Of a stretch of 64,000 nucleotides of DNA, positions 1-64,000 are shown piece by piece. The notes beneath the pieces were generated by a model, which saw nothing but the letters and a program-made list of their open reading frames with translations, had not been told where the DNA came from and searched no databases. The translations under genes were made by a program, and so were the position numbers. The DNA lies in the NCBI GenBank assembly GCA_903935205.1, contig CAIZQU010000114.1:62001-126000 (forward strand), in the 5' to 3' direction. How positions within the stretch are numbered: the first letter of the stretch is position 1; each line of letters begins with the position of its first letter. Source of the stretch: an uncultured cyanobacterium (lineage in GTDB: Bacteria > Cyanobacteriota > Cyanobacteriia > PCC-6307 > Cyanobiaceae).

Positions 1-1
1 A

Positions 2-490
2 CATCACTACGACACCGATTTTGGATTCGGAGAACCGGCCTCTGACTTCAGCCAGCTCGTGTTTGCGGTGAAGTATGCCAGCAGCGCCTGGGCAGCTTTC
101 TGGAAGGTGCTGGTGCCGCTGATTATTGTGGTCGCGATGATCGCCGTCATCACCAAGCTGGATACGGAGCATTTCAACACGCGACTGACGCTTCCTGTCT
201 CGGTGCTACTCACACTGGTGTTCATGCAGCGGTCCAATGACGCCAGTCTTCCCAGACTGCCCTATCTCACCTTCTTAGATGAGGTCTATGTGGTGGCGTA
301 CATCCTGACACTGGTCTCATTCATCATCATGCTCTGGGCTTCCCGCCGATACTACATAGCCATCAACATCCAGGATCCCGACTTGCAAGCGATCGAGCTC
401 GACAAGCTCACCAAGTGCGATGACTACTGGCCAACATTTACGATACTAACTGGCATCATCTCCTTGATAATAGCCTGGCTGACGGACTGA
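2..490 (+). CDS. Pentameric ligand-gated ion channel (Cys-loop receptor-like), C-terminal pore domain, 5' truncated by window edge
   Basis: The frame is open to the left edge, so the extracellular ligand-binding domain lies outside; about 162 residues are visible. They fit the four-helix pore domain of prokaryotic pentameric channels such as GLIC. M1 is WKVLVPLIIVVAMIAVITKL; M2 follows with TRLTLPVSVLLTLVF; then comes the M2-M3 loop LPRLPYLTF, closely like the LPKTPYMTY loop I recall for GLIC; M3 is EVYVVAYILTLVSFIIMLW; and M4, WPTFTILTGIISLIIAW, ends at the stop. The residues before M1 (SQLVFAVKYASSAWAAFWK) resemble the last beta strand of the ligand domain. A GTG at 59 could be called as a start but would cut into the fold, so I prefer an open 5' end. 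The family forms homopentameric cation or anion channels in the plasma membrane. The ligand cannot be inferred. Neighbours are mobile-element debris, consistent with an accessory gene. Confidence 0.75.
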   Translation, partial: HHYDTDFGFGEPASDFSQLVFAVKYASSAWAAFWKVLVPLIIVVAMIAVITKLDTEHFNTRLTLPVSVLLTLVFMQRSNDASLPRLPYLTFLDEVYVVAYILTLVSFIIMLWASRRYYIAINIQDPDLQAIELDKLTKCDDYWPTFTILTGIISLIIAWLTD

Positions 491-810
491 TGAAGCCACA
501 GCGAAGCCGCTGAACCGAACCCTTAGCCTGAGGCATCAATACGCCACAAGCACGGAACTCGAAGATCAGCATGATTCTAGAGGGCTGTGCTCACTGGGAG
601 TGGCCACTGGAAACAACTCCAGGATGAATGAGAGTCCTCATCCGGCCAGACTTGGCCGCATCAAAGTCTGTCCTGATATCCCTTGGCGGGCTGAGGTGGT
701 CTGTCTTTTCTGGCCGTATCCATTCGAGGGCTGAGATGATACCAAGCGCCCCCTGACCCTGCTAAGCTCTTGATGGCATCCCCAAATCCCATAGGCATCT
801 CAGACTGAGA
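491..810. other. Intergenic stretch without a recognisable gene
   Basis: This is a spacer of about 320 bases downstream of the channel gene. I see no convincing reading frame, RNA gene or terminator hairpin with a T-run. It leads into the eroded transposase fragments. Confidence 0.5.
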
Positions 811-930
811 CAGCATGCGCTGGACAACGCGCCGGCCGGGATTCCAGAAGCGGACTGGCTGGCGACGCCAAGTGTCATCCGATCCTTCATCCTGGCCCAG
901 CAACAGGAGAATGAGCCGCTGAGTCTGTCA
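811..930 (+). pseudogene. Remnant of an IS66-type transposase N-terminus
   Basis: Read in the frame starting at 811, the DNA gives about 38 residues including IPEADWLATPSVIRSFILAQ followed by QQENEPLSL. This resembles the start of cyanobacterial IS66 transposases, where a W-x-A-T-P motif precedes a coiled coil rich in Q, E and L (the QQEE..L zipper). There is no start codon in place, and the similarity stops after the first zipper turns. It is therefore a short fossil. The family assignment rests on motif memory only; a chance match in a short stretch remains possible. Confidence 0.33.
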
Positions 931-959
931 AGCGACAGCGAAAACTGGTCCGGCGCTTT

Positions 960-1333
960 GCATCAATACCTGTCACCTCCAATTGGGGTCGCGACAGGAT
1001 TGGCATTCCCTCTGTCTCCGACTCCTCTCCTGTTGATCGCCGAGACCCCGGCAACCGCTCTGCTCTGGCTATGCGCCATTCCTTGACGCGCCGCTCCATC
1101 GCACGCAGCTGACCCTCGTGAGAAGTGCCGGGAGCAAGCCTGATCAGCCACCTGAGGATCTCGGCGGCGGTCAAGCCGGTCTCACTCTCAAGCCACTTCT
1201 CGATCTGCTCTCAGTGCTCCAGAAACAGCGTCCGCTGCCTCGATGTGTCACCCCGTTTCTGCCTGGGTTCCGGCAGTGGTTGGCTCTCCTGCCAAAACCG
1301 CAGCAGGTTCCTCAGAAACCGGCTGAGCGTGCG
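960..1333 (-). pseudogene. Remnant of an IS21-like transposase (IstA type) with an in-frame stop
   Basis: On the minus strand the frame reads RTLSRFLRNLLRFW (part of a DNA-binding helix-turn-helix), then a linker, then EQIEKWLESETGLTAAEIL and QLRAMERRVKEWR. This order is typical of the region upstream of the catalytic core in IS21-type transposases, where ILxxL..QLRxLxRRVxxWR precedes the DDE domain. A TGA at 1211-1213 replaces what is probably a Trp codon (H-stop-E-Q-I-E-K-W). The catalytic domain is absent: similarity ends near 960. It overlaps the 5' side of the AraC remnant on the other strand, so insertion and decay probably happened at the same spot. Confidence 0.45.
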
Positions 1334-1417
1334 CTGCCCTTGTTGTCCTGCCTGGCTCGCTCCACGGGGTGGACCACTGTTCGTGTCACCAGAGGACCAA
1401 AAGCGGATGTCGCATGA

Positions 1418-1842
1418 CACACCGATGTCTGGCGGGAGTGGACGGAGTGGCAGGAGCAGCCGCCGTGCCGGGAGCGCATCACCGCAAGGCGCCGGCGCGA
1501 CATGGTGGAATCAGCGCGGTAGTGGATGGGAGCTCGCCTGATGGATCGCTTCACGGTGGAGGATCTGAGCCAAGCGGTGGGCGTGTCGCCGCGGCAATTG
1601 CAGGACAGCTTCGGGCAGGAGAGCGGTCGCTCGCCGAGGGCGGAGGCCAAGAGCCTCAGGCTGCAGCGCCTGAGGGTTCTGCTGCTCGACCCCAGCCAGG
1701 ATCAGCGCCGCGTCACGGGACTGATGGCGGCAGCCGGCCTGATCGTCTCGGGGGGCAGCTCCGCTAATACCGCCAATGGTGGGGTGAAAGCCCGAGTCTT
1801 ACGCGGCTGCGTCGCCAGGAACGCGACCGGCAATCCGCATGA
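1418..1842 (+). pseudogene. AraC-family transcription regulator, decayed (in-frame stop and frameshift)
   Basis: The frame gives VWREWTEWQEQ, then ARRRRDMVESAR, a TAG stop at 1520-1522 (probably a former CAG), then WMGARLMDRFTVEDLSQAVG and VSPRQLQDSF. This is the first helix-turn-helix of an AraC DNA-binding domain. The second half is only recovered after a -1 base shift near 1767-1768, where the other frame continues YRQWWGESPSLTRLRRQ to a TGA at 1840-1842. That is the canonical AraC C-terminus (..F.xxxGxSPSxxRR). The restored stop overlaps the next gene's ATG as ATGA, which supports the reconstruction and suggests former translational coupling to the membrane protein gene. The sensor domain is not identifiable upstream, where transposase debris starts. 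Sequencing error could explain the shift but not the stop as well. Confidence 0.6.
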
Positions 1843-2213
1843 AAACTGACCGCGTCTGGTTGATCGTGCACCTGCTGCTCGGGCTGGCGTGGATCGCAGG
1901 CCTGGCCAGCCAGGCACGGGGCGATTCCGGTATCGGGGCCACCGGACCACAGGTGTTCGTGATGCTGGTGGGTGCCGGCTGGCTGCCATCGCTGCCGCTG
2001 GCCTTCTGGCAGATGAGACACCGGCGCTGGCGCACGTTGCTGGCCAGCGATCTGCTGGCGGCAGGCCTGTTGGTGTTGCTGGCCATGACCCTTTACCTGC
2101 CTCTGTTCTTCTTCAACGTGGCCTGGTTCCTGCCCCTGGCGCTGCTGCCGCGGGGGGTGCTGAGCGAGCTGCTGGCGCGCTCCATCGCCGCCAGAGCGAA
2201 CGACCGGCGTTAG
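1839..2213 (+). CDS. Small integral membrane protein of unknown function
   Basis: The product is 124 residues with about four hydrophobic segments: WLIVHLLLGLAWIAGLASQ near residues 7-25; a segment around residues 40-57 (VFVMLVGAGWLPSLPLAFW); LLASDLLAAGLLVLLAMTLYL around 67-87; and FFFNVAWFLPLALLP directly after. The C-terminus is basic (RSIAARANDRR). I recognise no family motif. The ATG overlaps the stop of the decayed AraC gene (ATGA), so it was probably the second gene of a regulator-membrane protein pair whose regulator has been lost. An unregulated survivor is the simplest reading. Confidence 0.6.
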   Translation: MKTDRVWLIVHLLLGLAWIAGLASQARGDSGIGATGPQVFVMLVGAGWLPSLPLAFWQMRHRRWRTLLASDLLAAGLLVLLAMTLYLPLFFFNVAWFLPLALLPRGVLSELLARSIAARANDRR

Positions 2214-2598
2214 GGCTGCCTGCCGTTCCGCCGGGCAGAGGTGGCCGCTTGATGTCGTCAGCCCAGAAACAGACCGTCATCGGCGCCCCATTGTCATGAA
2301 TCCTGAGCAACTTGCGTTCTGATGACAGAAGATCCAAAGCGGTTCATCGGCCTCCCCTGGCGTCGGTCGGCAGGTTCAACCATGGCGGCAGCAGGGGTCT
2401 GGGGCACACATCTCCGCCCGCCGTCGGGCTGGAGGCCAGGGAAGGCGAAACGGCCTGGGTGAATGGCGTTGACACCTGGAATGGTGTGACGAAGGCTGTC
2501 GCAGGTATCCCTCGCTACCAGGACGCAAGCCTGGCCCCAGGGAAGACTGGGCTCTGCCATTGGGCTGGTCAGCCTTGTTCTCAATTCCTGCTCGATCC
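2214..2598. other. Spacer with no supported gene
   Basis: These 385 bases precede the duplicated secreted protein. Several short open frames exist on both strands, but none has recognisable domains or a sensible start. No clear hairpin terminator was seen. Confidence 0.4.
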
Positions 2599-3087
2599 AT
2601 GCGCCTGCTGTTTGGCCTAGCGGCCAGTTCCGCCCTGTTCTTCGCCACTGCTCCCCTGATCGGGATTCAACCCGCCAGCGCTGCACCGGTTCAGTGCCCG
2701 GACACCTGGACGGGCACGAAATGTGATTACTACCAAGACGGCTATAAGGCCGGCCGCAAGGATCGCAAAGCCGGCATGAGCATGGCCTACGCGCGCCACA
2801 ACGATGCCTACGATTCCCGCAACGCTTCCTACTATCAAGAAGGCTACGAAACTGGTTGGCAGTCAGTCAAAGGTGACGATTCCCAGCAGTCTGCACAGCA
2901 TTCCGGCATCCAGTGCCCCGACACCTGGACGGGAATGAAACTTGACTACTACAAAGACGGCTTCAAAGCAGGCCACAAGAATCGCAAGGCTGGACTGAGC
3001 ATGGCCTACGAACGTCATGACGGTGCCTATGATTCCCGCAACGCTTCCTATTACCAAGAGGGCTACGAGGCTGGCTGGAGCAAATAA
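2599..3087 (+). CDS. Secreted protein with two tandem YxxGYxxG repeats
   Basis: I start at the ATG at 2599 (162 residues) because it opens a good Sec signal peptide: MRLLFGLAASSALFFATAPL, ending near ASA|APVQ. An upstream ATG at 2560 only adds 13 residues in front of it. The mature protein is two copies of a ~70-residue unit joined by a Ser/Gln-rich linker. Each begins CPDTWTG, continues with a pattern YY.DG(Y/F)KAG, K/RDRKAG(M/L)SMAY, then AYDSRNASYYQEGYE and a GW pair. The DSRNASYYQEGYE segment is identical in both copies, so the duplication is recent or constrained. The aromatic-glycine pattern superficially recalls ribosome modulation factor, but export argues against that. Function unknown. 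Confidence 0.7.
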   Translation: MRLLFGLAASSALFFATAPLIGIQPASAAPVQCPDTWTGTKCDYYQDGYKAGRKDRKAGMSMAYARHNDAYDSRNASYYQEGYETGWQSVKGDDSQQSAQHSGIQCPDTWTGMKLDYYKDGFKAGHKNRKAGLSMAYERHDGAYDSRNASYYQEGYEAGWSK

Positions 3088-3479
3088 GAACCGGCCTTGA
3101 TGGACGGCCAGGGTATGAGCATCCGGTCTCTACTCTGGCCTTACAATCCAATTCTGTTCACTATGCCCCTGCTTCTGGCGTCAGGCAACGAGCGGAATCG
3201 ACAGGACTGTTCAGGTTGCTTATTCCGTTAGTCGGCTTACAGTGAGTCGGATGTTGAACTGTCGACGCATGAGAGTTCGCTGCGTCTGCTTCGATGGTGC
3301 GATCAGGTCCGACCAGCCCATCCGTCCAGCCGTCCAAGCCATGCGGAACTGATCCTGAACGGCATTTCGTGCCAGCTCGCTTGGCCCAGGGTGTGATGCT
3401 GCCTGAGTTTGCAGGGGGGAGATGCTGCCCATCCGATCGCCTGAATCCAATCCGATACCACAGGAGCAGAATTCACGCC
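3088..3479. other. Spacer with no supported gene
   Basis: This stretch of 392 bases has only short frames and no domain match. The last bases (CAGGAGCAG near 3461-3469) look like the ribosome binding site of the next gene. Confidence 0.4.
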
Positions 3480-3821
3480 ATGGCTTACCAATCGGTCGCT
3501 CAGCACTTCGGTGATTTGATTGCCTGCGGCGATTATTCAGCAGCCTGGAGACTACTGGCGAAAGAGTTGCAGTCCATCACCACACCTGACGCCATCAAGA
3601 CCTCCGTAGAGAGGATGATTGCCTATGCCTCCGGCCCGATTCTGCAAGCCAGAGTCATGGAGGATGGCACTGTTGAGAATTGGCCGAGCAAGCAGGCGAC
3701 TGATCTTGCCGTTGTCTACGTCGCCTTGAATGGCGAGAGCTTCAGTGAAGCCGTTGTGCTGACATTGGCACAGTATGGTGAAGGTGCCTTGATTCGACAG
3801 CTTGAATGGGGAAGACCATGA
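3480..3821 (+). CDS. Hypothetical cytoplasmic protein (113 aa), first gene of a coupled pair
   Basis: I chose the ATG at 3480 over an upstream one at 3294 because a purine-rich site (CAGGAGCAG) lies about 11 bases before it and the protein becomes sensible from there. The product starts MAYQSVAQHFGDLIACGDYS and is an alpha/beta-looking soluble protein with no signal peptide or membrane segment. The segment DYSAAWRLLAKELQSITTPD followed by an ISxxVxxM-like helix and a late VVYVALNGESFSEAVVLTL strand pair suggests an NTF2-like or immunity-type small fold, but I cannot assign it. Its TGA overlaps the ATG of the next gene (ATGA), so the two are probably translated together. Confidence 0.65.
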   Translation: MAYQSVAQHFGDLIACGDYSAAWRLLAKELQSITTPDAIKTSVERMIAYASGPILQARVMEDGTVENWPSKQATDLAVVYVALNGESFSEAVVLTLAQYGEGALIRQLEWGRP

Positions 3822-4129
3822 TTCGCGTTTCATTTGTGATGGCAGCATCGCTCCTGGCCCTGGGAGGCCAAGCGATCACGGCTCGGGTTCAGGCCCAGTC
3901 CGTCTCGGCGAATGCGCTGATCAATGCCAGAACGAACTGCCTTACGGCTGTTGCCAACACCGTGGGCAGGCCTCGTGAAAGCCTGACGGTGATCAAGCAG
4001 TCTAAAGATTCATCTGGAATCAGCATCGATGTGAAGGTACCCAATGCCACGGCGGCCTGGGGCTGCCTCACAAACCGTGAGGGAAAGGTGGAAGACGTAC
4101 ACTTCAAGGGTTCAGAAGGAGCCCTTTAA
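3818..4129 (+). CDS. Small exported cysteine-pair protein of a cyanobacterial hypothetical family
   Basis: The ATG at 3818 overlaps the previous stop and opens a signal peptide (MIRVSFVMAASLLALGGQAI, cleavage probably after ARVQAQ). An ATG at 3806 in the same frame is possible but adds only MGKT. The mature part has two cysteines in conserved-looking contexts: ARTNCLTAVANTVGRPRESL and AAWGCLTNREGKVEDVHF, ending in FKGSEGAL. The spacing suggests a disulfide in the periplasm. I recall similar short cyanobacterial exported proteins with a C..AV......W.C......V..V.F.G.EG.L pattern, all uncharacterised. The role is unknown; coupling to the upstream gene suggests a two-component unit. Confidence 0.6.
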   Translation: MIRVSFVMAASLLALGGQAITARVQAQSVSANALINARTNCLTAVANTVGRPRESLTVIKQSKDSSGISIDVKVPNATAAWGCLTNREGKVEDVHFKGSEGAL

Positions 4130-4727
4130 TAGCAACGGACTAATACCAACCAGCCAAACGATCAGGCCAGGGCCTATGACGCCCTTAGATCTTAATAACA
4201 CAGCCCATGCTTGGCTACCTTCTTAGTCTACATTCATTGGCTGCATTCGTGAGAGAAGCCGTGGCGGGATTGAGATCTGATCGGTTCCTTGTTGGCATCA
4301 CGGCCTGTTGTCTGGCGGACATGCGGATCAGCCCCTTGAGCTTGGGCTGGAGCAGCGAGTTGGTGGCGACGATCATCGGCACGCCCTGATCATCGGTCTG
4401 TTGTTCGTTGGTGCCTCTGGCTTCGCTGGAGGTGGCATGCCAGGCACAGGCAGCCTTCCTGTCGCTGCTCCTCACCCTGTGATGCTGATGATCGCGCAAC
4501 ATGTCGCGATCTGAGCAACAAGCGTTTTCCTGATCAGGCAGCAAGCTCCGCAGGGTGCCATTGCGCCTCGATTGGGTCGCCGCAAAAGCCTTTGCCAGCC
4601 TTGGGACTGGGTGGTCCCGAGATCCGCTGCGGAGCTTTCTGCCTAATCAAGAGCGTTTTTGTGGCTACGGTTGAATCAGAGGTGAGGCCATGCGTTCCAC
4701 CTCCGTTCATTCCATCGCCAAACCACC
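4130..4727. other. About 600 bases without a supported gene
   Basis: Both strands contain short open frames (for example 4215-4544 minus), but none has a plausible start, domain or codon pattern I would defend. The stretch may hold further eroded mobile-element sequence. The last ~60 bases form the upstream region of the CsbD gene. Confidence 0.4.
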
Positions 4728-4952
4728 ATGAGTCTCGAAGACAAGATCAAGGCCACCGCCAAGAATGCTGAAGGGCGGCTTGAAGCTGCCGCAGGTGAGA
4801 TCACCGGAGACGAACAGATGAAGGCTGAGGGTGAAGCCAAGCAGGTTCAATCCCACCTCATGGATGCCGCCGGCGCTCTCAAGGACAAGGTTCAGCAAGC
4901 CGCTGCATCGGTGGGGGATGCCATCGAAGGTCTTACCAGCAAAGAAAGCTGA
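4728..4952 (+). CDS. CsbD family stress-response protein
   Basis: The product is 74 residues, MSLEDKIKATAKNAEGRLEA, continuing AAGEITGDEQMKAEGEAKQ. This is the diagnostic CsbD start (KxKATxKxxEGKxxexxGeltGDxxxxaeGkaxQ). The second half is a polar amphipathic helix (DAAGALKDKVQQAAASVGDA). CsbD proteins are small, hydrophilic and general-stress induced; the molecular role is not established. The gene stands alone and is followed nine bases after the stop by a perfect palindrome that should end its transcript. Confidence 0.88.
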   Translation: MSLEDKIKATAKNAEGRLEAAAGEITGDEQMKAEGEAKQVQSHLMDAAGALKDKVQQAAASVGDAIEGLTSKES

Positions 4953-4961
4953 TCATCCCAA

Positions 4962-4985
4962 GGGAGCCTGAACGTTCAGGCTCCC
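4962..4985 (+). terminator. Perfect palindrome, likely terminator of the CsbD gene
   Basis: GGGAGCCTGAAC is followed directly by its exact reverse complement, giving a 24-base perfect inverted repeat that can fold as a hairpin. There is no strong T-run after it, so it may act as a factor-assisted or bidirectional terminator, or as a 3' mRNA stabiliser. Confidence 0.6.
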
Positions 4986-5230
4986 CTATGCCCTCACCCC
5001 TCGATCAGGACTCCGGATTGGGCAATAACCAGGATGATCCGGTGCCCCCCATCTGCACCTGACCTCGATCTCAGGGCATCAATCCAGTAGCCAGGTGCCG
5101 CTGAGAGCACGCTCACAACGGGATGATGTGATGCCATAGCCGCTGCCATGACCGACGCACTGATCACCGGGAGCCAACGGTCGCTGAACATGCGGCTATG
5201 GGCCCCATGAACAGAGCCTGATCTCGCCCT

Positions 5231-5773
5231 TCATCGAGATAGGATCAAAGCTTGCAACGTCCGTCGCCGCAGACGTCGGCTCCAGCTGAATGCAGCGCCA
5301 AAGCCAAGCAGGGCAAGGGGGCCAGGCGTCGGTGCCATGGATTGAACAGCACCTACATCACGCCGGCCCTTGGAGGTGCGTAAATGGCCGAACACGTCGG
5401 TGCTGATCACGCTGCCATCCATCGGATGGATGTGTTGGTTGAGGGAACCCGCATCGGGGATCACGCCAATGAGAGGGCACGAAGCGATGGGGTAGGCACC
5501 AGAAGAAAGAAAATAAAAGTTTGGCAGGAAGCTGCCCTTGAAATCAAGCTCATAGGCAGCCAACGCCGTCATCAGGTTGGGCTGGTTTAAAAGAAGCGCT
5601 GAATTGGCAGCCGTCTGATTGGTGACGGGCTCTACGTAGGAATACGGATCTGCCGAGAAGCCACCTGCACCCGGTGCACCCGTTGGTGGTTCACCGCTGT
5701 CTCGGCCTGGTTCCCCCCCTGCACCCACCTGCCAGCAGCGCCAAGATGGCCCCAGTGTGTTGCAGGCCGGCAA
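5231..5773 (-). pseudogene. C-terminal part of a surface protein with a cyanobacterial PEP-CTERM-like sorting tail
   Basis: The C-terminus has PTPGPLALLGFGAAFSWSRR followed by LRRRT. This is the tripartite sorting signal (PGPLxLLG motif, short hydrophobic helix, Arg-rich end) seen in cyanobacterial exosortase-type substrates. Just before it, STDVFGHLRTS and RDVGAVQS resemble the end of beta-helix surface proteins (the D.xGxxR......DIGAxE signature). No signal peptide is encoded: the open frame begins with a TTG and a low-complexity stretch, and an in-frame stop lies two codons upstream. The protein is therefore either 5'-truncated or broken. A second protein with the same kind of tail is intact at 9599-10516. 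The upstream DNA is full of short GC-rich repeats, which may have caused the damage. Confidence 0.5.
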
Positions 5774-5829
5774 AGCTCAGGGCGGTGAGGGGGCCTGATG
5801 ATGATGAGGCTCCTGATGGTCGATGGGTT

Positions 5830-5893
5830 GCAGCCCGGCAGCCCGAGCAGCCCGGCAGCCCAGTAGCCCGAGCAACCCGAGCAGCACGGCAAC
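5830..5893. repeat. Short GC-rich tandem repeat (CAGCCCG-type units)
   Basis: About seven imperfect units of 8-9 bases built on GCAGCCCG / AGCAGCCCGG follow one another (…GCAGCCCGGCAGCCCGAGCA… pattern). It is not in a supported gene. Slippage in such a tract could explain the truncated gene beside it. Confidence 0.55.
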
Positions 5894-6127
5894 GGGAAGA
5901 CCTGCCCGTTGGCCGCTGCGGGAGAACGCCTGGGTCTCCTGAGCATCCCCAGGCACGATGACCCAGCCCGGCATCGCCGCCGTCGCCGCCGGTACTCCTG
6001 GCCCCCCCAGCCGCCGACCTCCGTGGAGACCCGCTCGCGCCAGGAGCCCTGGGGCTCTTGTGCTGCATCGGGGTTTGCCGCTGCCCAATCCGTCCAGGCT
6101 GGAATCAGCCGCTCTTTCGATGTGCCG

Positions 6128-6844
6128 ATGGCCCGGTTGCTGAAGCGTTGCGGCCTGGCGAGCCGACGTCGGTTGACAGCCTTCGTCCCAGCGGCCGTGG
6201 TCTTGCTGGTTCTGGCGAGGTCTGTTCAGGCGGGCCCCAGCGCCCCTGGGGCTGGGGCCGGCTCCGCGGCACCGTCCACCGCGATGCCCCCTGATGGTGA
6301 CAGGTGCGGCATGCCGATGGGTCAGCGTTCCGCCGATGGCCATTTCATCGTGATGATGATTCCTCACCACGAGGGGGCCATCGCCATGGCGGAGCTGGCC
6401 CTGCAGCGCTCCAGTCGTCCGGAGATCCGGGCCCTGGCGGAGAGGATTCGCACCAGTCAGAGCCAGGAGAATGCTCAGATGCGCCGCTGGTATCGCCAGT
6501 GGTACGGCAGCGACGTGCCCACCTGGACCGTTCAGGGAATGGGCATGGGGGGTGGCAGAGAAATGAACATGGGAATGGCTATGGGTATGGGGATGGGTAT
6601 GGGGATGCCGGGTTTCGGCACCAGCCTTGCTGCCCTGCGCACGGCCCCCGGCTTTGATCGGGCATTTCTCGAGCAGATGATTGCCCACCACCGCATGGGC
6701 GTGATGATGGCCTCCCATGCCCAGTGGGGCACGGTCCATCCCGAGCTGCGGGAGCTCGAGGCGGCGATGGTGCGTGTGCAGAGCGAGGAGATCGCCCAGA
6801 TGGCTCGCTGGTATCAGCAGTGGTTCGGAAACACGAGCCGCTGA
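6128..6844 (+). CDS. DUF305 family exported metal-binding-type protein with a Met/Gly-rich linker
   Basis: I start at the ATG at 6128 (238 residues) because it gives a basic N-terminus and a hydrophobic export signal (LTAFVPAAVVLLVLARSVQA). Earlier starts add an unlikely Arg-rich leader. The protein holds two DUF305 halves. The first has DGHFIVMMIPHHEGAIAMAE (about residues 64-83), then SQSQENAQMRRWYRQWYGSD. The second has FDRAFLEQMIAHHRMGVMMA and SEEIAQMARWYQQWFG. The HH(E/R)xxxxM motifs are the conserved putative metal ligands of this ferritin-like family. Between the halves is a ~28-residue linker made almost entirely of alternating Met and Gly, suited to Cu(I) or Ag(I) binding in the periplasm. 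The MerR gene and a second DUF305 gene follow. Copper is inferred, not shown. Confidence 0.82.
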   Translation: MARLLKRCGLASRRRLTAFVPAAVVLLVLARSVQAGPSAPGAGAGSAAPSTAMPPDGDRCGMPMGQRSADGHFIVMMIPHHEGAIAMAELALQRSSRPEIRALAERIRTSQSQENAQMRRWYRQWYGSDVPTWTVQGMGMGGGREMNMGMAMGMGMGMGMPGFGTSLAALRTAPGFDRAFLEQMIAHHRMGVMMASHAQWGTVHPELRELEAAMVRVQSEEIAQMARWYQQWFGNTSR

Positions 6845-6894
6845 AGCCTCCGGGGGTGTGCCAAAGCGCTCCATTCAGGTGGCGATCGCCCAGC

Positions 6895-7323
6895 TCAGCG
6901 GTTGGCGCCAACCAGCTCGGGAGCGGCAGCAGCGGGCGTACGGCCCCCACAGGCCTCCCAGCTGTTGAGCAGGGCAAACAGCTCAGATTGCAGGTTCTGC
7001 ATCGCTGTGATCCTGTCGCCAATCTCACCGGCCTTGCTGCGGATTCGCGCCTTCAGATCGGTGCAGGTGCAGACGCCAGAGCGCCGCGCCTCAAGGATCT
7101 GCCGCACATCCGGCAACGGGATCTCCATGGCCCGCAGGGTGCGGATCAGGGCCAGTTCCGAGAACACTCCGTCAGCGAAGAGCCTGTAGCCACCGTCGCT
7201 GCGGCTGATCGGCCGGATCAGCCCTTCATCGCAATAGAAGCGGATCGTCTTGACGGTGAGGCCGGAGCGGTTGGCGACCTCGCCGATCTTGAGGGTCTGG
7301 GCAAGCGCCACTTGACTCTCCAC
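6895..7323 (-). CDS. MerR family transcription regulator, metal or redox responsive
   Basis: The N-terminal winged helix is clear: LKIGEVANRSGLTVKTIRFY, then CDEGLIRPISRSDGGYRLF. It is followed by ALIRTLRAMEIPLPDVRQIL and a long dimerisation helix. The length of 142 residues fits metal-sensing MerR proteins. Cysteines sit at GVCTCTDLK near residue 84 and at EACGG near the C-terminus, a possible metal site at the ends of the dimer helix, although the exact CueR loop (CxxxxxxxxC) is not seen. The first start is GTG at 7323; a second GTG at 7311 would remove four residues. The first overlaps the divergent promoter's -35 region, so the regulator probably controls both its own gene and the DUF305 operon. 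Confidence 0.85.
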   Translation of the reverse strand: MESQVALAQTLKIGEVANRSGLTVKTIRFYCDEGLIRPISRSDGGYRLFADGVFSELALIRTLRAMEIPLPDVRQILEARRSGVCTCTDLKARIRSKAGEIGDRITAMQNLQSELFALLNSWEACGGRTPAAAAPELVGANR

Positions 7324-7342
7324 CTAGGGGAGAGTGCATCCT
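7312..7342 (+). promoter_or_regulatory. MerR-type operator-promoter driving the DUF305-DUF3721 genes
   Basis: TTGACT (7312-7317) acts as -35. It is separated by a 19-base spacer, CTCCACCTAGGGGAGAGTG, from CATCCT (7337-7342) as a weak -10. The spacer holds a dyad (ACTCTCC….GGGGAGAGT), the standard MerR family layout: over-long spacer, dyad between -35 and -10. It points at the ATG at 7372 and overlaps the merR start. Confidence 0.78.
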
Positions 7343-7371
7343 ACGGTTGATCCGTTGGCTGCGTTCACTCG

Positions 7372-8091
7372 ATGCGCCCTGCTCCCATCGTTCTGGTGCT
7401 GCTCGGCCAGCTGGTGGCCACAGTCCCGGTGCTGGCCCAGCTGGATCCCCACCACGGCCACCATCAGCACCACCAGATGGGGACTCCAGCCCCCGCATCA
7501 TCCCCGGCCGCCGCACCCATCGATCACGGCGCCCACAGCCACGAAGTCGGTCCAGCCGGGAGCACCTACGACCTGCGCTGGCTCGACGCGATGGTGCAGC
7601 ACCACACCGGCGCCCTGCGGATGAGTGCGTTCGTGTTCGACATCGGCCAGCCAGGTGTGGGTGCACTGGCCAAGACGATCTGGCGCGACCAGGCCCAGGA
7701 GATCAAGGCGATGGGGCAATGGCGCAAAGCCTGGTACCCCGAGGCGCCCGACTATCCCGTGAGCTTGAAGAGCGGTGGCGATCCCAACAGCATGGACAGC
7801 CTGGAAGCTATGGGCGCTGCTCATATCCAAGCGATGCAGATGATGGGTTCCAGGCCCACACGGCAGAACCGCGTCACCTGGTTTCTCGAGGGAATGATCA
7901 CCCACCATGGCGGTGCGCTGATGATGGCCCACGACGCCCTCAGGAAAAGCGCCAACCCCACCATCCGCCGTCTTGCCCGCGACATCATCGCGGCCCAGCG
8001 CCGCGAAATCATCGAGCTGCGCCGCATGCTCCGCCATGACGGCCATAACAAACCCGAGTACTACCAATACGATGCGCTCTTCTCGTTCTGA
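7372..8091 (+). CDS. DUF305 family exported protein with His-rich N-terminus
   Basis: The product is 239 residues. A signal peptide (MRPAPIVLVLLGQLVATVPV, cleavage after LAQ) is followed by a histidine cluster (DPHHGHHQHHQM) and two DUF305 halves. The first half has LRWLDAMVQHHTGALRMSAF with DQAQEIKAMGQWRKAWYP; the second has FLEGMITHHGGALMMAHDAL with AAQRREIIELRRMLRHDG. These HHxGA…M motifs are the family's putative metal ligands. The gene is first behind the MerR promoter, 29 bases downstream of the -10. The His cluster suggests scavenging of Cu(II), Zn or Ni in the periplasm, complementary to the Met-rich paralogue at 6128. The two paralogues are clearly diverged rather than freshly duplicated. 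Confidence 0.84.
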   Translation: MRPAPIVLVLLGQLVATVPVLAQLDPHHGHHQHHQMGTPAPASSPAAAPIDHGAHSHEVGPAGSTYDLRWLDAMVQHHTGALRMSAFVFDIGQPGVGALAKTIWRDQAQEIKAMGQWRKAWYPEAPDYPVSLKSGGDPNSMDSLEAMGAAHIQAMQMMGSRPTRQNRVTWFLEGMITHHGGALMMAHDALRKSANPTIRRLARDIIAAQRREIIELRRMLRHDGHNKPEYYQYDALFSF

Positions 8092-8098
8092 TCAACAC

Positions 8099-8302
8099 AT
8101 GGGCGTGGCTGCGCTGATGTTGTTCTTGGCGCTGATGCAACCCAACCAGGTTCTGGCCCACGCCAAAGGTCTTTACAAGACCCAGGCTGAGGCAGAGCAG
8201 CGTGCCAGGGAGCTGGGCTGCAAGGGAACCCACCAGAACAACGGGCTGTGGATGCCCTGCAGCGGTGAGGCGATGCTGCACAAGGAGCTGAGGCAGGAGT
8301 GA
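8099..8302 (+). CDS. DUF3721 domain protein, small exported
   Basis: From the ATG at 8099 the product has 67 residues: a signal sequence (MGVAALMLFLALMQPNQVLA) and a ~45-residue DUF3721 domain, KGLYKTQAEAEQRARELGCK followed by GTHQNNGLWMPCSGE. The two Cys in GCKGTH and MPCSG are conserved in the family as I recall it. An ATG at 8072 would add nine residues and overlap the previous gene. DUF3721 proteins are common in marine and freshwater picocyanobacteria; function unknown. Its stop overlaps the next gene's GTG, and it is part of the MerR-controlled run of genes. Confidence 0.82.
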   Translation: MGVAALMLFLALMQPNQVLAHAKGLYKTQAEAEQRARELGCKGTHQNNGLWMPCSGEAMLHKELRQE

Positions 8303-8583
8303 AGCCGATGCCACAAACCCTCAGGGCTCGTTTCCGCCAGACCCATCGCGTCGTGGTTCCCCTGGCCGCCGCACCGCTGCTGCTGACGGCCGCCAGTGGT
8401 TCCTTGTACAGCCTGCTGCTGGAGCGCGGCATCGATGCCTTCTGGCTGCTCAAGCTGCACACCGGCAGGTTCGGACCCATCAACCTGCAGCCCTATTACT
8501 CGCTGCTGCTCGGCGTGTTCACCCTGGTGGTGATCACCTCCGGGCTGGCCCTGCTGCTCAGCGGCGGCAGGGCCAGGATCTGA
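8299..8583 (+). CDS. Small two-helix membrane protein (PepSY-associated TM-like)
   Basis: The product is 94 residues, starting at a GTG that overlaps the DUF3721 stop (GTGA); an ATG three codons later is an alternative. Two membrane segments, VVVPLAAAPLLLTAASGSLY and YYSLLLGVFTLVVITSGLAL, flank a short loop with LLKLHTGRFGP. The histidines before helix 1 (RQTHR) and in the loop (KLHTG) recall the short PepSY-associated membrane proteins that may bind haem or metal. I cannot show that from sequence. It is the last gene of the plus-strand operon and is followed within eight bases by the stop of the convergent glutaredoxin fusion. Confidence 0.7.
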   Translation: MKPMPQTLRARFRQTHRVVVPLAAAPLLLTAASGSLYSLLLERGIDAFWLLKLHTGRFGPINLQPYYSLLLGVFTLVVITSGLALLLSGGRARI

Positions 8584-8590
8584 ACACGGC

Positions 8591-9277
8591 TCAGGAGCCT
8601 ACGAGCATCAGGGCTCCCATCAGGGTCATGGTCAGGTTCTCGGCGACACTCACCACGCCGAGGGGCGTACGCGAGTTGCCGCCCACACAGGCGCAGTTCA
8701 GCGCGAGCCGATCGATGAACACCGCCTTGCCCACCGACACCATCCCCATCGCCCCGAGCCAGACGGCCATGGTTCCCACCAGCTGGGCAGCCACGCTGGC
8801 CTGGGGTTTGAGCAACACCCCAAGCCCCACCAGCAGTTCGATGCCGGGATAGAGGTGTCCACAGGGACGCCAACGCTGGGTCAGCAGGTCGTACTTGCGG
8901 AAGCTGGCTGCAAAGGCCTCCACATCCATCAATTTGAGCATGGCCAGCAGACAGATAGCCATCCCCATGAAGCCGCAGACCCCAGCACTCAGCACCAGGG
9001 CCATCAGGCCAGCGGTGAGAAAGACAGCCACCACCGGAGTGTAGGAAATGGCCGCGGATTCCGGCCGCAGGCCAAGCCGGGTGGCCAGCTCGGTGTAACC
9101 GCCGATTCGTTCCTGTCCTGCGAACAACTGTGGTGTGGTGGCCACCCCATGGGCCGCCTTGAAAGCCTCTACCTCCTCGCGGCTGGTGAGGCGATGGTCC
9201 TCAAAGGGAATACGCCGCTCCTGCAGCAGGCGCAAGGCTCGCAGGCCCCAGGGGCAGGGGTGGTCCGGCAGATCCAT
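8591..9277 (-). CDS. Glutaredoxin domain fused to a MauE/DoxX-like redox membrane domain
   Basis: Residues 1-70 are a glutaredoxin: PCPWG takes the place of the CPYC active site (one cysteine only), with VATTPQLFAGQERIGGYTEL as the cis-Pro TP motif and glutathione site. Residues ~78-228 hold about four membrane helices (PVVAVFLTAGLMALVLSAGV, VCGFMGMAICLLAMLKL and others) with CGH and CAC motifs, as in MauE/DoxX family redox proteins. The family couples thiol chemistry to the membrane. The called ATG removes beta strand 1 of the glutaredoxin: in-frame codons upstream still encode HAVRLYR just before MDLPDHPCPWG, but no ATG, GTG or TTG is available before a stop inside the repeat cluster at 9327. 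The gene may have lost its true start. Confidence 0.78.
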   Translation of the reverse strand: MDLPDHPCPWGLRALRLLQERRIPFEDHRLTSREEVEAFKAAHGVATTPQLFAGQERIGGYTELATRLGLRPESAAISYTPVVAVFLTAGLMALVLSAGVCGFMGMAICLLAMLKLMDVEAFAASFRKYDLLTQRWRPCGHLYPGIELLVGLGVLLKPQASVAAQLVGTMAVWLGAMGMVSVGKAVFIDRLALNCACVGGNSRTPLGVVSVAENLTMTLMGALMLVGS

Positions 9278-9326
9278 CCGGTAGAGACGGACCGCATGCA
9301 GGGAGTTGAGCCGTAGATATCCCGAC

Positions 9327-9481
9327 TGTCAACCAGAACTGAAAACAAGAGCGCTAATGATTAGTTGCAGCCTGACAAGAGATCTGCTGACAGGTTGCCT
9401 GCCAACACATGACCCCAAGGCAAATGATGTCCAGACAAATGGAATACTGACGCGCGGCCTGCCAACAAATTGTTGCTGACA
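9327..9481. repeat. Cluster of TGACA/TGTCA-type repeats, possible transposon end
   Basis: TGTCAACCAGAACTG at 9327, TGACA at 9373, GCTGACAGG at 9386-9394, GCCTGCCAACA twice (9398 and 9458) and GCTGACAGG again at 9475 are arranged in about 155 bases. Multiple spaced copies of a TGACA-like site are typical of the ends bound by TnsB/IstA-type transposases. No transposase is adjacent, so this is a scar at most. It begins exactly where the glutaredoxin fusion loses its coding similarity. Confidence 0.35.
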
Positions 9482-9522
9482 GGCGCTGGCCAAGGTCAAG
9501 ACCATGGGGCAATAGCCCAAGG

Positions 9523-9561
9523 CCAAGAAAGACCCAGCCCGAGAGAAATCACTGGGCTGGG
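9523..9561 (-). terminator. Rho-independent terminator of the 9599-10516 gene
   Basis: Read on the minus strand, CCCAGCCC (9554-9561) pairs with GGGCTGGG (9533-9540) across a ~13-base loop and is followed by the T-rich run TCTTTCTTGG. This is a standard intrinsic terminator placed about 40 bases after the stop of the surface protein gene. Confidence 0.7.
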
Positions 9562-9598
9562 CATTCAAATCTACGCACCACCCTGGCCAGGCAGGGAA

Positions 9599-10516
9599 TC
9601 AGGCCAGACCCTTGATGCGCTGTCGCAGGCGACGGCTCAAGGAGAAAGCCATACCGGCACCGAGCAGGGGAAGGGGACCTGGCGCGGTGCTGGGACCGGG
9701 AACAGGAGGAATTGGAGGGTTAGGCGTGTTTTCAAGTATCTGGACGTTGTCTAGGAGCAGGAAGGGTGGCAAGCTGCTGGTGCCAGTAGCTGCCCTTCCC
9801 CAAGCCTCGAAAGACAGGGTTGCAGTCGCACTCGTCGGAGTGAAGGGTGAACTGGTATAGGTTTGCCAGGGAGTGAAGCCTTGATCAGCATTGGTCCAGA
9901 GAGGGGTGCTGTAATCAACGCCACCGAGATTGACTTTCCACTGTTGATTAGTAGCCCCACGCTCTCCAGATTCCTGGGCCCCAGCATACTGGAAACTCAG
10001 AACATACTGCTTCGTTGTATCGAATGTTGTGATATTTTGAGAGAGGATGGAAGCACCATAGTCTCCATCGATACCGATGAACTTGACCCCTGACCCCGAG
10101 CCTGTAAACCCGTTGCTTACAGGCGCAGGCTGATAATCAGGACCCCAGAGAAAAATATTGGTATTGCCGGGAGTGAACTTACTGGGAAAACCACCTCCCT
10201 GGTTGGGATAAGGGTTGGTGCCGACAGGGGCGAGCCGATTGTCGGCTTGGTCATTGATCACAAACGCAAAGCCATCCGATCCGTCAGATGAAACGGGAGT
10301 CTTGGTCCAGCTTGGCAGGTTCACAATATTGCCGATCTGGCCAATACCGCCAACACTGGTTGGGTAATTTGATGTGTTGATTGGACTCGAGATTTCAAAG
10401 TCACCATTCTGAACCAGGTTGGTAGCGGCCTGAGCGGAAGATCCTGCCGCCAAAGCCAGAACAGCAAGACCGGCAATGGAAGGCTTTCGCAGAGACAAGG
10501 AAAAGATGACAGGCAT
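9599..10516 (-). CDS. Exported surface protein with cyanobacterial PEP-CTERM-like sorting tail
   Basis: I start at the ATG at 10516 (305 residues) because it gives a good signal peptide: SLSLRKPSIAGLAVLALAAG, cleaved near SSAQA|ATNLV. The mature protein opens NLVQNGDFEIS, the common start of galactose-binding-like jelly-roll domains. A later PFLLLDNVQILE strand is also typical of that fold. The C-terminus has PGPLPLLGAGMAFSLSRR followed by LRQRIKGLA, the tripartite sorting signal handled by an exosortase-like enzyme. The protein is therefore probably anchored or released at the cell surface. The tail matches that of the damaged gene at 5231. No exosortase gene is in the window. An intrinsic terminator follows. 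Confidence 0.8.
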   Translation of the reverse strand: MPVIFSLSLRKPSIAGLAVLALAAGSSAQAATNLVQNGDFEISSPINTSNYPTSVGGIGQIGNIVNLPSWTKTPVSSDGSDGFAFVINDQADNRLAPVGTNPYPNQGGGFPSKFTPGNTNIFLWGPDYQPAPVSNGFTGSGSGVKFIGIDGDYGASILSQNITTFDTTKQYVLSFQYAGAQESGERGATNQQWKVNLGGVDYSTPLWTNADQGFTPWQTYTSSPFTPTSATATLSFEAWGRAATGTSSLPPFLLLDNVQILENTPNPPIPPVPGPSTAPGPLPLLGAGMAFSLSRRLRQRIKGLA

Positions 10517-12043
10517 AACTTGTAGTGAAATGCAAGCTGAATTTACCGCAATGGGCTCAGAGCCAGCCGAATCATTTGCAAATCCGCACAACTTTGCAGA
10601 TGACGCATAATAATGATGTACTCCAGCAGCGCAGTGGACGCCTGGGTATCTGCACCACACCACAACAATCCGCATGGAGCACTGCAACACGATCTCAGCT
10701 TCGTCGTCCCACCAGTCGTCATTCGTGGTAGTGCGGTTCCAAGAGGCTCGTGGAGCTTGAACGTCCCTTACCACAGCTCGCGCTCAATGAGAGCAAGATT
10801 CAATCACTGCAAAGCAAGGGCAACTGATGCTCCTGGCCACACACTGATCGTCCTGCGGACCCCATCGTGCAGGCCTGCGGGGCTGGCGAATCAGGACGAT
10901 GATCGCCTCACCCATGGGTTGACCTGGCATGCCCGTCGGCACGTGGCGCAGGCGCTGCCTAGGACTGGCTGTGAAAGCCCACAATGACGAGTTGCATGCA
11001 GGCCGGCCACGCACCCGTCGAGAACGAAACGGTGAGGGAGATGAGGGAGGTGAGGGAGCGAGCCCTGCGAACCAAACGCACCGATGGCGGCAGCCGGAGG
11101 TCTAAGCGCACCCTGACGCCTACATCACCCGTCAACACCCATGGCCGTTGCCGTGTGTCAGTAACCGGGCCGGACAAGGAGCTGATCGCCACAGGCAAGG
11201 CCGGCGACGATCTGGAGGCGACGGTGCAATGGCCAGGCGACGAAGCTCTCAAATCAACAAAACGCCAGGACGGGAATGGCAGGCGAGAGAGCAACGTCCG
11301 TAGGTTCAGCATCTCCCCGACCATGACGATTGGTTCACCCTGGACCAACCTGAATCAGCAGCAGTGTCAAATCCGGGCAACTCAGCGTCCCAGAACGATG
11401 ACCCAGCGTGGCCATCGCGGGGCGTGCGGCAGTACGCAGGAACTGCCAAGGATCGGGGCGGCATTGCAGGATCCACCTGCGCCGGTACCACTCCAGAGAA
11501 GGGCAGGAGCGCAGAGTGCGCAGCAGCGGGCTGTGGTCATCCAGCGGCGACGTTACCCCCAGACAGGGGCAGCAGGAGGATGACCAAGACATCGTCGAAG
11601 GGATCGATCCGGGTGAATCAGGACCGCCAGGCTGGAGCCAAGCATCCATCTGCAACTCAGTGCGATCGATTCGCGGAGGGCTAGGTATTGCAATGGCAAC
11701 CGCGTCGCTCTCCATTTGCTGACTCAACCCATCGGAACAGATGGCCAGTCGTCGTCCGATGATCGACTGCCACGGACGGGACAGACAGCACCAAGTTGCG
11801 GACCAGAATCAGCCGGCTGTTGTGAGGTCATAGGACCCGCCAATGAAATGATCCGCCTCGTCCGATCGCAACGCAGCCGGAGAGATGAACAGGAGTTCGG
11901 AACCCTACGACTGTCAGGAGGCTCAGGAGCTGAGACCTGGATCAGCGACGCCGCAGAGGCTGGCAGGCCAGAGGACACACCAGAGCCCACAGAGGGGCTC
12001 AGGCTGCCCCTGGGTAGCGACGTCAGAAGCCAACCATAAGGTG
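10517..12043. other. 1.5-kb gene-poor region, probably eroded
   Basis: No frame on either strand has a recognisable domain. The most protein-like piece is on the minus strand near 11400-11560, where one frame reads LLRTLRSCPSLEWYRRRWIL and CRPDPWQFLRTAARPAMATL. Upstream of it another frame takes over (PFDDVLVILLLPLSGGNV), which would fit a frameshifted relic, but I cannot name a family. The plus-strand frame 10984-11583 has a composition typical of an antisense shadow. No tRNA or known structured RNA was recognised. Confidence 0.45.
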
Positions 12044-12805
12044 TCAGTCAACACCGCTAGGAGCTAGTTCGAAACTGCGAGCGCTCAGTAGCTCGAAGTT
12101 ACGCAATGAAGCAAGATGCAGGCAAATCAGCTCGTAGGTGCCGCTGCGAACCAGATCCACAATCGACTCAGAGGACAGGGTCTGCAGCCGTGCCGGCTCA
12201 ACGGCAAAGAAACCATCGACAACCAACTTCTCACCACTGGGTGATGTGACCTCAGCCTGCTTCGACTCAAGCAGGTTGAGATCCTTGAGCTGCTTACAGA
12301 TTGCCTGAGTTCGCTCAAATTCGGACTGATATTGGCTTAAGAACTGCAGAACGCCCTGAGTGTACTCGGTGGGAGTACCATCCTCAGAAATCAGGGCAGG
12401 CCCGTCGTCGGACTGGTTAAAGCCGGGAAAAGTCTCATCGATGCAGAGGTGGTATCTATCCCCCTCATCGGAAAGGGCCAGCACGAAGGGATAACGCCTG
12501 ATGAACGCAGGTATGTATCGGCCCGTCCAATCCCCACTGGCGCCAACAAAAACATTCTCAGAATTACGCATACCCAACAGAAGAACAGGCAACACAGCAT
12601 CAGCGTCACCCGCAAAAAGGATCGGGCAATCTGACAGAGCAGAAGAAAACTCCGTAGCCAGCAAAGGCACCGAGTTGACATTTTTAGCAAAGGAATAATC
12701 CAAGACCGCCCGCGCATGCCAGCCGGCGTGGCGCTCGGCAGTGATTGGCGAGACCTGGTTATAGAACAAAAGCTGAGTAGTCATCGGGGGCGTAGTTGGG
12801 TTCAT
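12044..12805 (-). CDS. SapC family protein, partner gene downstream of the giant adhesin
   Basis: The product is 253 residues covering the whole SapC family: the start LLFYNQVSPITAERHAGWHA, DYSFAKNVNSVPLLATEFSS, CPILFAG, ENVFVGASGDWTGRYIPAFI followed by RRYPFVLAL, LCIDET, EDGTPTEYTQGVLQFLSQYQ, RTQAICKQLKDLNLLES and GFFAVEPARLQTLS. All are positions I recall as conserved. There is no signal peptide or membrane segment, so the protein is likely cytoplasmic. The name comes from surface-layer-associated genes; its biochemical role is not established. It lies 123 bases downstream of the 39-kb gene on the same strand with no clear terminator between, so co-transcription is likely. A role in making, stabilising or exporting the giant protein is inferred. 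Confidence 0.88.
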   Translation of the reverse strand: MNPTTPPMTTQLLFYNQVSPITAERHAGWHARAVLDYSFAKNVNSVPLLATEFSSALSDCPILFAGDADAVLPVLLLGMRNSENVFVGASGDWTGRYIPAFIRRYPFVLALSDEGDRYHLCIDETFPGFNQSDDGPALISEDGTPTEYTQGVLQFLSQYQSEFERTQAICKQLKDLNLLESKQAEVTSPSGEKLVVDGFFAVEPARLQTLSSESIVDLVRSGTYELICLHLASLRNFELLSARSFELAPSGVD

Positions 12806-12928
12806 TCGATGCTAGCGAAGAGAAGAAGAGAAATCAAGCGAGCATGAGGAAGGGATGATCGATGGCATAGCAGGTGAAGCAAGCCAAAAGGGAAAGACAG
12901 AAGACGGAAGACGGCCCAAGCTGATCCA

Positions 12929-14870
12929 TCAGATTGAGCGCTGCACCTGCGAGCTGCGGGCCATGGTGTTCTGATCCGCATTCACAATCGAACGCTGGAC
13001 AATTTGATCCATGTTGCCAACGGTAAGCAGGATGTCGGTGACCCGATCAGGCGTGATACCGATGCTCGTGAGGTTGTCAGTGACATTGAGCTGGAAAAGC
13101 TGATGCAGGGCAGCGGGGGCATTGGCGGCACGGGCCTCCTCCCACTTCTGAAGGACATTCTCCATGGTCACCCCAAGCTGGGCAGCTTGCTTGAGGATAG
13201 TGATCACGGAGTTAACGAGATCAAGGAATGTAGATTGGTGTTCATCAACGACGGCGGCAATCGGTTCGTAGCTGAACTGGCCCTGAAGCATGGTGGTCGG
13301 AATCGAATTCGATTCGCTAAGCAACTGCTGCTGGAAGCCAGCCAACAACGCCCCATCCCGGGCAATCGAGCCTACCATTCCACTGCGGAATGCGTTGTAG
13401 AGCTCAGTGGCGTCGGCGTAAGTGACGATACGGGCTGCCTCGCCGGTTTTGCTGAAGGCAAGCTTCAGGTTCTGGGAGGCCGTGGTTCCCTGGATCACTC
13501 CGATGGTGCTGCCATTGAGCTGGTCGATCCGCGAGAAACCGAGCGAGGAATGGCTCAAGACCCTCAGCCCCGTGGCGAGGTAGGAATCGGAGAAATCAAC
13601 ACCAAGGGAAGCATCACGCCAGAGGTTGGCTGTGCTGGCCCGCAGGGCGATATCCACCTCACCATTGGCCACGGCTGCAAAGGTGGAGGAGAAGGGCAGA
13701 TTGTTGACGAAGGTGAGTCGGCTGGCATCGCCAAAGAGTGCGATCGCCAAGGCGCGGGCAAGGTCGGCATCCACTCCCTGGAGAGTGCCGCTGGCATCAG
13801 GGGCGGAAAAGCCGAGGTTGTCGGAGTTGCCCCCGGTGGCCACGGAGAGGGTGCCGCGCTGGCGGACCAGGGTCAGCAGGTCACCACGGTCGTCATTGGC
13901 GAGCAACGGAGCCGAGCTGCCCTGGCCGAGGAAAGGCAACGAGCGCAGTTGGCCGCTGTCGCTGGCCGTGTTCTGCTCGATGTTGCTGGCCATGGGGAAA
14001 TGCCGCTGCCAGAGCTCGGCGGCATTGCCCAAGCGGGAGAGCACCTTCTGGGTGAAGCCACGGGCCAAGCCGAGGGCTTTGCCCAGGGAACCGGAGGCAT
14101 TGCTGCTGGAGTCAAGCTCGAGGAAGACCCTGGTCTGGGTGGAGATGGCGTTGAGATCCGAGCCACCGCGTTCGGCCTGGGCCAGCAGGGCAGGCAGCTC
14201 CCTGGAGCTGAGGCCCAACTCGGTGGCAGCGGCTGGCGTCTGCACAATCCAATTCACCGCATCCTTCAAGGAGCTCTGATTTTCCGGCAACGCCACCGCC
14301 AGGGGCTGAATGGAGAAGGTTTCCTCCAGCAAAGCGGAGTCAGGGATCGTGGCCTGGTAGCCCATCAGCCGGGTGCGGTCGGAGGCGATGGCGGCGATGG
14401 CGCCGCTGCGGAGCGCCTCTGTGAGAGCGGTAGTGGTGGCGAACTCGGTGATTGAAGCCGTGATGCCGTGGGAGTGGAGGAAAGCGAGGGCGTTGTCCTT
14501 GGCGGTTGATCCGCTGACCACACCGATCGTCTGGCCTCTCAGCTCCGCAGCGGAAGTCAGCCCCCGCACCAGGAAGGACTGCATGTCCACAAGGTAGGGC
14601 TGGGAGAAGTCAATGCCGAGGTTGACATCGCGGCTGAGGGTGCTGGTGCTGCCCAGCAGACCCAGATCGGCATAGCCCTCCCGCACATCCTGGAGGCCGG
14701 CGAGCAGGGAGCTGTTGGGAAGGATCGCCAGGGCATCAGCGTTGCCGATCAGCTGTTCGCTGATGGCACGGGCCAGATCCACGTTGTAGCCGTACCACTG
14801 ACCATCACTGCGCTGTTGGGACGTACCGAGCAAACCGGGGACCATTTCGGTCACGAGCAGGCCGCGCTCC
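12929..14870 (-). other. Tandem SBP_bac_3 (AapJ/glutamine-binding-like) domains at the giant protein's C-terminus
   Basis: Two homologous periplasmic-binding-protein domains end the giant protein. Domain 1 (14170-14870) has GLLVTEMVPGLLGTSQQ, WYGYNVDLARAISEQL, GIDFSQPYLVDMQSFLVRG, ELRGQTIGVVSGSTAKDNAL and EALRSGAIAAIASDRTRLMG. Domain 2 (13100-13885) has GTLSVATGG, LQGVDADLARALAIAL, GVDFSDSYLATGLRVL, LNGSTIGVIQGTTASQNLKL and NAFRSGMVGSIARDGALLAG. The order (G.D.DLaRa, vDFS.pYl, l.G.tigV..Gtt, af.sG....i..Dr..L) matches the general amino-acid-binding family. The late P(L/I)A(V/A)(A/V)(L/V).E.QS motif matches AapJ-type proteins. About 50 residues of unassigned tail follow. Confidence 0.85.
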
Positions 14871-17800
14871 ACAATGGCGGCCAGGGCATCACCGGCTCCG
14901 CGATCGGAACGACGCAGGGCGGCATGGAGGGAATCGGTGGAGAAGGAACCAATCAACTCCAGCATGGGTTTGTTGTCGAGAAGCAGGGTCGCCTTGTTGA
15001 GTGTGACGGAAAAAGTGACGTCGACAGTGGAATCAAGATTGACAAGCGAAAGGATATCAGCTGCGGGATCAAAATGAATCAGGGAGGAGGAAGCCTGATC
15101 ACCTCTCGGACGATAGAAGAAAACACGATCGACATCGGAATCTGTCCCAAGATCAATCGAGTTATCACTGGAACCAGTAAGAAGGTGAATGCGATCCTGA
15201 CCAGCCCCAAGCGACACCGAATCAGCGTTGCCGTACAGAACCACCGTGTCAGCGGCGGATCCTGTTGTGATCAGGTTGCCACCGGTGCCGTTGGAGTGGA
15301 TGAACTGGGCGGTATCTGCAGCGGTGAAGTTGACGCCACTACCGAGATAGGTGACACAATCCGAAAGGGCCGAGCCAAAAACGATGGAGCGAGTATCGGT
15401 GCTGACAGGTACGCGTCGACTGAGGCGCAGAACACCATCGTTGTAATCAAAGTCACTGCCTTCACCGGAAAGATCTTCGAAGCTGAAGACGCCATCACCA
15501 ACCGGCTTGATATGCTGCTGGCCATCGATGTTGAAGGCGCCGATGAAATAAACATCACCGAGCTGGCTGAGCATCACCGGGGCGTAGAAGCCGCTGCCAC
15601 CGGACACGGTCCAGGTGTGGGTCGAAGTGGTGTTGCCACCCTGGGAAACCAGGAAGCCAGCAGCGAGATTGTTGCGTATGGCCGACCGGAAAGACTCTGA
15701 ATTGGCCACGGGGATCAAGGTGCCGCTGGCATCAAGAATCGAGGCAACGCCGGATCCAGCGGCATCAAGACGGAGGTCCAACTTGACGAAGCCGTAGGTG
15801 TTGGTGTTGCCGCAGCTACTCGCCAGGGAGATATCAAGTGTTTCACCATCATTAAGATAGAGGAGTTCTCCTAAGCCAGCCTTCTGGGCGATTGCCATTT
15901 CCGTAGAAGCTGCCGTCTGACCAGCGATGCTGGCACGCAGCAACAGATCAGGCATACCGTCAGCGAGCGTGCTGATAGCAAGGGTGATGCCATCGGCGGA
16001 TTCGATGCTCTGGAAGCCAACACCGGCGAGAACTGGCCGGTTGCGGCGTGAGAGAGCAAAGCGCAATTCCTGGCCCGAAGCCAGAAGAACCTGGCTGCTG
16101 CCCTGGCTGAAGAGGCTACGGCCGAGATCATCGTCCACAGCGCCGATCGAACCAATCACAGCAGCCTGCAAGCTGGCTACGGTTCTCGATCCATCCGGGC
16201 TGAGGAAGGAACCGGATGCGTCAACGCGATAGAGCAACAGAGTGGTCTGGCTGTCAGCCAGGGACTCAGCGGTGAGAGTGTTGAGATCCACCAGCACCGG
16301 GGCCGAGGCTGGGCCGCGCAGCTGAAGACCGGAAGCGGAAAGGGGGGAAGAGCCACTGGACACACTGAGCTGGAGTCCATTCGTGCGTGCATCCCTGGCC
16401 AGAAGAACGGGGGCACTGCTGATCTGCGTACGCTCCTGAGCGACACCCGGGGAAGGGAGCAGGGTGAGGCTGTTGTTGCTGACAATCTGGTTGGCAGTGC
16501 TGACCAGGGGCGAAAGAGCGGGCTCCTGATCCTTGGTCTGGGGTGTATCGGTGAACGCGAGGTAGGGGGCGAGGTCGCTGATCAGGCCGTAGCTGCGGCC
16601 ATTGTTGGCCACCAGAGCAATCGGTGCACCACGGTAGAGAAGCATGCCGCCGATGATGGCAAAATCGCTCGCTGTGGCCCCCGGGAAACGGGAGGAAAGC
16701 ACAACCATCTGATCGCCTTCAAGCGGATTGAAATCGAGGAGGAGGTCCACTTCGCTCCCAGGGGCCCTGAGCAGGAAACGGTCGGCACCACTGTTGCCAT
16801 AGAGGATGTTGCGGCCACTGCCGCCATCGAGAAGATCATTACCTGAGCCGCCGTCAAGTTTGTCATCGCCGCTATCACCGAAGAGGTGATCGTCGCCGGC
16901 ATCTCCCCGGAGGATGTCCTTGCCGGAACCACCGCTCAAGGAGTCATGACCGATGCCTCCGGTCAGGGCGTCGGCCCCCTCATCGCCAAGAACATGGTCA
17001 TCACCGCTACCGCCGTCGATCTGATCGTCACCCAAGCCGCCCGAAACCACATCGTTGCCACCCTCGCCGCTGATCTGATCCTGGCCGGCAGCCCCATTCA
17101 GGCTGTCTGCTCCCCAACCCCCAAGGATCAGGTCGGGTCCGTCAGCACCAGTGATCTCATCGGCATGGAGCGAAGCCTCTCCGAAGGGTTGAGGCAGGCC
17201 GGGGCCCTCGCTGAGCTGGTTTCCGTCAATCAGGTAAACGGCACTGGCAGCGTTGGGATCGATGTCGAAACCACTGTCGCTGTAGCGGAGATTCAGCGAG
17301 ACCTGGGAGATCGAATCAAGCAGTTCTCCTGGCAGCTGGAGGGAAATGGTGGTGGAGCTTAAACCGGGTTCGATCAGAATTTCACCCACACCATTGGCCG
17401 ATGAACCCGAGGACAACGGATTGGCACCTTGAACCAGGGTGCCCTCTGGCGCATTCAGGGAATAAATCAGACGCAATCCGTGGGCTGGTGCCACCGTGCC
17501 GAGCGAGATCAGGAAGTTGGCGCTGCCACCTGCCTGGAGACGGTCCTGCTGCAGCGGAGTCACCGAGACCAGGTGATCGGCCTGGAGGGCAGTGGTGTCA
17601 AGGGCGCCGCCGGCCAGCTGGGCGGATAAACGCTGCTGGAGTTGCTCGATACTGATCGATCCATCCAGCACCTGGGGCAAGAATTCAGTGAACACCGCCG
17701 TAAGCGTGGCCTTGAGGCTGTTGGAGGCGGGCAAGAGGGATCGCACCGCCACGCCCACAGCGCGGTACATGTCGTCGTAGGCCCGGAGTTTTCCGAATTC

Positions 17801-20800
17801 GGCGCTCACCGTGGCGAACACCTGGAGGATCCCATCGTGCTGAGCTGCCGTGAGGGCGGGAAGCAGCTCGGAAAGGATCTGAGACAACAAGGAAATTCGC
17901 TGGCTGGCCGGGGAGCCATCAGCCAGAAGGGCCGGGAAGTCAACCTTGGCCACCACGGCAGCGAGCTTCTGAAGGGAAGCCACGGGGCTGAGGCCTTCCC
18001 GTTCACCGAGGGTGGTGGCGAGCAGGAACAGGCCGGCGAGCTGGGCGTGGGCCAGCACCTGGCGGAACTGATTGACATCGCCCCTGGCAAGACCCTCGTA
18101 AGGGTCGTAGGCGGTGGAGTGATCGGCCACATCAACCACGGCTACTCCATAGAGGCGCTGGATGGCGGCGCTCTGGGCGGCCGGAACCCCGGCATCGGCC
18201 AGGAGGGCAGCCAGGGTGGTGACGGGCGTAAGCACACCGTTGCCAAAGTCTCCGATCAACACCGTGCCTGGGACCAGTTTGCCGGTGAGGGAATCCGTGC
18301 CACCGATGGAGATCAGGCGCAGATGCTCATCATCAAGACTGCCGTCGCCATTGCTGTCATGGCTGGAAAGAATCGAAGGAGAGATGGCGAGGGTGAAGCC
18401 ACCGTATGCATCGGTGATTGCGGAAGGCTCATCGCTGTCCTGGACAAAGTTTCTATTCAGATCCAGCCACACGTCTGCATCCATCAGCGGTGAACTGGTG
18501 GAAGAGCCATTGGCGATCAAGTAGCCAGATCTCACCAGCTCGCGAACAAGATCATTGTCTTGAAGCGCAACGTAACCGGCGGGGATGGTTGGCGAGATGG
18601 TGCCCGTGGCCACCGAGCTACCGGCGTTCACCAGCACCTCACTCACGGAGTCGGCGATCGGCGGCGTAACCGTAGTCGAGTCGGGAGTCACCGTGATCCC
18701 GGCAGCAGCGGCCCGGAACACCGGATACACGGTAGAGAGCACCACCTGGGAGGCACTCACACCAGTGAGGAAGGTGGCATTGGCAAGATTGGCCGCAGTA
18801 ATCTGGAAATCGTTAGAAGTGAAATTAATTGGGGCAGAGGAAACACCGGAGCCACTCGATGTCAAGGCTGTATAGGTATACTTCGCAACGCTCGAATCGT
18901 AATGGGTCTTAAGCGATGGGGTGGTAACATTATTACTTGTCGTGGACGAATAGCCATAGTAGCGGTTATCACTTCCCAGCATCAGCTGGGAATCTTTGAG
19001 ATAGGGGTGCCGCCGGGCGACCAGGTCGTTGGAAGTGGCCTTACGAAGGAAGGTGAGCGTACTGAGGGGCTTGTTCCTCTGGCTGGCGAGGAAGGCGTCC
19101 GATCGCAGCCGCACACCGGACGAGCTTTCAAAGGTGAGATTGGCAGAATCGATCAAAGGCAGCTTGATCGCATCGGCCGAACTGAAACCGTTGTATTCGA
19201 GCCAGGTAGTACCGCCTGCCTGACTGGTCTTCAGGGTGAGATTATCCACATTCGCATCGATGTTCTTGGCTGAAAGCGTGATGGAATTGGCGGCCGTAAG
19301 GGTCACGGACGAGCTGGTGGCAAATTTAATGGCGTCCTGGGCGGTGAGGCTCAGCTTGGCGGCAGAGATCGCCGCAGGATTGGTGAGTTCAAGCGCACCC
19401 TCGCTGTTGCGGATCCTGATCTCATCCGGAGCGGAGAGGGTAGGCAGGGCAATCGATCCAGCCGTGGCAGCCGTGATCAGGATGTCGCTGCCAGCCGCCG
19501 TGGTGGTGGCGGTAGCCGACCTGAGCTGGGTGGTGGTCAGGTCAACACCATCGCGGGCCACGGCCGTCAGGGCACCGATCGAGCGGGATGGGCCGCTGCT
19601 GCCCACCACCTTGCCGGCGGAGGCCGTGAGGCTGAGGGAGCCTGCCATGGCCTGGCTCACGCTGCCCAGGTTGATGTCACCGGTCGTGGCCGTGAGGCTG
19701 ACGTTGCCGTTGGTGCTCTTCAGGCTGGACACGGTGAGGGCACCGGGGCTGGTGTAAGCGAAACCGGCAGCGGTGTCGAGCGAAAGGCTGGTGGCGCCGG
19801 TGCCCGCCTGGGTCACGGAGATGGCGTTAGGGGAGGACAGGTTGAGGGTGGGGCTGTTCACCTTGAACTTGCCACCGGCCTGGCTGTCGAAGCGGAAGCT
19901 GGGGGCCACGAAGGTGGGCGAACCGGCGGAGCTGAAGTCGACACTGCTGGATCCGGTGAGCTTGAGCGTGAGAGCGCCGCTGCCGCTGTAGGTGGTGCTG
20001 CTGGAGACGGAGAGGGAAGCGGCGGTGAGATCCAGGGCTGCCGCGCTCACCGCCGCATTCAGGGCAACAGTGCCACCGGCCGTAATTACCAGGGGCAAGG
20101 TGCTGGCAAGGCTGTTGATCGTGAGGCTGCCGGGATCAGCGAAACGGATGTTATCGATGGCGTAGGACTCATTGGCAGTGGACTCATCAAGGGTGCTGCC
20201 GAAACCAAGCTTGAGCGTGCTGACACCGGCAGGCACATCCAGAACCACCCGGAAAGTCTGATCGTTGTAGCTACTACCGGCCCCAGTGCTTCCATAGAAG
20301 TTACTGGCGGTTGCGCTTGGGGTGATGGTGTAGCGATACCCACTGGTGCTACCCCTGATCGGCGTGCTTACATTTGAGCCGAAATTGAAAGATGAGGTGG
20401 CAACAACAACATCGTTGGCAAAGATGCTGAAAGCTTCTCCTTCCCAGGTATCGAGACGGTGAAGATCAAAACTGATCGTACCGCCATCGCCGCTGAGGTT
20501 GAACGTACGCCAGATATCCTGACCACTGGTTTTCGTACCATTGGCGAATACTCCCAGCACATTACCGATGGAGGCGTTATTGATGCTGATTGGCGAGGAG
20601 GCAACGGTGCTGGGTTGCCTCCAGCCGCCCAGGGGATCCTCGAACGCCTCATTGGCCAGTTGCTGACCAAGGTCGTTGGTGGCGAGGAAATTGTCGATGG
20701 CATAGGACTCATCATTCATGTCTTGGTTGAGGGTGTTGCCCAACCCCAACTTGAGACTACCGATACCCGCAGGCACCTTGATCGAAACGCGGAATCGTTG

Positions 20801-23800
20801 ATCCGTAAAGGAACCACTGCCACCCAGATCTCCACTCTCCACTGGGCTGAACGACCAGCTGTAGCCATTGCTCACGCCGGTGATCGGACTGGTCACGGAA
20901 GTGTTGACGTTAAAACCGGTAGTAAGAATCGCGTTGTCATTGGCATAGACGACAAAGTTTTCGCCGTCCCAGCTATCAAGGCGATAGAGATCAAACTCGA
21001 ATTTCCCACCGGCATTTTTGAAGTCAACGCTGGTCCATGCGTCCTGGCCTGATGTCTTGGTGCCATTGCCAAAGCGGCCCAGGGCTGTGGTGGCAGTGGT
21101 GCTGGCAAGCTTGAGGCCCACGAGGGGGGCCGTACTCAAGCTGCCGGCTGTGGTCCAGGCTGGCAGCGGGCTGGTGAAGTCCTGCGTGGTGATCGCATCG
21201 CCAGCCGTGAGATTCAAGGAGCTGGGGGCGCCCGTGCTGCTGCTGGCGATCGCAAGCCGCATTTGGGCATTGGCCTCCGGCTGGATCGCCCCCAGGGTGG
21301 CACCCGCTGCCAGGTTGAGGGAATTCGCTGTGAAGGAGCTGGTGGCAGAGGCTGGCAGCAGCAGGCTGGCGCCCCTGAGGGTGAGACTGCCGACAGGCGC
21401 AATGGCGCTCTGAACACTGAGGGCAGCGGTGCCGGCATCCAGGCTGAGGCTCTGGGGCTGGTTGTTGTTGCTGCCGACAATCAGCAGATCGTTGGCCACG
21501 GTGAGGCCGGCCCCCTGCAGACGCAGACTGTTGGCCACCAGGGTGGTCTTCACCGCGGATGTATCGCCATTGCCCAGGTTGAGGGCGCCCGCCGAGGTGA
21601 TGGCAAGGGTGGCCGCATTGGCCGACCCGGTGGTGGGGGTGGTCGCAGCCGTGGCCTTGAGGTTGCCCGAAAGGCTGGTGGCGGCAGTTCCGGTGGTGGT
21701 GATGGTGACGCTGTTGGCCTTGATGCTGTCGAAGGGAACGGCGGAGGAGAGGCGGAAATCAGTGGTGTAACTGGTGGCAATGCCTGTTGTTATGGGCTGG
21801 GTGACATAGACGGGCTGGCTGACCATACGGGGCGCCAGACGGGAGACCGTGGAAACAATGGTGACATCTTCCTGATGGAAGAGAGGTTGCCATTCGTAGA
21901 TAGGTGTAACAACAGACGTGGCTGCGTAATTGAAGTTCTTGCGCTTATCGGCAAGATCAAAAGCAACAGAAGTCCAATCATATTTGTAATCAAAGAAGGT
22001 TTCCTGCAACGACCTTGGTCCGCCCCATACAGGATTTGCCTGGGCAAGATACCAAGAGGCGCTATTGCCCATGTCATTAAAAGTACCCAGCCAATTGTAG
22101 AGGCCGAGATAATTTTCCTCATTGATCGCCGTGCTGCTGCCGCCACCGTCATTGGGCTCACCGGGCTGCCAGAGGCTGGCGTCTGAACTATTGCGTAGTT
22201 TGGGTACAACGACTTCGGCGATGCCGGGGAGACTAGAGGTGGGAGGCAGATCATTCCATTGGCCCCCATCGTAGAGCGCAGCATAGGGTTCACCTTTGTT
22301 CTGGGTTACCACAAAATTGTCGATGCCATAGGCTTCGTTATCATGGTTTTCATTGGTCTGACCATCAAAAAATAGCTTATAAGAAGAATAACCCTTGGGC
22401 AGAGTTGCCGTTACTCTAAAGGTTTGATCGTCGTAGCCGCTATTATTCCCAAGCCTACCATAAGAGACAGGAGTGAAGGCCAGCCTGAACCCGTCAAGGT
22501 TGTATAGATCGAAGCTAGACTCCTGGACATTGCCGGTAAAATACTTATTGCCTTCAGCAGCATAACCATAGCCAGCTCCATATGCCTCGAGCCTTAGAAC
22601 AAATTTTTCATTATCCCAGCTATCCATTCGCAGGAAATCAAAAGCTATTGTTGTCGGGTACGTGGAATCAAGCGAGCCTCCTCCATTAGCCGTGTCAATC
22701 GTTAACTCCCAGCCAGCTTCCTTACCAAAACGACCAAGAAAAGTCCCATAGTTGGAGCCGCGTGCATTGTCGCGTCTATTGACCCCGGAGCCCGTAGCAT
22801 TGGAATTAAAGTCATTGGAGAAGATCTGAACCGTTGAGGAAGAGTTATTCGGCTCACCCGCTCCCCAGTTGGCATAGCCAGGTACACCGCCATCGGTCCA
22901 AAGCCAGCTGGCTCCATAGGAGGCCTGAGAAGCACCAATCCAGTTGGCACCACTGAATTTCGAATCAAGCAGTTCATTCTCAGTGCCGTCCTCGATCTTC
23001 ACAAGTCTGCCGTCGTAGCCGATGGCGATGTCCCGGGCCCCAGTCCAACTCGTGGTTGGTGTCGCAATATAAGCACTAGTATTGCCCCAATAATCTTGCA
23101 TCGATTGGCCGTCGTAGTAGCGCCAGATATTGTCAGTTGTGGGTTGATAGCCATCCACGGCGAAGATGATCTGTCCGCCCCTAGCCTGGGCCCTTGTGGT
23201 GGCAGCTGCGATTTGCTCGGGAGAATTGAATCTCGCTAGACGAGAGAATCCTTGGAAACTTTGGCTCTGGCCTGCGCTATCTGTAGTCGAAACGGTAAGG
23301 CCTTCTGATTTTGTGTAGGCATCAGCAAAGCTTGTCGAACCACTGGAGGCCAGGAAAGCGGGCATCGAGGTAGGAGTTGTGCCCACGGTCTGCAAGCGAC
23401 CAGCGCTGGAGACGAGGGTTCGGTTTGCCAGCGCTGCGGTGCTCCTGATGTAATCAAGATTGAGATTGTTGCTTACTGGTGCATAGAGTCCAGGATTTTG
23501 GCTGGCATTCAGCACAACGACATTATCAATCCCATAAGATTCATCGTCTGCTGGAGAAAGAAGATTGCTGCCAAAGCCCAACTTCAGAGAGGCAACACCA
23601 ACTGGCACGGAAATAAAAACGTCAAATGCGCCATCCGGCCAACCTTGGGAATTGTGATTGGAATAGTCATTACGGGGAGAGATTGCCACTGTGTAGCCGG
23701 CAATCAAGCTTGTGGGCGTGAGCGCTGGCGTTGCGTCATAGGCAGCGTAATTCCAAGGACTGAATGGCTGATCAAACAACTTCTGGTCATTGATGTACAC

Positions 23801-26800
23801 CTGGAAGTTTTCCGCATCCCAGCTGTCAAAGCGGAGCATGGTGAAACTGATCTGGCCGCCATCGCCGTTGAGGGAGAAGGTTTTCCATACATTCTGACCA
23901 GCGGTCTTGGCGCCATTGGAAAACGGCCCCATGAAGGAGCTGTAGAAGCTATTGGCCGTGACCAGTGCGCTTCCAGCAGGGGTGCTCCAACCGGTTGCCG
24001 TGCTGTCAAACGTTTCAAGATTCGGCCTTGGCGTATAACCCTGAATGAATGGTACGTTGCCTTTTTGGCTGCCAAAGGCCGCAGTGGAGCCTGAGGCAGG
24101 ATAGGCAGCGGAGCTGAAACTGCTGTTATCCGCCCAATCGGGCGTACGCGACACCGATGGAATAATGGTGCGGGGAGTACCTGAGAGGTTAGCACGTAGG
24201 CCATTGATCTGATAACTACGACTACCATTGCTGTCATAGGAAACACGCCATTCACTACTGCCACTGTTGCTACCCGGTGTGGGCTCCACATCGGCAATCG
24301 TGGCCGTGATTGTGTTGGAGCCGGCTGCTGAATCCAGCGGATTGGAAGTGGTTTCGCTCAGGGTGACGGCGGTGAGGGCAGAGCGATTCTGGGTGTACAG
24401 CACCCTGGCCGTATCCGTGTAGGTACCCACCCACTCCCTGCTGGTGCCGTCAGCAGCGGCAGCGCCAAGCACACCGGCATTGCCTACCGTGGCACCACCC
24501 ACGCTGCCCAGGCCAGCGCCACCAAGGAGAAGCGCGGCTGGCATGACCCCGCCGCCACCACTGAATGATTGGGTATAGTTAGCATAATTAAGGCGGGTTT
24601 CTAACGCAACTTGATCATTCGCATAAACCCTGAAAGCTTCGCCATCCCAGCTGTCAATACGATAGAGCTTGAAATTAATCGTGGCACCATTGCCATCGAG
24701 AGTAAACACTTTCCAAGCATCTTGACCAAGGGACTTAGTGCCATTTGCAAACATACCCAGGTATTGGCTGTAGGCAGAGCTAGTGGCAACCGTTGCCACG
24801 CCACTGGCAAAACTCCATCCCTGGGTGGCAGTGGCCTGGGCTCCTTCAAAGGTTTCGGAGTTGCTGATGCTGCCGCTACTGGAGGTGATCGTGAGGGCGT
24901 CGATGCCATAGGCTTCATCGCTCCTGTCTTGGTCCAGCCCACTGCCGAAGCCCAGCTTCAAGCTGGTAATGCCAACCGGAACCGTGATGCTGACATCAAG
25001 ACTCTGATCAGCCCAATACGTTTGACCGGCACCATTCGCGAAATCATTGGGTGCCTTCGGCGCCACTGTCCAAGTGTAGTTATTATTAACAGCGCTTTCC
25101 GACTGACTGAGCAAGGAAGTGGCGCTCGTTGGATTGCCAATCTTGCCGTCGCCATCAATATCAATACGGAAGTCTGCTTCAAGGCTGTAGCAGCCTGCGG
25201 AACCGTCGGCATAGCCTAGGACTCCATTGGTTTTATTCCAGGTTGAATCGAGTTCCCAATAGCCGCTAGTACGGCTAGGACGATCATAGAATAAGACCCG
25301 ATTAACATTATTCACCCTTGCAGCTGCCAAGGGCTCCCAGCCACCATAGCGACCAGAATAAACCTGGGTACCTGCTTCCTTAATTAGTTGATTGACTCCA
25401 TTCTCATTTACAGAGAAGTAGATATTGCCATCACTACCTTTTGTGCGTTGCATTGAGACCGCACGATTTTCCGCAAAGGGATACCAGGCAACCAGGCCGT
25501 TGTCGTTACCACTGGGGGTCAGCGACATGTCGGCGCGAACTTCGCCGGCGCTGCGGGCATCATTCCATATCTTGAGGTCGCGGATGCCACCATTAAAGTA
25601 ACTATCTCCGGCCCAGTTACTACGGCCAACCCAGGTGTTGGTACGCACCATTTCAGTTGGGAGAAGCGAAGTGGTTCCTGTTTTCTTGAGCACACCATCA
25701 AAATAAAGATTGACGGTTTTATCCGGGTTCAGAACGGCCGCAAGATGCACCCAACGGTTCGTGGGGATCACATCATCCGTAACAACTGATCCATTGCTGG
25801 TACCGCCGTTATAGGTTTCAAAGATCAGACGACCTGTAGATCCATAAGTGGCCAATACAATGTTGTCATTTGCGGCACCGTTACCAATATCCAAAATGCG
25901 CGACCAGCTCTGTACCTGGTTGACGTAAACCCAGGCTTCAATACTCATCGAACCACCCAGGTTTATATCCGGGAGATCGGCATAATCGTTGCCACCATCC
26001 AGCCAAAGGGCCTTCGTGGCAGTGGCGGCGGCCGAGGTGGTGCTGTACACAGCCGAAGCATTCACCACCGAGAGGGCATCAATGCCAAAGGCCTCATCGC
26101 TACTGGGGCTATCCAGGTTGCTGCCGAAGCCAAGCTTCAGGGTTTTGACCCCAGTGGGTACCGTGATCACAACTTGGAAGGTCTGATCATTCCAAGCGCC
26201 TGAGCCGTAATGGGCACCAAAGTCGTTCTTGGGAGTGATCGTCCAGCTATATCCATTCGCGCTGTCTGAGGCGCTGGTACTGATGGCTGTATGACCAAAA
26301 GCTCGGGAGAGAATCTCCGTATCATTCGAATAGACCTTAAACAATTCATTATCCCAGCTATCAATACGATAGAAATCAAAGCTGACCGTACCACCGTTGC
26401 CATCCAGGGTGAAGGTCTTCCAGGCATCCTGGCCCGCTGTCTCAGCGCCGTTGGCAAAAGTTCCAAGGAATTGGGAGAAGTAGTTGATACTCGCGCTAGG
26501 ATCGCCAGCGCCCACTGCACCACTACGGCTGACACCAGCAGCTGGCAAACTGACTGAATTAGCAAAATCACTATAATCAATCAGCGAACCACTGGCCTCG
26601 TCGAGTGGATAGTAACCAACCAGATTTGCAGAATATCTAGGGATGGCATAGGTACTGTAGGCAGCAATATCACTGGAGCTGCGCATGGAATTCCAGATCC
26701 GCACCTCATCGATCATCCCGTTGAAGTCCTGGTTAGGCGTATTGCTGGCACCACCTATTGTTGCATTGGAAGAATTAGAGGCAATGCGATAGGTAAATGG

Positions 26801-29800
26801 GGAGCCCACTGCACGACCGTCAACATATATTTGAGATCCGTTCGCAACATTTGCAGCGAAGGACATGGCCACGTGATGCCATTTATTGTCATTCAGGTAA
26901 ACGCCAGTATTGATTACGCCATCCACCCAGCTGAAGGCAACCAGTTGATTATCGCGCAGGAACAGGGCGTAGGCATTGGCTTTTGTAACAATACCTCGAA
27001 AATCACTGCCGGCATTGGATGTTTTAATCCAAGCCTCGATGGTACCTGTGCTGATTTGCAATTTAGATGCGTTACCCAAATCCAGCCTATTCGTGCCATT
27101 AAACACAAGGGCATTGCTGCTGGCAAACGGTGAACTCGGCGTACCACCACTCGCCAAGGATGCAGACCCTGAAGCAAAGGTCCAGCCTTGGGTGGCGGCA
27201 GCCGTAGTGCCTTCGAAGGTTTCGTTGCTCACCACTTTAGCGAGCGCATCGGTGGTGCCTTCAATCGCCATGCCGGCAAGGTTGCCGCTGGTGGGCAACC
27301 AGATCTTGTTGGCGCTGGAGCTCCAGGGATTGGCAATGGAGGAGGGAGTTAACGTACCATTGCGACTTTCATTACGGACGGTATTGGTGATGTTCGTGGC
27401 ATAGAGAGGCTTATAGCCCAGATAATCAAGCACCACTTTGCGCTGGGCTTCGCTGTAACCATCCCAGCGGCCCGCCTGCTCGCCACTGGTAGCCGGCAAG
27501 GGAACGGTATTTTGGAGACTATCAACCCAATTAGCCGCAGGGATGGAGGCAACAGTGAAATCAACGCCGGGCACAAAATATTCCCTGATCTCGCCGGTAG
27601 CCGGGCGATAAAAGGCATCCTGATTCAGGGAAAGATCATAGGTGATCCATTGGTTGCCCACCTGGATTTGCTGGGTCCCGATCTGGGTAAGTTGGGTGGT
27701 GCTAGTTTCAACCTGGGTGCTCACGCTATCCAGTCCCACCAGGGAATCAGTGGTGGTGCCGACCGCACTCGAAAGATCAACGACGCTGCCATTACGCAGC
27801 AGTTTGAAACGGTTGGCATCCCAAACCTGAACCGTATAGCCTGTAGCAAGGGCAGGATCGGTAGTATTGGTATTAAGTAATCCAGCTCGACCACTGGTAT
27901 TGTTTGTACCTCCATTTTGAAGGTAAAGAACCGTTCCGTCCGTCAGGCCATGGGGCAGGGGACTGCCATCGGCTCCCTGGTAGCTCAGGAGATCGGAATT
28001 GGCATCGATCACGAGCTTCACATCGCCATTGAAGGCGAAAGTGAGCTGGGCCACACTGGAGCCCGTGGCCACGCTCCTGTTCACGGTGACAGCGTTAGCC
28101 GAGGAAGGCACAGAGGTGAGCTCCCAGCCGGGCCGGGTGGGATCGGCATCGAGATTGAAGCTGGCGGCACTGAGGGCCAGATCACCGGCGGCCTCTACGC
28201 TGCCCGCCTTACTTACAGTCAGCGCGCCGGTGGTGGTAAGGCTGAGATTGGCGGAGCTGGTGAGCTCGCCGGTGATCGTCACCGGGCCGAAGAAGGAGAG
28301 CGTGGGGGTGGCGCCGGAGGAGGTGGGCTTGAGGTCCAGGAAACCTTTGAGGTTGAGGCTGCCCGCACTGGGCAGGCTGAGACTGCCGGTGGTGAGGATG
28401 GCGCGGCGCAGATCGGTGCGGGTGCGATCGATCAGCAGCGTCTTGCTGGCGGTGGTGGAGAGGCTGGCTGAACCGGTGGACAGCCAGGCTTCCTCCAACA
28501 CGCTGAGGTCACCCGTGGAGGCCGTGGCTGTGAGGGTCTGGGTCTGGATGTTGCCGCTGATGGCCAGCGAACCGGCGCTGAGGCCCACGGACGAACTGCC
28601 GAGATCCACCTGGGGGGAGAAGGTGGCCAGGGTGCCTGACGTCAGCGAAGCCGCCAGACTGAGGGCGAGCACAGTACCGGCCTGGGCCTCGGCGACGGTG
28701 CCCGCCAACTTGAAGGTATTGGCGCCGGTGCTGATCACGTAGTACAGACCGCCATCCACCAGGGGCAACAGGGCCCCCTCCTGGACGCCGTAGAAGCGCA
28801 CGGCGGTGCCGGTGCTGAGGCCGTGGCCACTGATCGTGAACTCGTCGCTTGAATCAGAGAAGGCGGAAACCGTGGCGGTGAGGGTGGTCACCACCGGGGT
28901 GCCGGCCGGGAAGACCGATCCCGCCAAGGTGATCGAGCCGCTGCTGGCGGTAGCCGTAAGACTGCCGGCCCGGATGGCGCCGCCACTGCTGAGGTTGGCC
29001 GGCAGAGCTTGATAAACAGGCTTTTCACCGCTGGTGAGCAGGGTGCCCGCAGTGTTCACGAAGGCCCCCGCGCTGTTGACGCGGTAGCCGAGCTTGTCGA
29101 CCAGTACACCCGCGCTGGTGGTGTAGATCTCCTCGTCGGTGCTGATGCTGCCGGCGCTGGCCGTGAGGCTGACAGCCCCAGTGGTGGTGATCGGAGCGCG
29201 GGAGAAGATGCTGCGGCCGGCCGAGAGGGTGATCCCCGCAGCGAGAGCGGTGTTGCCGAGGGCCGTGGCCTGGGTGAGATCCGAGCTGGTTCCAGCGGCC
29301 GAGAAGGTCTGGGCACCCTTCAGGCCCGTGAGCCGGGCCGTGTTGGCCAGGCTGAGGGAACCGGCCGTGGCCGCAATGGTGGTGCTGTTGCTGTTGGTGG
29401 TGGTCAGCCCACCGGCGATCGACACACTGCCGCCGCTGATGCTGAAACTGCCGCTGCCCGTTGCGCCCGTGGTGATGAGATCGGCGCCGGAGCCGATGCT
29501 GATGGCCCCGCTGGTGTTCAGGCTGAGCGAGGGAACCCGCAGCGCCAGTTGGTTGCTGTTCTGACCAATCGTGATTGCCCCCGTCGCCGCCAGGTTGAGG
29601 GAGGCGTTGGTGGCGTAGGTGGGGATGGCGTTGCTGTTGTTGCTGCCGCTCAGGGTGAGGGCGCCGGCGGTGGACCTGTAGGTGAGGCTGCTGAGGTTGG
29701 GGGCACCAGAAACATCGGCCAGGGATGTGAGGGTGAGATCCCCGGCTTGTCTGATCTGGAAGCTGGTGGTGCGGCCCAACAGGTTGAAATTGGCCAGCAG

Positions 29801-32800
29801 GTTGTTGACTGCGCCATTACCGCCATCGGGGGTGAGAGTAACAACTGGACTATCAACCGGAGCATTGAGGGTCAAGCTGCTGCTGGAGCTGGACGGCCGC
29901 AGGTTCCAGCTGACGCTGCTGTTGGCATCGCCATGGGTGCTGCGCACACCGCCGTCCCATCGCAGGGTTGAGAATTTCTGGGTATCTGAGCCAAGGTTCA
30001 AGATGCTTTCCCTGGCACGACTCAGGAAGGTGGCGGGGGTGACGGCCTTCAGGGCAGTGGAGGAGGTGAAGCTGCCGAGCTGGGCAAGACCGCTGGAGGT
30101 GTTGCTGTTCAGGGCCAGGCCAAGATTCGCATTCAGGCGGGTGGAACCCGCTGGGGGCTTCAAGGTGAGCCGCACGTTGGCTCCGCGCAGATCAAGCACC
30201 GGAATCTCGCCATTGGCGGCCACTAAGCCGGCGGCGGTCGCTGCGGTGCTGATGGCGGTGTTGATGGCCGCGATCAGGGCCGTGAGGCTGGTGAACTGCT
30301 GGGCGGCGATGCTGGCGGTGAAGGTTTTGGTTTCCACGCCCGTGCCGTCGCCGCTCGCCTGACGGGTCACCGCCAGGTTGAGACTGAGGCCCGAGCTCAA
30401 TCTGCCGCTGAGCAAATCCTGAGGAGCCGAAGTAAGCGCTTCAATCGCAAGGCCTGCGGTATCGCCAGGGAGCCGGATGGTGGTGGCCCGGAGGTCAACC
30501 GTGGCCGTGGTGCTGGCGCCATCGCTGCTGCCCAGCAGGATCTGGGAGAGGGGAGAGAGGCGAATGGTGTTATTGGCAGCCGTGGCGGAATTGGCCGTGA
30601 TCGTGAGGGCATCGCGAGCGATCAGGTCGTGGAGGATCCTCGGCGATTGGCGCGCACTGATCACTACTGTGGGCGCCGCCATCCAGGCACCCGCCACCAC
30701 CAGATCGGCTTGGGTGCTGCCACTGCCGGAGGTGCTGCCCCCCAGCACCAGAGCATCGACGGCATCACGGCTTGCCGTGAGGCTGAGGCTGGCGGTGGAC
30801 GCGGCATCAAGAACGATATGGGCCGCCTGCAGGGTGGAGCCCTGCACGCTCGTGCTAGCAGTGCCTTCGCTGTCCACCTGGCCCGAGGTGGCCGGCGTGG
30901 TGCTGCTGGGGGTGAGGGCCGTCAACGCCGTGTTGACCGTGCCTCCGGCCACCAGCAGGCCGGAGGAGAAAAGGCCCTGACCGGTGTCGGTGCCGGTGGC
31001 GCTGATCGAAAGGTTGCCACGGCTGATCACACCGCCGGAAGCCGTGATGGTGACGGTGGGGGCGCTGATGGTGGTGGCGCCGGCCACGGCGGTGGCACCA
31101 GCGAGGGTGACGGCACCGGAGCTGTTGAGGGAGAAGCTGGCGGGGGTGGCTCTTGCCGCCAGCCAGTTTGGACCGGTGTTGGAGGCCTCAGCCCCTGCCA
31201 GGATCGAACCATAAAGGGAAGCCCCCGTATTGCCGTTCACCGTGAGGGAGCCCCCGGTGGTGGCCGTGGTCTTGACCGTGGAGGGCACCGTGGTGCGCAC
31301 CGTGCCAGCCGAGGCCGAAAGCGAAAGATTGGTCAACGCCGTGAGGTTGCCCAACACCAAAAGGCCATCGTTGCTGCTTGTGGAGAGGCTGAGGGCACCC
31401 GCAGAGGTGGTGATGCTGCCCAGCAGGGCAAGGGTGCGGCTGTTGGAGAGGGTGAGGCCGCTGGTATTGGTGCTGGTGAGGGTGCCGCCGAGGATCACGT
31501 TGGTGGTGATTTCACCGTTGGTTGTGCTGCCATCAAGGCTGGAGGCCGCCACACCGGTAGAGGTCAACGCGGCAATCTGGGCTGCCGTGAGATAGGTGGC
31601 GAGGTTGAGATTGGCCGTACTTGTGGGCACCAGGGAAAGGGTGCCGGCCGTGGTGACCACACCCTGGAGCACGAGGGTGCTGGCGGTGAGGGTGGCGGTG
31701 CCGCTGCTTTGGAGGTTGAGCTGGGAGCCACTGGCGGCCTCCACCTTGCCGCTGGTGCTGTTGGCATTGAGGGCCAGGGTGCCGCTGCCGGCGGTGGTGA
31801 TCGTGCCGGAGGCAGTGATGCCAAGATCACTGAAACCCCTGAGGCTAAGGTTGCCAGCGGTGGCCGCAACGGCACCGTTGATGGACAGGGCACCGCTGCT
31901 GGTGGTGATGCTGGAGCTGCCGCCGGTCATCAGGCCCGCATAGGTGCGGGTGCCGGTGCGATCGCTCACCGAATCGATGATCAGACCGGCATTGTTGGTG
32001 AGGTAAACCCCGCTGGACCCCACCGAACCGGCCAGGGAGTTGATCGAGGTGAGGAGTGGGGCGAGACTGGTGCCGCTGCCGGCGAGGCCATCCAGCACAA
32101 GGGTGCCAGCGCGAACCACGGGGTTGTTGCCGGTACCGGAGGCGAAACCATCGCCACTGAGCCAGATGCTGCCCGCAGGGGTGGTGGAGTTGGCGCTCGT
32201 GTTGATGCTGAGCGAACTGAGCAGCACGGGGGTGGTGCCCTTGGCCGCAAACGCCATCAAGCCGTTGTTGCCGGCGTTGCTGGTGGCGGTGAGGGTGGTC
32301 TGCTGGGTGGAACTGCCAGCGCCGATCACCAGGGGCGACACCACCGTGCCGAAGCTGGTGGCCGCAAGGGTGAGCGTGGGGGCCTGAAGGTTCACACTGG
32401 CCTGGCCGATCGGGCTGGCATTGCGGCCGGCATCGCGCAGGGCACGGGTGGTGCTGATGTCCAAGGTGCCAGCGGTGACCAGGGAGCCAAGGGCCAGGTC
32501 CGAGGCACTGGAGAGGTAGGCCGAGCCGCCGCCATCGGTGCTGGCGAAGAGGCTGGCCACCTCATTGGTGGTGACCTTGAAGCGGCTGGTGGAGCTGCCG
32601 ATGCTGCCGCTGGTGCTGCGCAACTCAATCGGACCACGATTGTTGGTCACACCGCTGCCTGTGGCGTCCTGGGCCAGGGAGGGGGCAAGGAGGTTGAGCA
32701 CGCCGTAGGCGGAGATCGTCTTCACCGTGAGCGTGCTGGCGGAGGAGAGGCGAACGCCGCCGGTCGCCGTGGCGGAAACCGAGCCGCTGGCCGCAATGCT

Positions 32801-35800
32801 GAGCGGAGTATTCAGCCGCAGGGTTACACCTGTCAGCATGAAAGGATCGGTGAGCAGAGTTCCCGCGGTGAGCGTGAGGGGGTGGTTGGTTGTGGTGGCA
32901 GTGGCGTTCTGGGAACCAATGCTGAGGGCCGTCCAGCGGTTGGTATTGCCGTAATCCTCCTGGAGAAGCTCACGGCGAGCAGAGGTTCCAGTGTACTGGT
33001 AATAACCGAAGAAAGCCGGAGTGCGCACCAGCACAACATTGCCATTCACGAGGGAGGCCCGGGTATCCAGCACCAGGGACTGATCGCCAACCGCCAGGGA
33101 AACGGAACTGGCGGTGGTGTTATACTTAGCGGTTCCGGAACTGACAAGTTGCCAAAGATTTAAGCCAGTGGATGAATCCCTTTCAGCAAAGTCAGCGTTA
33201 GCTAAATTGTAGTTTGTCAGGGCCGTAGCGCCAACATATTTGTAAAGGGAGCCATTGCCCGCGGTATAATTCGGGGCATAGGTCCTGAAGAGGCTACTAT
33301 TGGTTAGATCAAGGTTTTCCGTAGCACTGCTGGTAGTCTTAGGCAATGCTCCAATGTACTCATGAACCCTGTAGCTGCGACCCGTTACATCAGAGGTGGC
33401 GGCAGAACTGAGCAGCTGGGCATTGGCAGAGGAAAGTTGCTCGTAGTCACCATTGGGAATGTCGATCTGGATCTGATCGGAGCTACGACCGATCGCACCG
33501 CTGGCCACCGTGAGAGTGAGATTGCCACTGCTGATCGCGGCATTGCCGCTACCGCCGCCCCCGCCAGAGCTGGGATTCAGGCCTCTCTGATCGGCCTGCT
33601 TGGGGAACAGGGAGCGATACAGCTCGGAAGAAAGAGGATAGTAATACATATTGCTACCAACAACGCGTTGGTCAAGAGCGGCCTGCCGATCCGCAGCAGA
33701 GCGGCTGTACACGAGCGATGGATCTGGGGCAGCATTACGATATTGGTTATGGATGGCAGCAAGCTGGGTTTGATAGGAGGAAACAGCCGAGTCACTGAAG
33801 CCTTTGCTAACCTTAAGATTGCTAATCTCAGCTGGCGTAAATGTGAATGATGCTTCCGTATGCCTGGCCGTTGCAGGAGCTGTCCAGGTGGTCGTCAAAG
33901 GACCCGCAGCACCAAGCCGACTGACCCCGGTAGGCAGGGTGAGGCGATTGGCATTACCGCTGTAGTCAATCAGGGATCCATTATCCTCATCGATCGGGAA
34001 GTAGCCGGCCAAGTTGGCCGCATCTTTAGCAATGGGGGAATTACTGAAAGTTAAAATATCCGCATCACTGCGCACAACATTCCAGATACGGACCTCATCG
34101 ATGGAGCCATTGAAAACGGAACTAGAAAAATCACCGCCAATCAACATATTATTCGAGGTTAAGTTATTAACTGTATAGGTGAAGGTGGTCGAAGTCGTTC
34201 CATTGACTGCGACAGGCTTACCATCCACATAAAGCTTGGAACCATTGGCAACGCCAGACCGGAAGCTGAAGGCAACGTGATGCCAGCGGTTGTCGTTAAG
34301 CGCAACTGAAGTAGAGGTGGAAGCACCGGTCTTCCAGTCATAAACCCAGAGCTTATTGCCGCTGAGATACATGCCGTAGGCATTCGGCTTGGTTAGAATG
34401 GCTCGATTACCACTGCCGGCATCCCCAGTCTTGATCCAAGCCTCGATCGTCCCGGTAGAGATGCCGTACTGAGGCGCATTGCCCACATTGACAAAAGCAG
34501 TGCCATTGAAGACCAGTGCATTGTTATTGGAGAAATCCTGCTTACTCCAACCACGGTAGGTGGTCCAGTAGTCGTTGTAATTGAAACTATCCTGTCTGGC
34601 TATTTCAGCTGTGGCAGCCGTGGTGGCAGCGGCACCGGTGATTTTGAAGGTGGCGTCCTGCTCCGCGAGCACGGTGCTGTTCACGGGGTTGATGGCGGCG
34701 CCGGTGGCATTGAGCAGATCGCCGTTCGTCACCGTCAGGTTGAGGTCGCCTGGAACCGTGAGGGCGGAAGTGGCCGTAAAGGCCGAGGGCAAAATCAGGC
34801 GCAGGTGGCCGCTTGTTTCCTGCAGGGATGCACTGCTAGCGGCGCCCGCAAGCTTCAGCGCCAGGCCGCCTGAGTTGGGAATGCCATTGATGCTGGTGTT
34901 GAGCCGGAGGGGGGTGGCGGCGTTGGCCACATTGCCGCTGCCAACCTGAATTTCCATGCGCTCGGCCTTGAAGAACTCGGCCGTTGCCGTGCTGCCACTG
35001 CTGGCCTGGCCGCTGCTATCCAGACCACCACTGAGCAGGAGGGTAAGGGTTTTGCCTGCGGTGAGGGCAAGGCCGGTTGTGGCATCGGCGCGCGGCTTCA
35101 GGACCGCACTGGATCCACCATTGCTGATCGTTTGGATATTGAGATTGCCGCCAGCACTGGCTTTCACATTGATGGCATCACTACCGGTGCTGCTCCCACC
35201 CACCTGAAGATCCAAATCCCCGGCGGCGCTGAGGTTGATCGGCACGGTGGCATCCTTCACGAGCAAGCTCTTGATCGCGATGGCCTTGCCATTGGTGGCG
35301 CTCACATCCACCGCCGTTGTATTTTTGATGCCTTTCAATATCGAGACATCGCCTCGGCTGTTGATGGTGAGAGCACCGGCAGCGGTAGAACCCGTGCCCC
35401 CCGCAAGAGGAGTGATGAAGCCAATCGTGATCGGGTTATCTGCCTTGAGGAAGTGGGTGTAGTAGTCCTTAACGCCGACGATTTCCGTTTGTTGGACGTG
35501 ATAAGTCTTCTTGCGCAGGAAGCCACCACCGGTGGTCCACTTTCTTGTGGTCACCTGGGCATTGCCCTGGGTAACCTGCTTATAGTTCACCTGATAACCT
35601 GCCGCAGGATTCAAGCTAAAGCTGCTCGGGGCAGTTGCCTGAAGAACCTGACCTTGCTGCAGAGGCTGGGCATCCGTTGTCTGCGAATTGATGGACGTCC
35701 AATTCTGGCGCTCACCGGTGGGAATATCAAAGAAGAAGTTGAACGTCTTCTTGGACCAGTACTTGACAGTTGTTACGGTTTTGGATTGCCCCTCGGTCCA

Positions 35801-38800
35801 GTTATAAGTTAAACCCGAAGCAGGGTTGTAAAGGGTACTCAGAATAATGCCGCCACTGCCGGATGTGGACGTGGGCGAAGTGATCGTGGTGGAAGTTGGC
35901 GTGGTATAGGCAGTAGCAGCTCCAATCAGGGAAGATTCAGATTTGGTCAATTGACTTGCAGCATACTGATATTGAGTTTTCTTGACCGTTGCCAAACTGA
36001 AGGAGGCCTCACGGGCCGAATCCCAAGCAGTAATGTCAACATTGGCCGTGGAATTTGATGCGGCTTTAAGCTTGATCGTAGTGGCGTTGACAACATCAAC
36101 GAAATAAGTCGTATCGCGTACAAGGCCAGCAACGGGAGAAGTAAGATCTACCAAGCCAGAGGAGTTAATGCTATTGTTGTATTGATAAATAATTTGCGTG
36201 CCGGTGCTAAGGTTATGGGGATTCGTGAAAGAAATACTATTTGCACTGATATCAATAGCCGAAGGAACCAATGCGATTCTAGGGGTATCAACAATCGTGA
36301 TTTTGCCATTAATTGGGGCCAAATCAATCGCACCTGGAGCCAGCTTCCAGGTGCTGTTGTTGGTGAGGCTCAAAGATGGTTGACCATTGAAAGCCAGCAC
36401 CTTGCCGGCGCCGGTGCTGAGGATCTGGCCGGTGAGGGTAATGTTACCGCCGCTGCTCTTGATATCGTTGAGATTGATTGTGCGGGTGGCCACATCCACA
36501 TACCCGGCAAGAGGCACAGCGTTGCCATTGACAGAGCCATAGCTGATGCCACTTATGGTGTTGCCATTGCTATCAATCAGGGAGCTGGACGTGGTGGGAT
36601 TAAAGCCCTCATCCACCGTCATGCTGAGCGATGGCGTGCCGCTCTGAATCAAACCATCAATGTTGAGGTAGAGGGCCGAGATAGAAATATCGCCTCGTGA
36701 GAAAATTGTGCCCGCCCTGGATGAGGCGGCAGCACTCACAGCTGACGCAAGCTCTGTTTTGCTGGCTGGTGCGGTATAAATACCGTTAGAATTTCCGGCC
36801 TGGAAAGCTAGGCTGCGATAGGTGTCGTAGTTCAGATACTGGCGAGGATCGCCACCGGCATGGAACCAGGTATCACTATTAAGGGAGAAGTTGCCAAATG
36901 AGCTAATATTGAGGGTCTGGCCGCGCAGCTCACCGGAAACGATCACGCTATCGGTGTTATTGCTGATATTGATGGCGCCGGTTTCGTTGATCACCGAGCC
37001 AGTGAGATAGAGATCATGTGGGGGGCTATTGGCCGGATAACCGGCAGGTAGGGGCGCATCCGTGCGCACGTTTTGGGTGATGGTGATCGTGCCTGTGATC
37101 GGTGTGCCGGCCCCCGAGGCTCCGCCCTGGCGATTGATATATAACGCCCCAGGATTGAAGACCGTATAAGTGCCGTTGACAATATCAACAACCTTGGAGT
37201 CGTCGATCACCATGTCATCGCCGAACATCATTACGGGAGCCGTGTTCGAAACGGTTATGGAGGCATCGTTATAGGCTTTGATCTGGGAGGGAGTTTGGCT
37301 TGGTGTGGCTGTAAGCGTTTGGCTGTTGACCCTGATGCTGCCGCCATCGCCGCTGGCATCCAGGAAAACCGAGCCTGGTGCCGCGTAGAGATCCGGCAGC
37401 CGTAGGGCAAGACCATCAAGACTACCTTGAATGCTACCGGTCTCAGGATCGATTAGGCCCAATTGATCGGCTTGGCGGCGAATATCTTCTCGCTGGGAGA
37501 TATAAAGAGCCCGATCGCTGGTTGAGGTGTCGGTGGCGGCAATCAAGTCGGAGAGGCGCGTATCTTCTTCGGAGAGTCCGCTGCCAAGATCCACGATGTC
37601 GAGGAAAGGCCGTTGGGAGGGATCCGCCCATAGCTGATCCGGCAAGACAACACCGATAAAGTTAGAGACATCTACAGCCGAATCTACCGGCGAGGCCAAG
37701 ACCCTGAAGCTATACTCCATCGAGCCATCAAGACCGAGTGAAGTGAGCTGGGCCGGGGTAAGTCTGGTGTCTTTCACCAGGGCTGTCGCGAGCGCGGCGT
37801 TACCGCTGAGATTGAGATAGCTGTTTTGCTGCTCGCGAGAAGTGGTATAGGGCAAGCTGAAAAGCTTCAGCTGGTGCTGAGAACCAGCCAGGAGCTTGGA
37901 GCTGCCGTCAATCGTGATCGTGTTGGTGGTGGAGTCGGTTGTATTCGTAGTGCCAGGGATCGGAGCGGCAGCCAGGATGTAGGCGGTGGCATCCGCGAAG
38001 CTGCGCCGCGTTGGAGTTGTACTCCAATCCTTGGTTTGAGCCTTCATCTCTACGTTGCCGCGGGCCAGAATCTGGGCATTGTTGGTTACCGAGATCGTAT
38101 TGGTATCCGAGCTGGTGGCGGTGGCAACGGGAATCGGGATGCCAATCACGCCGGCATTCATCTGGCTATCGGCAAAGCTACTGAGAACATTGGGTACGCC
38201 ACTGCCATCCAAACCAGACCAGACTTTGATCGTTTGACCCTTGATAATGGCGCCATCAAGGCTGATCGCGTTCGTGGGTGTATTGACCGCTCTGGCGGTG
38301 GAATTGCCAAAGCCAAAGGCTCCAGAGAGCACAGAATTGGAGCTGCTGATCGTGCCATCACCCTTGGCGGTGATGATCACATCACCGCTGTCGTTGATGA
38401 TCTGGGAGCCGCTGGCCGCACTGATGCTGGCCTTGGCCTTGTTGGTCACGCTGGAGTTCCCCGATACCGCCGATGCGGCCGACACGGCGTCCAATACGCC
38501 GTCATCGGTGGCGTAAACATCGCTGTCGGCATGGATCAGCAGGGAACCCGGAGAGGTCTTGCTGCCGGTGGCCCGCACGGTGGCACCCGCAGCAATGCTG
38601 ATCGCCGAACCGAAGTCGCCAGCGTCGTTGCCGATGCTGGTTGTGGAACTACTGCCGGCCCCACCAACAAGACCCACCACCACCACTTTGACATTGGCAT
38701 TTGGCGAGGTGCCGTTGCCGGTGGGCTGGCTGTACCTGGTTTTCTCCAGGCTATTGCCAGTACCAAAATCGATAGAATTGGCAATCAGCTGGCTGTTGGA

Positions 38801-41800
38801 GCCAACATCAATCAGGGCCTTACTGTAGATATCATTGGTGAGGGCAGCGCCGCCTCCTGCGATACCACCGGACACGGCAATGCCTTCACCACGACTATCG
38901 ATGCCACCGGAATTGCCATCCTCTCCGGTTTGATCGAGGAGGCTGGATAGCTTCAGGTTGCCGCTGGCTTTGATCGTGGCGCCGCTGCCGATCGTGGTCT
39001 GAACAGTTTGGTTCGTTATGGCCTTGGATTGGGCGCCGGCGCCAGCTCCGACAAAGCCGCCGGCGGCGCTGATGCTGTCGGTGTAAACACTATCGCGGGA
39101 TAAAGACGTTATTTCTACATTCTTAGCCGTGATGCTTACTCCCGATCCCACCTGCGCCTGCACCTCGGCATCGGCCCCAGTGGTACCGAGATTGGATTCG
39201 GCAAACATCAAGCCAACGCCCGCAATTCCTCCAATCGCTCCGCCATAACTGGCGCTGCTGAGATTATTCACGGAGCTGGATTGGACGACTGTGGTGCCCA
39301 GCGGGGTATAGAGCGAGCCGGCCTGAACCCGGGTGCGACTGGTGGTGGTATCGATCGCCTTGGCGCTGTTGACGGAGGTCCCAACCAAGCCGGAGGCCGA
39401 GACGCTGATCACCTTGGCCTGGCTGATGCTGTCGGCAGTTGAGCTGGAAATCGTGATGTTGGCAGAGGCAGCGAAGGTGGGCGTATTGGTGCCACCGGTC
39501 CTGGTGGAGCTCTGGGTGAGGGTGAGAACGGAATTACCAACACGATTTTCCACAACACCCACGCCAACCGCAGCGCCCAGGCCGGCAGCCACGGAGGTGG
39601 CGATGATTTCGGAATTGAGGGTGGTGGCGGTGGAGGCCGAACCAATCGCTAACGATCCGGCCCTGAACGCCGCTGATGCAACGCTGGCTGGGCTGGCGAT
39701 GGCAACAGAACCACCGGCAAGGAACTCCAGATTGGCGGTTCTGGCGCTGATCGTGAGCCGGTTGGGATTTGCGGCAACGGCCTCGGCCGTATAGCGGCTG
39801 TTGGCCTGGGTGTTGATGGCCGTCATCAGGCCGCTAAGGATGGAGGCGAGGGAGGGATTGACAACGGTATAATTAACAGTGTCAACGTTAGAACCAGAGC
39901 TCAGCCTGATGGTGATGATGTCGTCCTTATTATATGTACCGCCAATGGTGATTGCGCTGATCTGACTATCAGTGGCACTGGCTGAACGAGCCGTGGCCGC
40001 CGCGACCAGCCCAGTCCAGTTAATGCCAGCATCAGAATTAAAAGCCTGATTGACGGTTTTGGCCGTTACCGTGAGGCTGTTCGGATCTGATGCAACGGCT
40101 GCAGCCGTATAGCGGCTGCTCGCCTGGGTGTTGATCGCAGCAATCAAGCCAGAAAGAATGGAGGCAGGGGTGAGGTTGGTAACGGTGTAAGAAACAATGT
40201 CGCTGAAAGAGCCCGAGCCAAGATTAACGAAAATGATATCACCGTAATTATAATGGCCACCCAGGGTGATTTGATCCACTTGAGCAACGGAAGTATCGAC
40301 GGGCTGAATCGTCGCCGACTCAATAAAGCCATCTCCGATGACGCCAGCATTAATATCGATAGCGCCAGTAATTGTGGTTGCAATCGTATTGGCTACCGTG
40401 TTATAAACGCCTGCGCCGCCACCAGAGAGCGCAACGATACCAGCGGCCACCGCCGTGGTGGTGGCATTCGACTGGGCAACGCTGCTGCGTATATCGTTGG
40501 CATTGATTGTGAGATCGCCCTTGGATTGAAGGGTGTAACGCGTGCCGTTGGCATTGTTGGCACCATCACCGATATTAACCTTGTTGATATTATCAATCAG
40601 GTTTTTGTTTTCGGCCGCACCAATCGCTAGACCGCCACCCGCGAGGGGATTGAAACTGACGGCCAGGCTGCCCGCATCGGTGTTGACCCGGCTGATTTCA
40701 TTGTCGGTTGTAGCGGTGATCGCCAGATTGCCGGCAGAAATAAGATTGGAGCGGCTTACCGTTGTTTGAACGTCGTAGGCCATGCGGGAGTCGTTGAAGG
40801 CGCCGGAGAAGGCGCCGGCAAACTGGCCGGTGGTGAGGGCCACACTCACCGGCACCGCCAGGGCGCTGTAGCTGGCCGTGGAGCTGCTGCCGGCGCTGAG
40901 ACTGGCAGTGCTGGCATTGATGCCAGTGGTGGTCAGGTTGGAGTCGACAATCGTGGTTTGAACCTTGGCGCGGGCGGTATCGGTGACAGACGAGGTGGCG
41001 ACGCCTAGCAGGTTCTGCACCTTGACCGCGCCAACGGCAATCGCACCTCCCACCCCCGTAGCCGATCCAGCCCCCACGCCGGCTCCAACCCCCGCATTGG
41101 CGGTCTGGCTATTTCTGGTGCTCAGAGACACCGGACCGGCCACCGTGAGGTTGGCGCTGGAGATGGTGGTGGTGGCATCACCGAGCAGGGTGTTGATCGT
41201 ATCGGCGCCACCGCCGGCAAGGGAAGCACCGCCGGTGCCAGCGCTGAGGGCCACCGACACCGCCGCAGATTTGGCGGAGAGGGAAGCACTGCGGTTGGCC
41301 GCCTTGTCCTTGCTGGCCGTGATCGTGAGGGCACTGGCCTTGGAGCCGGTGGCGATGTTCTGGACGCTGGTGGCAGTGGTGTTGTTGAGGGTGTTGCGGG
41401 CCAGGGAGACGCCGATGGTGGCAGCACCGGAGAGCCCACCAGCGAAGCTGGCGCCCACGGCGGCCCCCCAGGCGGTGGTATCGGCGGAAGTGGTGTCGCT
41501 GCTGCTGACGCTGATGGCGCCGCTGTCGAGGCTGATCGTCTTGCCGCTGGTTGCGCCGAGGAAGGCCTGAATCGAAACCAGGGAACGGTTGGTGGCCTCG
41601 GAGCCTGCTCCCACGAGCGAAGCACTGCCGCCACCCGTCGCCGAAAGGGCCGCCGCGAAACTATCGACCGTGCTGCTGATCGTGGCCGCGTTGCTGGCGG
41701 TGATCGAAACCGCGCCCTTGGCATTGAGGCTGGAATCGGTGACGGCAGCCCTGACCAGGTTGCCGCTGCCGCCGAGCAGGTTGGTGAAGGCCTGGGGAGA

Positions 41801-44800
41801 GCCACCGCTGAGGCTGCTGTTGCCCTGGATTTCTCCGATGAAGTTGCGGGACAGAGCCACGCCGATCGCGGCGGTGCCGCCACTGACCCCGCCTGCGCCC
41901 GCGGCGGTGATCGTGTCCACCTTGGCGTTGATCGAAGAGGTATCGGTGGCACTCACCGTGAGCGTGCCGCTCCAGGTGGTTCCGGCGGCACCGATCAGGG
42001 CGTTGGTCAGGAGGGCCTGGTTGTGGCCGGTGATCGTGTTGAAACTGTTGGCGCCCCCGCCGGCTAAGCCGGCGGAGAAACCACCACCAACGGCGGCGGC
42101 AATGGCGGCGGCAATCGACTTGGCATTGATCGTGCCGGTGTTGCTGGAGCTCACCAGCACATTGCCGCTGGGCAACACCGAAGCAAAGTTCCCCAGTTCG
42201 GCCTTGGTGTTGCGTCGAATGGAGTTGGTGGCCAACGAGATGCCGATCGCGGGAGCCCCGGAGGCCCCGCCACTGAAGCTGGCGGCAAGGGAGGCCCCCA
42301 CCGCAGTGGCATCGATGCTCGCCGCATCATCGGCGCGGATGGTGAGATCGGTGCTGGCCAGGCTGGAGATGCCGCCAACGGCCGCATTGCCGCTGACCGA
42401 GGCAGTGGTGCTGGTGGCGATGACATTGGTGGCTTCACTGCCGGCGCCACTGAGGGCCACGCTCCCTCCTCCTCCACCGGCGGCAACGGCGGCGGAAACG
42501 GCCACAACCTCGGCCTTGATGGTGGCGTTATGACTGGCCGTTAGCCGGAGGCTGCCGCTGGCCGTCAGGGTGTTGAGAGGAGTGCCCGTGGAGCCGGAGA
42601 TGGTGGCTGAGATCCGGTTGCCATCCCCACTATTGGTGAGGGTTGGACTACCGCCGGAAACACCGGCATTGCCCTGGGTTGCGCCAATGAAGTTGCGGGC
42701 GATGCTGACGCCGATGCTGGCGGCGCCGGCATTGCCCCCCATGCCGGCTGCCACAGCAGCAGAAATCGCCAGGATCTTGGCGTTGATCGTGCCTGGGGAG
42801 CTGGCCTCCACGCTGAGATTGCCGGCACTGAGGATCGAAGGGCTGGCAAGGGAAGCGGTGGTATCACCCAGGATGGTGTTGGTGGAGGAGGCGCCTCCCC
42901 CAGCTACCCCCAGGGAGTTCTGGCCGAGGGATGCGGATACCGCGGCGGCGGCGGCGGTGCTGTCGATCTGGCGCTTGCGGAGGCTGGTGCCGTTGCCATC
43001 CAGCAGCTCCCGACTGGTGCGCAGGGCCAGGGCGCCGCTGCTGGCGCGCACACCCGTAAAGCCGGAGATGGAGGCATCGCTGTTGCCGGCAAGGGTATTG
43101 GTGGAGGTGGCGGCGCCAATCGAGGGTGCCAAGGAGAAACCGCCGCCGGCAAAGGAGATCGCCACGCTGCCGGCGCCAACCGAAGACTGGATTTGGGCGA
43201 TATCCAGCGTGGTGAGTTGAATCGAGCCAGCCTGAAGTTGGCCGGCACCACTGCTGCGGCCCACGATCTGCGTGGCAGATGCGGTGCCGATGCTGTTGCT
43301 GGCGCCGGCTCCGGCGGCGGCAATGGACAGGGCCACGCCGGAGCCTGCATAGGCAAAACCAACAGCCACCGAAGCCACCGTGGCCTCAATACTGTCGGCG
43401 TTGATCGAGGCGAGCTCCAAACCTCCCGTGATGGCGGTGGAAGCCACATCAAGGTTGGCGATCACAGCGGCACCAGAAGAGCGATTGGTGCTGCTGTTCC
43501 AGTTGATTTTGTTCTCAGCAGTGCTCACACCCAGGGCGGCGCCTCCGGCCGCACCAGCGCCGATGGAGGCCTTGATCAGCCGGGTATCCCCAGTGCTGGT
43601 GGTGCTGCCCTTGGTGGTGGTGGCGCGGATGCGATGGCGGCCTGTTCCAGTACCACGCAGGGTGGCTGCGCTGGCGACGGCCTGCAGATTGGAGGCGATT
43701 GTGTTGGTGGCACCAGCGCCACCACCACTGAGGCTGAGGGAATTGGTACCCTGAGCCATCGCAATTGCAGCCGCAATGCTGAAGACCTGGATCTGCGCAG
43801 TATCGGAAGCGAACAGATCGAAACTGGTATTCACGCCGTCAAGGCTGATCCCATTGCCCGTGGTGTTGAGAAGGCCATTGCCGAGTTCAACTCCCGCTAC
43901 AATGTCACCACTAAACTCGTTTTTACCATCTACAGCAGCAATAGCCAGGGAAACACTGGAATTAGCGCTGTTGGAAATGGTGAGCGCTCCACCTGCGGCA
44001 TTGGCAATGATTTTGCGATCATTCTGAGCACGAATCGCCAGGGTGCCGGTGGTAAGGGTGTTGTCGCTGCCGCCTTGTACATTTTTAATCTTGGCGGTAA
44101 GCGCATCGTTGATGGTGTTCCTCGCAACCACCAGGCCCAGGCTGACGCCTCCGGAGCTGCCGCCGGCCGACTGGTTGAGGGAAACGGCGAAACCACCGGA
44201 GAAGCTATCAATGTTGCTGCCGCCGCTACCCCGCTCCGCCAACGCCTCGATGGTGGTGTTGCCCGTGGCGGTGAAATCATTGATGTTGTAGATGCCGGCC
44301 GTAACACCACCGCTGATCGTGTTGAAGCTGAAAGCTCCGGCAATGCCAGCACTCATTGCCGAACTGCCACTGCTCCTGGAGGCGGCAATAGCAACCCCAG
44401 CGGCATCGGCCACGATGCGGGATTGGGCGCTGCGCTGGGCGCGGATCGTGGCGTCATTCACGATGATCACACCGCTGGCAATGCTGGTGGCATTGGCAGC
44501 GCCGATGCGTGCATCCAGGCTGCGGCTGATCACATTGCCCGTGCCCGCGCCTACCAAGGCGCCACTGAAGGCCGATCCGAGGGCGCCGGAGGCGGCACTG
44601 GCTGCGCCGGCAATGGCATAGGCACCAATGGAACTGCCATCGGTGCTGGTGAGGTTGAGAGAGTCGACCGTGATTCTGCTGTCGCCACTGATCAGAGCTG
44701 CGATAGCTCCAGAAAGAGTGTTGTGGGAGGCGGAGGCACCAAGCGAGAGGGCGCCGGAGCTGCCACTGCCAGTACCCTGGGCAATGGCGATGTCCACGCC

Positions 44801-47800
44801 GCCCGTAACCGCCAGGACCTGCTCATCACTGGTCGCCTCCAACGCCAGCTGGGCACCGCTGCCGCTGCTGGGTGCAGAGATGGTGCTGCCAACGATCCTG
44901 GCGGTGATCGGGCTGGAATAGTTGTTTTCAGCCCCGGCTCCGGCGCCGGCTACGGCATAGGACCCGAGGGCGGAGCCGGAGGTTGAATTGCTGGAAGAGC
45001 CGGCGGCAGAGATACTCACCGTCTTCAGGTCGACGTCACTGGTTCTGGCCCGAATCGTGATGGGGGCAGCAGCGGCGGTGGTGAGGGAGCTGTTGCTGAG
45101 TTCAGCTAAGGAACCGGCCTGGAGATCATTGATCGCCACCGAGAAACCAAAGGTGGCTGCAACCTGGGAACTGGTGCTCGATCCCGTGGAAGGCTGGAGG
45201 GGGTTGGCGGCAAGGCCGAGGCTGCCGGCATAGGCACCGGCGTCGGCCGCCTCGGTGGAAAGAATGGAAAGGGAAGTGATGCCCGTCCCTGTCACATTGG
45301 CGACGGAGGCTTTGGTGACGGGTGAGTTGGTGTTCGCAGGATTCAGGTTCAGGGCAAGGGAGCCGGGGATGGACAGAGATGTTCCCGAAGAAACAGCGAC
45401 GGAAAGGCTGATTGCTCCAGCCGATGCGGAGGCACCCTGAGTAGAGCTATTCAGAGCAACTGCTGATGGCGTAGAACCGAGGTCAACATTGTTGAGAGTG
45501 GTGGCAACACTGGGACCGAAATAGTTGACGTTGGCACTACCAGCGATGCTGGCCAAGCCGCGGTTTTGCTGAGGGCTACCCGAGGCTGGTGCGGAAGCAC
45601 CACGCCAACCAAAAGCGACAGCTCCACCCCAGTTGGAAATGATCGTGGCATCGCTTGCCTTGAGCGTAATTGCGGGAGCCGTAATACTTGCCCGACCAGC
45701 AGTAGCTTTGGACAGAGATGAGCTGGCCTCATTGTTGGCCAGTTTATTGACGACAATACTGCCAGTAGCCGAGACCCCAAAACTATTTATTTCAGGGATC
45801 CAAGTTGATGTGGACTGCTGGTTAGTGGGTGGAGTGGAACTCGTCTTACTGATGGCACCAGCAACTCCAACCGTGACCAGCTGGCCACGATTGGTGGCCT
45901 CGGCGTACAAACCATCAGCGCCCGTGAGGGAAAGAGATCCAGTGGGATCCAGACGATTACGGGTTGTGCGTTGGAGATCATTGACGATCAGCGATAGTCC
46001 CATCGCCAGCGCCTTACTATATTGAACTGACCCGGCAACATCGGTCTGCTTAATGGCATCATTGGCGACAAAGGAGGCGTCCAGGGCCGTTATTCTTGAG
46101 CCCGCTGCCATTTCATTTTCAGTGGTATTAATGGCCCCTGTATCGATAAGAATCCCGCCATTGAAACCGAGGTTCTCGGAGGAGCCCGAACCAACGACTA
46201 CACCAACACTTTGACCCGCCTGGCTGGCCGAAAAAGCGAGGGATCCCGTTAGGGTAACGACCGAGCGCGAGGTTAGGACATTTCGAGAAGTGTTAACAGG
46301 AGTGATGACAGAAATCGAAGCCCCGAGACCATTTTTTGCGACATTCCCGAAATCGAGGATGTCCTTGGAGATAGACGACTTGCGGCTCTTGGCTGCTGGA
46401 GTAGCTGGGTTACTGGGGCTATTCGAGTTTGTTGGCGACGTACTAGTGGCAGGAGATTCAGGGGTCTCTTTGCCATCTTGATACACCCCGTAAAGAGTTT
46501 CGGGGCTTGGGTCAAAATGGATCTGGCCGCTACCGCGCACGTAATCAATGGTGGTGGCAGCATTGGAAGAGAAATCACCCGCGGTAATCGTACCGTCGAT
46601 TGTATTGATCGCAGAATTCGTCAGTAGACTGACGTTGATACCAATCCCGACGCCGACTTCTGAATTGCTTGGCTTGTCGGATCCTTCTTCCGTCTTGCCA
46701 TGGATCTGGACCTGTGAATAGGTATTGAAACCGGCTCCGATCAACAGGCCCGTGACATCGGAAAGATCGTCCTGGAGAGTCAGAGCCCCATCAATGGTGG
46801 TAGGCAGCATCCATGTTTTCAGTTTTGCCGTGTCGCCAAATGACTCGTTCTCGGCAAAATGATTGAGATAGGTAACACTGCTATCAAGGCTAACCGCGGA
46901 GGTTGTTTGGATGGTGCCGCCAATATTATTACTAGCAATATTGGAAAGCTTGTTGAGTCCGAAGGCCACACTGATCGCCGCCCCGGCACTTTGTTCAGTT
47001 TCAGCGGAGGTCATATTGGCAAAATCGGCCTCAACGGCACTGGTGATGGCGACGGGACGATTGGCCTGGGCCCGGATTTGACCAGTGGTTGAAAGCGAAA
47101 CCGAGGCAATGTGGTCAGCTAGATTGATGGCAATAGCACCAGATACCGAGGAGCCAGGCTCAACCTTATCCTTGGCAGGATTTGCCGAACTTTTAAACAT
47201 GGCGGCCATCACGCCTTCGATGCCCTCGGAGATCTTGTCCTTCATGGCATCGCTGGCTGCGTCACTGGCAGAACCACTGGCGACATAATCTGTCCACGAC
47301 GCCTCCTCCATGTCAGAGCCGATGCTGGTTCCACTCTCGACTTCGTTAGCAGAGAAAACGTTGGAGGTGATCGAAACTCCGGCAGGTCGTTCGTCAACGA
47401 CCTTGACCAGGGAGGTATTGGAGTTGATCTGACGGCCCAGTAGGGAGACGGGAAGAGACGCCTCCAGATCCGCTTGAGACGCAACAAATTGATAGCGATT
47501 ATTGCCCAAGGCGATCACATTGAGCTCCTGGCCAGGGGTAATACCTCCTACGGATTGGGAGCTTTCTTGAAGCGAGACATCCACCAAGAAGAAATGGGTG
47601 GAGTTGAGGCTTATATCGGCGGCATTCAGATTAATCGCAATAGTGCCAGCTGCATCGGAAAACAGTGAGACTTGACCTGCTGCAGGTTGACGGAGATAAA
47701 CAACTTGACCTTCACTAAGCCCGCCCCGCGGATCACTGCTGGCCGCACGCCCGGTAGAGGCCAGGGAGGGGTTGGTCGAGTAATAGGTGGCTTTAATGAG

Positions 47801-50800
47801 ATTATTTGTGTGGACAATATTGTTGGGAATGGAAACGCCTGTCCAGAGATTTGAGCCATTGCTGATCAAATCAGGGTTCAGGGTAACGAGCGAGGGTTTT
47901 GTGATCGTTCGGCTATAAGTGGCATCGGGTCGGATTGTGAGGATTTCCCCAGTCGAAGCCGAGAAGCCATTCAACGTGATGAGCGAATTGGCGTCGTCAA
48001 CCGCAGAGATTGGGTTAAAGGTAGCCGCAGCTGTCTGAATGGTGAACGTGAGGCCCGCATTGGAGGCTGCCTGAACTCCCGCGTTCACCAGGTCGTTGGT
48101 GACCGAGCTCGGGCCTTGGAGGCGGAAGACGCCGGTCTGAGCTGTGGGTTGAACGATCTCTAATAGGGGGCCTGCACCTGGCAGCCAGAGGCTCGCTTGC
48201 TGGCTGAGAGCCGTGCGCAGGTCGGCGCCATTTTTGGTGAGCGGGGCGGTGCCGGCGTAGCGAAGGTAAGAGCCGCTGGTAACGCCAGCGGCAAGGGTTT
48301 CTACATAGAGTATATCGCCAGGCCTTAAGGTAGTCGTTGCAGCTGTGGCAAGAGAAGATCCGGCACTGGATATAATCTGATTGGAACTATTCAGAAAAGC
48401 AGAGGCCCCGTAGAGTGAGTTATCTCCTTTCTGAATCAAACCACTATTGAGTTGAACCGTGCTCATCCGCCCCATTGTGGCGGGTGGGGAGGTTAGAACA
48501 AGATTCTTAGCGATCTGGTTGGGAGGGGTATAATTCTCGCTAACCGATAGCACCGAGGCCAGCTGGGCTGTTGTGGCATTACCCTCCCCATTAGTGGCGG
48601 TGGCCGTCACGAAAATAGGAGATCCCGCCCTTTTGGCGGTAAGGTTGAGAGCCTGGCCGGCCGTGGTGCTGGCTATGGCAGCGGTGAGATAAGAACCTGT
48701 TCCCGTACCGACACCAGCCGTGGAATTGATGAGGCTGATCAGACCATCACGAATCAAACCAAGATTTGTGGATGTTACGGTGTAGGAGAGATTGGTGGGC
48801 TTGGAGTTGGCCGTTCCGAGATCCTGGAGGGTAATAGCAACGACATCACCAACTTCATAAGTGCCATTTATAGTAATAGCATCAACCTGGGCTCTTGGGG
48901 TGGTCGAGGCAACATAACCAGAGGGTTGTAGTGCCTGCAGCTGAGCACTGACCTGTTGATTGAGACCAAGTTCATAATGGAAAATGTGTTGGCTGCCAAC
49001 ACCAAGTGCCGTGAGATCAATGGCTCGGTTAGCCAGAGCATCCTTGATGGTGGCGGCAACGGCATAACGATTACCGCCCCGGGGAATCAGGTAATAGACG
49101 GTATCGGCCACGAGACCACCGATGGGGTAGCTATCCTGGGCGGCGGCCGAATCGGGAAGAACGTAGTAACGAACCGATTGGCCCGGTGCAAAGGCATCAA
49201 TCGAGCTACCGCTGGCAGGAGTCAGGATCAGTTCGTTGGCACCAAGATCAACAAGCGAAGCGGAGCTGCCATCGAATTGGGTATCGTTAACCCGATAGAC
49301 ACGATGCACGGAACCGGTGGCAGCTGACTTGGCCAACTCCATCGGACTGTCGATGGCTAAAATATAATCCTTACTGCCATAGGCAGAGGTATTGGCATTG
49401 TCCAGGATTGCCGTTATCTTGTAGGGGGTTCCAGCCTCCACGACTGGAATGATCGCCCAGCTAGAACTGGCTAAATTAAGATTGTCGAGGCTGGTGTTCA
49501 GGGCCGCGGAGCCCAAATAGACGTAATGCCGATCATCACTCCAAAGCACACGATCATTTCTGTTGATCGTGACAGTGTTCGTCGAGCCCGTACGAGTCAG
49601 TTCTGTGCCGGCAGAGTTGTGCAGAACAGACGTGCCATCGGCGAGGGCGATGATTCTATAGTTATAACCAGGATTAATATTCTCAACCGTAACGTCATCA
49701 CCTTGAGCCAGGCTGTCATTAGCTGCGAAGGAAGTAGATCCAACCTGAACGAAACGGGAATCGCTGGCAGGTGCCAGAGTACGCAAGTCAACAGAGGCAG
49801 TAGCAGCCGTAAATTTGAAAAGATTGCCTGCACTATCCCGTACGATGCTGCCAGTAGGCAGAGTAATTGCAGCCGTTACCGCTGTGCCTGTCCTATCGCT
49901 GACAGTAAACGTTGCGTTGCCGCTGGCGGTCTGGCGATAGCTCCATGGGGCTATATAGGCCGACAGAGTCTGGGGATCGGCGTAGGTCTGGCCATCGGCC
50001 TGAATCAGACCATCGATTTGGATGCTGGCCTCGGTTTTATCGGAGCCGATACTGATAGCGCCAGCACCCTTACCACCCTCAAACAGAGTCGAGGACCCAC
50101 TCGCTGCGGTAGAGGGGGAAGCCTCATTGGTAATCGTGACGCTCCCGGAAGCCTTGATTTCCGATGTGGCATCGATGGCCACGCGAGCCTTCGTATTGCC
50201 GACCGAAACACCAGTGCTTAGGGCTAACTTATTATTCGTACTGCCATCCCCCGTCTCGGTGGGCTCAATTTCAAGTGCCGATTCACTCTCGAGTTCATTG
50301 CTCGTGCTGGTGGTGATCGCAATGTCACCGCCGGTGGTGATCAACTTGCTGTTCTGAAGTCCCAGCTCGGTGGTGGCGGAACCGATCGTGACCGCTGCCG
50401 AGAGCTGCAGACGGGAGTTTTGCCACCAAAGGCTGCCTTCATTACCGCTGGCAAGGGCCAATTCCGAAACGAGATCAAGCGTGATATTTCCTGACGCCTG
50501 AACCTCGGTGTTCGAGAAAGAAGCTGCTGTTTTAGTGACACCACTTTTGACAGATGCCGGCAGGGGCGAGAGGGCTTGCTGGGTACTGTCGAGGAAGGAG
50601 GCAATGTCGAAGAGATCGCCAAAGGGAACCGAGGACAGGGTGTCCTGGATGCCACTGATCAGACTGTCATCAATGATTGAAGAGCCAGTGATGGTGACAT
50701 TATTGGCAAACAGCAGGGTTTTGCCCGTTCCAGAAGGGTTGCCGACCTCAAGGTTGACGCTGACCTGGGGCAGCCAAAGGATGACAGGTAAATCAGCACC

Positions 50801-51955
50801 TGCACTCTTAAAGGTGATAGCAAGATCACCAGCACTGGAAGTAGGGGCACTGCCTTGCCATTGGCGGGTATCAATCAGGGTGGCATTTGTGGAGGTAGTG
50901 CCAGGACGAATGGCAACTTTGCCCGGCCCCTTGATCGTGACATTGCCGCCAAAGCTTTTGATCGCCCCGGAAATGGTGATATCGCCACTGGTGGCGGTAC
51001 TGCCAGCGTCATAGGAGCCGGTGGCATGGAGCGCCACCTCATAGGCACTGGGATAACTGGTATCCGTTGTATTTTGATCAAGATTGATACCGCTTACCTC
51101 GAAGCTTCTGCCGGTGATCGATACCTTGCTGATCGTGGTGTTGGCCCCACTCAGGGATCCGGTCGAAGTCCCTGACAGGATGAAGTTTCCGGTGCTGGCA
51201 TTACGACTGATGTCGATTGTGCCGGAGGCATCCGTGATCCTCAGTTCAGAACCCGTGATACTGGCTGTCCCCCCGAGCTGGCCCTGCCAGTTCAAGCCCG
51301 TCAGCAGATCGTGGATGGACTGGCTATCGATCACGCCGGTCGACCATTCCAGATCCCAATCGCTGCTTAGCCCATTGGCATAGGTGAGGTCTGTGGAGGC
51401 CGCCACATCGGCCCCCGTCATCGTGGCCAGCCGCTCAATCAGTTGCTTGCCTTTCGGACCTGCGGCCAGGTTGCAGCCGTAGAGCAACAGATCGCCGCCT
51501 GGTCGGATGGCAGAACCAATCGCTTCCAGGGCACCGCCATACCGCCAAAGGCTGCGACTGGTTAGCGCGTTGCGTCCGACCCTAAAGCTGTCATCGGAAC
51601 CATGGCCAAAAATCTGGATCTCGTCGTAGTGGCGACCCTGGTGCTGGAGGATGCGCGCCAAGTCATTCAAACCTTGGCGGCTGGGATCCAACACCAGCAC
51701 GCTTTCACCTTGGCGTTGGAGCTCGGCGGCCAGGGCCCGCAACGCCCCATCCTCCAGGCTCACCACACTCAGCCTCAGCGGGCTGGCCTTGTCAAGGTCG
51801 GTGCTGAGCGGATCCATGGGATCGGACAGCGATCCCAGGACCGGCGAAGGCTCCTGGGTCCGATCCCAGCTCCAACCATCGAGCAGGCCCGGTAGTCCGA
51901 GGGGGCTGAAGGCCTGGTCGCCCTGGTCCGAGAAACTGGGGAAGGAGGCTGCCAA
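12929..51955 (-). CDS. Giant multidomain surface adhesin with C-terminal tandem amino-acid-binding (SBP_bac_3) domains
   Basis: This is one uninterrupted frame of 13,008 residues. Residues ~60-212 are a DUF4347 domain (IQIFGHGS, LLLYGCNLAAG), usual at the start of large cyanobacterial exported proteins. Residues ~230-5800 and ~5970-8280 are Ala/Ser/Thr/Gly-rich beta-strand repeats with recurrent GGAGAxNTI-like motifs. LamG-like domains lie near 5809-5969, 8282-8442 and 8649-8809 (STGTIEAWIKT, WHHVAFSF, IDEVRIWN). FANGxKxxGQDxW modules span ~8490-10560, and C-type-lectin-like segments lie at 9616-9722 and 9896-9976. An SdrD-like/EF-hand stretch (ADVWLDLNRNFVQDSDEP) is near 11155. RTX repeats occupy 11603-11728 and DUF4114 (FEDLSGEGSDFDYNDG) ~12052-12182. 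Two SBP_bac_3 domains close the protein (~12364-12596 and ~12692-12935). No Sec signal or membrane segment is seen, which fits type I secretion. Cysteine is extremely rare. The called start is TTG; the first ATG is codon 47. Confidence 0.9.
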   Translation of the reverse strand: MAASFPSFSDQGDQAFSPLGLPGLLDGWSWDRTQEPSPVLGSLSDPMDPLSTDLDKASPLRLSVVSLEDGALRALAAELQRQGESVLVLDPSRQGLNDLARILQHQGRHYDEIQIFGHGSDDSFRVGRNALTSRSLWRYGGALEAIGSAIRPGGDLLLYGCNLAAGPKGKQLIERLATMTGADVAASTDLTYANGLSSDWDLEWSTGVIDSQSIHDLLTGLNWQGQLGGTASITGSELRITDASGTIDISRNASTGNFILSGTSTGSLSGANTTISKVSITGRSFEVSGINLDQNTTDTSYPSAYEVALHATGSYDAGSTATSGDITISGAIKSFGGNVTIKGPGKVAIRPGTTSTNATLIDTRQWQGSAPTSSAGDLAITFKSAGADLPVILWLPQVSVNLEVGNPSGTGKTLLFANNVTITGSSIIDDSLISGIQDTLSSVPFGDLFDIASFLDSTQQALSPLPASVKSGVTKTAASFSNTEVQASGNITLDLVSELALASGNEGSLWWQNSRLQLSAAVTIGSATTELGLQNSKLITTGGDIAITTSTSNELESESALEIEPTETGDGSTNNKLALSTGVSVGNTKARVAIDATSEIKASGSVTITNEASPSTAASGSSTLFEGGKGAGAISIGSDKTEASIQIDGLIQADGQTYADPQTLSAYIAPWSYRQTASGNATFTVSDRTGTAVTAAITLPTGSIVRDSAGNLFKFTAATASVDLRTLAPASDSRFVQVGSTSFAANDSLAQGDDVTVENINPGYNYRIIALADGTSVLHNSAGTELTRTGSTNTVTINRNDRVLWSDDRHYVYLGSAALNTSLDNLNLASSSWAIIPVVEAGTPYKITAILDNANTSAYGSKDYILAIDSPMELAKSAATGSVHRVYRVNDTQFDGSSASLVDLGANELILTPASGSSIDAFAPGQSVRYYVLPDSAAAQDSYPIGGLVADTVYYLIPRGGNRYAVAATIKDALANRAIDLTALGVGSQHIFHYELGLNQQVSAQLQALQPSGYVASTTPRAQVDAITINGTYEVGDVVAITLQDLGTANSKPTNLSYTVTSTNLGLIRDGLISLINSTAGVGTGTGSYLTAAIASTTAGQALNLTAKRAGSPIFVTATATNGEGNATTAQLASVLSVSENYTPPNQIAKNLVLTSPPATMGRMSTVQLNSGLIQKGDNSLYGASAFLNSSNQIISSAGSSLATAATTTLRPGDILYVETLAAGVTSGSYLRYAGTAPLTKNGADLRTALSQQASLWLPGAGPLLEIVQPTAQTGVFRLQGPSSVTNDLVNAGVQAASNAGLTFTIQTAAATFNPISAVDDANSLITLNGFSASTGEILTIRPDATYSRTITKPSLVTLNPDLISNGSNLWTGVSIPNNIVHTNNLIKATYYSTNPSLASTGRAASSDPRGGLSEGQVVYLRQPAAGQVSLFSDAAGTIAINLNAADISLNSTHFFLVDVSLQESSQSVGGITPGQELNVIALGNNRYQFVASQADLEASLPVSLLGRQINSNTSLVKVVDERPAGVSITSNVFSANEVESGTSIGSDMEEASWTDYVASGSASDAASDAMKDKISEGIEGVMAAMFKSSANPAKDKVEPGSSVSGAIAINLADHIASVSLSTTGQIRAQANRPVAITSAVEADFANMTSAETEQSAGAAISVAFGLNKLSNIASNNIGGTIQTTSAVSLDSSVTYLNHFAENESFGDTAKLKTWMLPTTIDGALTLQDDLSDVTGLLIGAGFNTYSQVQIHGKTEEGSDKPSNSEVGVGIGINVSLLTNSAINTIDGTITAGDFSSNAATTIDYVRGSGQIHFDPSPETLYGVYQDGKETPESPATSTSPTNSNSPSNPATPAAKSRKSSISKDILDFGNVAKNGLGASISVITPVNTSRNVLTSRSVVTLTGSLAFSASQAGQSVGVVVGSGSSENLGFNGGILIDTGAINTTENEMAAGSRITALDASFVANDAIKQTDVAGSVQYSKALAMGLSLIVNDLQRTTRNRLDPTGSLSLTGADGLYAEATNRGQLVTVGVAGAISKTSSTPPTNQQSTSTWIPEINSFGVSATGSIVVNKLANNEASSSLSKATAGRASITAPAITLKASDATIISNWGGAVAFGWRGASAPASGSPQQNRGLASIAGSANVNYFGPSVATTLNNVDLGSTPSAVALNSSTQGASASAGAISLSVAVSSGTSLSIPGSLALNLNPANTNSPVTKASVANVTGTGITSLSILSTEAADAGAYAGSLGLAANPLQPSTGSSTSSQVAATFGFSVAINDLQAGSLAELSNSSLTTAAAAPITIRARTSDVDLKTVSISAAGSSSNSTSGSALGSYAVAGAGAGAENNYSSPITARIVGSTISAPSSGSGAQLALEATSDEQVLAVTGGVDIAIAQGTGSGSSGALSLGASASHNTLSGAIAALISGDSRITVDSLNLTSTDGSSIGAYAIAGAASAASGALGSAFSGALVGAGTGNVISRSLDARIGAANATSIASGVIIVNDATIRAQRSAQSRIVADAAGVAIAASRSSGSSAMSAGIAGAFSFNTISGGVTAGIYNINDFTATGNTTIEALAERGSGGSNIDSFSGGFAVSLNQSAGGSSGGVSLGLVVARNTINDALTAKIKNVQGGSDNTLTTGTLAIRAQNDRKIIANAAGGALTISNSANSSVSLAIAAVDGKNEFSGDIVAGVELGNGLLNTTGNGISLDGVNTSFDLFASDTAQIQVFSIAAAIAMAQGTNSLSLSGGGAGATNTIASNLQAVASAATLRGTGTGRHRIRATTTKGSTTSTGDTRLIKASIGAGAAGGAALGVSTAENKINWNSSTNRSSGAAVIANLDVASTAITGGLELASINADSIEATVASVAVGFAYAGSGVALSIAAAGAGASNSIGTASATQIVGRSSGAGQLQAGSIQLTTLDIAQIQSSVGAGSVAISFAGGGFSLAPSIGAATSTNTLAGNSDASISGFTGVRASSGALALRTSRELLDGNGTSLRKRQIDSTAAAAAVSASLGQNSLGVAGGGASSTNTILGDTTASLASPSILSAGNLSVEASSPGTINAKILAISAAVAAGMGGNAGAASIGVSIARNFIGATQGNAGVSGGSPTLTNSGDGNRISATISGSTGTPLNTLTASGSLRLTASHNATIKAEVVAVSAAVAAGGGGGSVALSGAGSEATNVIATSTTASVSGNAAVGGISSLASTDLTIRADDAASIDATAVGASLAASFSGGASGAPAIGISLATNSIRRNTKAELGNFASVLPSGNVLVSSSNTGTINAKSIAAAIAAAVGGGFSAGLAGGGANSFNTITGHNQALLTNALIGAAGTTWSGTLTVSATDTSSINAKVDTITAAGAGGVSGGTAAIGVALSRNFIGEIQGNSSLSGGSPQAFTNLLGGSGNLVRAAVTDSSLNAKGAVSITASNAATISSTVDSFAAALSATGGGSASLVGAGSEATNRSLVSIQAFLGATSGKTISLDSGAISVSSSDTTSADTTAWGAAVGASFAGGLSGAATIGVSLARNTLNNTTATSVQNIATGSKASALTITASKDKAANRSASLSAKSAAVSVALSAGTGGASLAGGGADTINTLLGDATTTISSANLTVAGPVSLSTRNSQTANAGVGAGVGAGSATGVGGAIAVGAVKVQNLLGVATSSVTDTARAKVQTTIVDSNLTTTGINASTASLSAGSSSTASYSALAVPVSVALTTGQFAGAFSGAFNDSRMAYDVQTTVSRSNLISAGNLAITATTDNEISRVNTDAGSLAVSFNPLAGGGLAIGAAENKNLIDNINKVNIGDGANNANGTRYTLQSKGDLTINANDIRSSVAQSNATTTAVAAGIVALSGGGAGVYNTVANTIATTITGAIDINAGVIGDGFIESATIQPVDTSVAQVDQITLGGHYNYGDIIFVNLGSGSFSDIVSYTVTNLTPASILSGLIAAINTQASSRYTAAAVASDPNSLTVTAKTVNQAFNSDAGINWTGLVAAATARSASATDSQISAITIGGTYNKDDIITIRLSSGSNVDTVNYTVVNPSLASILSGLMTAINTQANSRYTAEAVAANPNRLTISARTANLEFLAGGSVAIASPASVASAAFRAGSLAIGSASTATTLNSEIIATSVAAGLGAAVGVGVVENRVGNSVLTLTQSSTRTGGTNTPTFAASANITISSSTADSISQAKVISVSASGLVGTSVNSAKAIDTTTSRTRVQAGSLYTPLGTTVVQSSSVNNLSSASYGGAIGGIAGVGLMFAESNLGTTGADAEVQAQVGSGVSITAKNVEITSLSRDSVYTDSISAAGGFVGAGAGAQSKAITNQTVQTTIGSGATIKASGNLKLSSLLDQTGEDGNSGGIDSRGEGIAVSGGIAGGGAALTNDIYSKALIDVGSNSQLIANSIDFGTGNSLEKTRYSQPTGNGTSPNANVKVVVVGLVGGAGSSSTTSIGNDAGDFGSAISIAAGATVRATGSKTSPGSLLIHADSDVYATDDGVLDAVSAASAVSGNSSVTNKAKASISAASGSQIINDSGDVIITAKGDGTISSSNSVLSGAFGFGNSTARAVNTPTNAISLDGAIIKGQTIKVWSGLDGSGVPNVLSSFADSQMNAGVIGIPIPVATATSSDTNTISVTNNAQILARGNVEMKAQTKDWSTTPTRRSFADATAYILAAAPIPGTTNTTDSTTNTITIDGSSKLLAGSQHQLKLFSLPYTTSREQQNSYLNLSGNAALATALVKDTRLTPAQLTSLGLDGSMEYSFRVLASPVDSAVDVSNFIGVVLPDQLWADPSQRPFLDIVDLGSGLSEEDTRLSDLIAATDTSTSDRALYISQREDIRRQADQLGLIDPETGSIQGSLDGLALRLPDLYAAPGSVFLDASGDGGSIRVNSQTLTATPSQTPSQIKAYNDASITVSNTAPVMMFGDDMVIDDSKVVDIVNGTYTVFNPGALYINRQGGASGAGTPITGTITITQNVRTDAPLPAGYPANSPPHDLYLTGSVINETGAINISNNTDSVIVSGELRGQTLNISSFGNFSLNSDTWFHAGGDPRQYLNYDTYRSLAFQAGNSNGIYTAPASKTELASAVSAAASSRAGTIFSRGDISISALYLNIDGLIQSGTPSLSMTVDEGFNPTTSSSLIDSNGNTISGISYGSVNGNAVPLAGYVDVATRTINLNDIKSSGGNITLTGQILSTGAGKVLAFNGQPSLSLTNNSTWKLAPGAIDLAPINGKITIVDTPRIALVPSAIDISANSISFTNPHNLSTGTQIIYQYNNSINSSGLVDLTSPVAGLVRDTTYFVDVVNATTIKLKAASNSTANVDITAWDSAREASFSLATVKKTQYQYAASQLTKSESSLIGAATAYTTPTSTTITSPTSTSGSGGIILSTLYNPASGLTYNWTEGQSKTVTTVKYWSKKTFNFFFDIPTGERQNWTSINSQTTDAQPLQQGQVLQATAPSSFSLNPAAGYQVNYKQVTQGNAQVTTRKWTTGGGFLRKKTYHVQQTEIVGVKDYYTHFLKADNPITIGFITPLAGGTGSTAAGALTINSRGDVSILKGIKNTTAVDVSATNGKAIAIKSLLVKDATVPINLSAAGDLDLQVGGSSTGSDAINVKASAGGNLNIQTISNGGSSAVLKPRADATTGLALTAGKTLTLLLSGGLDSSGQASSGSTATAEFFKAERMEIQVGSGNVANAATPLRLNTSINGIPNSGGLALKLAGAASSASLQETSGHLRLILPSAFTATSALTVPGDLNLTVTNGDLLNATGAAINPVNSTVLAEQDATFKITGAAATTAATAEIARQDSFNYNDYWTTYRGWSKQDFSNNNALVFNGTAFVNVGNAPQYGISTGTIEAWIKTGDAGSGNRAILTKPNAYGMYLSGNKLWVYDWKTGASTSTSVALNDNRWHHVAFSFRSGVANGSKLYVDGKPVAVNGTTSTTFTYTVNNLTSNNMLIGGDFSSSVFNGSIDEVRIWNVVRSDADILTFSNSPIAKDAANLAGYFPIDEDNGSLIDYSGNANRLTLPTGVSRLGAAGPLTTTWTAPATARHTEASFTFTPAEISNLKVSKGFSDSAVSSYQTQLAAIHNQYRNAAPDPSLVYSRSAADRQAALDQRVVGSNMYYYPLSSELYRSLFPKQADQRGLNPSSGGGGGSGNAAISSGNLTLTVASGAIGRSSDQIQIDIPNGDYEQLSSANAQLLSSAATSDVTGRSYRVHEYIGALPKTTSSATENLDLTNSSLFRTYAPNYTAGNGSLYKYVGATALTNYNLANADFAERDSSTGLNLWQLVSSGTAKYNTTASSVSLAVGDQSLVLDTRASLVNGNVVLVRTPAFFGYYQYTGTSARRELLQEDYGNTNRWTALSIGSQNATATTTNHPLTLTAGTLLTDPFMLTGVTLRLNTPLSIAASGSVSATATGGVRLSSASTLTVKTISAYGVLNLLAPSLAQDATGSGVTNNRGPIELRSTSGSIGSSTSRFKVTTNEVASLFASTDGGGSAYLSSASDLALGSLVTAGTLDISTTRALRDAGRNASPIGQASVNLQAPTLTLAATSFGTVVSPLVIGAGSSTQQTTLTATSNAGNNGLMAFAAKGTTPVLLSSLSINTSANSTTPAGSIWLSGDGFASGTGNNPVVRAGTLVLDGLAGSGTSLAPLLTSINSLAGSVGSSGVYLTNNAGLIIDSVSDRTGTRTYAGLMTGGSSSITTSSGALSINGAVAATAGNLSLRGFSDLGITASGTITTAGSGTLALNANSTSGKVEAASGSQLNLQSSGTATLTASTLVLQGVVTTAGTLSLVPTSTANLNLATYLTAAQIAALTSTGVAASSLDGSTTNGEITTNVILGGTLTSTNTSGLTLSNSRTLALLGSITTSAGALSLSTSSNDGLLVLGNLTALTNLSLSASAGTVRTTVPSTVKTTATTGGSLTVNGNTGASLYGSILAGAEASNTGPNWLAARATPASFSLNSSGAVTLAGATAVAGATTISAPTVTITASGGVISRGNLSISATGTDTGQGLFSSGLLVAGGTVNTALTALTPSSTTPATSGQVDSEGTASTSVQGSTLQAAHIVLDAASTASLSLTASRDAVDALVLGGSTSGSGSTQADLVVAGAWMAAPTVVISARQSPRILHDLIARDALTITANSATAANNTIRLSPLSQILLGSSDGASTTATVDLRATTIRLPGDTAGLAIEALTSAPQDLLSGRLSSGLSLNLAVTRQASGDGTGVETKTFTASIAAQQFTSLTALIAAINTAISTAATAAGLVAANGEIPVLDLRGANVRLTLKPPAGSTRLNANLGLALNSNTSSGLAQLGSFTSSTALKAVTPATFLSRARESILNLGSDTQKFSTLRWDGGVRSTHGDANSSVSWNLRPSSSSSSLTLNAPVDSPVVTLTPDGGNGAVNNLLANFNLLGRTTSFQIRQAGDLTLTSLADVSGAPNLSSLTYRSTAGALTLSGSNNSNAIPTYATNASLNLAATGAITIGQNSNQLALRVPSLSLNTSGAISIGSGADLITTGATGSGSFSISGGSVSIAGGLTTTNSNSTTIAATAGSLSLANTARLTGLKGAQTFSAAGTSSDLTQATALGNTALAAGITLSAGRSIFSRAPITTTGAVSLTASAGSISTDEEIYTTSAGVLVDKLGYRVNSAGAFVNTAGTLLTSGEKPVYQALPANLSSGGAIRAGSLTATASSGSITLAGSVFPAGTPVVTTLTATVSAFSDSSDEFTISGHGLSTGTAVRFYGVQEGALLPLVDGGLYYVISTGANTFKLAGTVAEAQAGTVLALSLAASLTSGTLATFSPQVDLGSSSVGLSAGSLAISGNIQTQTLTATASTGDLSVLEEAWLSTGSASLSTTASKTLLIDRTRTDLRRAILTTGSLSLPSAGSLNLKGFLDLKPTSSGATPTLSFFGPVTITGELTSSANLSLTTTGALTVSKAGSVEAAGDLALSAASFNLDADPTRPGWELTSVPSSANAVTVNRSVATGSSVAQLTFAFNGDVKLVIDANSDLLSYQGADGSPLPHGLTDGTVLYLQNGGTNNTSGRAGLLNTNTTDPALATGYTVQVWDANRFKLLRNGSVVDLSSAVGTTTDSLVGLDSVSTQVETSTTQLTQIGTQQIQVGNQWITYDLSLNQDAFYRPATGEIREYFVPGVDFTVASIPAANWVDSLQNTVPLPATSGEQAGRWDGYSEAQRKVVLDYLGYKPLYATNITNTVRNESRNGTLTPSSIANPWSSSANKIWLPTSGNLAGMAIEGTTDALAKVVSNETFEGTTAAATQGWTFASGSASLASGGTPSSPFASSNALVFNGTNRLDLGNASKLQISTGTIEAWIKTSNAGSDFRGIVTKANAYALFLRDNQLVAFSWVDGVINTGVYLNDNKWHHVAMSFAANVANGSQIYVDGRAVGSPFTYRIASNSSNATIGGASNTPNQDFNGMIDEVRIWNSMRSSSDIAAYSTYAIPRYSANLVGYYPLDEASGSLIDYSDFANSVSLPAAGVSRSGAVGAGDPSASINYFSQFLGTFANGAETAGQDAWKTFTLDGNGGTVSFDFYRIDSWDNELFKVYSNDTEILSRAFGHTAISTSASDSANGYSWTITPKNDFGAHYGSGAWNDQTFQVVITVPTGVKTLKLGFGSNLDSPSSDEAFGIDALSVVNASAVYSTTSAAATATKALWLDGGNDYADLPDINLGGSMSIEAWVYVNQVQSWSRILDIGNGAANDNIVLATYGSTGRLIFETYNGGTSNGSVVTDDVIPTNRWVHLAAVLNPDKTVNLYFDGVLKKTGTTSLLPTEMVRTNTWVGRSNWAGDSYFNGGIRDLKIWNDARSAGEVRADMSLTPSGNDNGLVAWYPFAENRAVSMQRTKGSDGNIYFSVNENGVNQLIKEAGTQVYSGRYGGWEPLAAARVNNVNRVLFYDRPSRTSGYWELDSTWNKTNGVLGYADGSAGCYSLEADFRIDIDGDGKIGNPTSATSLLSQSESAVNNNYTWTVAPKAPNDFANGAGQTYWADQSLDVSITVPVGITSLKLGFGSGLDQDRSDEAYGIDALTITSSSGSISNSETFEGAQATATQGWSFASGVATVATSSAYSQYLGMFANGTKSLGQDAWKVFTLDGNGATINFKLYRIDSWDGEAFRVYANDQVALETRLNYANYTQSFSGGGGVMPAALLLGGAGLGSVGGATVGNAGVLGAAAADGTSREWVGTYTDTARVLYTQNRSALTAVTLSETTSNPLDSAAGSNTITATIADVEPTPGSNSGSSEWRVSYDSNGSRSYQINGLRANLSGTPRTIIPSVSRTPDWADNSSFSSAAYPASGSTAAFGSQKGNVPFIQGYTPRPNLETFDSTATGWSTPAGSALVTANSFYSSFMGPFSNGAKTAGQNVWKTFSLNGDGGQISFTMLRFDSWDAENFQVYINDQKLFDQPFSPWNYAAYDATPALTPTSLIAGYTVAISPRNDYSNHNSQGWPDGAFDVFISVPVGVASLKLGFGSNLLSPADDESYGIDNVVVLNASQNPGLYAPVSNNLNLDYIRSTAALANRTLVSSAGRLQTVGTTPTSMPAFLASSGSTSFADAYTKSEGLTVSTTDSAGQSQSFQGFSRLARFNSPEQIAAATTRAQARGGQIIFAVDGYQPTTDNIWRYYDGQSMQDYWGNTSAYIATPTTSWTGARDIAIGYDGRLVKIEDGTENELLDSKFSGANWIGASQASYGASWLWTDGGVPGYANWGAGEPNNSSSTVQIFSNDFNSNATGSGVNRRDNARGSNYGTFLGRFGKEAGWELTIDTANGGGSLDSTYPTTIAFDFLRMDSWDNEKFVLRLEAYGAGYGYAAEGNKYFTGNVQESSFDLYNLDGFRLAFTPVSYGRLGNNSGYDDQTFRVTATLPKGYSSYKLFFDGQTNENHDNEAYGIDNFVVTQNKGEPYAALYDGGQWNDLPPTSSLPGIAEVVVPKLRNSSDASLWQPGEPNDGGGSSTAINEENYLGLYNWLGTFNDMGNSASWYLAQANPVWGGPRSLQETFFDYKYDWTSVAFDLADKRKNFNYAATSVVTPIYEWQPLFHQEDVTIVSTVSRLAPRMVSQPVYVTQPITTGIATSYTTDFRLSSAVPFDSIKANSVTITTTGTAATSLSGNLKATAATTPTTGSANAATLAITSAGALNLGNGDTSAVKTTLVANSLRLQGAGLTVANDLLIVGSNNNQPQSLSLDAGTAALSVQSAIAPVGSLTLRGASLLLPASATSSFTANSLNLAAGATLGAIQPEANAQMRLAIASSSTGAPSSLNLTAGDAITTQDFTSPLPAWTTAGSLSTAPLVGLKLASTTATTALGRFGNGTKTSGQDAWTSVDFKNAGGKFEFDLYRLDSWDGENFVVYANDNAILTTGFNVNTSVTSPITGVSNGYSWSFSPVESGDLGGSGSFTDQRFRVSIKVPAGIGSLKLGLGNTLNQDMNDESYAIDNFLATNDLGQQLANEAFEDPLGGWRQPSTVASSPISINNASIGNVLGVFANGTKTSGQDIWRTFNLSGDGGTISFDLHRLDTWEGEAFSIFANDVVVATSSFNFGSNVSTPIRGSTSGYRYTITPSATASNFYGSTGAGSSYNDQTFRVVLDVPAGVSTLKLGFGSTLDESTANESYAIDNIRFADPGSLTINSLASTLPLVITAGGTVALNAAVSAAALDLTAASLSVSSSTTYSGSGALTLKLTGSSSVDFSSAGSPTFVAPSFRFDSQAGGKFKVNSPTLNLSSPNAISVTQAGTGATSLSLDTAAGFAYTSPGALTVSSLKSTNGNVSLTATTGDINLGSVSQAMAGSLSLTASAGKVVGSSGPSRSIGALTAVARDGVDLTTTQLRSATATTTAAGSDILITAATAGSIALPTLSAPDEIRIRNSEGALELTNPAAISAAKLSLTAQDAIKFATSSSVTLTAANSITLSAKNIDANVDNLTLKTSQAGGTTWLEYNGFSSADAIKLPLIDSANLTFESSSGVRLRSDAFLASQRNKPLSTLTFLRKATSNDLVARRHPYLKDSQLMLGSDNRYYGYSSTTSNNVTTPSLKTHYDSSVAKYTYTALTSSGSGVSSAPINFTSNDFQITAANLANATFLTGVSASQVVLSTVYPVFRAAAAGITVTPDSTTVTPPIADSVSEVLVNAGSSVATGTISPTIPAGYVALQDNDLVRELVRSGYLIANGSSTSSPLMDADVWLDLNRNFVQDSDEPSAITDAYGGFTLAISPSILSSHDSNGDGSLDDEHLRLISIGGTDSLTGKLVPGTVLIGDFGNGVLTPVTTLAALLADAGVPAAQSAAIQRLYGVAVVDVADHSTAYDPYEGLARGDVNQFRQVLAHAQLAGLFLLATTLGEREGLSPVASLQKLAAVVAKVDFPALLADGSPASQRISLLSQILSELLPALTAAQHDGILQVFATVSAEFGKLRAYDDMYRAVGVAVRSLLPASNSLKATLTAVFTEFLPQVLDGSISIEQLQQRLSAQLAGGALDTTALQADHLVSVTPLQQDRLQAGGSANFLISLGTVAPAHGLRLIYSLNAPEGTLVQGANPLSSGSSANGVGEILIEPGLSSTTISLQLPGELLDSISQVSLNLRYSDSGFDIDPNAASAVYLIDGNQLSEGPGLPQPFGEASLHADEITGADGPDLILGGWGADSLNGAAGQDQISGEGGNDVVSGGLGDDQIDGGSGDDHVLGDEGADALTGGIGHDSLSGGSGKDILRGDAGDDHLFGDSGDDKLDGGSGNDLLDGGSGRNILYGNSGADRFLLRAPGSEVDLLLDFNPLEGDQMVVLSSRFPGATASDFAIIGGMLLYRGAPIALVANNGRSYGLISDLAPYLAFTDTPQTKDQEPALSPLVSTANQIVSNNSLTLLPSPGVAQERTQISSAPVLLARDARTNGLQLSVSSGSSPLSASGLQLRGPASAPVLVDLNTLTAESLADSQTTLLLYRVDASGSFLSPDGSRTVASLQAAVIGSIGAVDDDLGRSLFSQGSSQVLLASGQELRFALSRRNRPVLAGVGFQSIESADGITLAISTLADGMPDLLLRASIAGQTAASTEMAIAQKAGLGELLYLNDGETLDISLASSCGNTNTYGFVKLDLRLDAAGSGVASILDASGTLIPVANSESFRSAIRNNLAAGFLVSQGGNTTSTHTWTVSGGSGFYAPVMLSQLGDVYFIGAFNIDGQQHIKPVGDGVFSFEDLSGEGSDFDYNDGVLRLSRRVPVSTDTRSIVFGSALSDCVTYLGSGVNFTAADTAQFIHSNGTGGNLITTGSAADTVVLYGNADSVSLGAGQDRIHLLTGSSDNSIDLGTDSDVDRVFFYRPRGDQASSSLIHFDPAADILSLVNLDSTVDVTFSVTLNKATLLLDNKPMLELIGSFSTDSLHAALRRSDRGAGDALAAIVERGLLVTEMVPGLLGTSQQRSDGQWYGYNVDLARAISEQLIGNADALAILPNSSLLAGLQDVREGYADLGLLGSTSTLSRDVNLGIDFSQPYLVDMQSFLVRGLTSAAELRGQTIGVVSGSTAKDNALAFLHSHGITASITEFATTTALTEALRSGAIAAIASDRTRLMGYQATIPDSALLEETFSIQPLAVALPENQSSLKDAVNWIVQTPAAATELGLSSRELPALLAQAERGGSDLNAISTQTRVFLELDSSSNASGSLGKALGLARGFTQKVLSRLGNAAELWQRHFPMASNIEQNTASDSGQLRSLPFLGQGSSAPLLANDDRGDLLTLVRQRGTLSVATGGNSDNLGFSAPDASGTLQGVDADLARALAIALFGDASRLTFVNNLPFSSTFAAVANGEVDIALRASTANLWRDASLGVDFSDSYLATGLRVLSHSSLGFSRIDQLNGSTIGVIQGTTASQNLKLAFSKTGEAARIVTYADATELYNAFRSGMVGSIARDGALLAGFQQQLLSESNSIPTTMLQGQFSYEPIAAVVDEHQSTFLDLVNSVITILKQAAQLGVTMENVLQKWEEARAANAPAALHQLFQLNVTDNLTSIGITPDRVTDILLTVGNMDQIVQRSIVNADQNTMARSSQVQRSI
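15410..15800 (-). other. DUF4114 domain within the giant protein
   Basis: Residues ~12052-12182 contain FVKLDLRLDAAGSGVAS, GFLVSQGGN and FEDLSGEGSDFDYNDGVLRL, the calcium-site-like signature of DUF4114, a domain common near the C-terminus of large cyanobacterial exported proteins. Confidence 0.8.
16772..17149 (-). repeat. Fourteen contiguous RTX calcium-binding nonapeptides
   Basis: Fourteen in-register nine-residue units (GGxGxDxLx) run from GADGPDLIL to GNSGADRFL, residues 11603-11728. They should form a calcium-bound parallel beta roll outside the cell. They are internal: about 1,280 residues follow, unlike typical RTX proteins that end soon after the repeats. Confidence 0.93.
20400..26500 (-). 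repeat. Dispersed array of FANGxKxxGQDxW jelly-roll-like modules
   Basis: At least six copies of a ~130-residue module start near 26490, 24770, 23940, 22745, 21085 and 20565. Each has a first part GxFANGxxxxGQDxWxxFxL, a middle FDxxRxDSWDxExFxVYxND, and a third part with DQ.F.V.(I/V).VP.G..(S/T)LKLGFGS and a final DE(S/A)YGIDN. A lone third part near 25000 suggests an additional partial copy. Two LamG-like domains and the lectin-like segments are interleaved. The module resembles carbohydrate-binding beta-sandwiches, but I do not recognise a named family. Confidence 0.8.
22030..23115 (-). other. C-type-lectin-like segments of the giant protein
   Basis: Near 22950-22840, WIGASQASYGASWLWTDGG is followed by YANWGAGEPNNSSS, the classic WIG…W.W.dG….W..gePNN core of C-type lectin folds. 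A second piece near 22190-22060 has SLWQPGEPNDGG and INEENYLGLYNWLGTFNDMG, with the second half of the same signature. They are split by a jelly-roll module. The usual disulfide cysteines are missing. Confidence 0.65.
40900..46000 (-). repeat. Ala/Gly/Ser adhesin repeats of the giant protein
   Basis: Units of roughly 75-160 residues repeat the order: VxISAxxxAxI-x-AxxxSxAAAVxAGxGG-x-SLAGAGAxxxNxI-x-TxAxIxxS. Examples are SLAGGGADTINTLLGDATT, GLAGGGANSFNTITGHNQAL and GVSLARNTLNNTT. The pattern is like filamentous adhesin repeats of the LktA type and should form a beta-helical stalk. Codon-level GC-rich repetition also creates long false open frames on the plus strand. Confidence 0.7.
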
Positions 51956-52028
51956 GATCTGAACGATAACGTATTAAATGCGAAGGTAGGTCCCATCACT
52001 ATGGATTTCCAGGCCTATCGGGCGCGCA

Positions 52029-52047
52029 CCCCCTCTTAAGGGGGGGG
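52029..52047. other. C-run/G-run hairpin upstream of the giant gene
   Basis: A run of five C is separated by a short AT-centred core (CTTAAG) from a run of eight G, about 75 bases upstream of the giant gene's first codon. It could be a transcript end for the broken gene at 52117, or a 5' leader element. Nothing decides between these. Confidence 0.35.
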
Positions 52048-52116
52048 CTTGTACATGGTTTGTAATGCTTAACGCAATACCGGCGAAGGCTGGCTGGCAT
52101 CGGCTGGGGTAGCGCC

Positions 52117-52998
52117 TCAAGCGGCCTGACCGGAGCCGACGATCGATGCGCCAAGCCCTGAGACCCATGGCGATGGCACAGAGCCTGCTTTCCATCCCGC
52201 TCGACAACCCACAAGCTGGACCCGATCGCAGCGATTCAAGCGATGCTGGCGGCAACGGCGACGCCAATCAACAGGGACATGGGCCGAATTGATCGTGCAG
52301 TGGCCGATGGCGACGGCATCATCGAGCGCCTGGCTGATCACACCCGGGGAGTGCCTGGAGGTTTGCTTGGGGCCCCACGTACTGATCAAAGGGAGGACAG
52401 TCTGGCCCTCCTGGGCGGCGATGGCATCGATGACCATGCCGACGGTGGCGGGAGGGATGGCCTTGTTGCAAACGCTGAGGAGATCATCGCTGTGGCGCTG
52501 CTTACTGGTGGTGATCCTTTTGGTGGCGTGCCAGTCGAATGCAATGGCCTCAACGATGAGCTGGTCATGTTTGCCCCAGCGCTGATACCTCAGTGCTGAT
52601 ATCTGCTGCTGTTTTCGCATCACAGGGATTGATTCGCCCTTCATCGAGACGTCGTTGTGCTCATCGCCGATATCGCCTGCGGCCTTGAGCCAGACCACGG
52701 GATGGGCAGCGATGCGCCAATCCTGGCGGCGGCCGTCCTTGGTGGGCAGGAAGCGGTGCCGCCAGAGCCAGGCCTTGCCGCCGGCGAGGCATCCCCAAGA
52801 AGAAGGCCAGTGCCGTCCCAGACCTCAGTAGCGCCGTGATCGCTTTGGCACAGCGCGAACTCCTTTGTCGGTCAGCACCAGGAGCCCACTGACACCACCA
52901 CAATCCATGGCCTGCCTGGGTTTTGCCGGGATGCGCTGGAACGCCCAAACAGCGGAAACCCAGAGCAGGACAGTGGGTCTCGGGAATCGGTGGGACAT
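52117..52998 (-). pseudogene. Unrecognised gene interrupted by one TGA
   Basis: A single minus-strand frame runs from an ATG at 52998 (MSHRFPRPTVLLW) to a stop at 52117, broken only by a TGA at 52825-52827. Before the stop it reads AMDCGGVSGLLVLTDKGVRA; after it, GKAWLWRHRFLPTKDGRRQD and AAHPVVWLKAAGDIGDEHND, then SALRYQRWGKHDQLIVEAIA, SDDLLSVCNKAIPPATVGMV and ISQALDDAVAIGHCTINSAH. Frame continuity and protein-like composition across the TGA argue for a recently lost gene. I recognise no family. Programmed stop read-through is less likely, as the flanking bases show no special structure. The tRNA-Ser gene lies 40 bases upstream. Confidence 0.45.
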
Positions 52999-53037
52999 GG
53001 CGGGAGCCCGCGGGGATCCACCTTTTGAGCTCTGAAA

Positions 53038-53122
53038 CGGAGAGGGTGGGATTCGAACCCACGGAAGGTTGCCCTTCAAACGATTTCGAGTCGTTCGCTT
53101 TCGACCACTCAGCCACCTCTCC
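53038..53122 (-). tRNA. tRNA-Ser (anticodon CGA)
   Basis: Read on the minus strand, acceptor GGAGAGG (53116-53122) pairs with CCTCTCC (53039-53045). The D-arm contains GCTGAGTGGTCGAAAGC, the anticodon stem-loop is AACGACTCGAAATCGTT with anticodon CGA, a long variable arm (AAGGGCAACCTT) follows as required for class II Ser tRNAs, and the T-arm is GTGGGTTCGAATCCCAC. The discriminator base is G (53038), as in Ser tRNAs. CCA is not encoded. Confidence 0.97.
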
Positions 53123-53189
53123 CTGTCCGCCCGGCCCCCGATGGCCCCCGAGGGGAGCCGCCGCGGCCGGGCGATCGGGCCTTACCGCC

Positions 53190-53205
53190 CGATGCTTCGG
53201 CATCG
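53190..53205. terminator. Tetraloop hairpin after comEC
   Basis: CGATGC-TTCG-GCATCG is a perfect six-pair stem with a TTCG tetraloop on the plus strand (CGAA on the minus). It lies about 11 bases beyond the comEC stop, between that gene and tRNA-Ser, so it probably marks the end of the comEC transcript. No T-run accompanies it. Confidence 0.5.
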
Positions 53206-53215
53206 TAGACAGCGA

Positions 53216-55123
53216 TCACCCCTTGCTCCAGACCAGGGATCCACTGCCTCCGGTGGCGGACCAGCCTCGGGGCAGCGCTCGAGCCCGGGGCTCCGGGCCG
53301 CTCAGCCACACGGTCGGCGCCTGCAGGCCCTGAATCCGGCCCCGTTCCGCCGGCCGCGGGGTGAAACCCAGCCAGAGGGCAGCCGGCGCCGGTCGGTCGG
53401 CCTGGAGCGGCAGGCTGGCCAGGGCCTGGCGATCCGGCAGCAGCAGCCAGCGCCGGTCGCCGATCGCCAGCCCCAGGGCCTGGCTGTCGGGCGCCAGAGC
53501 TTCGAGTTCCAGTCCGGGGCTGCGCAACCGCTGCCCCACCGCCAGGCTGCCCTCGCCGTCGCCGCTCAGCAGTGCCAGCCCCGCCTGGGACCGCCAGCAG
53601 CTCGGATCGGCCGGCGACACCGGATCGAGCAGCAGCAGCCAGTCGTAGCGGACCACCCCCAGCCCCTGGGCCAAGCGTGCGGCCTGCCGGCAGCTGTGGG
53701 GATCGCCGCGACTGGCCACCAGGGCCGCCCTCCCCTGGTGGCGAGCCACCAGCAGATCGAGGGGATCCTGGTGCACCAACACCAGGGCATCAGCCCGCAG
53801 GGCGCCGAGGTGGAGCAGTCCCGTCAGCAGCAGCAGCGCCAGGGCAGGCCAGCGCCAGCGCCGCGCCAGGGACGGCAGCAGCAGCGTGAGCAGGGCAAGA
53901 GTGAAGACCAGCACCAGCAGCGGCTGGGGCCGTCCGGTCTGCCACTGGGCCATCGGCAGGCTGGCGAACAGCTGGGCCACCAGCAGCAGCAGCCGCGATG
54001 GCAGGGCGATCGCCCAGGCCAGGGCCGGCAACAGTGGCGGCAGCAGCAGAGCCACCAGCGCCATCGCCATCGCCCCGAGGGTGAGGGGGGTGAGCAGGGG
54101 TTCGGCCAGCAGGTTGGCCGGCACCGCATAGAGCGGCACCACCCCGAAGTGGATCAGCTGCAGAGGCAGGGTCCAGAGCGAGGCCGCCAGGGGCACGGCC
54201 ACCGCCGCGGCCAGCAGGCGCCGCAGGCGGCCAGGGGCGGCACCGGCCAGGAGCGCCTCCAGCGGGCCGGCGCTGACCAGCAGCCCTGCCGTGGCCGCCA
54301 CCGACAACTGGAAGCCCAGATCCGCCCACCACAGCGGCCGCAGCAGCAGCATCAACACCACCGTCAGCCCCAGCAGCCCGATCGGCCGGCCCCGCCGTCC
54401 CCCCTCCACGATCAACAGGGCCAGGGATCCGGCCACCACCGCCCGCACCACCGACGCCTGGGGCCCCGCCAGCAGCAGGAACAGCACGATCGCCCCGCCC
54501 GCCAGGGGCAACCGCAGCCCCCGCCCCAGGGGCCGCGCCACCACCTGCACCGCACCGAGCAGAACCGTGAGGTGAAAGCCCGAGGCGGCCAGGGCATGGG
54601 AGAGTCCGGCGGCCCGGAAATCGGCCGTGAGCGCCTCCGGTAGGGGCACCACGGCGCTGCCCAGCACCAGGGCCGCCAGCAGCCCGCCAACCTCCGGTCC
54701 GGCCACCGCCAGGAAGCGATCGGCGATGCGGCGCCGCTGATCGGCCACCGGCGTGAACGGGCGCTGCAGCACCCGCCAGCCCTCGACCCGCAGCTCGGTG
54801 TGAATGCCCTGGCGCGCCAGCCGCTCCGCGGCGCCGGCCAGCAGCGGATGGGGGGCGCTGCGGGGCCGCCGCAGGGTGCCGCGCACCTCCAGCAGCCAGC
54901 CCTCCTGCAGATCCGGACACCGCCCGAAGCGCAGGGCCGTGGCACCGGCGACGGACGCCGCGCCGGGCTGCAGCTCAAGCACCCCCCGACAGGGCCCAGG
55001 GGCGGGCCGCAGATCGGCCTGCAACCGTCCCCGCAGCTGCACCGGGGTACCGCCGGCACCATCCGCCAGCAGGCGCAGGGGATCACGGGGACCCGGGGCC
55101 TGGGCCTGAACACAACGGACCAC
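53216..55123 (-). CDS. comEC: ComEC/Rec2-type DNA uptake channel protein
   Basis: At least 635 residues. The competence domain signature is present: AGLSHALAASGFHLTVLLGA (about residues 176-195), preceded by the OB-fold-like region and by ALVLGSAVVPLPEALTADFR. Roughly ten hydrophobic helices follow. The C-terminal part (ADALVLVHQDPLDLLVARHQ and the following ~170 residues) looks like a degenerate metallo-beta-lactamase-type domain without the HxHxDH motif. ComEC forms the inner-membrane channel for single-stranded DNA in natural transformation. The called GTG start (55123) probably misses the first helix: the same frame upstream encodes a proline run (55205-55246, GGTGGCGGC-type repeats) and GQLVPLLGTLALALLLVV, but no ATG. 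It sits 231 bases downstream of glyQ. Confidence 0.85.
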   Translation of the reverse strand: MVRCVQAQAPGPRDPLRLLADGAGGTPVQLRGRLQADLRPAPGPCRGVLELQPGAASVAGATALRFGRCPDLQEGWLLEVRGTLRRPRSAPHPLLAGAAERLARQGIHTELRVEGWRVLQRPFTPVADQRRRIADRFLAVAGPEVGGLLAALVLGSAVVPLPEALTADFRAAGLSHALAASGFHLTVLLGAVQVVARPLGRGLRLPLAGGAIVLFLLLAGPQASVVRAVVAGSLALLIVEGGRRGRPIGLLGLTVVLMLLLRPLWWADLGFQLSVAATAGLLVSAGPLEALLAGAAPGRLRRLLAAAVAVPLAASLWTLPLQLIHFGVVPLYAVPANLLAEPLLTPLTLGAMAMALVALLLPPLLPALAWAIALPSRLLLLVAQLFASLPMAQWQTGRPQPLLVLVFTLALLTLLLPSLARRWRWPALALLLLTGLLHLGALRADALVLVHQDPLDLLVARHQGRAALVASRGDPHSCRQAARLAQGLGVVRYDWLLLLDPVSPADPSCWRSQAGLALLSGDGEGSLAVGQRLRSPGLELEALAPDSQALGLAIGDRRWLLLPDRQALASLPLQADRPAPAALWLGFTPRPAERGRIQGLQAPTVWLSGPEPRARALPRGWSATGGSGSLVWSKG

Positions 55124-55354
55124 GAGCAGCAGGGCCAGGGCCAGGGTGCCGAGCAGCGGGACAAGCTGCCCGGGGGCAGGGCGCCGCCGCCACCAGGGCG
55201 GGACAGGGCGTGGTGGCGGTGGTGGCGGCGGCGGCGGTGGTTGTAGTGCCGAGGGTCGGGCGGAGAGGTTCAGGGGGGGGCAGGGGAGGCTGCTCCAGGG
55301 TTCCCAGCCGCCGACGGGATCCCCCCGACCCCGACCCCGATCAGGCGACCAGGA

Positions 55355-56320
55355 TCAGGCGGGCACCGGCGCGGCGGGCTCGCCGGCAGCGCTGCCGGCC
55401 TGCGCTTCGGGGGCATCCTCCGGATGGGCGCGGAACCAGGTCTGGCGGGCGTCACCCTCGAGCAGCGGGAAACCGAGCCGGCGACGCTCCGCCAGCCAGG
55501 CCTCCGCCACCTGGCGGGCCAGGGCACGGATGCGGCCGATGGTGGCGGTGCGTTCCGTCACCGAGATCACACCCCTGGCCTCCAGCAGGTTGAAGGTGTG
55601 GCTGCACTTGAGCACGAAGTCGAGGGCTGGGGCCGGCAGGGCCGCCGCCACCAGGGCGCTGGCCTCGGCCTCATAGAGGGCGAACAGACGCTGCAGCCGC
55701 TCGGGATCGGAGGCCTCGAAGTTGTAGGTGCACTGGCCCTTTTCAAAAGGCAGCCAGATGTCGCCATAGCTGCGCTGGCCGTTCCAGCGAAGCTCCCAGA
55801 TGCTCTCCACATCCTGCAGATACATCGCTAGCCGCTCCAGTCCGTAGGTGATCTCGATCGACACCGGCCGGCAATCGAGACCGCCGCACTGCTGGAAATA
55901 GGTGAACTGGGTGACCTCCATGCCATCGAGCCACACCTCCCAACCCACCCCCCAGGCCCCCAGGGTCGGCGACTCCCAGTTGTCCTCCACGAAGCGGATG
56001 TCGTGCTCCGCCTGGCGAATGCCGAGGGCTTCGAGGGAGGCCAGATAGGTCTCCTGGATCGCATCCGGGCTGGGCTTGATCAGCACCTGATATTGGAAAT
56101 AGTGCTGGGCCCGGTTCGGGTTGTCGCCGTAGCGGCCATCGGTGGGCCGACGACAGGGTTCCGGATAGGCCACGGCCCAGGGCTCCGGCCCCAGCGCCCG
56201 CAGCACGGTGTGGGGGCTCATCGTGCCCGCCCCCTTCTCGGTGTCGTAGGGCTGCAGGATCAGGCACCCCTGCTGCGCCCAGAAACGGTTGAGGGTGGCG
56301 ACGATGTCCTGAAAGTGCAT
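55355..56320 (-). CDS. glyQ: Glycyl-tRNA synthetase alpha subunit
   Basis: The product is 321 residues, starting [20 protein letters not shown]. Family hallmarks follow: [95 protein letters not shown] and the class II motif [13 protein letters not shown]. The enzyme pairs with GlyS (not in the window) as an alpha2-beta2 tetramer to charge tRNA-Gly in the cytosol. The C-terminus carries an Ala/Pro/Glu-rich extension of about 20 residues beyond the usual ~295-300. The gene is 135 bases downstream of the LysM gene on the same strand. Confidence 0.97.
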
Positions 56321-56455
56321 CAGACGTCCTGGCAGTGCATCCGAACCATGCGGGGCGCCGGGCGGGCACCCCGCGGGGCCTTCATGGTGCCATGGGGGCC
56401 GGGCCCCCTCGGGCCGCCCCCTGGCCGTTCGCGACTGGGGAGTCCCCCTCTCCGT

Positions 56456-56893
56456 TCACCCCCTGGGGATGCGCAGCTTCTGGCCGGGGAAGATCAGATC
56501 GGGGTCCTCGATCACCTCGCGGTTGGCCTCGAAGATCTCGGTATAGCGGGCGCCGCTGCCATAGACCCGCTCAGCGATCGCCCAGAGGCTGTCGCCCTCC
56601 TGAACCAGCACGAATTCGGCGCTGCCGCCACCGGCACCGGCCAGGGAGCCCGCCTCCACCTTGCCGACGCCCTCGACATTCCCGGCCATCAACACCGCCT
56701 TCTCATAGGCGGCCTGATCGCTGGCGGTGCCACTGATCACCGCGGTCTCCCCGTCGAGGCTGACCTGCAGGTCGCTGACGCCGGGGTTGTTGGCCTCGAT
56801 GTGCTGCTTGAGCTTGTCAGCGGCATTGGCCTCGCCGCGCTTGAAGACATTCTTGCCGACGTTGGCGACGAAGTCGAACAGGGGAACGCCCAT
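56456..56893 (-). CDS. BON and LysM domain protein (YgaU/Kbp type)
   Basis: The product is 145 residues. Residues ~1-25 (MGVPLFDFVANVGKNVFKRG) match the start of YgaU/Kbp proteins. A BON domain spans ~26-85 (VSDLQVSLDGETAVISGTAS) and a LysM domain ~95-143 (VQEGDSLWAIAERVYG, FPGQKLRIP). There is no signal peptide, as in E. coli Kbp, a cytoplasmic potassium-binding protein. Peptidoglycan binding after non-classical export is the alternative implied by LysM. A short Gly/Ala linker joins the domains. It lies between menG and glyQ on the same strand. Confidence 0.9.
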   Translation of the reverse strand: MGVPLFDFVANVGKNVFKRGEANAADKLKQHIEANNPGVSDLQVSLDGETAVISGTASDQAAYEKAVLMAGNVEGVGKVEAGSLAGAGGGSAEFVLVQEGDSLWAIAERVYGSGARYTEIFEANREVIEDPDLIFPGQKLRIPRG

Positions 56894-56959
56894 GACCGTT
56901 GAAGAAGAGAGCCCAGGCTAGGCAGAGCCAGGCCAGGACACATCCGGCCGGCCGGGGGG

Positions 56960-56985
56960 ACCAGGTGCGGATCCCGGCACCTGGT
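56960..56985 (-). terminator. Nine-pair hairpin after menG
   Basis: ACCAGGTGC (56960-56968) is matched by its exact complement GCACCTGGT (56977-56985) around an eight-base loop, starting about 20 bases after the menG stop. It lacks a T-run on the minus strand, so factor-independent termination is uncertain. Confidence 0.5.
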
Positions 56986-57003
56986 TCCTCCACCTGTCGG
57001 GCA

Positions 57004-57726
57004 TCAGGCCACCAGCTCCAGCAGCCCCATCAGCCCCGCCGCCAGCGGGCGATGGCGCACCTGCCGGAAGCCGGCAGCCCTGGCCAGGGCCTCCTGCTCC
57101 GTGGCACCGGGGAAGCGGCGCAGACTGCTCTCGAGATAGGCGTACTGGTCGTTCAGGCCGACGCTGCGGGCGGCGGGCACCACGAGGTTGCGCAGATAGA
57201 AGCGCTGGAAGGCGGCCACGGCCCCCGCCCCAAGCAGGTCGGGGCTGGTTTCCGGCCGGTTGAAATCGAGCACCGCCGCCCTTCCCCCAGGCCGCAGCAG
57301 GCGCCGCAGCTCCCGCAGGCCGGCGCCTGGATCCGCCAGGTTGCGCAGGCCGTAGGCCATGGCGGCCCCATCGGCCCAGCCCCCATCGAGACCGGTGGCC
57401 AGGGCATCGCCGCAAGCAAACCGCAACGGCAGCCAGGGTTGAGCCGCCGCACGCCGCCGCGCCACCAGCAACGGCGCTTCGGCGGCATCGAGGCCGAGAA
57501 CATGGCCGCCGGGTCGTACGCCCTGGGCCAGCAGCAGGGCCAGATCACCGGTGCCGCAGCAGAGATCGAGCAGCCGCTGACCGGGTCGGGGACGGATCCA
57601 GGCCAGGGCCTGGCGCTTCCAGAAGCGATGCAGCCCGAGGCTGAGCAGATCGTTGAGCAGGTCGTAGCGGGGCGCGATCGTTTCGAACAGATGCCGCACC
57701 GCCTGAGGATCGCCGGGGGTCACCAT
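57004..57726 (-). CDS. menG: MenG/UbiE-type quinone C-methyltransferase
   Basis: The product is 240 residues, a class I SAM-dependent methyltransferase. The family start is VRHLFETIAPRYDLLNDLLS followed by LGLHRFWKRQAL; SAM motif I is LLDLCCGTGDLALLLA; the acidic strand-2 motif is VLGLDAAEAPLL; later motifs are GGWADGAAMAYGLRNLADPG and GGRAAVLDFNRPE. In cyanobacteria this enzyme methylates the naphthoquinone ring in the last step of phylloquinone (vitamin K1) synthesis for photosystem I. I use menG on that basis; ubiE is the older name. It is transcribed away from hisF and the small membrane protein gene, on the same strand, with a 45-base gap. Confidence 0.93.
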   Translation of the reverse strand: MVTPGDPQAVRHLFETIAPRYDLLNDLLSLGLHRFWKRQALAWIRPRPGQRLLDLCCGTGDLALLLAQGVRPGGHVLGLDAAEAPLLVARRRAAAQPWLPLRFACGDALATGLDGGWADGAAMAYGLRNLADPGAGLRELRRLLRPGGRAAVLDFNRPETSPDLLGAGAVAAFQRFYLRNLVVPAARSVGLNDQYAYLESSLRRFPGATEQEALARAAGFRQVRHRPLAAGLMGLLELVA

Positions 57727-57771
57727 CGGCGGGCCGGACCAGGGATGGAGGGCGAGGGCATGGACGAGGGA

Positions 57772-58143
57772 TCAGGAACGGGGGCGCTCGGCGGGGGCAT
57801 CCCAGGGCAGCACGATCGCATCGAGGCTGACGCCGCTCTCGGGATCTGGACCGGCCGGCAGCAGGCCCCTGGCCTCGATCCGGCTCGGTCCGGTCAGGGT
57901 GATCACCATCACGGTGGCCAGTCCCACCGCCGCGGAGCAGACCATGCAGCCCGCCAGCATCAAGGCGAATTCGCGACGCTCACTGGCCGCCTGCATCAGC
58001 TGCAACGCCCAGGCCACCAGGCCGACCACGACGATCACCATCAGCAGGGCCAGGCCCGTGATCAGGGGAGCGTGGGACACGACCTGGGGGAGCACGACGG
58101 ACGGCTTGTTAAAGAATTCTCGCTTCTCAATGTAACGACACAT
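57772..58143 (-). CDS. Small two-helix membrane protein of unknown function
   Basis: The product is 123 residues. Two clear membrane helices are [20 protein letters not shown] and [20 protein letters not shown], with [12 protein letters not shown] between, and a Pro-rich C-terminal tail on the outside or inside ([20 protein letters not shown]). The ATG at 58143 overlaps the hisF stop by 17 bases, so the two are probably coupled; a GTG at the VVLPQVVSH stretch is an alternative start just beyond hisF. I recall no characterised homologue. Confidence 0.7.
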
Positions 58144-58936
58144 TGACAGCCGCCGCGCTCTCCAGGGGGCGAAGGGGCAGACCCCTCTCCAGCAGCTCGG
58201 TCTTGATCTGCTCCACGGTCAGGACCCCGTCATGCAGCAGGGAGGCCAGCAGGGCCGCCGCCGCCTTTCCCTCCTCCAGGGCTGCGGCGATGTGGTCGAT
58301 GCAGCCGGCGCCGCCGGAGGCGATCACCGGCACCTCCACCGCCTCGGCCACGGCCCGGGTCAACGCCAGGTCGTAGCCGGCCTGGGTGCCATCGCCATCC
58401 ATCGAGGTGAGCAGAATCTCGCCGGCCCCCAAAGCCACCACCCGTCGGGCCCAGGCGACCGCATCGAGACCGGTGTTCTCCCGGCCCCCGCGCACGAACA
58501 CATCCCATCCCTCACCACCGCCGAAGGCGGGATCGCGGCGGCGGGCGTCGATCGCCACCACGATGCACTGGCAGCCGAAGCGCTCAGCGCCGCGGGCCAC
58601 CAGATCGGGATCGCGCACCGCCGCGGAGTTGAGGCTCACCTTGTCCGCTCCGGCCCGCAGCAGCTCGGTGATCCCCTCCACCCCGCTGATCCCGCCCCCC
58701 ACCGTGAACGGAATCGTCACCGCCTCGGCGGTGCGGCGCACCAGATCGACCAGGGTGGCGCGGCCCTGGTGGCTGGCGGCGATGTCGAGAAACACCAGCT
58801 CATCGGCACCGGAGCTGGAGTAGCGGCAGGCCAGCTCGACCGGGTCACCGGCATCGCGGAGGCCGACGAAATTGACACCCTTGACGACCCGGCCATCGGC
58901 GACATCCAGGCAGGGAATGATGCGCTTGGCGACCAT
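58127..58936 (-). CDS. hisF: Imidazole glycerol phosphate synthase, cyclase subunit
   Basis: The product is 269 residues, a TIM barrel with all HisF signatures: [20 protein letters not shown] (catalytic Asp in CLDV), [52 protein letters not shown] (second catalytic Asp), [18 protein letters not shown] and [10 protein letters not shown]. HisF uses ammonia from HisH to make imidazole glycerol phosphate and AICAR in histidine synthesis. hisH is not adjacent. The usual length is ~253-258, so there is a slight C-terminal extension ([11 protein letters not shown]). It is divergent from petP. Confidence 0.97.
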
Positions 58937-59323
58937 CCAGAGGCAGCGGCGGGATGGAAGTCAACAATGGCAGAGCTGCCGCAGGAGCTGGGGCCATGGG
59001 GCCCGGGCCAGCGGCCTCGACGGGGCTGCAGAGGCTGCCGCCATGGCCGTGGCGCGCCACGACGGCGTGATGGCACGCCATCACGCAATGGCGGCGATCG
59101 ACGCGCCCTGGGGCCGCTGGGATCCGGCGGCCTTCAGCCCCCTGCGGCCAACGGGGCCAGGGGCGGCGGGTGGGTGCCAAGGGGGCGAAGCCGAGCTCCG
59201 CCGGCAGGGCGGATGGCGCGCGGAAGCTTCCTGGGACGGTTGAACCGGCGGACCAGGGCCGACCCGGGCCTGCGATTGCGCCGCTGATAGGGTAACCCGA
59301 CCCTTCCAGCTCCCGCCCTCGCC
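58937..59323. other. Divergent hisF/petP intergenic region with two adjacent palindromes
   Basis: 387 bases without a gene. GTGGCGCGCCAC (59049-59060) is a perfect 12-base palindrome. Four bases later GCGTGATGGC (59065-59074) is followed, after AC, by its exact complement (to 59086). Together they could bind a dimeric regulator or fold as a double hairpin in a leader. The petP start is preceded by a CTCGCC-rich stretch without a strong ribosome binding site. Confidence 0.55.
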
Positions 59324-59536
59324 ATGTCCCAGGCCGCGATCAGCATCGGCTCGAAGGTGCGCATCACCCGGGTCCGCGACCGGATTCCCGCCGATCTGGT
59401 CTCCGCGCTCAAGGCCAACCCCACCGGTACCGTCACCGACTACCGCCTCACCGATGGCAAGGGCATCGGCGTGGTCGTGACCCTGGCCAATGGCGCCAGC
59501 ACCTGGTTCTTCGACGACGAGATCACCCCGGCCTGA
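59324..59536 (+). CDS. petP: PetP, small cytochrome b6f subunit (DUF2862)
   Basis: The product is 70 residues, an SH3-like beta protein: AISIGSKVRITRVRDRIPAD, then GTVTDYRLTDGKGIGVVVTL and ASTWFFDDEI. This pattern (KVR..R..DR….G.V…K.TDG.GIG.VV.l..g…WFF..E) is the DUF2862 family, identified as PetP, a peripheral cytoplasmic-side subunit of cyanobacterial cytochrome b6f that influences linear electron flow. The gene is followed 46 bases later by chlG on the same strand; both serve photosynthesis. Confidence 0.92.
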   Translation: MSQAAISIGSKVRITRVRDRIPADLVSALKANPTGTVTDYRLTDGKGIGVVVTLANGASTWFFDDEITPA

Positions 59537-59582
59537 CGGCGTCGCCCAGGTCCGTCGTCCGCCGCTGAGCCCTAACCAAACC

Positions 59583-60602
59583 GTGAGCGAGCCCATCGAT
59601 CCCTCCCGATCCGCCGAATCTGCGCCCGAGGGTGGGGCAGCCCGCCAGATGTTGGGGATGAAGGGGGCCAGCACCACCTCCAACATCTGGAAGATTCGGC
59701 TGCAGCTGATGAAACCGGTCACCTGGATTCCGTTGATCTGGGGGGTGCTCTGCGGCGCTGCGGCATCCGGCAACTTCCACTGGCGCGCCCCCGATGTGCT
59801 CGCCTCACTGGCCTGCATGCTGATGAGTGGGCCCTTGCTGGCCGGCTACACCCAGACGCTCAACGATTACTACGATCGCGAGATCGATGCGATCAACGAG
59901 CCCTATCGGCCGATTCCCTCCGGTGCGATTCCACTGGCCCAGGTCAAGCTGCAGATCTGGGTGCTGCTGATCGCCGGCTTGGCCATCGCCCTCGCCCTCG
60001 ATCTCTGGGCAGGCCATCGCACGCCCGTGCTTCTTTTGCTGGCCCTGGGCGGCTCATTCGTCAGTTACATCTACTCAGCGCCACCCCTCAAGCTCAAGCA
60101 GAACGGCTGGCTCGGCAATTACGCCCTCGGTGCCAGCTACATCGCCCTGCCCTGGTGGGCCGGCCAGGCCCTGTTCGGCCAGCTCACCTGGACCACAGCC
60201 CTGCTCACCCTGGCTTACAGCCTGGCCGGTCTCGGCATCGCGGTCGTCAACGATTTCAAGAGCGTTGAAGGCGACAGAGCCCTGGGACTGCGCTCCCTGC
60301 CGGTGGCCTTCGGCATTGAGCGGGCCAGCTGGATCAGCGCCGCGATGATCGATGGTTTCCAGCTGGCGATGGTGGCGGTGTTGATCGCGATCGGCCAGCA
60401 TTTTGCGGCCGTTCTGCTGGTGCTGCTGATCATTCCCCAGATCACCTTCCAGGACATCTGGCTGTTGCGTGATCCCCTCGCCTACGACGTGAAATATCAG
60501 GCCAGCGCCCAACCCTTTTTGGTGCTCGGCATGTTGGTCACCGCCCTGGCCATCGGTCACAGCAGCCTCACCGCAGCGGCGGCCGCGCCGCTCTCCCTTT
60601 GA
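59583..60602 (+). CDS. chlG: Chlorophyll synthase (chlorophyll a synthase)
   Basis: I start at the GTG at 59583 (339 residues), which gives a normal acidic N-terminus (SEPIDPSRSAESAPEGGAAR) and lies just beyond petP; the frame upstream overlaps petP and is not conserved-looking. UbiA-family features are LWGVLCG-like helix 1 after LQLMKPVTWIPLIW, the first Asp-rich motif NDYYDREIDAINEPYRPIPS, LPWWAGQALFG, and the second motif VVNDFKSVEGDRALGLRSLP. About eight to nine membrane helices are present. ChlG esterifies chlorophyllide a with phytyl or geranylgeranyl diphosphate in the thylakoid membrane. Its stop overlaps the TTG of the next gene (TTGA). Confidence 0.97.
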   Translation: MSEPIDPSRSAESAPEGGAARQMLGMKGASTTSNIWKIRLQLMKPVTWIPLIWGVLCGAAASGNFHWRAPDVLASLACMLMSGPLLAGYTQTLNDYYDREIDAINEPYRPIPSGAIPLAQVKLQIWVLLIAGLAIALALDLWAGHRTPVLLLLALGGSFVSYIYSAPPLKLKQNGWLGNYALGASYIALPWWAGQALFGQLTWTTALLTLAYSLAGLGIAVVNDFKSVEGDRALGLRSLPVAFGIERASWISAAMIDGFQLAMVAVLIAIGQHFAAVLLVLLIIPQITFQDIWLLRDPLAYDVKYQASAQPFLVLGMLVTALAIGHSSLTAAAAAPLSL

Positions 60603-62917
60603 CCCGCCTCTCCAGCGGCCGGCGGGGTCGCCGTCGGCAGCCCCGCCCCCAGAGCCCATCTGGGGCGCAGGGGCTCCGGACCCTGCTGATCCCAGGTCTG
60701 GCCGCCACGGGCATCGGCGTCGGCGTCGCCCTGGCCCAGACCGCCCTGGTGAGCGGCATCGATCTGCTGCTGCCCGATGCCAGCCGCCTCAGCACCTACA
60801 ACCGCCCCGGCACGCTCACCGTGCTCGATGCCAACGGCCAGGTGCTGTTCAAAGACGGCCCAGCCACCCGCGAGCGGCTGGTCAGCGGCAAGATGCCGAA
60901 GATCATCGAGCGCGCCTTCGTGGCGGCCGAAGATCGACGCTTCTACCAACACGACGGCATCGACAGCGTCGGCATCGCCCGGGCCCTGTTCCGCAACCTG
61001 CGCGAGGGTTCGGTCGAGGAGGGTGCCAGCACGATCACTCAGCAGCTGGCCCGCACCGTCTACCTCGACCAGGACCGCACCCTCTGGCGCAAGCTCAAGG
61101 AGGCGGCGCTGGCCGGCAAGATCGAACGCCAGCTCAGCAAACCGCAGATCCTCGAGCAATACCTCAATTTCGTTTATCTCGGCTCCGGCGCCTATGGCGT
61201 CGCCGATGCCGCCTGGGTCTACTACTCCAAGACCCCCGATCAGCTCACCCTGCCGGAGGTGGCCCTGATCGCCGGTCTGCCACCGGCCCCGTCGGTCTAT
61301 TCGCCCCTGATCAATCCCGATCTGGCCCTCAAACGCCGCGCCATCGTGCTGCGGCGGATGCGGGAGGCAGGCTTCATCGACGATGCCCAGCTCGATCGGG
61401 CCATGGCGGCGCCGCTCGGCCTCAAGCCGGCTGAACCGAAGTTTTACCAGAACCCGGCCCCCTGGTTCATCAGCTGGATGGAGCAGCAGCTGCCCAAGGT
61501 GCTGAGCAAGGAGGCGCTTGAGGTGGGCGGCCTGACGATCCGCACCGGTCTCAACAAGGAGTGGCAGACCCGGGCCCAGAGCGTGATCAACCAGGTGGCC
61601 GGCGGCGGCGGACTGCAGGGTGCCCTGGTGTCGATGGAGCCGGGCACCGGCCTGGTGCGGGCGATGGTGGGGGGCACCGACTGGAACAAGAGCCAGTTCA
61701 ACCGCGCCACCCAGGCCCTGCGCTCGCCCGGCTCCACCTTCAAGCTGTTCGCCTATACCGCCGCCATCCAGTACGGCCTGCGCCCCGAAGACACGATCAG
61801 CTCGCGGGAGCGTTGCTATCGCGACGGCTACAAGCGCTTCTGCATCCCCGGCTCGGGAACGAGCATGTCGATCGGCCAGGCCCTCACCAATTCGGTGAAC
61901 CCGGCGGCGGTGGCGCTGGCGGAGAAGGTGGGCTATCCCCGCGTGATCGGTGTGGCACGCAACCTGGGTATCACCGGCGAAATCGGCGAGTACCCGGCGA
62001 TGGTGCTCGGCTCGAACGAAAAAACGATGCTGGAGATGGTGGCGGCCTACGCGGCGATCAACAACCGCGGCGTTTATGTCGAACCCACACCCTTCGATGA
62101 GATCTACGGCCCGGCCGGGGAACTGCTCTGGAGCCGCCGCATCGACGGCAAGCGCCCGCGCCGCGCCGTGCCCAGCGATGTGGCCGACACCCTGATGTCG
62201 ATGTTGCAGAACGTGGTCAAGGCCGGCACCGGCCGACCGGCGAGTCTGCCCGACCGACCGGCCGCCGGCAAGACCGGCACCGCCGAGGGAGCCCGCGACC
62301 TGTGGTACATCGGCTCGATCCCCCAACTCACCACCGCGATCTGGTTCGGCTACGACGCCAACTGGAGGACAGGCAGCAGCAGCGCCACCGCCGCGGCCGC
62401 CTGGTATAGCTACATGATCGGCCTGCTCAAGGACATCCCCGTCCAGTCGTTCCCGCCCCGGCCGGTGCTCACCGGCTCGTTCATTCCCTACGTGCCCCCC
62501 CGGGGCGCTCGGCCGAACCGGCAGGCCCAGCCCAGCCCCCCAGGTGGCTGGGAGCCCCCCGGCAACCGCAGCGAACGCCAGGAGCGCGAGGAGCGACCGG
62601 AGCGGGAGGAGCGCGATCGGGACCGCCCCGCCGACGAGGGCCGCTGGACGCCGCCGGAGCCGGAGGAACCCCGCCGCTCGGAATGGAAAGCCCCGGATCC
62701 ACCGCGCAACTGGGCCCCCGAACCGCCGGCTCCCGCCCCCTCCCGGCCGGAGCCCGCCCCTTCGCGGCCGGCCCCGGCACCCGCCCCCTCCAGACCCGTG
62801 CCGGCTGCCGCGGCGCCGGCGCCAGCCCCAGCACCAGCCGCCGCGCCACCACCGCCTCCGCCACCCTTGCCGGTGGCGCCGCCGCCGCCGGTGTCAGCGC
62901 CCCCTCCCCTCCCCTGA
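60599..62917 (+). CDS. Class A penicillin-binding protein (bifunctional peptidoglycan synthase)
   Basis: The product is 772 residues. An N-terminal basic segment is followed by one membrane anchor (LLIPGLAATGIGVGVALAQT). The glycosyltransferase (GT51) has EDRRFYQHDGIDSVGIARAL and EGASTITQQLARTVYLD, with EQYLNFVYLGSGAYGVADAA. The transpeptidase has the serine SPGSTFK, TNSVNPAAVALAEK (SxN) and KTGTAEG. The last ~150 residues are a Pro/Arg/Ala-rich tail with RPAPAP-type repeats, likely disordered. It cross-links septal or side-wall peptidoglycan. The start is TTG, overlapping the chlG stop. Its 3' end overlaps the convergent rsmB by 24 bases. Confidence 0.93.
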   Translation: MTRLSSGRRGRRRQPRPQSPSGAQGLRTLLIPGLAATGIGVGVALAQTALVSGIDLLLPDASRLSTYNRPGTLTVLDANGQVLFKDGPATRERLVSGKMPKIIERAFVAAEDRRFYQHDGIDSVGIARALFRNLREGSVEEGASTITQQLARTVYLDQDRTLWRKLKEAALAGKIERQLSKPQILEQYLNFVYLGSGAYGVADAAWVYYSKTPDQLTLPEVALIAGLPPAPSVYSPLINPDLALKRRAIVLRRMREAGFIDDAQLDRAMAAPLGLKPAEPKFYQNPAPWFISWMEQQLPKVLSKEALEVGGLTIRTGLNKEWQTRAQSVINQVAGGGGLQGALVSMEPGTGLVRAMVGGTDWNKSQFNRATQALRSPGSTFKLFAYTAAIQYGLRPEDTISSRERCYRDGYKRFCIPGSGTSMSIGQALTNSVNPAAVALAEKVGYPRVIGVARNLGITGEIGEYPAMVLGSNEKTMLEMVAAYAAINNRGVYVEPTPFDEIYGPAGELLWSRRIDGKRPRRAVPSDVADTLMSMLQNVVKAGTGRPASLPDRPAAGKTGTAEGARDLWYIGSIPQLTTAIWFGYDANWRTGSSSATAAAAWYSYMIGLLKDIPVQSFPPRPVLTGSFIPYVPPRGARPNRQAQPSPPGGWEPPGNRSERQEREERPEREERDRDRPADEGRWTPPEPEEPRRSEWKAPDPPRNWAPEPPAPAPSRPEPAPSRPAPAPAPSRPVPAAAAPAPAPAPAAAPPPPPPPLPVAPPPPVSAPPPLP

Positions 62918-64000
62918 GGCGGGTGCATCGATCACTGCGGCATAGAAGCCATCTCCACCCCCGTGGCCTGGCCACCACTGCCGTTCGAGCCGCAGCCGCC
63001 AATCGGGCCGGCCATTGAGGAAGGCGGCAATTCGCTCGCCATTCTCCCGCGGTTCCACCGTGCAGGTCGCGTAGACCAGGCAGCCCCCTGGCGCCAGCAG
63101 CGGCGCTACCCCCTCCAGCAGCTGGCTCTGCAGCAGCACCAGCTCTGCGATCCGATCCGGATCGATCCGCCAGCGGGCATCGGCGTGGCGGGCCAGGGTG
63201 CCGAGGCCGGAGCAGGGAACATCGAGCAGGATCCGATCGAAATGGCCCCGCCACGCCGGCCGCAGGCTGGCCAGGGCCGTGGCATCGGCCTCCAGCGGCC
63301 GCAGGATCTCGCTGACCCCGAGCCGCTCGGCATTGGCGGCAACCCGCCGCAGTCGGGCGGCGGAGCGATCGACCGCCCAGACCTCACCAGACCCCTGAAG
63401 CAGGGCCGCGATCTGGGTGGCCTTGCCACCAGGGGCGGCGCAGGCATCGAGCACCCGCTGACCAGGCCGTGGGTCGAGCAGGGGCACGATCGCCTGGGCG
63501 TGGCGATCCTGCACGCACCAGCGGCCCTCGGCATAGCCCGGCAGCTGGCGCAGGTTTCCGGGGGCATCGCTGAGGGTGAGGCCTTCGGCCAGCTCGGGCA
63601 GCGGTTCCGCCCTCACCCCAGCCGCCTCCAGCTCGGCCAGCAGCTGTTCACGGCTGGAGCGCAGGGGATTGACCCGCAGATCGATCGGCGCCGCGGCATT
63701 GGCGGCACGGCCGAAGGCCTCCGCCTGCTCCAGCGGCCGCCAGCGCAGCAGCTCCTCAGCCAGCCAGGCGGGAAGGGAGTGGCGCAGGCCGAGGCTGGCG
63801 GCCGGATCGGCGGGCAGGTCCAGACCCGTCCAGGGCTCCAGGGTGGTGGGGCCCTCGCTGGCCTGACCGCCCTGGTCGGCACCTGCGGCGTCGCCCCCTG
63901 ATCTCTGGGCCCTGGCATCGGCGCGCCGCCGCAGCAGCTCCCGCAGCATGCCGTTGACGACCGGCGCCAGCCGCCCCAGGCCGAGCTGCTGCGCCAGGGT
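62894..64000 (-). CDS. rsmB: 16S rRNA cytosine-967 C5-methyltransferase, 5' end outside window
   Basis: The frame continues to the right edge, so the N-terminus is missing. The edge residues (LAQQLGLGRLAPVVNGMLRE) match the C-terminal helix of the NusB-like RNA-binding domain. The methyltransferase has the SAM site VLDACAAPGGKATQIAAL, DRSAARLRRVAANAERLGV, the catalytic DVPCSGLGTLARHADARW (PCS) and YATCTVEPREN (TC motif, second catalytic Cys). It methylates C967 of 16S rRNA in the small-subunit platform. An ATG at 63949 is internal. The gene is convergent with the penicillin-binding protein gene, overlapping its stop. Confidence 0.95.
   Translation of the reverse strand, partial: TLAQQLGLGRLAPVVNGMLRELLRRRADARAQRSGGDAAGADQGGQASEGPTTLEPWTGLDLPADPAASLGLRHSLPAWLAEELLRWRPLEQAEAFGRAANAAAPIDLRVNPLRSSREQLLAELEAAGVRAEPLPELAEGLTLSDAPGNLRQLPGYAEGRWCVQDRHAQAIVPLLDPRPGQRVLDACAAPGGKATQIAALLQGSGEVWAVDRSAARLRRVAANAERLGVSEILRPLEADATALASLRPAWRGHFDRILLDVPCSGLGTLARHADARWRIDPDRIAELVLLQSQLLEGVAPLLAPGGCLVYATCTVEPRENGERIAAFLNGRPDWRLRLERQWWPGHGGGDGFYAAVIDAPASGEGRGR

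Follow-up and report, generated by a model that had tools for sequence, protein, structure and literature searches.

A MerR-switched operon of DUF305, DUF3721 and PepSY-like proteins, probably a copper-stress system, in a freshwater picocyanobacterium and its relatives

Described copper systems and layout of the locus

In the CueR regulon of Proteobacteria (copA, cueO), a MerR activator acts on an operator with a 19-bp spacer, and the targets include a Cu ATPase, a multicopper oxidase and a glutaredoxin-containing protein; indeed, copZ-prxgrx-gorB of Bordetella pertussis is under CueR control (PMC7794356). In Synechocystis PCC 6803, copMRS/copBAC relies on the two-component system CopRS, and its DUF305 protein CopM, found in the periplasm and outside the cell, binds Cu(I) tightly, is induced by copper and confers copper resistance, so that cells that have lost it are copper-sensitive; DUF305 genes of Anabaena are also induced by copper (PMC4335983). 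Cu(I) binding and copper resistance are known for Synechocystis CopM only (PMC4335983). Furthermore, copper islands on Roseobacter/Paracoccus plasmids bring together cueR, DUF305 and a glutaredoxin-MauE fusion (Grx-MauE) with a Cu-ATPase and/or a multicopper oxidase and DUF411, and the PepSY_TM metal reductases FoxB and CrpH carry conserved His beside transmembrane helices, CrpH being linked to copper (PMC13038864).

The locus analysed here shares with the CueR regulon the MerR activator, the 19-bp-spacer operator and the layout, and the three kinds of CueR target named above are found in its relatives. It differs in its sensor (CxC plus one Cys, no Ser77), in its operator arms (CTCTCC/GGAGAG) and in its targets, which are CopM-like DUF305, DUF3721, PepSY-like and Grx-MauE membrane fusion proteins. 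With copMRS/copBAC it has in common a CopM-type secreted DUF305 copper protein and a cyanobacterial host, and relatives of the locus often adjoin an RppAB/CopRS-like pair and an HME-RND pump, whereas the operon that starts with the His-rich DUF305 gene (D305B) has a MerR switch where Synechocystis uses CopRS. In contrast to this locus, the Roseobacter/Paracoccus islands have a regulator annotated as a standard CueR and no annotated DUF3721 or PepSY-like gene. The PepSY-like protein (PEPSYL) differs from FoxB and CrpH in its two helices, in the lack of a periplasmic PepSY domain and in a score below the Pfam gathering score. The locus is best read as a CueR-like copper operon, and it probably serves picocyanobacteria as a MerR-switched stress operon for copper, possibly also for silver.

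The window, that is, the whole 64-kb stretch of DNA that was analysed, lies on contig C114 of the 3.8-Mb genome of a freshwater picocyanobacterium of the Cyanobium/Synechococcus order. The genes, the operator, its conservation and the regulon in relatives were computed. Six ORFs, whose existence and placement were confirmed, occupy positions 6128-9277, together with a promoter-operator:

6128..6844, + strand: COPM1, CopM-family DUF305 protein of 238 aa (Pfam DUF305, E 4e-41)
6895..7323, - strand: MerR-family regulator of 142 aa, GTG start (Pfam MerR, E 3e-14)
7312..7342, + strand: MerR-type promoter-operator (TTGACT, 19-bp spacer, CATCCT; ACTCTCC-N7-GGAGAGT)
7372..8091, + strand: D305B, His-rich DUF305 protein of 239 aa, predicted to be secreted (Pfam DUF305, E 1e-29)
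about 8099..8302, start possibly at 8072, + strand: DUF3721, predicted small secreted protein (Pfam DUF3721, E 6e-18)
8299..8583, + strand: PEPSYL, two-helix membrane protein of 94 aa (sub-threshold PepSY_TM, E 0.002)
8591..9277, - strand: Grx-MauE fusion, 228 aa as annotated (Pfam Glutaredoxin, E 9e-6; MauE, E 5e-9)

D305B is the first gene of the operon D305B-DUF3721-PEPSYL and is divergent from merR; COPM1 and merR are convergent, and the Grx-MauE gene is convergent on the D305B operon. Given these orientations, the visible operator can act only on D305B-DUF3721-PEPSYL. The last 4 bases of DUF3721 are also the first of PEPSYL, which points to co-transcription. The same genome holds, on contig C113, a second D305B/DUF3721 copy that is degraded. 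The preliminary description had reported a six-gene cluster around one MerR gene, which the ORFs and domain scans bear out, and two DUF305 proteins, one Met/Gly-rich and one His-rich, which are visible in the sequences. It had also called the parts mostly uncharacterised; this is mistaken for DUF305, which is the CopM copper-binding family (PMC4335983) and has solved structures.

The operator and its regulon in relatives

Between merR and D305B, the sequence TTGACT-CTCCACCTAGGGGAGAGTG-CATCCT comprises a -35 box, a 19-bp spacer and a -10-like box and carries an inverted repeat of 7+7 bases with a 7-base centre (7312-7342). A long spacer of 19-20 bp with a central palindrome is the hallmark of MerR-type promoters (PMC9909328); the layout found here, with the inverted repeat between -35 and -10, is of this type and is kept in relatives. 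A generic MerR-type site search returned this single match in the 64-kb window and none in 60 simulated windows. The GTG start codon of merR is located within the operator, an overlap which suggests that merR is probably autoregulated. The preliminary description did not mention this promoter-operator.

A scan of a genome collection yielded 55 loci, whose genes were read with a codon-scored caller; neighbours were counted at the 36 loci with sufficient flanking DNA, and operators in relatives were counted with at most one mismatch over 14 fixed positions. D305B orthologues occur in 108/399 genomes of the order. The genes adjacent to D305B at the 36 loci were MerR (28), PepSY-like (21), DUF3721 (20), CopM (12) and Grx-MauE (11), and a divergent merR, the operator and a DUF305-DUF3721-PepSY-like operon recur together across Cyanobium/Synechococcus relatives; CusA-like RND pumps and RppAB-type (RppAB/CopRS-like) two-component genes are further frequent neighbours. 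Of the D305B genes, 38/53 have the operator upstream, as have 11/14 Grx-MauE genes, but only 1/542 other genes. No operator was recognisable for the other 15 of the 53 D305B genes, and it precedes neither DUF3721 (0/25) nor PepSY-like genes (0/28), both of which are operon-internal. The exact operator pattern was found at 95 sites in 56/399 genomes of the order, compared with 4 for the reversed control. The preliminary description had proposed the conservation of gene order as a check; the order was seen again in dozens of relatives and is not a random association, and since it recurs along with the operator, a chance neighbourhood of the six genes was rejected.

The same operator also precedes a P1B ATPase in two loci (L150, L154), a CueO-like multicopper oxidase in three (L144, L151, L165) and operons of DUF411, Grx-MauE and multicopper oxidase in L137-L143. 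In family scans, a copper-translocating ATPase was over cut-off, Cu-oxidase domains were recognised, CueO being the best model, and DUF411 was present. We take DUF411 to be CopG-like; no joint mention of DUF411 and CopG was found in the literature searched. A Cu ATPase with the CPC motif lies directly downstream of D305B or of the PepSY-like gene in L070, L042 and L052 only; the ATPases near L041 and L048 are of the Ca type and were rejected as copper ATPases. At L160, the operator site precedes a desaturase-hydrolase-glutamine-synthetase-like operon. Its genes show no evident connection with metals, and the target may be spurious or unrelated.

Outside the order, relatives of Grx-MauE are present on 285 plasmids, and the motifs CP[WY]G and CACxGG are kept in these plasmid proteins. 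On plasmids of Sulfitobacter, Pseudosulfitobacter, Phaeobacter and Paracoccus, Grx-MauE is a neighbour of DUF305 and of a cueR annotated as Cu(I)-responsive, in islands which also hold a copper ATPase, a multicopper oxidase or DUF411. This alphaproteobacterial plasmid association, being independent, is the strongest argument for copper as the metal. Together with the occurrence of the same operator before a Cu ATPase, a CueO-like oxidase and DUF411, these cueR-DUF305-Grx-MauE islands make copper (or silver) the most likely metal. One plasmid neighbourhood of Grx-MauE, in Shinella, contains a MerR gene but lacks copper genes.

The periplasmic metal-capture system put forward in the preliminary description is thus supported as a metal-responsive, mainly periplasmic detoxification module around MerR, which is kept in relatives; in outline, its metal and redox reading holds. 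The absence of a P-type ATPase, also claimed there, is true of the locus only: the operator or operon of relatives includes a copper P1B-ATPase, and this genome encodes a copper-type P1B-ATPase on contig C153 and a Cd-type one on contig C17. No CusA/CzcA (HME-RND) pump was found over cut-off in this genome; a DUF411 search of the genome gave no match, the search controls being equally silent.

The sensor and the reach of its control

The best PDB relatives of the MerR protein are CueR, PbrR and CadR. It is over cut-off for none of the NCBIfam metal-sensor models, the best being CadR-PbrR (71.7 bits, cut-off 151.45), and it reaches 70.3 bits with CueR (TIGR02044; cut-off 147.4). Its cysteines are C85-x-C87 and a single C-terminal C125; C-x-C and W-x-x-C-G are common to 25/25 full-length orthologues, none of which has a second C-terminal Cys, and other cyanobacterial relatives show the usual Cys plus ICP pattern. 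In an ungapped alignment, Cys87 occupies the position of CueR Ser77 and of PbrR Cys78, which is also that of ZntR Cys79; the residue at CueR position 77 is considered to mark the difference between mono- and divalent sensors (PMC9909328, PMC11591864). CueR has two loop Cys and Ser77, where this protein has one C-terminal Cys and Cys87; the divalent sensors CadR, ZntR and MerR combine a counterpart of C87 with a second C-terminal Cys, which is absent here. As the cysteine arrangement fits neither, the protein falls outside both classes. Judging from the sequences, it appears to work in a CueR-like setting despite failing CueR membership.

A different reading, which we regard as unlikely, is that the protein is a sensor of divalent metals, or a broad one (Zn, Cd, Pb, Hg), and that the operon guards against heavy metals in general instead of being specific to copper. 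Cys87, where PbrR and ZntR have their Cys78 and Cys79, is a divalent signature (PMC9909328, PMC11591864), and CadR-PbrR is the best model; the His-rich N-terminus of D305B could bind Zn or Ni, and a CDF gene is present in the vicinity of some operators (L148). However, the regulon of relatives is copper-specific, with a CPC P1B-ATPase over the copper cut-off, a CueO-like multicopper oxidase, DUF411 and CopM-like proteins. Furthermore, the sensor is without the second C-terminal Cys, and a separate, more typical CadR adjoins the Cd/Zn-type ATPase on contig C17 of this genome.

COPM1 has an N-terminal signal sequence, a Met/Gly-rich insert, two HH motifs (MIPHH, MIAHH) and many Met, and thus shows the duplicated HH and the Met richness of CopM; it scores 93.7 bits with the NCBIfam CopM model (NF049983; cut-off 90) and matches the solved structure of CopM (PDB 5fej, E 5e-37). 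In Grx-MauE, the glutaredoxin domain (PF00462) is over cut-off (26.2 against 22.9 bits) and has, instead of a dithiol CxxC, a single-Cys CPWG in 10/10 aligned proteins; MauE (PF07291) is recognised at 36.9 bits (gathering 27), with its CxC. C8, C195 and C197 are invariant, and a C-A-C-V-G-G motif lies in the membrane part. An AlphaFold2 model of Grx-MauE (pLDDT 45, from a 10-sequence alignment) was discarded. In all relatives whose Grx-MauE gene has a direct operator, the site lies some 119-144 bases ahead of the active-site codon. In this genome, where 8591-9277 is the sole copy, the operator that relatives show at -119/-120 is absent, the DNA upstream of the in-frame LHAVRLYR is unrelated to that of relatives, and there is no ATG, GTG or TTG in frame upstream of the internal Met at 9277. 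The loss of operator and upstream start makes expression and the first beta-strand doubtful; the missing 5' end may reflect decay or an assembly fault.

These data bear on whether all six genes, including both DUF305 genes and Grx-MauE, form one MerR-controlled module, as the preliminary description supposed. All six adjoin here, Grx-MauE carries the operator in 11/14 relatives, and L147 has one COPM1 gene behind MerR and operator. Nevertheless, this extended module is improbable: the operator was found upstream of CopM (COPM1) genes at 0/12 loci, COPM1 is convergent with merR and follows a two-component RppAB/CopRS-like pair instead in L038 and L170, and the Grx-MauE gene of the window has neither operator nor upstream start codon. 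MerR control is supported for the D305B operon, where the operator is present, and not for COPM1 or, in this genome, for Grx-MauE.

Products of the operon and proposed function

D305B scores 84.2 bits with NF049983, just below the cut-off of 90, and its invariant residues are H77, H78, H178 and H179, which form two HH motifs, and Met. DUF3721 (PF12518) is recognised at 64.6 bits (gathering 27), with a conserved AxA-His, two Cys, W-M-P-C and Leu-His. Nearly all orthologues have AxA-His-x-(Lys/Arg)-Gly, and the predicted mature N-terminus in the window is His-Ala-Lys-Gly; according to this motif, cleavage of the signal peptide would expose an N-terminal His in 20/22. An AlphaFold2 model (pLDDT 69) gave no PDB match with E < 1, and no mention of DUF3721 or of the regulon was found in the literature searched. 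PEPSYL reaches 18.5 bits with PepSY_TM (PF03929; gathering 28.8), which is matched weakly by 15/15 of its orthologues (best 1.7e-5), and a profile search gave no PDB relative. In the alignment, its invariant His16 and His54 lie at the ends of the two helices, where they may recall, by analogy, the haem-binding His of FoxB and CrpH (PMC13038864).

This likeness is one reason to ask whether the operon delivers copper to plastocyanin or cytochrome oxidase instead of detoxifying it, since CrpH, a suspected copper reductase, is a PepSY_TM protein that supports the function of haem-copper oxidase (PMC13038864), and SCO and CcdA occur in Sulfitobacter and Pseudosulfitobacter neighbourhoods; such a supply role is nonetheless highly improbable, as MerR-type activators answer excess, the partner genes in relatives are an efflux ATPase, RND and a multicopper oxidase, and the module is present in only 108/399 genomes although every photosynthetic member needs electron carriers.

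For the preferred copper-stress operon, we infer the metal, its ligands and the roles of the effectors (CopM-like D305B, DUF3721 and PEPSYL) and of Grx-MauE as follows. A MerR dimer would sit at 7312-7342 on the inverted repeat that lies between the -35 box and the -10 box, where excess cytosolic metal would be bound by the putative thiol ligands C85, C87 and C125 of the partner chain. The metal-loaded protein would then twist the over-long 19-bp spacer and switch on transcription of D305B-DUF3721-PEPSYL. Secreted D305B would capture copper outside the cytoplasm, like CopM, DUF3721 may add a further small secreted ligand for the metal, and PEPSYL, perhaps as a haem-binding protein, may be a small partner in the membrane with a redox or anchoring role. 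In most relatives, the convergent Grx-MauE gene would be a second target of the same MerR; its product probably connects cytosolic glutathione with periplasmic thiols or copper proteins by passing reducing equivalents between the two sides. In this genome, the gene has lost its operator and start. A membrane redox role for Grx-MauE is plausible, if unproven, and the thiol repair ascribed to it in the preliminary description is a guess. Met-rich COPM1 would be a copper protein beyond the direct control of the adjoining MerR.

More tentatively, the order may possess a MerR copper-sensor class of its own, an activator that binds Cu(I) (or Ag) through a Cys-x-Cys pair, where the dimerisation helix begins, and through one Cys of the partner chain; such a sensor would break the rule of Ser77 and a two-Cys loop for monovalent sensors. 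Its regulon would include a secreted DUF3721 with the mature N-terminal His as copper ligand and a two-helix, two-His membrane protein that possibly dimerises around haem.

In summary, little is known about the copper regulators of the Cyanobium/Synechococcus picocyanobacteria, which are abundant and sensitive to copper. The shared operator ties four little-known families to copper, namely the His-rich DUF305, DUF3721, the PepSY-like two-helix protein and Grx-MauE. Since its cysteines fit neither rule while its targets are copper genes, the sensor offers a natural test of mono- versus divalent specificity in MerR proteins.

DNA upstream of the glutaredoxin-MauE gene and second gene copy

The DNA upstream of the glutaredoxin-MauE gene (window 9280-9600) is unlike the corresponding DNA of all relatives and contains a diverged 40-nt direct repeat, with copies at 9371 and 9431. 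This segment is possibly the scar of an insertion or rearrangement that took away the operator and the start codon of the gene. Elsewhere in the same genome (L161, a stretch of contig C113, 6857-7724), the His-rich DUF305 and DUF3721 genes occur a second time, as a broken copy.

Genes around the module

The following features are encoded around the module in the window:
4728-4952, + strand: small stress protein resembling CsbD, encoded upstream of the module
5231-5773, - strand: protein with a PEP-CTERM-like tail (PGPLPLLG...SRRLRR)
9599-10774, - strand: protein with a PEP-CTERM-like tail (PGPLPLLG...SRRLRR)
12929-51955, - strand: single ORF of 13,008 codons

The two PEP-CTERM-like proteins flank the module, one on each side. 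The ORF encodes an N-terminal DUF4347, three stretches of Laminin_G_3, RTX-like repeats and a Trp-rich Synechocystis C-terminal domain, with apparently a solute-binding domain close to its end; to our knowledge, it is among the largest ORFs to be expected in a bacterium.

Other MerR loci

In L160, a stretch around a further operator site, a set of desaturase-like, hydrolase-like and glutamine-synthetase-like genes lies behind the same operator and a MerR of the CxC type (3077-3994 onward). This set has no obvious link to metals. In the genome of the window, a standard CadR-like MerR gene adjoins a Cd/Zn-type P1B ATPase gene (L162, a stretch of contig C17, 2-2621), and this regulator provides a useful contrast to the CxC MerR of the module within one genome.
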